A stretch of DNA of 14,730 nt. It comes from Clostridia bacterium. GTDB lineage: Bacteria > Bacillota > Clostridia > DSM-8532. Shown here piece by piece: positions 1-14,730 of the stretch (position 1 is the first letter of the stretch; each line of letters starts with the position of its first letter). The notes under the pieces were generated by a model. That model was given only the letters and a program-made list of their open reading frames with translations, had not been told where the DNA came from and made no database searches. A program made the translations under genes and the position numbers. The stretch is taken from the NCBI GenBank assembly GCA_026418215.1, contig JAOABT010000236.1, forward strand, positions 1-14,730, read 5' to 3'.

Positions 1-1
1 G

Positions 2-439
2 GACGGCTATATCATTGTGAACTTTGAGATACAAACCATAAAGAATCAGGATTTCTCCCAACCGATTCTGGGTTATGCCAATAACACCAACTGCAATATG
101 TGGCAGATGGAGGGCGGGCAAAACGTTAAGAAGGACAGCAGCAACTTAACCTTTAACCTTCAAGATGGGGACGTCGTCTTCTACTACGCCAACAAGAAGT
201 CCAGCGACGATTACTCGTCGGGCGCAAACCGGGAGCCTTCTATTTCATCACTTGCACTTTGGCAGGCAGCTGGTGTGCAACTTAGCAAACTGGTTTTCAT
301 ACATACTGTTAGTAGTATAAAAAAGGGGCTTTGCTCATTTCATAGCAGACTAACTACATCGAGGTGTCAGAACTCATTTACCATCAGGTTCTATTTAAGA
401 CCATTCATAGTGGGGATAATGCAAATATTCTCTCAATAG
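2..439 (+). CDS. 3' part of an unidentified protein entering from upstream; C-terminus probably scrambled
   Basis: The frame is open from the left edge of the window, so the start lies outside; the GTG at 17 is an internal codon and has no Shine-Dalgarno sequence. About the first 75 residues look like genuine protein (NCNMWQMEGG, then a hydrophilic FNLQDGDVVFYYANKKS stretch), like the last domain of a large secreted or surface protein. I suspect the DUF5704 type, but from memory only and with low certainty. From about position 235 the reading becomes low in coding character (LWQAAGVQLSKLVFIHTVSS and onward), and the stop at 437-439 is reached by chance-like sequence. I infer that the original 3' end was lost by deletion or rearrangement and that the decayed DNA downstream is part of the same event. 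No terminator is visible after it. Confidence 0.4.
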   Translation, partial: DGYIIVNFEIQTIKNQDFSQPILGYANNTNCNMWQMEGGQNVKKDSSNLTFNLQDGDVVFYYANKKSSDDYSSGANREPSISSLALWQAAGVQLSKLVFIHTVSSIKKGLCSFHSRLTTSRCQNSFTIRFYLRPFIVGIMQIFSQ

Positions 440-626
440 ACTTAAACCAATTCTATTTTGGCTTGTTAGCCGATGCACATCTTTAACGACGCTTGTCAAA
501 AATCTAAGCTCAACAGGAGCTTATCCATGCACGGAGTGAAGTCTTTCTATGATCGGGCCAATACTTGGCAGAGTAAGAGGAGAAGATTTTATTAAACAGC
601 TGTGGGAATGTAATAAACGTTTATAA
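346..626 (+). pseudogene. Frameshifted remnant of an unidentified gene
   Basis: Two short open stretches in different frames lie end to end and read like protein. The first runs 346-486 and contains YIEVSELIYHQVLFKTIHSG and SIDLNQFYFGLLADAHL before a TAA. The second, in another frame, runs from about 486 to 626, is broken by a TGA at 537-539, and ends with a 25-codon piece beginning at ATG 549 (MIGPILGRVRGEDFIKQLWE). None has a start codon with a ribosome-binding site. Joined across one frameshift and one nonsense codon they could be the tail of a single lost protein. I do not recognise the family. The alternative is non-coding DNA that happens to stay open for 25-47 codons. Confidence 0.3.
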
Positions 627-711
627 AACATTGTTACATTAGAATTAGATTAAAGGCCTTGAAACTAAAACAAAACAATGTTATATTCGAGACAGAACAA
701 AACATTGTTAC
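625..711. promoter_or_regulatory. Cluster of three AACAWTGTT palindromic operator-like sites
   Basis: Two identical 13-bp copies of AAAACATTGTTAC lie at 625-637 and 699-711, and a third copy reading AAAACAATGTTAT lies at 672-684. The 9-bp cores (627-635, 674-682, 701-709) fit AACAWTGTT, which is its own reverse complement apart from the central base, so each copy is a dyad site. The middle copy overlaps the spacer and first base of the -10 element of the promoter below; the third lies just past the predicted transcription start; the first lies upstream of the -35. A perfect 10-bp palindrome, TAAACGTTTA (614-623), abuts the first copy. This is classic repressor-site geometry. The binding protein is unknown; the DNA-binding-type product of the first gene is the obvious candidate. 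Confidence 0.7.
659..687 (+). promoter_or_regulatory. Sigma-A-type promoter of the yhbD-bactofilin-MFS operon
   Basis: TTGAAA (659-664) and TATATT (682-687) are separated by exactly 17 bp. Transcription would start near 694, giving a leader of about 45 nt before the TTG start at 738. The promoter lies wholly upstream of that start, and an ATG at 678 would fall inside it, which argues against the longer reading frame. Confidence 0.7.
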
Positions 712-737
712 GGCATATAAACCCGGAGGTGAAAGGT

Positions 738-1361
738 TTGGACGAATATATTTCTAAAAAAGACTTGCTTGCAGCAACAGGCATCTCGTACGGACAGCTC
801 TATCGGTGGAAGCGGGAGAATCTGATCCCTGAAGAGTGGTTCATCAAGAGGTCTTCCTATACAGGCCAGGAAACCTATTTCCCACGTGAGAAGATACTGG
901 AGCGCATTGATAAAATCCAGCAGCTCAAGGACCGCTACCCGCTTGAAGACCTTGCGCGAATGCTCTCTCCCGAGCTCACGGGCATTACCTACAGAGTCTC
1001 CAAGGTGATTCGTGAGGATATTGTGGATGGACCTACAGCCGCTATTTTTCAGAGGAAGCTCAACAAGGAATTCTGCTCCTTTTGGGAGGCCTGCGTCATC
1101 AAAGCACTGGGGACAGCGCGGTTCAGAGGCTTCCTTACAGAGGCTGACTTGGAAAGACTGGCCGATGGCTTTGAGGACTGGGAAAAGAACTACAAGAGCG
1201 GAGCCTACATGCTTTTTGTCATGAAGTGCAACGGCATTAATACGGTAGTGTTAAGCGCAAAAGAGCCACCGATTCTGTTGGACAGAGCTTTGACGGTGGT
1301 TGCGGGATATGATCTCGATCAGATTGGCGCCGAGCTCAAAAGCCGGATGAATGTATTTTAG
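738..1361 (+). CDS. yhbD: YhbD-like DUF4004 protein with MerR-type helix-turn-helix
   Basis: A 207-residue protein. The N-terminal 70 residues read as a MerR-like winged helix-turn-helix: YISKKDLLAATGISYGQLYR, then WKRENLIPEEWF and a TYFPREKILERI stretch. A C-terminal domain of about 130 residues has no assigned function. This organisation matches the DUF4004 family that includes B. subtilis YhbD, which I recall as lying directly upstream of the bactofilin genes yhbE and yhbF, as here. The start is the TTG at 738, preceded by GGAGGTG (725-731) at 6 nt. The in-frame ATG at 678 has no Shine-Dalgarno sequence and sits in the promoter. The next gene starts 27 nt after the stop with its own ribosome-binding site, so the genes are an operon. 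A DNA-binding role and autoregulation through the AACAWTGTT sites are inference. Confidence 0.82.
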   Translation: MDEYISKKDLLAATGISYGQLYRWKRENLIPEEWFIKRSSYTGQETYFPREKILERIDKIQQLKDRYPLEDLARMLSPELTGITYRVSKVIREDIVDGPTAAIFQRKLNKEFCSFWEACVIKALGTARFRGFLTEADLERLADGFEDWEKNYKSGAYMLFVMKCNGINTVVLSAKEPPILLDRALTVVAGYDLDQIGAELKSRMNVF

Positions 1362-1388
1362 CCTAAGGCGATAGAGGAGGGAAATCAA

Positions 1389-1991
1389 ATGCGTGACAAC
1401 AACGTATTAATTTTAGGTGCAGGTTTTGTGTGTGAGGGAAAATACGACAAGATCGCCATCAACGGCACAGCCAGCATGACAGGCAGCATCGAGTCTGAAT
1501 CGCTTCAGATTAATGGTGTTGGAAAGGCAAACGGGATACTGACTACCGATAAGGCCGAAATCAACGGTACCTTAAGCGGAACGGATATAAAAGCCCGAAA
1601 AATTGTGATACGAGGCATTGCCGATTTTTCTGGGAATATAGAGGCCGAGAATTTTGATCTGAACGGCAATATCAAATGCAGCACGATTAATGCGGAAGAG
1701 ATTGATATCAAGCTTAAAGGGCATGCCAATGTCAATGAGCTGGTCGGCTCTCATATCACTGTCAAGGTCAAGGAGCCCAGCTTTACCTTCTTTAATGTCC
1801 AGGTGAAGCCCTCAGTCCTTGTGGTAAAGCTCATCGAGGCCGATGAAATCTATCTCGAGCACACTGAGGCTGATGTTGTGAGCGGGTCAAGGGTTCAAAT
1901 CGGAAAGGGCTGTCGCATAGGACGTGTGGAATACCGTGAGAATTTGAAGATCGCCAACGATGCCATTGTCAATCAGATTGTCAAAGAGTAG
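1389..1991 (+). CDS. bacE: Bactofilin, BacE/YhbE-like
   Basis: A 200-residue protein with the repeated short beta-strand pattern of bactofilins (DUF583): INGTASMTGSIESESLQING, then KAEINGTLSGTDIKARKIVI and similar strands that alternate small, polar and hydrophobic residues, as expected for a right-handed beta-helix. There is no signal peptide or membrane segment. Bactofilins polymerise without nucleotides into cytoskeletal filaments or patches at the membrane. B. subtilis BacE and BacF are reported to be needed for flagellar assembly. The ATG has GAGGAGGG about 7 nt upstream. It sits between yhbD and a second bactofilin, and the paralogue partner plus gene order support the BacE label, though an exact orthology would need a tree. 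The C-terminal segment (EADEIYLEHTEADVVSGSRV) is clearly related to the same region of the next gene. Confidence 0.88.
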   Translation: MRDNNVLILGAGFVCEGKYDKIAINGTASMTGSIESESLQINGVGKANGILTTDKAEINGTLSGTDIKARKIVIRGIADFSGNIEAENFDLNGNIKCSTINAEEIDIKLKGHANVNELVGSHITVKVKEPSFTFFNVQVKPSVLVVKLIEADEIYLEHTEADVVSGSRVQIGKGCRIGRVEYRENLKIANDAIVNQIVKE

Positions 1992-2013
1992 GAGAAATCA
2001 GGGAGGTAGAAGA

Positions 2014-2598
2014 ATGATGCAGAACGATGTTAATATTTCGGGAATGGGTGTTTTCCGCGGTGATATTGAGGCCGAGACGGTCCGGTGTTCGGGAATGGGA
2101 AAAGCTCATGGCGCAATCGTGTGCCGAAGGCTTGAGGTTTCAGGCATGTTTAAAGCAACGAAGCCTATCAAGGCTGAGGAGGTTGACATCAAGGGTTTTG
2201 TGAAAAGCAATTCGGATATCAGCGCGGAGCGCTTTCATGCAAAAGGTGCCGTGTCCATTGACGGGCTTTTAAATGCCGGGACAATCGACATTCAATCGGA
2301 CCGTATGGGAAAGATACGTGAAATTGGCGCTGAGTCTGTCTCTATCCGCCCTCTGGGGTCTGTAAACAGGGTGGTGGATAATATCCTCAATAATTTTACC
2401 AGCCGCCAATTCAAGGTGGATGTCATAGAGGCCAATGAAATCTATTTGGAAAATGTGGACGTCGTAACAGTCCGCGGAGAAAACGTCGTCATTGGTCCAA
2501 ACTGTCATGTGCGATTTTTAGAATATTCTAAAAAGGCCAAGGTACACGACAGTGCGCGGGTTATAGAGATGAAGGGTCAAAAACCTTCCAATTTTTAA
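2014..2598 (+). CDS. bacF: Bactofilin, BacF/YhbF-like
   Basis: A 194-residue bactofilin, the paralogue of the gene before it. It shows the same beta-helix strand pattern (ISGMGVFRGDIEAETVRCSG; KAEEVDIKGFVKSN) and the shared C-terminal block EANEIYLENVDVVTVRGENV followed by GPNCHVRFLEYS. The start is ATG 2014, with GGGAGGT (2001-2007) 6 nt upstream. A further upstream in-frame ATG at 1960 would overlap the bacE gene without a ribosome-binding site and is not used. ATG 2017 is a possible alternative. The 22-nt gap to bacE implies co-transcription. The two bactofilins probably co-assemble, as inferred from the paired paralogues in B. subtilis. No membrane segment is visible, so contact with the envelope would be through a partner or through polymer avidity. 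Confidence 0.88.
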   Translation: MMQNDVNISGMGVFRGDIEAETVRCSGMGKAHGAIVCRRLEVSGMFKATKPIKAEEVDIKGFVKSNSDISAERFHAKGAVSIDGLLNAGTIDIQSDRMGKIREIGAESVSIRPLGSVNRVVDNILNNFTSRQFKVDVIEANEIYLENVDVVTVRGENVVIGPNCHVRFLEYSKKAKVHDSARVIEMKGQKPSNF

Positions 2599-2610
2599 GG
2601 AGTTTAAGGT

Positions 2611-3942
2611 ATGGATAGTAAAATCGGTCAAAGAAATCTGATTCTGGCTGTTATCGGCCGAATTATATCGGATCTGGGGTCTTCACTCTTCAGATTCGGG
2701 TTGAGCCTGTATATTCTGGATCTCACGGGATCTGCTGCAGCATTTTCAAGCTTCCTAATTTTCAGCATCTTACCCGGCCTGTTCGTCAATGTCTTTGCGG
2801 GTGCTATCATCGACCGCGCCAACAAAAAGAAGATTCTCGTCATCTCAGACATCGCAAGCGGGGTCGCTGTGCTGATTTTCATGGTTATTTTCCGGGCAGA
2901 TCCGGGGGACATGGGACTGTTTCTGGTATACGCCATTGTGCTGGGGCTCATTCAATCCTTCTTCGGGCTTTCACTTAACAGCTCCATTCCGGAATTGGTT
3001 CCTGCCGAAGATGTCAACAAGGCCAACTCGGCGTTCCAGTCAGTGGGTGCACTGATCAGCATTATCGGACCCGTCATCGGTGCAGTTGTATACGCCACTC
3101 TGGGTCTTGCCAATATCTTTATCATAGACGGCATAAGCTTCATTATTGCCGGTATTCTTGAAAACATGCTCGTTTATCGCAGGGAAAAGGTTCAAGCCGC
3201 GGAAGGGACGAAAACAAACCTGCTGGAGGACGTCAAAGAGGTCTTCCGCTATCTAGGTGACAAAAAGGGCATGATCATCATGATGCTCGTGTCAGTGTCC
3301 GCTAATCTTTTCTTTGTTCCCATGTTTACACTTGTTTTACCTTATGTCTGTTATCAAATCATTGGCGTCAGCGAAATTCAGCTATCCATCACCCAGGGCT
3401 CCTGGGCCGTGGGTATGATTGTCGGGGCGCTCATGGTTGGGCGTATGAAGGATAATCGCCCCATCATGTCCCACACCTTCAAGCTCTTATTCCTGACGGG
3501 ACTGCTGTTTATCGTCTGGCTGCTTCCAGCGGTTCCTGCCTTCGTTGCGCTTGGTAACTGGGCTGTGATTATTGTCTTGACAATCAATTTAATTGTGGGA
3601 GCAATCATTAATTCCTATATTAATATACCGGTTATGTCCTTTATTCAGGTAACCGTTCCGGAAGCCTTGCGCGGACGCTTTTTCGGGGTTCTCATGACAG
3701 CCAGCATGCTGTCGTCGCCTGTGGGCCTTTGGCTCTACGGCCTCATGCTTGAGAATGTATACTGGATTTGGACGCCCATCTTGACCATTGTCGCCATTTC
3801 GGCCTGCGCGCTCATCAGTGACCGAAACCGACACTTAAAGGAAATGATCAAGGAATACCAAAACAGCGAGCTTCCGTCTCCCCAGCCGGCTGTTGCTTCC
3901 GACGCCCCCACCGTTATGATGCCTGATACAGAAAGTGTTTAA
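2611..3942 (+). CDS. MFS transporter, probable drug/proton antiporter-type exporter
   Basis: A 443-residue integral membrane protein with about 12 hydrophobic segments, the usual size for the major facilitator superfamily. The N-terminal half carries GRIISDLGSSLFRFGLSLYI and, in the loop between helices 2 and 3, GAIIDRANKKKILVISD, the MFS basic signature loop (D-R-x-x-K-K). The central loop is hydrophilic (residues about 190-215) and the C-terminal tail past residue 410 is polar and proline-rich (ELPSPQPAVASDAPT). This resembles the MFS_3/TIGR00900 group of proton-coupled exporters that includes macrolide-efflux and siderophore-export types. The substrate cannot be read from sequence. The ATG follows bacF by 12 nt, with AAGGAG spanning the bacF stop, so it is translationally close to the bactofilin genes. 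An efflux gene in a bactofilin operon is uncommon, and the functional link is unclear. Confidence 0.85.
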   Translation: MDSKIGQRNLILAVIGRIISDLGSSLFRFGLSLYILDLTGSAAAFSSFLIFSILPGLFVNVFAGAIIDRANKKKILVISDIASGVAVLIFMVIFRADPGDMGLFLVYAIVLGLIQSFFGLSLNSSIPELVPAEDVNKANSAFQSVGALISIIGPVIGAVVYATLGLANIFIIDGISFIIAGILENMLVYRREKVQAAEGTKTNLLEDVKEVFRYLGDKKGMIIMMLVSVSANLFFVPMFTLVLPYVCYQIIGVSEIQLSITQGSWAVGMIVGALMVGRMKDNRPIMSHTFKLLFLTGLLFIVWLLPAVPAFVALGNWAVIIVLTINLIVGAIINSYINIPVMSFIQVTVPEALRGRFFGVLMTASMLSSPVGLWLYGLMLENVYWIWTPILTIVAISACALISDRNRHLKEMIKEYQNSELPSPQPAVASDAPTVMMPDTESV

Positions 3943-3949
3943 ATGCCAT

Positions 3950-4016
3950 AAGGGGCACCCAGGTGACATAACCCTCCGTAGTGAGGAGGGTAGGCCGCAA
4001 GGGTGCTCTTTTTATT
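3950..4016 (+). terminator. Bipartite intrinsic terminator after the MFS gene
   Basis: The outer arms AAGGGGCACCC (3950-3960) and GGGTGCTCTTT (4001-4011) pair over 11 bp, with two G-U pairs. Inside is a separate perfect 7-bp hairpin, ACCCTCC (3971-3977) with GGAGGGT (3985-3991). The outer stem runs straight into a U-rich tract (CTCTTTTTATTTAT). It lies just after the operon's last stop. The two-tier shape with unpaired AGGTGACATA and AGGCCGCAA flanks is more elaborate than a simple terminator. Confidence 0.75.
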
Positions 4017-4036
4017 TATGGCGATGCTATGGCGAC

Positions 4037-4171
4037 TTAATGATTTTTAAATATGCCTGATACAAGCATCTCCAGATGCTTTGCTTGTGGTTTGCTTAAT
4101 GGTAGCTTCAAATCTTTCAAAATGTAGTTGTTTACTTCGTTTTTTTGGTTTAAAATTATTCTATCAGGCAT
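4037..4171 (-). pseudogene. Relic of a transposase N-terminus
   Basis: Read on the minus strand from ATG (4171-4169), a 44-residue frame runs to TAA (4039-4037): it begins MPDRIILNQKNEVNNYILKD and continues LKLPLSKPQAKHLEMLVSGI. A block of the form L-x-L-S-K-P-Q-x-K-H with a following helix is typical of the first residues of several DDE transposases (IS4/IS701-like proteins, from memory). The frame stops at once after the helix, so the remaining catalytic domain is missing. No Shine-Dalgarno sequence is obvious. The inference is a long-decayed insertion sequence. Positions 4172-4360 show no gene that I can support. Confidence 0.5.
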
Positions 4172-4360
4172 CTGATTTTATCCTTTGTAGTGGCTTAGAC
4201 ACCTGTTACATCGGTAAAATCAATGCCTGATATTATTTTTCTAATATTTAACAGAGTTTTTGCACAAGTCAAGTCATGTAAAATAAAAGTAATCTGTCGT
4301 GAACGCTTTTTCATTTGGTTCGTCTCATTTAACAGAAGGATGAAAAGTGAGGGTGTTGAT

Positions 4361-5419
4361 ATGAACCAAAACATTATAGAAAAGCACATTCGCAGAAATA
4401 TTCCGTTTACAATGATAGCTGTCATGCTTATCCTGTCTCTTTTCCTGACATCCTGCGGGAGCAGTAAGCCGGCAGAGGATAGTGGCTATGGAAGATCCAA
4501 TAACGTTCCGATGGCTTCGGAAAGCGCAGCACCTGCTCCGGGAGACCCTCAGGTACAAGTGCAATTCTCTGAAGCAAAAGCCTCCCCCGGGGAGAACGGG
4601 CTTTCTGATGTGGACAAATCAAAAACAGCTTCAACTGCGGCTCCCGCGCAACAGGACCTCACCCTCAATCGGAAAATCATCAAGGAGGGTAACGCTTCAG
4701 TTGAAACCAAGGAGTTTGATAAAACCATAGAAGCTCTGGATCAGCTTATAGATAGTGTCGGCGGATTTTCAGAGGTGAGAACCGTAAAGGGGAAGAACAG
4801 CCAAAACAGCTCTCCTCGTTACGCCAATTATGTTTTTCGTGTGCCGGCAGGGGTGTTTGAGAATGTCATGAATGATTTGGGGTCGGTGGGAACCGTCATT
4901 GAATCCAATTCTAAGGGTACCGATATCACAGATCAATACATGGATGCCCAAACACGTATCAATACCCTTAAGGTTCAGGAGCAGACCTTGATCGAGATCA
5001 TGGCCAAAGCCACAAAGCTTGAGGATGTTATTACGCTGGAATCGAGGATTTCAGAGGTTCGCTACGAAATTGAAAGCCTCGAGAATACACTCAAGAATTA
5101 TGACCGCTTGGTAGCTTTCAGCAGAATTACGGTCAATATCCAAGAGGTTACGGTCAAGACCGAAACAAAACCAAAGCCGGAGACGCTGGGTCAGCGTATA
5201 TCTACTACTTTTAATGATTCCCTTGAGAGCCTGAAGGATGGCTTTGAGGATCTGGTTGTCTGGATAGTCGGAAGCTGGTTGACACTTATTGTCTTGCTTG
5301 TGGGCGGACTCGTGCTCCTTATTTCCTACAGACGGGCCAAGAAGAAAAAAGCAAAGTCACAGCAGGGTGAAGTTCAACTCCCGACCCTGGATGACAAGTC
5401 GGACGGACCGATCCTGTAA
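4361..5419 (+). CDS. DUF4349 membrane-anchored lipoprotein
   Basis: A 352-residue protein. It begins with a basic N-region and hydrophobic core ending in the lipobox LTSC, with the lipidated cysteine at residue 32, then a Ser/Ala/Pro-rich low-complexity linker (about 33-100). Residues about 101-260 match the DUF4349 pattern: RKIIKEGNASVETKEFDKTI, then VFRVPAGVFENVMNDLGSVG, and a long coiled-coil-like segment (TRINTLKVQEQTLIEIMAKA and EVRYEIESLENTLKNY). A C-terminal membrane helix (about 298-323) is followed by RRAKKKKAK, so the chain would be fixed by lipid at one end and by a helix at the other. The start is ATG 4361, with GAGGGTG (4349-4355) 5 nt upstream. A longer frame back to 4223 has no ribosome-binding site and would bury the signal peptide. 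The cellular role of DUF4349 is not established. Confidence 0.85.
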   Translation: MNQNIIEKHIRRNIPFTMIAVMLILSLFLTSCGSSKPAEDSGYGRSNNVPMASESAAPAPGDPQVQVQFSEAKASPGENGLSDVDKSKTASTAAPAQQDLTLNRKIIKEGNASVETKEFDKTIEALDQLIDSVGGFSEVRTVKGKNSQNSSPRYANYVFRVPAGVFENVMNDLGSVGTVIESNSKGTDITDQYMDAQTRINTLKVQEQTLIEIMAKATKLEDVITLESRISEVRYEIESLENTLKNYDRLVAFSRITVNIQEVTVKTETKPKPETLGQRISTTFNDSLESLKDGFEDLVVWIVGSWLTLIVLLVGGLVLLISYRRAKKKKAKSQQGEVQLPTLDDKSDGPIL

Positions 5420-5621
5420 TGATGGTAAACTGTCAAAAAGCAAGTCGGAAGCTTGGCGATTAGGGAAGAGATCAGTTTAATTAATCAAAAGCCTTCTAAA
5501 GCTGGAAAGAACGTTTTACTCAGAAGGCTACCTCCAAGGATATCAGGGGCTCTGCACTCAAGGTTATGATAAAAGCCTCTATGTCAAGAGTTGGGTCTTC
5601 ATTCTAATACAAGCTTCTATT
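5420..5621. other. Intergenic stretch with one extra inverted repeat
   Basis: No gene is supported between the DUF4349 stop and the convergent terminator hairpin. An 8-bp perfect inverted repeat, AGCCTTCT (5490-5497) with AGAAGGCT (5522-5529), has a 24-nt loop. On the minus strand it is followed by TTTGATTAATT, so it could be a weak second terminator for read-through from the ABC-F gene. On the plus strand no U-tract follows it. Confidence 0.4.
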
Positions 5622-5673
5622 ATAACAAAGAAAGCCTCCTGCCTGAGAATTACCTTCCTAAGGCAGGGGGCTT
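5622..5673 (-). terminator. Intrinsic terminator of the ABC-F gene
   Basis: AAGCCTCCTGCCT (5632-5644) pairs with AGGCAGGGGGCTT (5661-5673) over 13 bp with a single G-U. On the minus strand the stem is followed by a TTTCTTTGTT tract, which fits termination of the gene ending at 5705. On the plus strand it is followed by only CTTCTTGC, so it may act weakly for the DUF4349 gene as well. Confidence 0.8.
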
Positions 5674-5704
5674 CTTGCGACCTTGAGAGGTGTAAGGCTT
5701 AGAA

Positions 5705-7282
5705 TTACGCCTTACACGATAGCGCAGGCCTTTTGGCGTTTTGGCGAAGCTTCTCCAGATTCCAGACCGTATCCACCCAATCCTTATAAAAGGCTTCCTC
5801 GTGGCAAACCACCAGCACCGCACCGCGATAGGCCTGGAGGGCGTCGGCCAGAACCTGCTTGATGTCCTTGTCGAGGTGGTTGGTCGGCTCGTCAAGCACA
5901 AGAAAATTCGAAGGCTTCAGCATAAGCTGGCAAAGGCGAACCTTGGCTCTTTCTCCTCCGCTCAAGGACTTGACGGGCATCATGATATGCTCCTGGGTCA
6001 GGCCCATGAGTGCAAGCCTTTTTCGAATTTCCTGCTGGGACAGCTTAGGAAACGCTCTCCAGATAAGCTCCAAAGCTGTTTCCGGGGAGGCCTTCTTTTC
6101 CTCCTGGGCGAAGTAGCCCGTATGGACGAAGTCCCCGAAGGAAATAAGTCCGTTCCTGGCAGGGATGAGGTTAAGGAGCGTTTTCAACAGGGTTGTCTTG
6201 CCTATGCCGTTAAAGCCTGTGATGGCCACTTTTTGACCGCGCTCCAGCCTAAGATCCAGAAGAGGGAGCAGGGGCTTGTCATAGCCTACCTCGAGCTCGA
6301 GGGTTTCAAATACGATCTTGTCGGACTCCCGGGCCTCGGAAATCACTACAGCAGGCTTCTTTACAATCTGAGGCTTATCCAGTCGATCTAGCTTTTCCAA
6401 AGCCTTAAGACGGCTCTTTGCCCGCCCTGTCGTCGAGGCGCGAGCCATGTTCTTCTGAATGAAGTCCTCCATCTTGGATATCAAGGCCTGCTGACGGGTA
6501 TAGTCCTGCAGGTATTGCTCCCGGTTCTGCTCGCTCAGCTTAAGAAACTTTTCGTAGTTGCCGGGGTAGCGCTTGAGCTGGTTAAATTCAATATGCCAGA
6601 TCACATTGGTCACGCTGTTCAAAAACTTAAGATCGTGGGACACCAGAATGAAGCTTCCCGGGTAATCAGCCAAAAAGGCGGACAACCATCGAATATGCTC
6701 GGTGTCCAGGTAGTTGGTGGGCTCATCCAGTAAGAGGATATCGGGCTTCTCCAAAAGAAGCCTTGCCAGAGTGACCTTTGTCTTTTGCCCGCCGCTCAAA
6801 AGCGAAACCGGTGTGTCAAGGCCAAGCGCCAGAAGGCCCAGTCCTCCTGCCGCATCCTCGATAAGTCCGTCAATGCGGTAAAAATTGCTGCGATCCAGCT
6901 CATCCTGAAGCCAGCCTAATCTTCTCACCATGCGGTCCATGTCGTCGGATTCTGCTGTTTCCAGCTTCTCGCTGATGTCCAGGATCTCCTTTTCGAGCTT
7001 GTAAAGCGGCGCATAGGCACCCTGAAGGACCTGCCGTATGGTAAGGTCTTCAAGATAGGCAACCTGCTCGAGATAACCGGTTCTAATGTCGTTGGCCCAC
7101 AAAAGGGTGCCTTCATCCTGAAGAAGCTTTCCGGACAGAATGTTGAGGAAGGTTGTCTTTCCGGCTCCATTAGCCCCGATCAGCCCCACATGCTCGCCTT
7201 TCAATAGCCTCACTGAGATATCCTTTAAAATTGCTTTATCGCCAAAACCATGGCTTAATTTTTCAACATTTAATAAACTCAT
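5705..7282 (-). CDS. ABC-F family ATPase, YfmM-like ribosome-associated protein
   Basis: A 525-residue protein with two complete ABC ATPase domains and no membrane segment, the ABC-F (class 2) layout. Domain 1 has Walker A GANGAGKTT (about 36-44), signature LSGGQ and Walker B LLLDEPTNYLD. Domain 2 has GFNGIGKTT, LSGGE and LVLDEPTNHLD. Between them is a charged helical linker, the P-site tRNA interaction motif region (residues about 240-320). ABC-F proteins bind the ribosomal E site and act on the P-site tRNA; some protect ribosomes from antibiotics, others are housekeeping translation factors. The N-terminus MSLLNVEKLSHGFGDKAI and the length recall B. subtilis YfmM (from memory). The start is the ATG at 7282, with AGGAGGT upstream; an in-frame start 57 nt earlier has none. 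Whether it confers resistance cannot be read from sequence, but its long leader hints at inducible control. Confidence 0.92.
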   Translation of the reverse strand: MSLLNVEKLSHGFGDKAILKDISVRLLKGEHVGLIGANGAGKTTFLNILSGKLLQDEGTLLWANDIRTGYLEQVAYLEDLTIRQVLQGAYAPLYKLEKEILDISEKLETAESDDMDRMVRRLGWLQDELDRSNFYRIDGLIEDAAGGLGLLALGLDTPVSLLSGGQKTKVTLARLLLEKPDILLLDEPTNYLDTEHIRWLSAFLADYPGSFILVSHDLKFLNSVTNVIWHIEFNQLKRYPGNYEKFLKLSEQNREQYLQDYTRQQALISKMEDFIQKNMARASTTGRAKSRLKALEKLDRLDKPQIVKKPAVVISEARESDKIVFETLELEVGYDKPLLPLLDLRLERGQKVAITGFNGIGKTTLLKTLLNLIPARNGLISFGDFVHTGYFAQEEKKASPETALELIWRAFPKLSQQEIRKRLALMGLTQEHIMMPVKSLSGGERAKVRLCQLMLKPSNFLVLDEPTNHLDKDIKQVLADALQAYRGAVLVVCHEEAFYKDWVDTVWNLEKLRQNAKRPALSCKA

Positions 7283-7345
7283 TTTTATGACCTCCTGATT
7301 AAGGGCCAAACGGCCCGTTTTAAGCTGTAAAATTGCCAAAACCGC

Positions 7346-7380
7346 AAAAAAAGGGAAGAGGATACAAGATCCTCTTCCCT
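7346..7380 (-). terminator. Strong terminator inside the ABC-F leader
   Basis: On the minus strand AGGGAAGAGGAT (7380-7369), loop CTTGT and ATCCTCTTCCCT (7363-7352) form a perfect 12-bp stem followed by a T-run (7351-7346). It stands 63 nt before the ABC-F start codon and in the sense direction of the gene, so as it stands it would prevent expression unless antitermination occurs. No gene ends between it and the promoter. Confidence 0.85.
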
Positions 7381-7423
7381 AAAAAGCCCATGATACAACG
7401 ACCGTGTTATTTCATTTTTGGGC
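7381..7423 (-). terminator. Weak second hairpin with U-tract in the ABC-F leader
   Basis: On the minus strand GCCCA (7423-7419) can pair with TGGGC (7390-7386), followed directly by TTTTT (7385-7381). The stem is only 5 bp and the loop is 28 nt, so it is weak alone. Its 5' arm overlaps the TTGCCCAAAA segment that can pair further downstream, so it could be part of a switch. Confidence 0.35.
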
Positions 7424-7426
7424 AAC

Positions 7427-7552
7427 AAAAAAGAGTCCTATTTAATCCTAAACGCTATCTTCTATGCACTTGAGAGACCTAAAAAAGGGCAGACTACCCC
7501 TTCGTTACGGTCTATCGAGTGTCAGAACAGCGTTTAGTTTCATTTACGACTC
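7427..7552 (-). terminator. Long imperfect stem-loop ending in U6 in the ABC-F leader
   Basis: On the minus strand a series of paired blocks nests in register: GAGTC (7552-7548) with GACTC (7437-7433); CTAAACGCT (7537-7529) with AGCGTTTAG (7456-7448), 9 bp; CACT with AGTG; AGACC with GGTCT; and AAGGG with CCCTT at the tip. The internal loop between the first two blocks is symmetrical, 10 by 10 nt. TTTTTT (7432-7427) follows. Most of the candidate leader peptide lies in the 5' arm, so translation would disrupt this stem. Confidence 0.5.
7505..7543 (-). CDS. Candidate leader peptide MKLNAVLTLDRP
   Basis: A 12-codon frame, ATG (7543-7541) to TAA (7507-7505), in the ABC-F leader. AAGGAG lies upstream on the minus strand but with a 13-nt gap to the ATG, longer than ideal. 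The codons for LNA lie in the CTAAACGCT arm of the long stem. Short leader peptides that sense stalled ribosomes are established for several antibiotic-responsive ABC-F genes and for erm genes. I do not recognise this peptide sequence, and it may be untranslated. Confidence 0.4.
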   Translation of the reverse strand: MKLNAVLTLDRP

Positions 7553-7598
7553 ACTTCTCCTTAAGCAGTATAAGCTTAGTATGGCAATTTACCTTAAT

Positions 7599-7627
7599 AT
7601 TATATGCCTTTTTTTGTCAAGCGGCAA
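7599..7627 (-). promoter_or_regulatory. Promoter of the ABC-F leader
   Basis: On the minus strand TTGCCG (7627-7622) and TATAAT (7604-7599) are separated by 17 bp; transcription would start near 7592. A perfect TTGACA lies inside the spacer but only 10 bp from the TATAAT, so it is unlikely to be the -35. The promoter starts only about 20 nt after the stop of the upstream minus-strand gene, so the ABC-F gene is an independent unit. Confidence 0.65.
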
Positions 7628-7646
7628 GTATGAATTGCATAAAAAG

Positions 7647-9107
7647 CTATTTCCTAAGCAATCCTTTACCGTGGGACTCTTTCAAGGCCTCGAGCTTTTC
7701 AAAGCCCAGGCTCGCAAGTGTAAAAACAGCGATCATGGCGAAGTACCGGTACCTTGGCTGAACCTCAACGAGAATATGGGACAAAAAATAGCCGCCAAAG
7801 TAGAGCTGGATAAGAAGGAGCAGAGGCAGGACTTCCTTGTCTTTAAGACGGCATAAGCTGCCTGCCGCCATTAAGAGGAATGCGAATAAATAGAACACCT
7901 TCTCCACATGGAGTCCCTGATGGAGCAAGGCTTCAAAGGGGATTTGAAGTCCCATGATGCCGATGGCCTTGGGCCTTTTTGTAAAGGTGAAGCCCGTGTT
8001 TTCTGATTTGGTCCACAAAAGAAGCTCCTTCTTGATTGCCAGGTAAAAAAGTTTTGCACTGCCCACAGAGACCCTCTTTTTAATCATGGCCGCCGCAAGC
8101 CGGTCTCTTTCTTCAATATCCTTCTGGTACATTAAAAGATTCTGGTCTTTAACGTTAAATTGACCATTTGAATCATGGTTAAGCCCCACGACAAATTTCC
8201 ATAGAGGGAAGGTGTTTTCAAGCCCTTTTGGATTGACACCGAGCCATGCGGCGGACTTGGACAGCAGTGTCCAGCAAAGAATGAAAACGAGGCAATAGCT
8301 AAGGCCTGCTTTCAGATAGCTGAGAAGACGCTTTTTATTCTTAAATGATTGAAAAATGCCTATGGCTGTTAAGAAAAGCACAGCGGCCACAGGAATGATA
8401 CCCATCAGACGCAGCCCATTGCCGAGGACGGCAATAAAAGCAGACAAAAGAACATAAGGGTAGGATTTAAGGCCCTTTTTGGCAAATAGCCAGGCTGAAA
8501 GAAAAAAGAGAAAATCAGCACTGTGCTGGTTGGTAAGGACAGGAGCCAGAAGATAGGGAGCAGGGTAAAAAAGGTACAATAAAGCCGATGCGCGGGCTGC
8601 TTTTTCAGTGGCGAATTCCCGGGCCATCAAATAAACCAGGAGATTGGTGCCAGCCATAAAGAGGCAGTTGATCGTAATGAGCGGCGTAAGACCGATGCCG
8701 AAAAGCTTCATGATGCCGGCGTAAAACAGCACAATACCCGATTGGTTGGCCCAAACCGAGAAATAGCACCAGGATTGAAACGTGTAATCACCTGCAGCAG
8801 CCATTTTTGCAGCGTCATAAAATAGAAGGAAATCGGAGATAGGCTTGGTCTCAACAACCAGTGAAAAAATCAGCTTAGCTGCAAAAGCGAGGAAAAAAAT
8901 CATAACTGAGAAGCCTAAGGGGGTGAGGCGAGCTCTGACACAAACAATGACCAGCGCCACGACTGCTGTAATGCAAAGGGAAAGAAGGCTATAGCGCACC
9001 AGCCCCGGAATGAAATTGAGGACGAGGATGAATAATCCCGAAGCCGCTGTAAAAAGGATTACCAGCTTTATTAACAAATTACTCTTTAGGCCTGTTTTAT
9101 CACACAT
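7647..9107 (-). CDS. Multi-membrane GT-C-type glycosyltransferase-like protein
   Basis: A 486-residue protein with roughly a dozen hydrophobic helices. The first extracytoplasmic loop after two to three helices contains KPISDFLLFYDAAKMAAAGD, with acidic residue D near F-Y, the place where GT-C enzymes (PMT_2/GT39 and relatives) keep a catalytic aspartate. Later come RASALLYLFYPAPYLLAPVL and a C-terminal VEVQPRYRYFAMIAVFTLAS. Such enzymes transfer sugars from polyprenyl-phosphate donors on the outer face of the membrane to proteins, lipids or wall polymers. Donor and acceptor are unknown. The ATG at 9107 has no good Shine-Dalgarno sequence; a TTG at codon 11 preceded by AAAGAG is an alternative. 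It diverges from the chemoreceptor gene, with 128 nt between the two start codons. I see no terminator before the ABC-F promoter, so read-through is possible. Confidence 0.7.
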   Translation of the reverse strand: MCDKTGLKSNLLIKLVILFTAASGLFILVLNFIPGLVRYSLLSLCITAVVALVIVCVRARLTPLGFSVMIFFLAFAAKLIFSLVVETKPISDFLLFYDAAKMAAAGDYTFQSWCYFSVWANQSGIVLFYAGIMKLFGIGLTPLITINCLFMAGTNLLVYLMAREFATEKAARASALLYLFYPAPYLLAPVLTNQHSADFLFFLSAWLFAKKGLKSYPYVLLSAFIAVLGNGLRLMGIIPVAAVLFLTAIGIFQSFKNKKRLLSYLKAGLSYCLVFILCWTLLSKSAAWLGVNPKGLENTFPLWKFVVGLNHDSNGQFNVKDQNLLMYQKDIEERDRLAAAMIKKRVSVGSAKLFYLAIKKELLLWTKSENTGFTFTKRPKAIGIMGLQIPFEALLHQGLHVEKVFYLFAFLLMAAGSLCRLKDKEVLPLLLLIQLYFGGYFLSHILVEVQPRYRYFAMIAVFTLASLGFEKLEALKESHGKGLLRK

Positions 9108-9174
9108 AAGACATGAGAAAACATACCCACCTCGCTAACCCTTATTCATCTGTTAACCTTTCATGAACATGGTC

Positions 9175-9202
9175 TTAACAATTCTTCTGTAAAATCTATT
9201 AT
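9175..9202 (+). promoter_or_regulatory. Promoter of the chemoreceptor gene
   Basis: TTAACA (9175-9180) and TATTAT (9197-9202) are 16 bp apart, a sigma-A-like arrangement. Predicted transcription starts near 9209, 27 nt before the ATG at 9236. I saw no convincing sigma-D (flagellar) motif here. Confidence 0.5.
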
Positions 9203-9235
9203 GAGAAAGACAGAAAGATGATATTGGGGGTTCGC

Positions 9236-10957
9236 ATGCTCAATAGAATGAAGATTTTACAAAGGCTAATATTGTTAACAGGGATACTTATAAGCTTTTC
9301 CATAGCTATAGGCTTTATAGGTCAGGCGGGTCTGGGCAGGATACAGAAGCAAATGGACAGTCTTTACTTCAATTCCTTAAAATCCAAGGAAACAGTCAAC
9401 AGCATTCAAAGCTCATGCTACCGCGTTGAGGCGGATGCAACCTATATCATAGCCTCCAAGGACAAAAATGCGGAATATCTTTCACGGCTGACCTCAATCG
9501 ACGAGAATCTCTATTCGATAGATTCAAAGATTATGGCACTTGAGGCCCTATCCGAAAATGATCAGCAAAAAGGTCAGATCAAGACGCTGAAATCAAACTA
9601 TACAAAATGGAAGGATCTTCAGCAGCAGCTCATCACCTTAGTGACACGAGATAAAAGAGACCTGGCCATTAAAGTCATTGCAGCCAACAAACCCTTGCGT
9701 GACAACATGAACAAGGCCTTGATCGATTATGGCAGCTTTATTAATGATACGGCGAAGTCCAAATACGATCAAAGCGAGGCCCTGCGGGCCAAGACAAGCG
9801 GCGGACAGATCATGGTTATCATAATCCTCATTCTAACGGGCCTGTTTATGGCGGTTGTCGTGGCATACTCCATTGCCAAGCCTATCGGGGTTCTTGTCAA
9901 GCACCTAAAAAGGATAGAAAAGGGCGATTTCAGTGAAGCCCTGCCCGATTCGATCCGGGCTCACGGCGGTGACCTTGGAGAAATGGTGAAAGCCGTAGAC
10001 ATCATGCAGAAGGCCATGGGTCAGGCCATCAGAAGTGTCAAGGCGGAGGCAATCGGTATTGATAAGCTTTCGGAAGAGGCCATGGAAAAGGTTGCTGTTT
10101 TATCATCAGATGCTCAGGAAATATCAGATTCTACCGAGGAGCTCACCTCCTATATGCAGATGGCAGCTTCCTCAGCAAGCATGATTCACCAAAATACACG
10201 CGAGATCGAGCTTGTCATGTCCACCCTGGCTATCAAAGCCAAGGATAGCTCGAAAACGGCCGGCAATATTCAGAAGAGAGCCGAGAACATTCATTTGGAG
10301 GCTCTGAATGCGCAAAAGCGGACCGAAAACATGTACCGGACCGTGAAGCATTCTCTTGAGGAGTCTATTCTCCATACCAAGGCGGTTGAGAAAATTTCCG
10401 AGCTTGCCCGGGAATCCCTACAGGTTGCGTCTCAAACCAACCTTCTAGCTCTTAATGCAGCCATTGAGGCCGCCCATGCCGGCGAACAGGGAAAGAGCTT
10501 CGCGGTTGTTGCCGACGAGGTGGGCAAGCTGGCCGAGGCTTCGAAGGCCATGGCGACCGAAATCATGGCCATTACGCCTGTGATGCTCTCTGCAGTCGAA
10601 AACCTCGCAGAAAGCTCGTCTAAAATGATCTCCTTTGTCGAAAGCAACATCATGAAGGACTATCAAATGCTTATTCAGACCGGAACACAATACAAGGAAG
10701 ATGCAAGCTACCTGTCGGATATCTCGGTAGATTTGGATAAAACAGCCCAAAGCGTGCTGGATTCGGTTCAGCGCATATCCTATATGACCGATAAGCTCAA
10801 CGAAACCAACATGTCGGTTACCTTGGAGGCAGAGAAGATTGCCGAGAAGGCCATAGACGCCGCCCAGCTTTCCCGGAATGTCTCGGATAAATCCATTGAG
10901 GTGAAATTCTATACAGGTCAGTTGAGGGAAGCAGTCAAGGGCTTTATTACACAATAA
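9236..10957 (+). CDS. Methyl-accepting chemotaxis protein
   Basis: A 573-residue transmembrane chemoreceptor. Helix 1 spans residues about 7-29, then a helical extracytoplasmic sensor of about 160 residues (four-helix-bundle MCP type), helix 2 at about 190-213 ([20 protein letters not shown]), a HAMP region to about 270 and a long cytoplasmic coiled-coil signalling domain. The signalling tip that binds CheA and CheW is clear: [18 protein letters not shown] (400-417), then [18 protein letters not shown]. It differs from the commonest form by H for R in the A-A-R-A-G-E block and G for R in E-V-R-K-L. No C-terminal CheR/CheB tether is seen. The start is ATG 9236 with GGGGG 5 nt upstream; ATG 9218 would leave almost no leader after the promoter. 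The ligand is unknown. The c-di-GMP gene follows 129 nt downstream with no terminator between. Confidence 0.9.
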
Positions 10958-11086
10958 GGACAAAGGTAAGATAGATCTAGGTCATTTTTTTGGTGAGTTT
11001 CTTTCATTTTCGCTGTTTCAAGGTAAATGGCAGAGGGTAAAAATAACCATCTTCGTGTATTAACCTGCAGCCAATGGAGGGCACCC

Positions 11087-14000
11087 ATGAATTTCGTTGC
11101 GCGATATATTAAGCAGATTCGGAAATATGGCATCGTCATTGCCATTTCACTTATTCTAGGAGTCTTCGCTTATTCCTTCACTCTAAGAACGCTCAACGGC
11201 ATGATAGAAAGATCCCTCATTGAAATCGCCAAGCAAGGTGCAAAGACAGTCGAAAAGGATATTGATTGGCAGCTGGAGAATTTGTATACCATTTCCCGGC
11301 TACAGGGTATTCAGTACTCCTATGTTCCCATTAATGATAAGCTTTCGCTTTTAAGGACTATTTATCAGCGTAATAATGCCGAATTCGCCATTGTTAAGGC
11401 AAACGGTGATTTTATAAGCACCAAGGGTACACAATACAACGTATCCAACGAGGAGTTCTTTAAAACAGCAATGGCCGGTCAAAGCACTGTGACTATTCCG
11501 CAGCAGGGTTACCCTACTGGCGATGCTGTTGTTATTTTCGCCGTGCCCATTGTATCGGGCCGTAATATCACAGGGGTTCTTTGCTCGGTGTATCCGACTG
11601 AAATCCTAAGTCTGGCCGTAGAAGACATCACTTTTGGGAAAAACGGCTACGGCTATATTATTGATGATCATGGCACCACCATAGCCCATAAGGACCGGAG
11701 CCTTGTGAAGAATCGGGTAAGTACCATTCTTGAGGCTGAGAAGGATCCAAGCCAGGCTCAGCTTGCGGCACTCGAGAAGGATATGATTAAAGGCCACACC
11801 GGAGCGGGGCAATACACCTATAAGGGACAGCTAAAATATATGGGCTATACAAAGATCAATAATGTGCCCTGGAGCTTTGCAGCCACAGCCCCCAAATCAG
11901 AGGTCTATAACAGCGCCATGCCTGTGCTGATCGTCATGATCTTTATCGTTGGTGTATTCGGGCTTGTTCTCGTTTGCATCAATGTCTTTTTTAATTCTCT
12001 TAATAAAAAGATTAAGAAAGAAGAGCAATCCTTCAAGAATGCTGTTGATACCGCTAATATCATTGTGATTTCATTTCTTGAGGACGGTTCCATTCTGGAA
12101 TTCAATAGAAATGCCGAAGAGCGGTTTGGTTATCCTCGGGACAAGGTTGTTAAGCTGATTAGAATCTATGACCTTTTAAATGACAAGGATCAGAAAAAGC
12201 TTGCCGCCATTATTGAAAACAGCCGAAAGGGTATAAAAGAAACCAATTTTGAGCTTTGTGTCAGAACGCAGAAGGGCAAATATGAGCATGTGATCTTCAA
12301 CCTTAATACCCTCGATCAGGAGGATGAGATTCCCAGCTTTGAGCTCATGGGTATTGACATTACCGACCGTGTGAAGTCAGAGCTGGAGCTCATCGAAAAG
12401 CACGAGGAGCTATCTGCGGTCTATGAGGAGCTGGCGGCGTCTCAGGAAGAGCTCAAGAGCCAGCTCGACGAGCTTATCCACCAAAAGATATTGCTCCAGG
12501 AAAAGGATGAGAGGCATAACCTTGTTGTAGAGGCCTGCAATATCGGCATTTGGGATTGGGATGTCCCGAGGAATCAAAGAACCTATTCGGATAAGTGGTA
12601 CGAGATATTCGGAGTCAGCAAGGAAGAGCTAAAAGGACGCGACAAGAACTGGATGGACTATGTGCTGCCAGAGGATCTTCCCATGGCCTATTCGGCTTAC
12701 ACCGACCATATAGAGGGGAAAACGCCTTATTTTGAATGTGAATACCGGATTAAACCCGGGGATGGCCAGATCAAATGGGTCTATGCCGTTGGCAAGGGGC
12801 TTTGGGATCAGGATGGCAAGCTCATCAAAATGGCGGGTGCCCACTCGGACATCACGACCAGAAAAGAAATTGAGGAGCGCGTCAACAAGCTGGCCTACTA
12901 CGATACCCTAACCGGTCTTTCCAATCGCAGCCAGCTGATTGAAAACTTTACCGCCATTACAGCCAAGGCCCAGGAGAATATTGCACTGGTCTTTATCGAT
13001 CTCGATAATTTTAAGCTTATTAATGATTCCTATGGACACGCCATTGGTGATAAACTGCTCATTGAGGTATCAAGGCGCCTTGGCGAGCTTGAGACTGATA
13101 AAATGCATATTTCTAGGCTTGGCGGGGATGAATTTGCCATCATGGTATGGGATTACGAGGGAGAAGAGGCGCTGACCCAGTTTATTGAGAACCTGATTCT
13201 TCATGTCGAAGGATTAACCAAAATCAGCGGCCATAATATCAATCTGTCGACCACCATCGGTATCTCCGTTTATCCCAAGGATGCCCATGATTTTGACGAG
13301 CTTCTTAAGAATGCCGACACCGCTATGTACAAGGCTACAGAAAAGCGCTGCAAATATGTTTATTACCATAAGGAAATGAACGACGCCATTTTGGAGCGCC
13401 TTAACCTTAGAAATTACCTAAAATCCGCTCTTGATCATGAGGAATTCCTGGTCTACTACCAGCCTCAATTCCGTGCCAGAGATAAAAAGATCGTTGGCTT
13501 TGAGGCGCTGATGCGCTGGAAGAGTCCCACTATGGGCATGGTTTCTCCTGCCAAGTTCATTCCTGTGGCCGAGGAATCAAGGCTGATCATTCCTTTGGGT
13601 GACTGGATACTAGACAAGGCGCTGGCGTTTTTAAGAAAGATTCATGAAACGGGAGACCATACGGTCGTCATGTCCATCAATATATCGGTCATCCAGCTGA
13701 TTCAGCGAAATTTCTCGGATACCGTCATCAAATGCCTTGAGCAATATGACATCCCGCCCGAGACCCTTGAGCTGGAAATCACCGAGTCGGTTATGATGGA
13801 GTCGGTGGAATCTGTGCTCCAGAACATTGTGGTTCTCCGCAACAAGGGCGTGCGCATCGCGCTTGATGACTTTGGAACAGGGTATTCTTCGCTCAATTAC
13901 CTGACAAAGCTGCCCATCAACACGCTGAAAATAGATAAGAGCTTTATTGACAACATCGGACACGTCAAGGAAAAGAGCCTGATTATCGGCTCCATTGTGG

Positions 14001-14179
14001 AAATAGGCCGGAAGCTTGGCTTGAGCATTGTGGCCGAGGGCGTTGAGACCCAGGAGCAGTATGAATATCTTTTAAGACGCAGATGCGAGCGCATCCAGGG
14101 CTATCTCTTCAGTAAGCCCATACCCGAGGAGCTGGTTCTGGATTTGATCACTGAGAATCAGAAGGCTGTAGGATATTAA
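11087..14179 (+). CDS. Membrane sensor with dCache, two PAS, GGDEF and EAL domains
   Basis: A 1030-residue bifunctional cyclic-di-GMP enzyme. Helix 1 (about 14-33) and helix 2 (about 280-302) enclose an extracytoplasmic dCache-type sensor with YGYIIDDHGTTIAHKD. Then follow PAS 1 (about 312-425), a coiled coil rich in EEL heptads (about 427-474), PAS 2 with a PAC tail (about 475-600), GGDEF (about 603-765) and EAL (about 785-1025). The cyclase motif is intact (GGDEF 679-683). The phosphodiesterase residues look intact: EAL 806-808, the N of SINIS, ITES, DDFGTGYSS (D927, D928), K of KIDK, and EGVE (from E984). The inhibitory RxxD site normally found before GGDEF is missing, with TDKM in its place. 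The start is ATG 11087, with GGAGG (11076-11080) 6 nt upstream; the in-frame ATG at 11027 has none. It may be co-transcribed with the chemoreceptor. Net direction of c-di-GMP change cannot be read from sequence. Confidence 0.93.
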   Translation: MNFVARYIKQIRKYGIVIAISLILGVFAYSFTLRTLNGMIERSLIEIAKQGAKTVEKDIDWQLENLYTISRLQGIQYSYVPINDKLSLLRTIYQRNNAEFAIVKANGDFISTKGTQYNVSNEEFFKTAMAGQSTVTIPQQGYPTGDAVVIFAVPIVSGRNITGVLCSVYPTEILSLAVEDITFGKNGYGYIIDDHGTTIAHKDRSLVKNRVSTILEAEKDPSQAQLAALEKDMIKGHTGAGQYTYKGQLKYMGYTKINNVPWSFAATAPKSEVYNSAMPVLIVMIFIVGVFGLVLVCINVFFNSLNKKIKKEEQSFKNAVDTANIIVISFLEDGSILEFNRNAEERFGYPRDKVVKLIRIYDLLNDKDQKKLAAIIENSRKGIKETNFELCVRTQKGKYEHVIFNLNTLDQEDEIPSFELMGIDITDRVKSELELIEKHEELSAVYEELAASQEELKSQLDELIHQKILLQEKDERHNLVVEACNIGIWDWDVPRNQRTYSDKWYEIFGVSKEELKGRDKNWMDYVLPEDLPMAYSAYTDHIEGKTPYFECEYRIKPGDGQIKWVYAVGKGLWDQDGKLIKMAGAHSDITTRKEIEERVNKLAYYDTLTGLSNRSQLIENFTAITAKAQENIALVFIDLDNFKLINDSYGHAIGDKLLIEVSRRLGELETDKMHISRLGGDEFAIMVWDYEGEEALTQFIENLILHVEGLTKISGHNINLSTTIGISVYPKDAHDFDELLKNADTAMYKATEKRCKYVYYHKEMNDAILERLNLRNYLKSALDHEEFLVYYQPQFRARDKKIVGFEALMRWKSPTMGMVSPAKFIPVAEESRLIIPLGDWILDKALAFLRKIHETGDHTVVMSINISVIQLIQRNFSDTVIKCLEQYDIPPETLELEITESVMMESVESVLQNIVVLRNKGVRIALDDFGTGYSSLNYLTKLPINTLKIDKSFIDNIGHVKEKSLIIGSIVEIGRKLGLSIVAEGVETQEQYEYLLRRRCERIQGYLFSKPIPEELVLDLITENQKAVGY

Positions 14180-14206
14180 GAGATATTAAAAAAGACGTAA
14201 AGAGAG

Positions 14207-14239
14207 AACGGCTGGACAATCGTCCTATAGCCGTTTTTT
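14207..14239 (+). terminator. Intrinsic terminator after the GGDEF-EAL gene
   Basis: AACGGCT (14207-14213) pairs with AGCCGTT (14229-14235), with an inner GGAC/GTCC step (14214-14217 with 14222-14225) and a TAT bulge. A run of T (14234-14239), then ACTTTTT, follows. It closes the chemoreceptor/c-di-GMP unit. Confidence 0.88.
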
Positions 14240-14326
14240 ACTTTTTATGACATCTGTTAAGAAGGAAACGCCTTTACAGAGATTTAATAACGGCTTAAAG
14301 AAACCTTACAAAGTCTTTACCATTAT

Positions 14327-14357
14327 TTGATATCTGCTGTTCCAAAACTCTTATAGA
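14327..14357 (+). promoter_or_regulatory. Possible promoter of the secreted-protein gene
   Basis: TTGATA (14327-14332) and TATAGA (14352-14357) are 19 bp apart (18 bp if TTATAG is taken). The -10 lies about 35 nt before the ATG. The spacing is wide, so this is a tentative call. Positions 14240-14326 contain nothing else that I can support. Confidence 0.35.
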
Positions 14358-14392
14358 ATGAGGCTATCAATCAAAAGGAGTGTTGGAACAAA

Positions 14393-14730
14393 ATGAAAAA
14401 AGTAGTATCACTGGTTCTTTGTGTCGTCATGATGGTTTCCATGATGACAGGCTTAGCTAGTATTTCATCTGCTGCAACCAAGGTTGCAAGCGTAACCGCC
14501 GATAAAATCGGAGGCACTTACACCTCAGTACAGACTGTTACCTTAAAGTGCGCCACAAGCGGTGCCCAGATTTATTATACTGTAGACGGCTCCAATCCTA
14601 CGGCTAAGAGTACAAAATATGCAAAAGCCATCACTGTTGACAAGACCATGACCATCAAGGCCATTGCAGTCAAGAGCGGTGCCAGCAGTGCAGTTGCTTC
14701 CTTTGCCTATACCCTTCAGGTCTGTCTCTT
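14393..14730 (+). CDS. Secreted protein with chitobiase/hexosaminidase C-terminal-like domain (5' part)
   Basis: The frame opens at ATG 14393 and runs off the right edge, giving 112 codons. The first 28 or so residues are a signal peptide: basic MKKV, a hydrophobic core rich in V, M and L, then ASISSAA before the likely cleavage site. Residues about 32-108 match the CHB_HEX_C_1 type domain (PF13290, from memory): QIYYTVDGSNPTAKSTKYAK followed by TMTIKAIAVKSGASSAVASF, where the YYTxDGSxPT box and the TIKAIA strand are diagnostic. This immunoglobulin-like domain is common as a repeated module in secreted cell-surface or carbohydrate-active proteins of clostridia. The function depends on the missing remainder. 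AGGAG (14376-14380) is 12 nt from the ATG, a longer gap than usual. It is an independent unit behind the terminator at 14207. Confidence 0.8.
   Translation, partial: MKKVVSLVLCVVMMVSMMTGLASISSAATKVASVTADKIGGTYTSVQTVTLKCATSGAQIYYTVDGSNPTAKSTKYAKAITVDKTMTIKAIAVKSGASSAVASFAYTLQVCL

Follow-up and report, generated by a model that had tools for sequence, protein, structure and literature searches.

The stretch of DNA considered here, termed the window, comprises 14,730 nucleotides of a contig assigned to a Clostridia bacterium, and the ABC-F gene and leader features described below lie on its minus strand. An ABC-F ATPase gene of 525 aa, which belongs to a divergent group with a short inter-domain linker, occupies positions 7282-5705, with its ATG at 7282 and an AGGAGG Shine-Dalgarno sequence at 7296-7291. 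A small GGGCC/GGCCC hairpin is located at 7316-7303, just ahead of this Shine-Dalgarno sequence. The preceding gene, which ends at 7647, has the same orientation, and the leader of the ABC-F gene is headed by a promoter-like site constructed of a -35 element TTGCCG (7627-7622), a spacer of 17 and a -10 element TATAAT (7604-7599). This site, which had been proposed as a promoter from the letters alone, is present and matches the consensus at 10/12 positions, but taken by itself it stands at chance level, with four such sites in the region against 3.5 expected per shuffle. A site of at least 10/12 was observed directly upstream of the leader in eight of 14 relatives (G835, which offers too little upstream DNA, was set aside), while the best promoter-like site in the remaining six was no better than in shuffled sequence.

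The leader harbors a short upstream open reading frame (uORF) of 12 codons at 7543-7505, MKLNAVLTLDRP followed by TAA, which is preceded by the Shine-Dalgarno sequence AAGGAG at 7562-7557 and sits in the 5' arm of a long hairpin. Four helices make up this hairpin. P1 is formed at its base by GAGTC (7552-7548) and GACTC (7437-7433), and the U-run of the long hairpin finds a further partner in the 3' part of the uORF Shine-Dalgarno sequence. P2 joins CTAAACGCT (7537-7529) with AGCGTTTAG (7456-7448), and P3 joins AGACC (7513-7509) with GGTCT (7479-7475), both being indicated by folding and covariation, while P4 is a small hairpin AAGGGG..CCC directly after the uORF stop, which is followed by U6 (7502-7481). 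The 3' arm of the long hairpin with its own U6 (AGGACTCTTTTTT, 7439-7427) is predicted to serve as a first terminator when paired upstream and as an antiterminator when free. Downstream, folding of the window gives an intervening hairpin, GCCC..GGGC with U5, at 7423-7381, which would become the apex of the antiterminator, and then a strong intrinsic terminator at 7380-7346 with the 5' arm AGGGAAGAGG, a perfect stem of 12 bp, a loop of 5 and a U-run, for which folding gives -19.2 kcal/mol. The minimum free energy of the long hairpin (7562-7427) is -52.6 kcal/mol against a shuffled mean of -30.0 (z -6.6), with none of 500 shuffles equally stable, and the whole leader from 7592 to 7346 is likewise more stable than shuffled sequence (z -6.9). 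The very strong terminator, the longer stem-loop ending in U6 and the short frame in its 5' arm, all named in the original prediction, are thus borne out.

The window protein reaches a best identity of only 54% to its homologues in genomes of its class and phylum. When the DNA upstream of such genes was read at 18 loci, the window included, the same leader was recognized at two further loci, G328 and G387, and the three leaders share a common order, (G)GAG..GAGTC, a 12-codon frame with TAA, GGG..GCCCTTTTTT, GACTCTTTTTT and a GGAAAGAGG terminator. A covariance model built from these three led to 13 more, 12 of them in the G387 family and the remaining one in that of G328. Leaders are accordingly found in two of 22 genomes of the G328 family, G328 itself counted. 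In the G387 family, 13 of 194 genomes gave matches, a figure which counts G387 and a partial, weak match (G856, model positions 28-109, 30 bits) that was later dropped. Since one genome, G827, carries two copies (G827a and G827b), the set amounts to 16 leaders, three of them the model's own, from which G856 and reverse-strand echoes of G835 and G387 were left out.

Outside these families the element was scarcely encountered. A class-wide run of a second model over 381 genomes, with stricter filtering at the cost of weak matches, returned only the original three, from which it follows that the element is concentrated in the G387 family. Among 70 sources searched with the model, only the three known leaders scored well, and four matches at E 0.35-0.78 (16-17 bits) were treated as noise. 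The exact pattern CCCT5-n-GACTCT5 occurs at 17 places in 16 of 391 class genomes, and together with the 5' arm it occurs in only three genomes (window, G328 and G387); the other 14 places were rejected as leaders because model R2 matches none of them. The same pattern in 83 viral stretches was also discarded, seven passing a loose expression and none of the 83 being matched by model R2. No copy of the ABC-F was found in the viral contigs scanned, and the plasmid records contained no leader DNA and ABC-F proteins only at 45-53% identity. The name given to P0202, a protein 61% identical to that of G821, places it on a plasmid of Haloimpatiens sp. FM7330. A distant ABC-F (44% identical) of Clostridia bacterium UC5.1-1E11, at L014:2580-3000, is preceded by a different leader with a frame MHIYLTDQPRRRI.. 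and three hairpins with T-runs, which the models do not match.

The window comes from a fragmented genome bin with 82.6% completeness and 6.28% contamination. A DNA similarity search for the leader in 61 genomes, the host's own and 60 relatives, recovered the window alone, and the neighbouring gene at 678-1361 has no relative in seven genomes of the genus. Because of these two absences, the window contig (1-14730) may be accessory, recently acquired or misbinned.

In a sequence-based alignment of the 16 leaders, a structure of 32 pairs is formed in 87.0% of cells. Fourteen pairs have changed on both sides, and the cells with double changes number 44 against 17.5 in shuffles. The covariation score of 0.305 compares with 0.170 in shuffled alignments, none of 500 being as high, and falls to at most 0.141 when the structure is slid by 1-3 columns. 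The helix corresponding to P2 contributes changes on both sides in ten of its 12 pairs. These values carry a bias, as the model that found 13 of the 16 leaders was itself built on a structure from three sequences, and G835 and G387 are near copies. The uORF has 12 codons in 14 of the 16 leaders (14 in G792 and nine in G834), the positions of its Shine-Dalgarno sequence, start and TAA are kept, and indels fall outside the uORF with none inside it. GG..CCC of P4 and at least five T of its run are invariant. Moreover, an intrinsic terminator hairpin of -11 kcal/mol or better precedes the gene in 15 of the 16 leaders, and the last terminator of these 15 carries a 5' arm of the GG(A)AAGAGG type, with the variants GGAAAGGGG in G867 and AAGAAAGAGG in G815. 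The exception in both respects is G799, which lacks the GACTC-T6 end and a good terminator. The distance from the first U-run to the last terminator varies among the leaders. Hairpins and short frame are therefore both retained in relatives, with covariation, and the leader is a real, evolutionarily conserved RNA element in front of ABC-F genes.

The loop of P4 around AGTCTG (7502-7481) is unpaired yet kept in most of the 16 leaders. Pairing of this loop with the GACTC arm was considered and dropped, since the loop stays constant where the arm differs, as in G867 and G827b; a role in factor binding or pausing is possible. This largely conserved and unexplained loop is one reason to consider a leader that binds a protein or ligand in the manner of a riboswitch, with the short frame merely incidental, and the lack of a protein-level signal in the uORF, described below, would suit such a leader too. 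An incidental frame would, on the other hand, hardly be expected to keep its Shine-Dalgarno sequence, start and TAA in place with indels only outside it. In addition, the window and six relative loci gave no match to Rfam 15 at the gathering threshold, the weak matches below it being biologically unlikely and looking like chance. A riboswitch-like leader is accordingly considered very unlikely.

In all 16 cases the first same-strand ORF behind the leader, in a scan limited to ORFs of 100 aa or more, starts 111-381 nt past the core, and it encodes an ABC-F protein in 14 and an MFS protein in two. Thirteen of these ABC-F proteins are of the window's kind, 11 placed by a tree and two (G788 and G817) by partial sequences, while that of G834 belongs to another group and is 36% identical to the window protein. 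The two MFS proteins match Pfam MFS_1 and MFS_3 and no NCBIfam family at E 1e-60 or better. A search of 121 G387-family genomes with the G821 protein (cut-off 1e-170) gave nine matches at 55% identity or above and at least 640 bits and, after a gap, 12 matches at 50-52% identity and at most 573 bits. The model found the leader at all nine of the divergent-group ABC-F genes and at none of the 12 other homologues. Several loci show peculiarities of their own. G834 (L219:3713-4122) bears two attenuators in tandem before its ABC-F gene, scoring 112 and 48 bits, and the weaker second one has seemingly lost the CCC-T6 element. Intact leaders also precede an ABC-F frame with an in-frame stop after codon 408 in G387 (L222:1849-3072) and one with a frame break in G817 (L214:2302-3186), by decay or by sequencing error.

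This association also bears on the plainest explanation of the locus, namely that several terminators shield the ABC-F gene from upstream transcription without regulating it. The upstream gene does run toward the ABC-F gene and ends close by, as insulation would call for. The promoter-like site, however, lies between that gene and the hairpins, and structure and gene association alike are conserved in other families, so that mere insulation is regarded as extremely improbable.

The window protein consists of two ABC domains with an ABC_tran_Xtn linker, and its best matches among solved structures are EttA, YbiT, YheS and PoxtA. In alignment A4, compared by eye, its linker does not exceed those of leaderless homologues in length, which indicates that it does not possess the long ARD of VmlR or Vga. 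Some AREs, for example PoxtA, have a short linker as well. The NCBIfam model ribo_prot_ABC_F (NF000355) gives the window protein 371 bits, below the cut-off of 380, which several leader-bearing relatives exceed, namely G867 (394), G821 (403) and G827b (384) of the window's kind and also G834 (481). The window protein lies far below the cut-off of the named ARE models, and it is the leader that suggests a resistance role for this ABC-F. Nine ABC-F homologues (P0002-P0012), 912-916 residues long and sharing 48-51% identity with the window protein, obtain bit scores above those of single-length homologues, which suggests fused or repeated ABC-F units.

In a first tree, calculated without the Bacillales and other loci L015-L030 and the interrupted L034, the window protein and that of G328 fall outside a widespread leaderless clade (57 rows, 99/99), although the tool warned of long branches meeting. 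A second tree omitted G788 (contig end), G817 (interrupted), G834 and the MFS genes, and it held the first 408 residues of G387 and 27 of the 57 leaderless rows. In it, one group (97/60) unites ten leader-bearing proteins with eight metagenome relatives, the leaderless proteins make up a separate one (27 rows, 100/100), and the window protein, together with the metagenome proteins P0007, P0013, P0014 and P0016, adjoins the leaderless clade (92/82). Owing to the position of this branch, the leader-bearing proteins are not established as one clade. The window protein is 61% and 59% identical to P0007 and P0013, respectively, and 50-56% identical to other leader-bearing proteins against 50-53% to leaderless ones. 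The widespread leaderless clade is what we take to be the YfmM type. The original prediction had called the window gene YfmM-type, a designation that has to be given up on this reading, as the protein stands outside that clade in both trees (99/99 and 100/100).

The arrangement of the hairpins points to a switch. The free 3' arm CUCUUUUUU is complementary to the 5' arm of the last terminator, and their pairing is predicted at -6.3 to -15.8 kcal/mol over the 16 leaders. With the arms chosen by motif, this pairing beats all of 10 unrelated terminator-like hairpins, the only controls of this kind, in 12 of 15 leaders (G799 left out), the exceptions being G328, G827a and G834. Against shuffles of the same arm it is exceptional (at most 0.05 of shuffles as good) in only five of 16 leaders, in a test whose automated selection took the wrong terminator for G328; the small number is explained by the purine-rich arms, which pair with U-runs anyway. 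Pairing with the leader's own arm was no better than with the arms of other leaders, and hence no leader-specific covariation is seen for the antiterminator step.

The effect of a ribosome was simulated by folding under constraint, with each transcript cut off in the loop of the last terminator; this covered 14 leaders, without G834 and G799. With no ribosome, the antiterminator holds at most 1.0 expected pairs in 12 of the 14, G821 and G817 already standing at 4.5 and 3.4. A footprint at codon 1 abolishes P1 in all 14, brings the antiterminator to at least 4.4 pairs in 13 and raises it by at least four expected pairs in 12; G817 (to 4.4) and G865 (to 1.1) hardly switch. With the footprint at codon 3, at least five antiterminator pairs form in 10 of the 14 leaders, at codon 5 at least 4.9 pairs in only four, while a footprint at codon 12 leaves the antiterminator unchanged from the ribosome-free state in every one of the 14. 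The window leader frees its antiterminator with a footprint at any of codons 1, 3, 5, 7 and 9. The design is therefore predicted to respond to arrest early in the uORF, given that footprints at codons 1 and 3 switch most leaders and one at codon 12 switches none. Since the antiterminator (-11 to -12 kcal/mol) is less stable than the strong terminator, which reaches -19 kcal/mol in the window, the switch is predicted to be kinetic.

From these foldings and the conservation, we consider it likely that the leader is a ribosome-controlled transcription attenuator of the vmlR-like kind, triggered by arrest on the first uORF codons, and the gene is probably turned on only when ribosomes get stuck near the uORF start. 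RNA polymerase would start near 7592 and then copy the uORF. With no ribosome, or once all 12 codons were translated and the ribosome gone, one long hairpin (P1-P4) would form, its base made of the uORF Shine-Dalgarno/GAGUC paired with GACUCU6; it would either end transcription at U6 or occupy the GACUCU6 arm so that the terminator at 7380-7346 could form. A ribosome arrested on the first codons would instead cover the 5' base of the hairpin, so that CUCUUUUUU could pair with the 5' arm of the strong terminator, GGGAAGAG, and let transcription reach the ABC-F gene. The ABC-F protein, a ribosome-acting ATPase with a presumed protective function, would then relieve the arrest. By analogy with known leaders, the CCCU6 hairpin (P4) probably pauses the polymerase so that the ribosome catches up. 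The terminators that the original prediction had described as stacked are thus present, while simple stacking does not describe them, since an antiterminator of the last can be provided by the 3' arm of the first.

Two other ways of arresting the ribosome deserve attention. In the first, as in the msrD/erm leaders, stalling at an inner or the last codon depends on the nascent uORF peptide together with a macrolide, phenicol or oxazolidinone. Some features agree with it, in that two leaders sit before MFS proteins, the window leader frees its antiterminator with footprints as far as codon 9, and certain residues recur among the 13 distinct uORFs, with V or I at position 6 in all 13, L11 in 11 and C2, L7 and A12 in ten each. 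The codons themselves tell against it. In the 13 sequences (G387, which has the same uORF as G835, was left out with G792 and G834), entropies at codon positions 1, 2 and 3 are 1.11, 0.94 and 0.86, and amino acids differ by 0.643 in the true frame, a value between the 0.617 of frame +1 and the 0.704 of frame +2. Position 3 is thus no more variable than positions 1 or 2, and these 13 uORFs show no sign of protein-level selection. Furthermore, the window uORF ends in DRP rather than xLA, residues that changed along with the pairing 3' arm, which argues for an RNA constraint, and a codon-5 footprint frees the antiterminator in only the four of 14 leaders mentioned above. With no codon-level signal, peptide-specific stalling was dropped as the main reading and is rated unlikely. 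The missing peptide constraint agrees with drugs that halt ribosomes largely irrespective of the sequence. The stall in a leader peptide originally proposed consequently survives as a ribosome-controlled attenuator supported by folding; its peptide-specific form does not, arrest at the first codons being predicted in most relatives.

The second way is amino-acid attenuation, in which too little charged tRNA, for cysteine at codon 2, would halt the ribosome and thereby induce the gene. TGT is codon 2 in ten of the 13 distinct uORFs, and the folding needs a stall at codons 1-3, just where such a codon would act. Yet the window, G328 and G788 have no cysteine codon at position 2, a single codon would be a weak sensor, and the genes that follow encode ABC-F and MFS proteins, all of which makes this alternative highly improbable. 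If the preferred attenuator responds to drugs, the early position of the predicted arrest would make lincosamides, pleuromutilins and streptogramin A the most likely inducers.

Among known systems, the vmlR leader of Bacillus subtilis closely resembles the window leader in its logic. As described in PMC9226507, arrest on a 3-codon uORF, MIN, prevents an anti-antiterminator, in combination with a NusG-dependent pause and an intrinsic terminator. On the proposed reading both leaders share a uORF inside an anti-antiterminator hairpin, a T-rich pause hairpin, an antiterminator that competes with an intrinsic terminator and a trigger by arrest at the beginning of the uORF, a logic which was tested for vmlR and is predicted by folding here. 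In contrast with the three codons of vmlR, the window uORF has 12 codons in the 5' arm of the hairpin, and the long hairpin itself ends in U6. No homology between the two is established, and the window protein obtains only 184 bits to the ExpZ (VmlR) chain 6ha8. The cplR leader of Clostridia, by the account of its regulation in PMC10201436, likewise precedes a clostridial ABC-F gene and carries a short uORF, MR[I/M], with premature termination relieved by lincomycin and retapamulin, whereas for the window premature termination is predicted. It differs from the window leader in its uORF of three codons and in a terminator that sequesters the cplR Shine-Dalgarno sequence, and the window protein scores 230 against a cut-off of 780 for NCBIfam CplR.

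As proposed for leaders of the window type, the msrD and mef/mel leaders place ABC-F and efflux genes under leader-peptide attenuation; the stalling that their descriptions report is macrolide-specific (PMC10314930, PMC4335068), whereas no peptide-level conservation was seen in leaders of the window type. Predicted attenuators before ABC genes, the ABC-leaders, were also part of a 2010 survey of premature terminators (PMC2965389), and the five displayed there belong to other taxa, the distinction from the window leader resting on those five. No 12-codon leader of this kind is described in the portions of the literature covered, PMC10219788 and PMC6723617 included, with supplements, preprints and subscription papers outside its scope. 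As far as this literature and Rfam 15 were searched, the leader, a probable vmlR-like attenuator whose conserved RNA fold, gene partners and host range are its own, has so far been undescribed.

In a broader perspective, the leader may represent a portable clostridial family of RNA attenuators that sense early ribosome arrest irrespective of the peptide, tied to the short-linker ABC-F group and reused, once in tandem, before a different ABC-F gene and before MFS exporters, a proposal to which we give about an even chance. The finding ties an uncharacterised ABC-F group to a resistance-type switch and predicts the compounds that would turn this switch on. Meanwhile, the system offers a test of whether short-linker ABC-F proteins can protect ribosomes, and the covariance model marks other clostridial genes as part of a response to arrested ribosomes. 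If the family is indeed portable, it would provide a probe for new inducible ribosome-protection and efflux genes.
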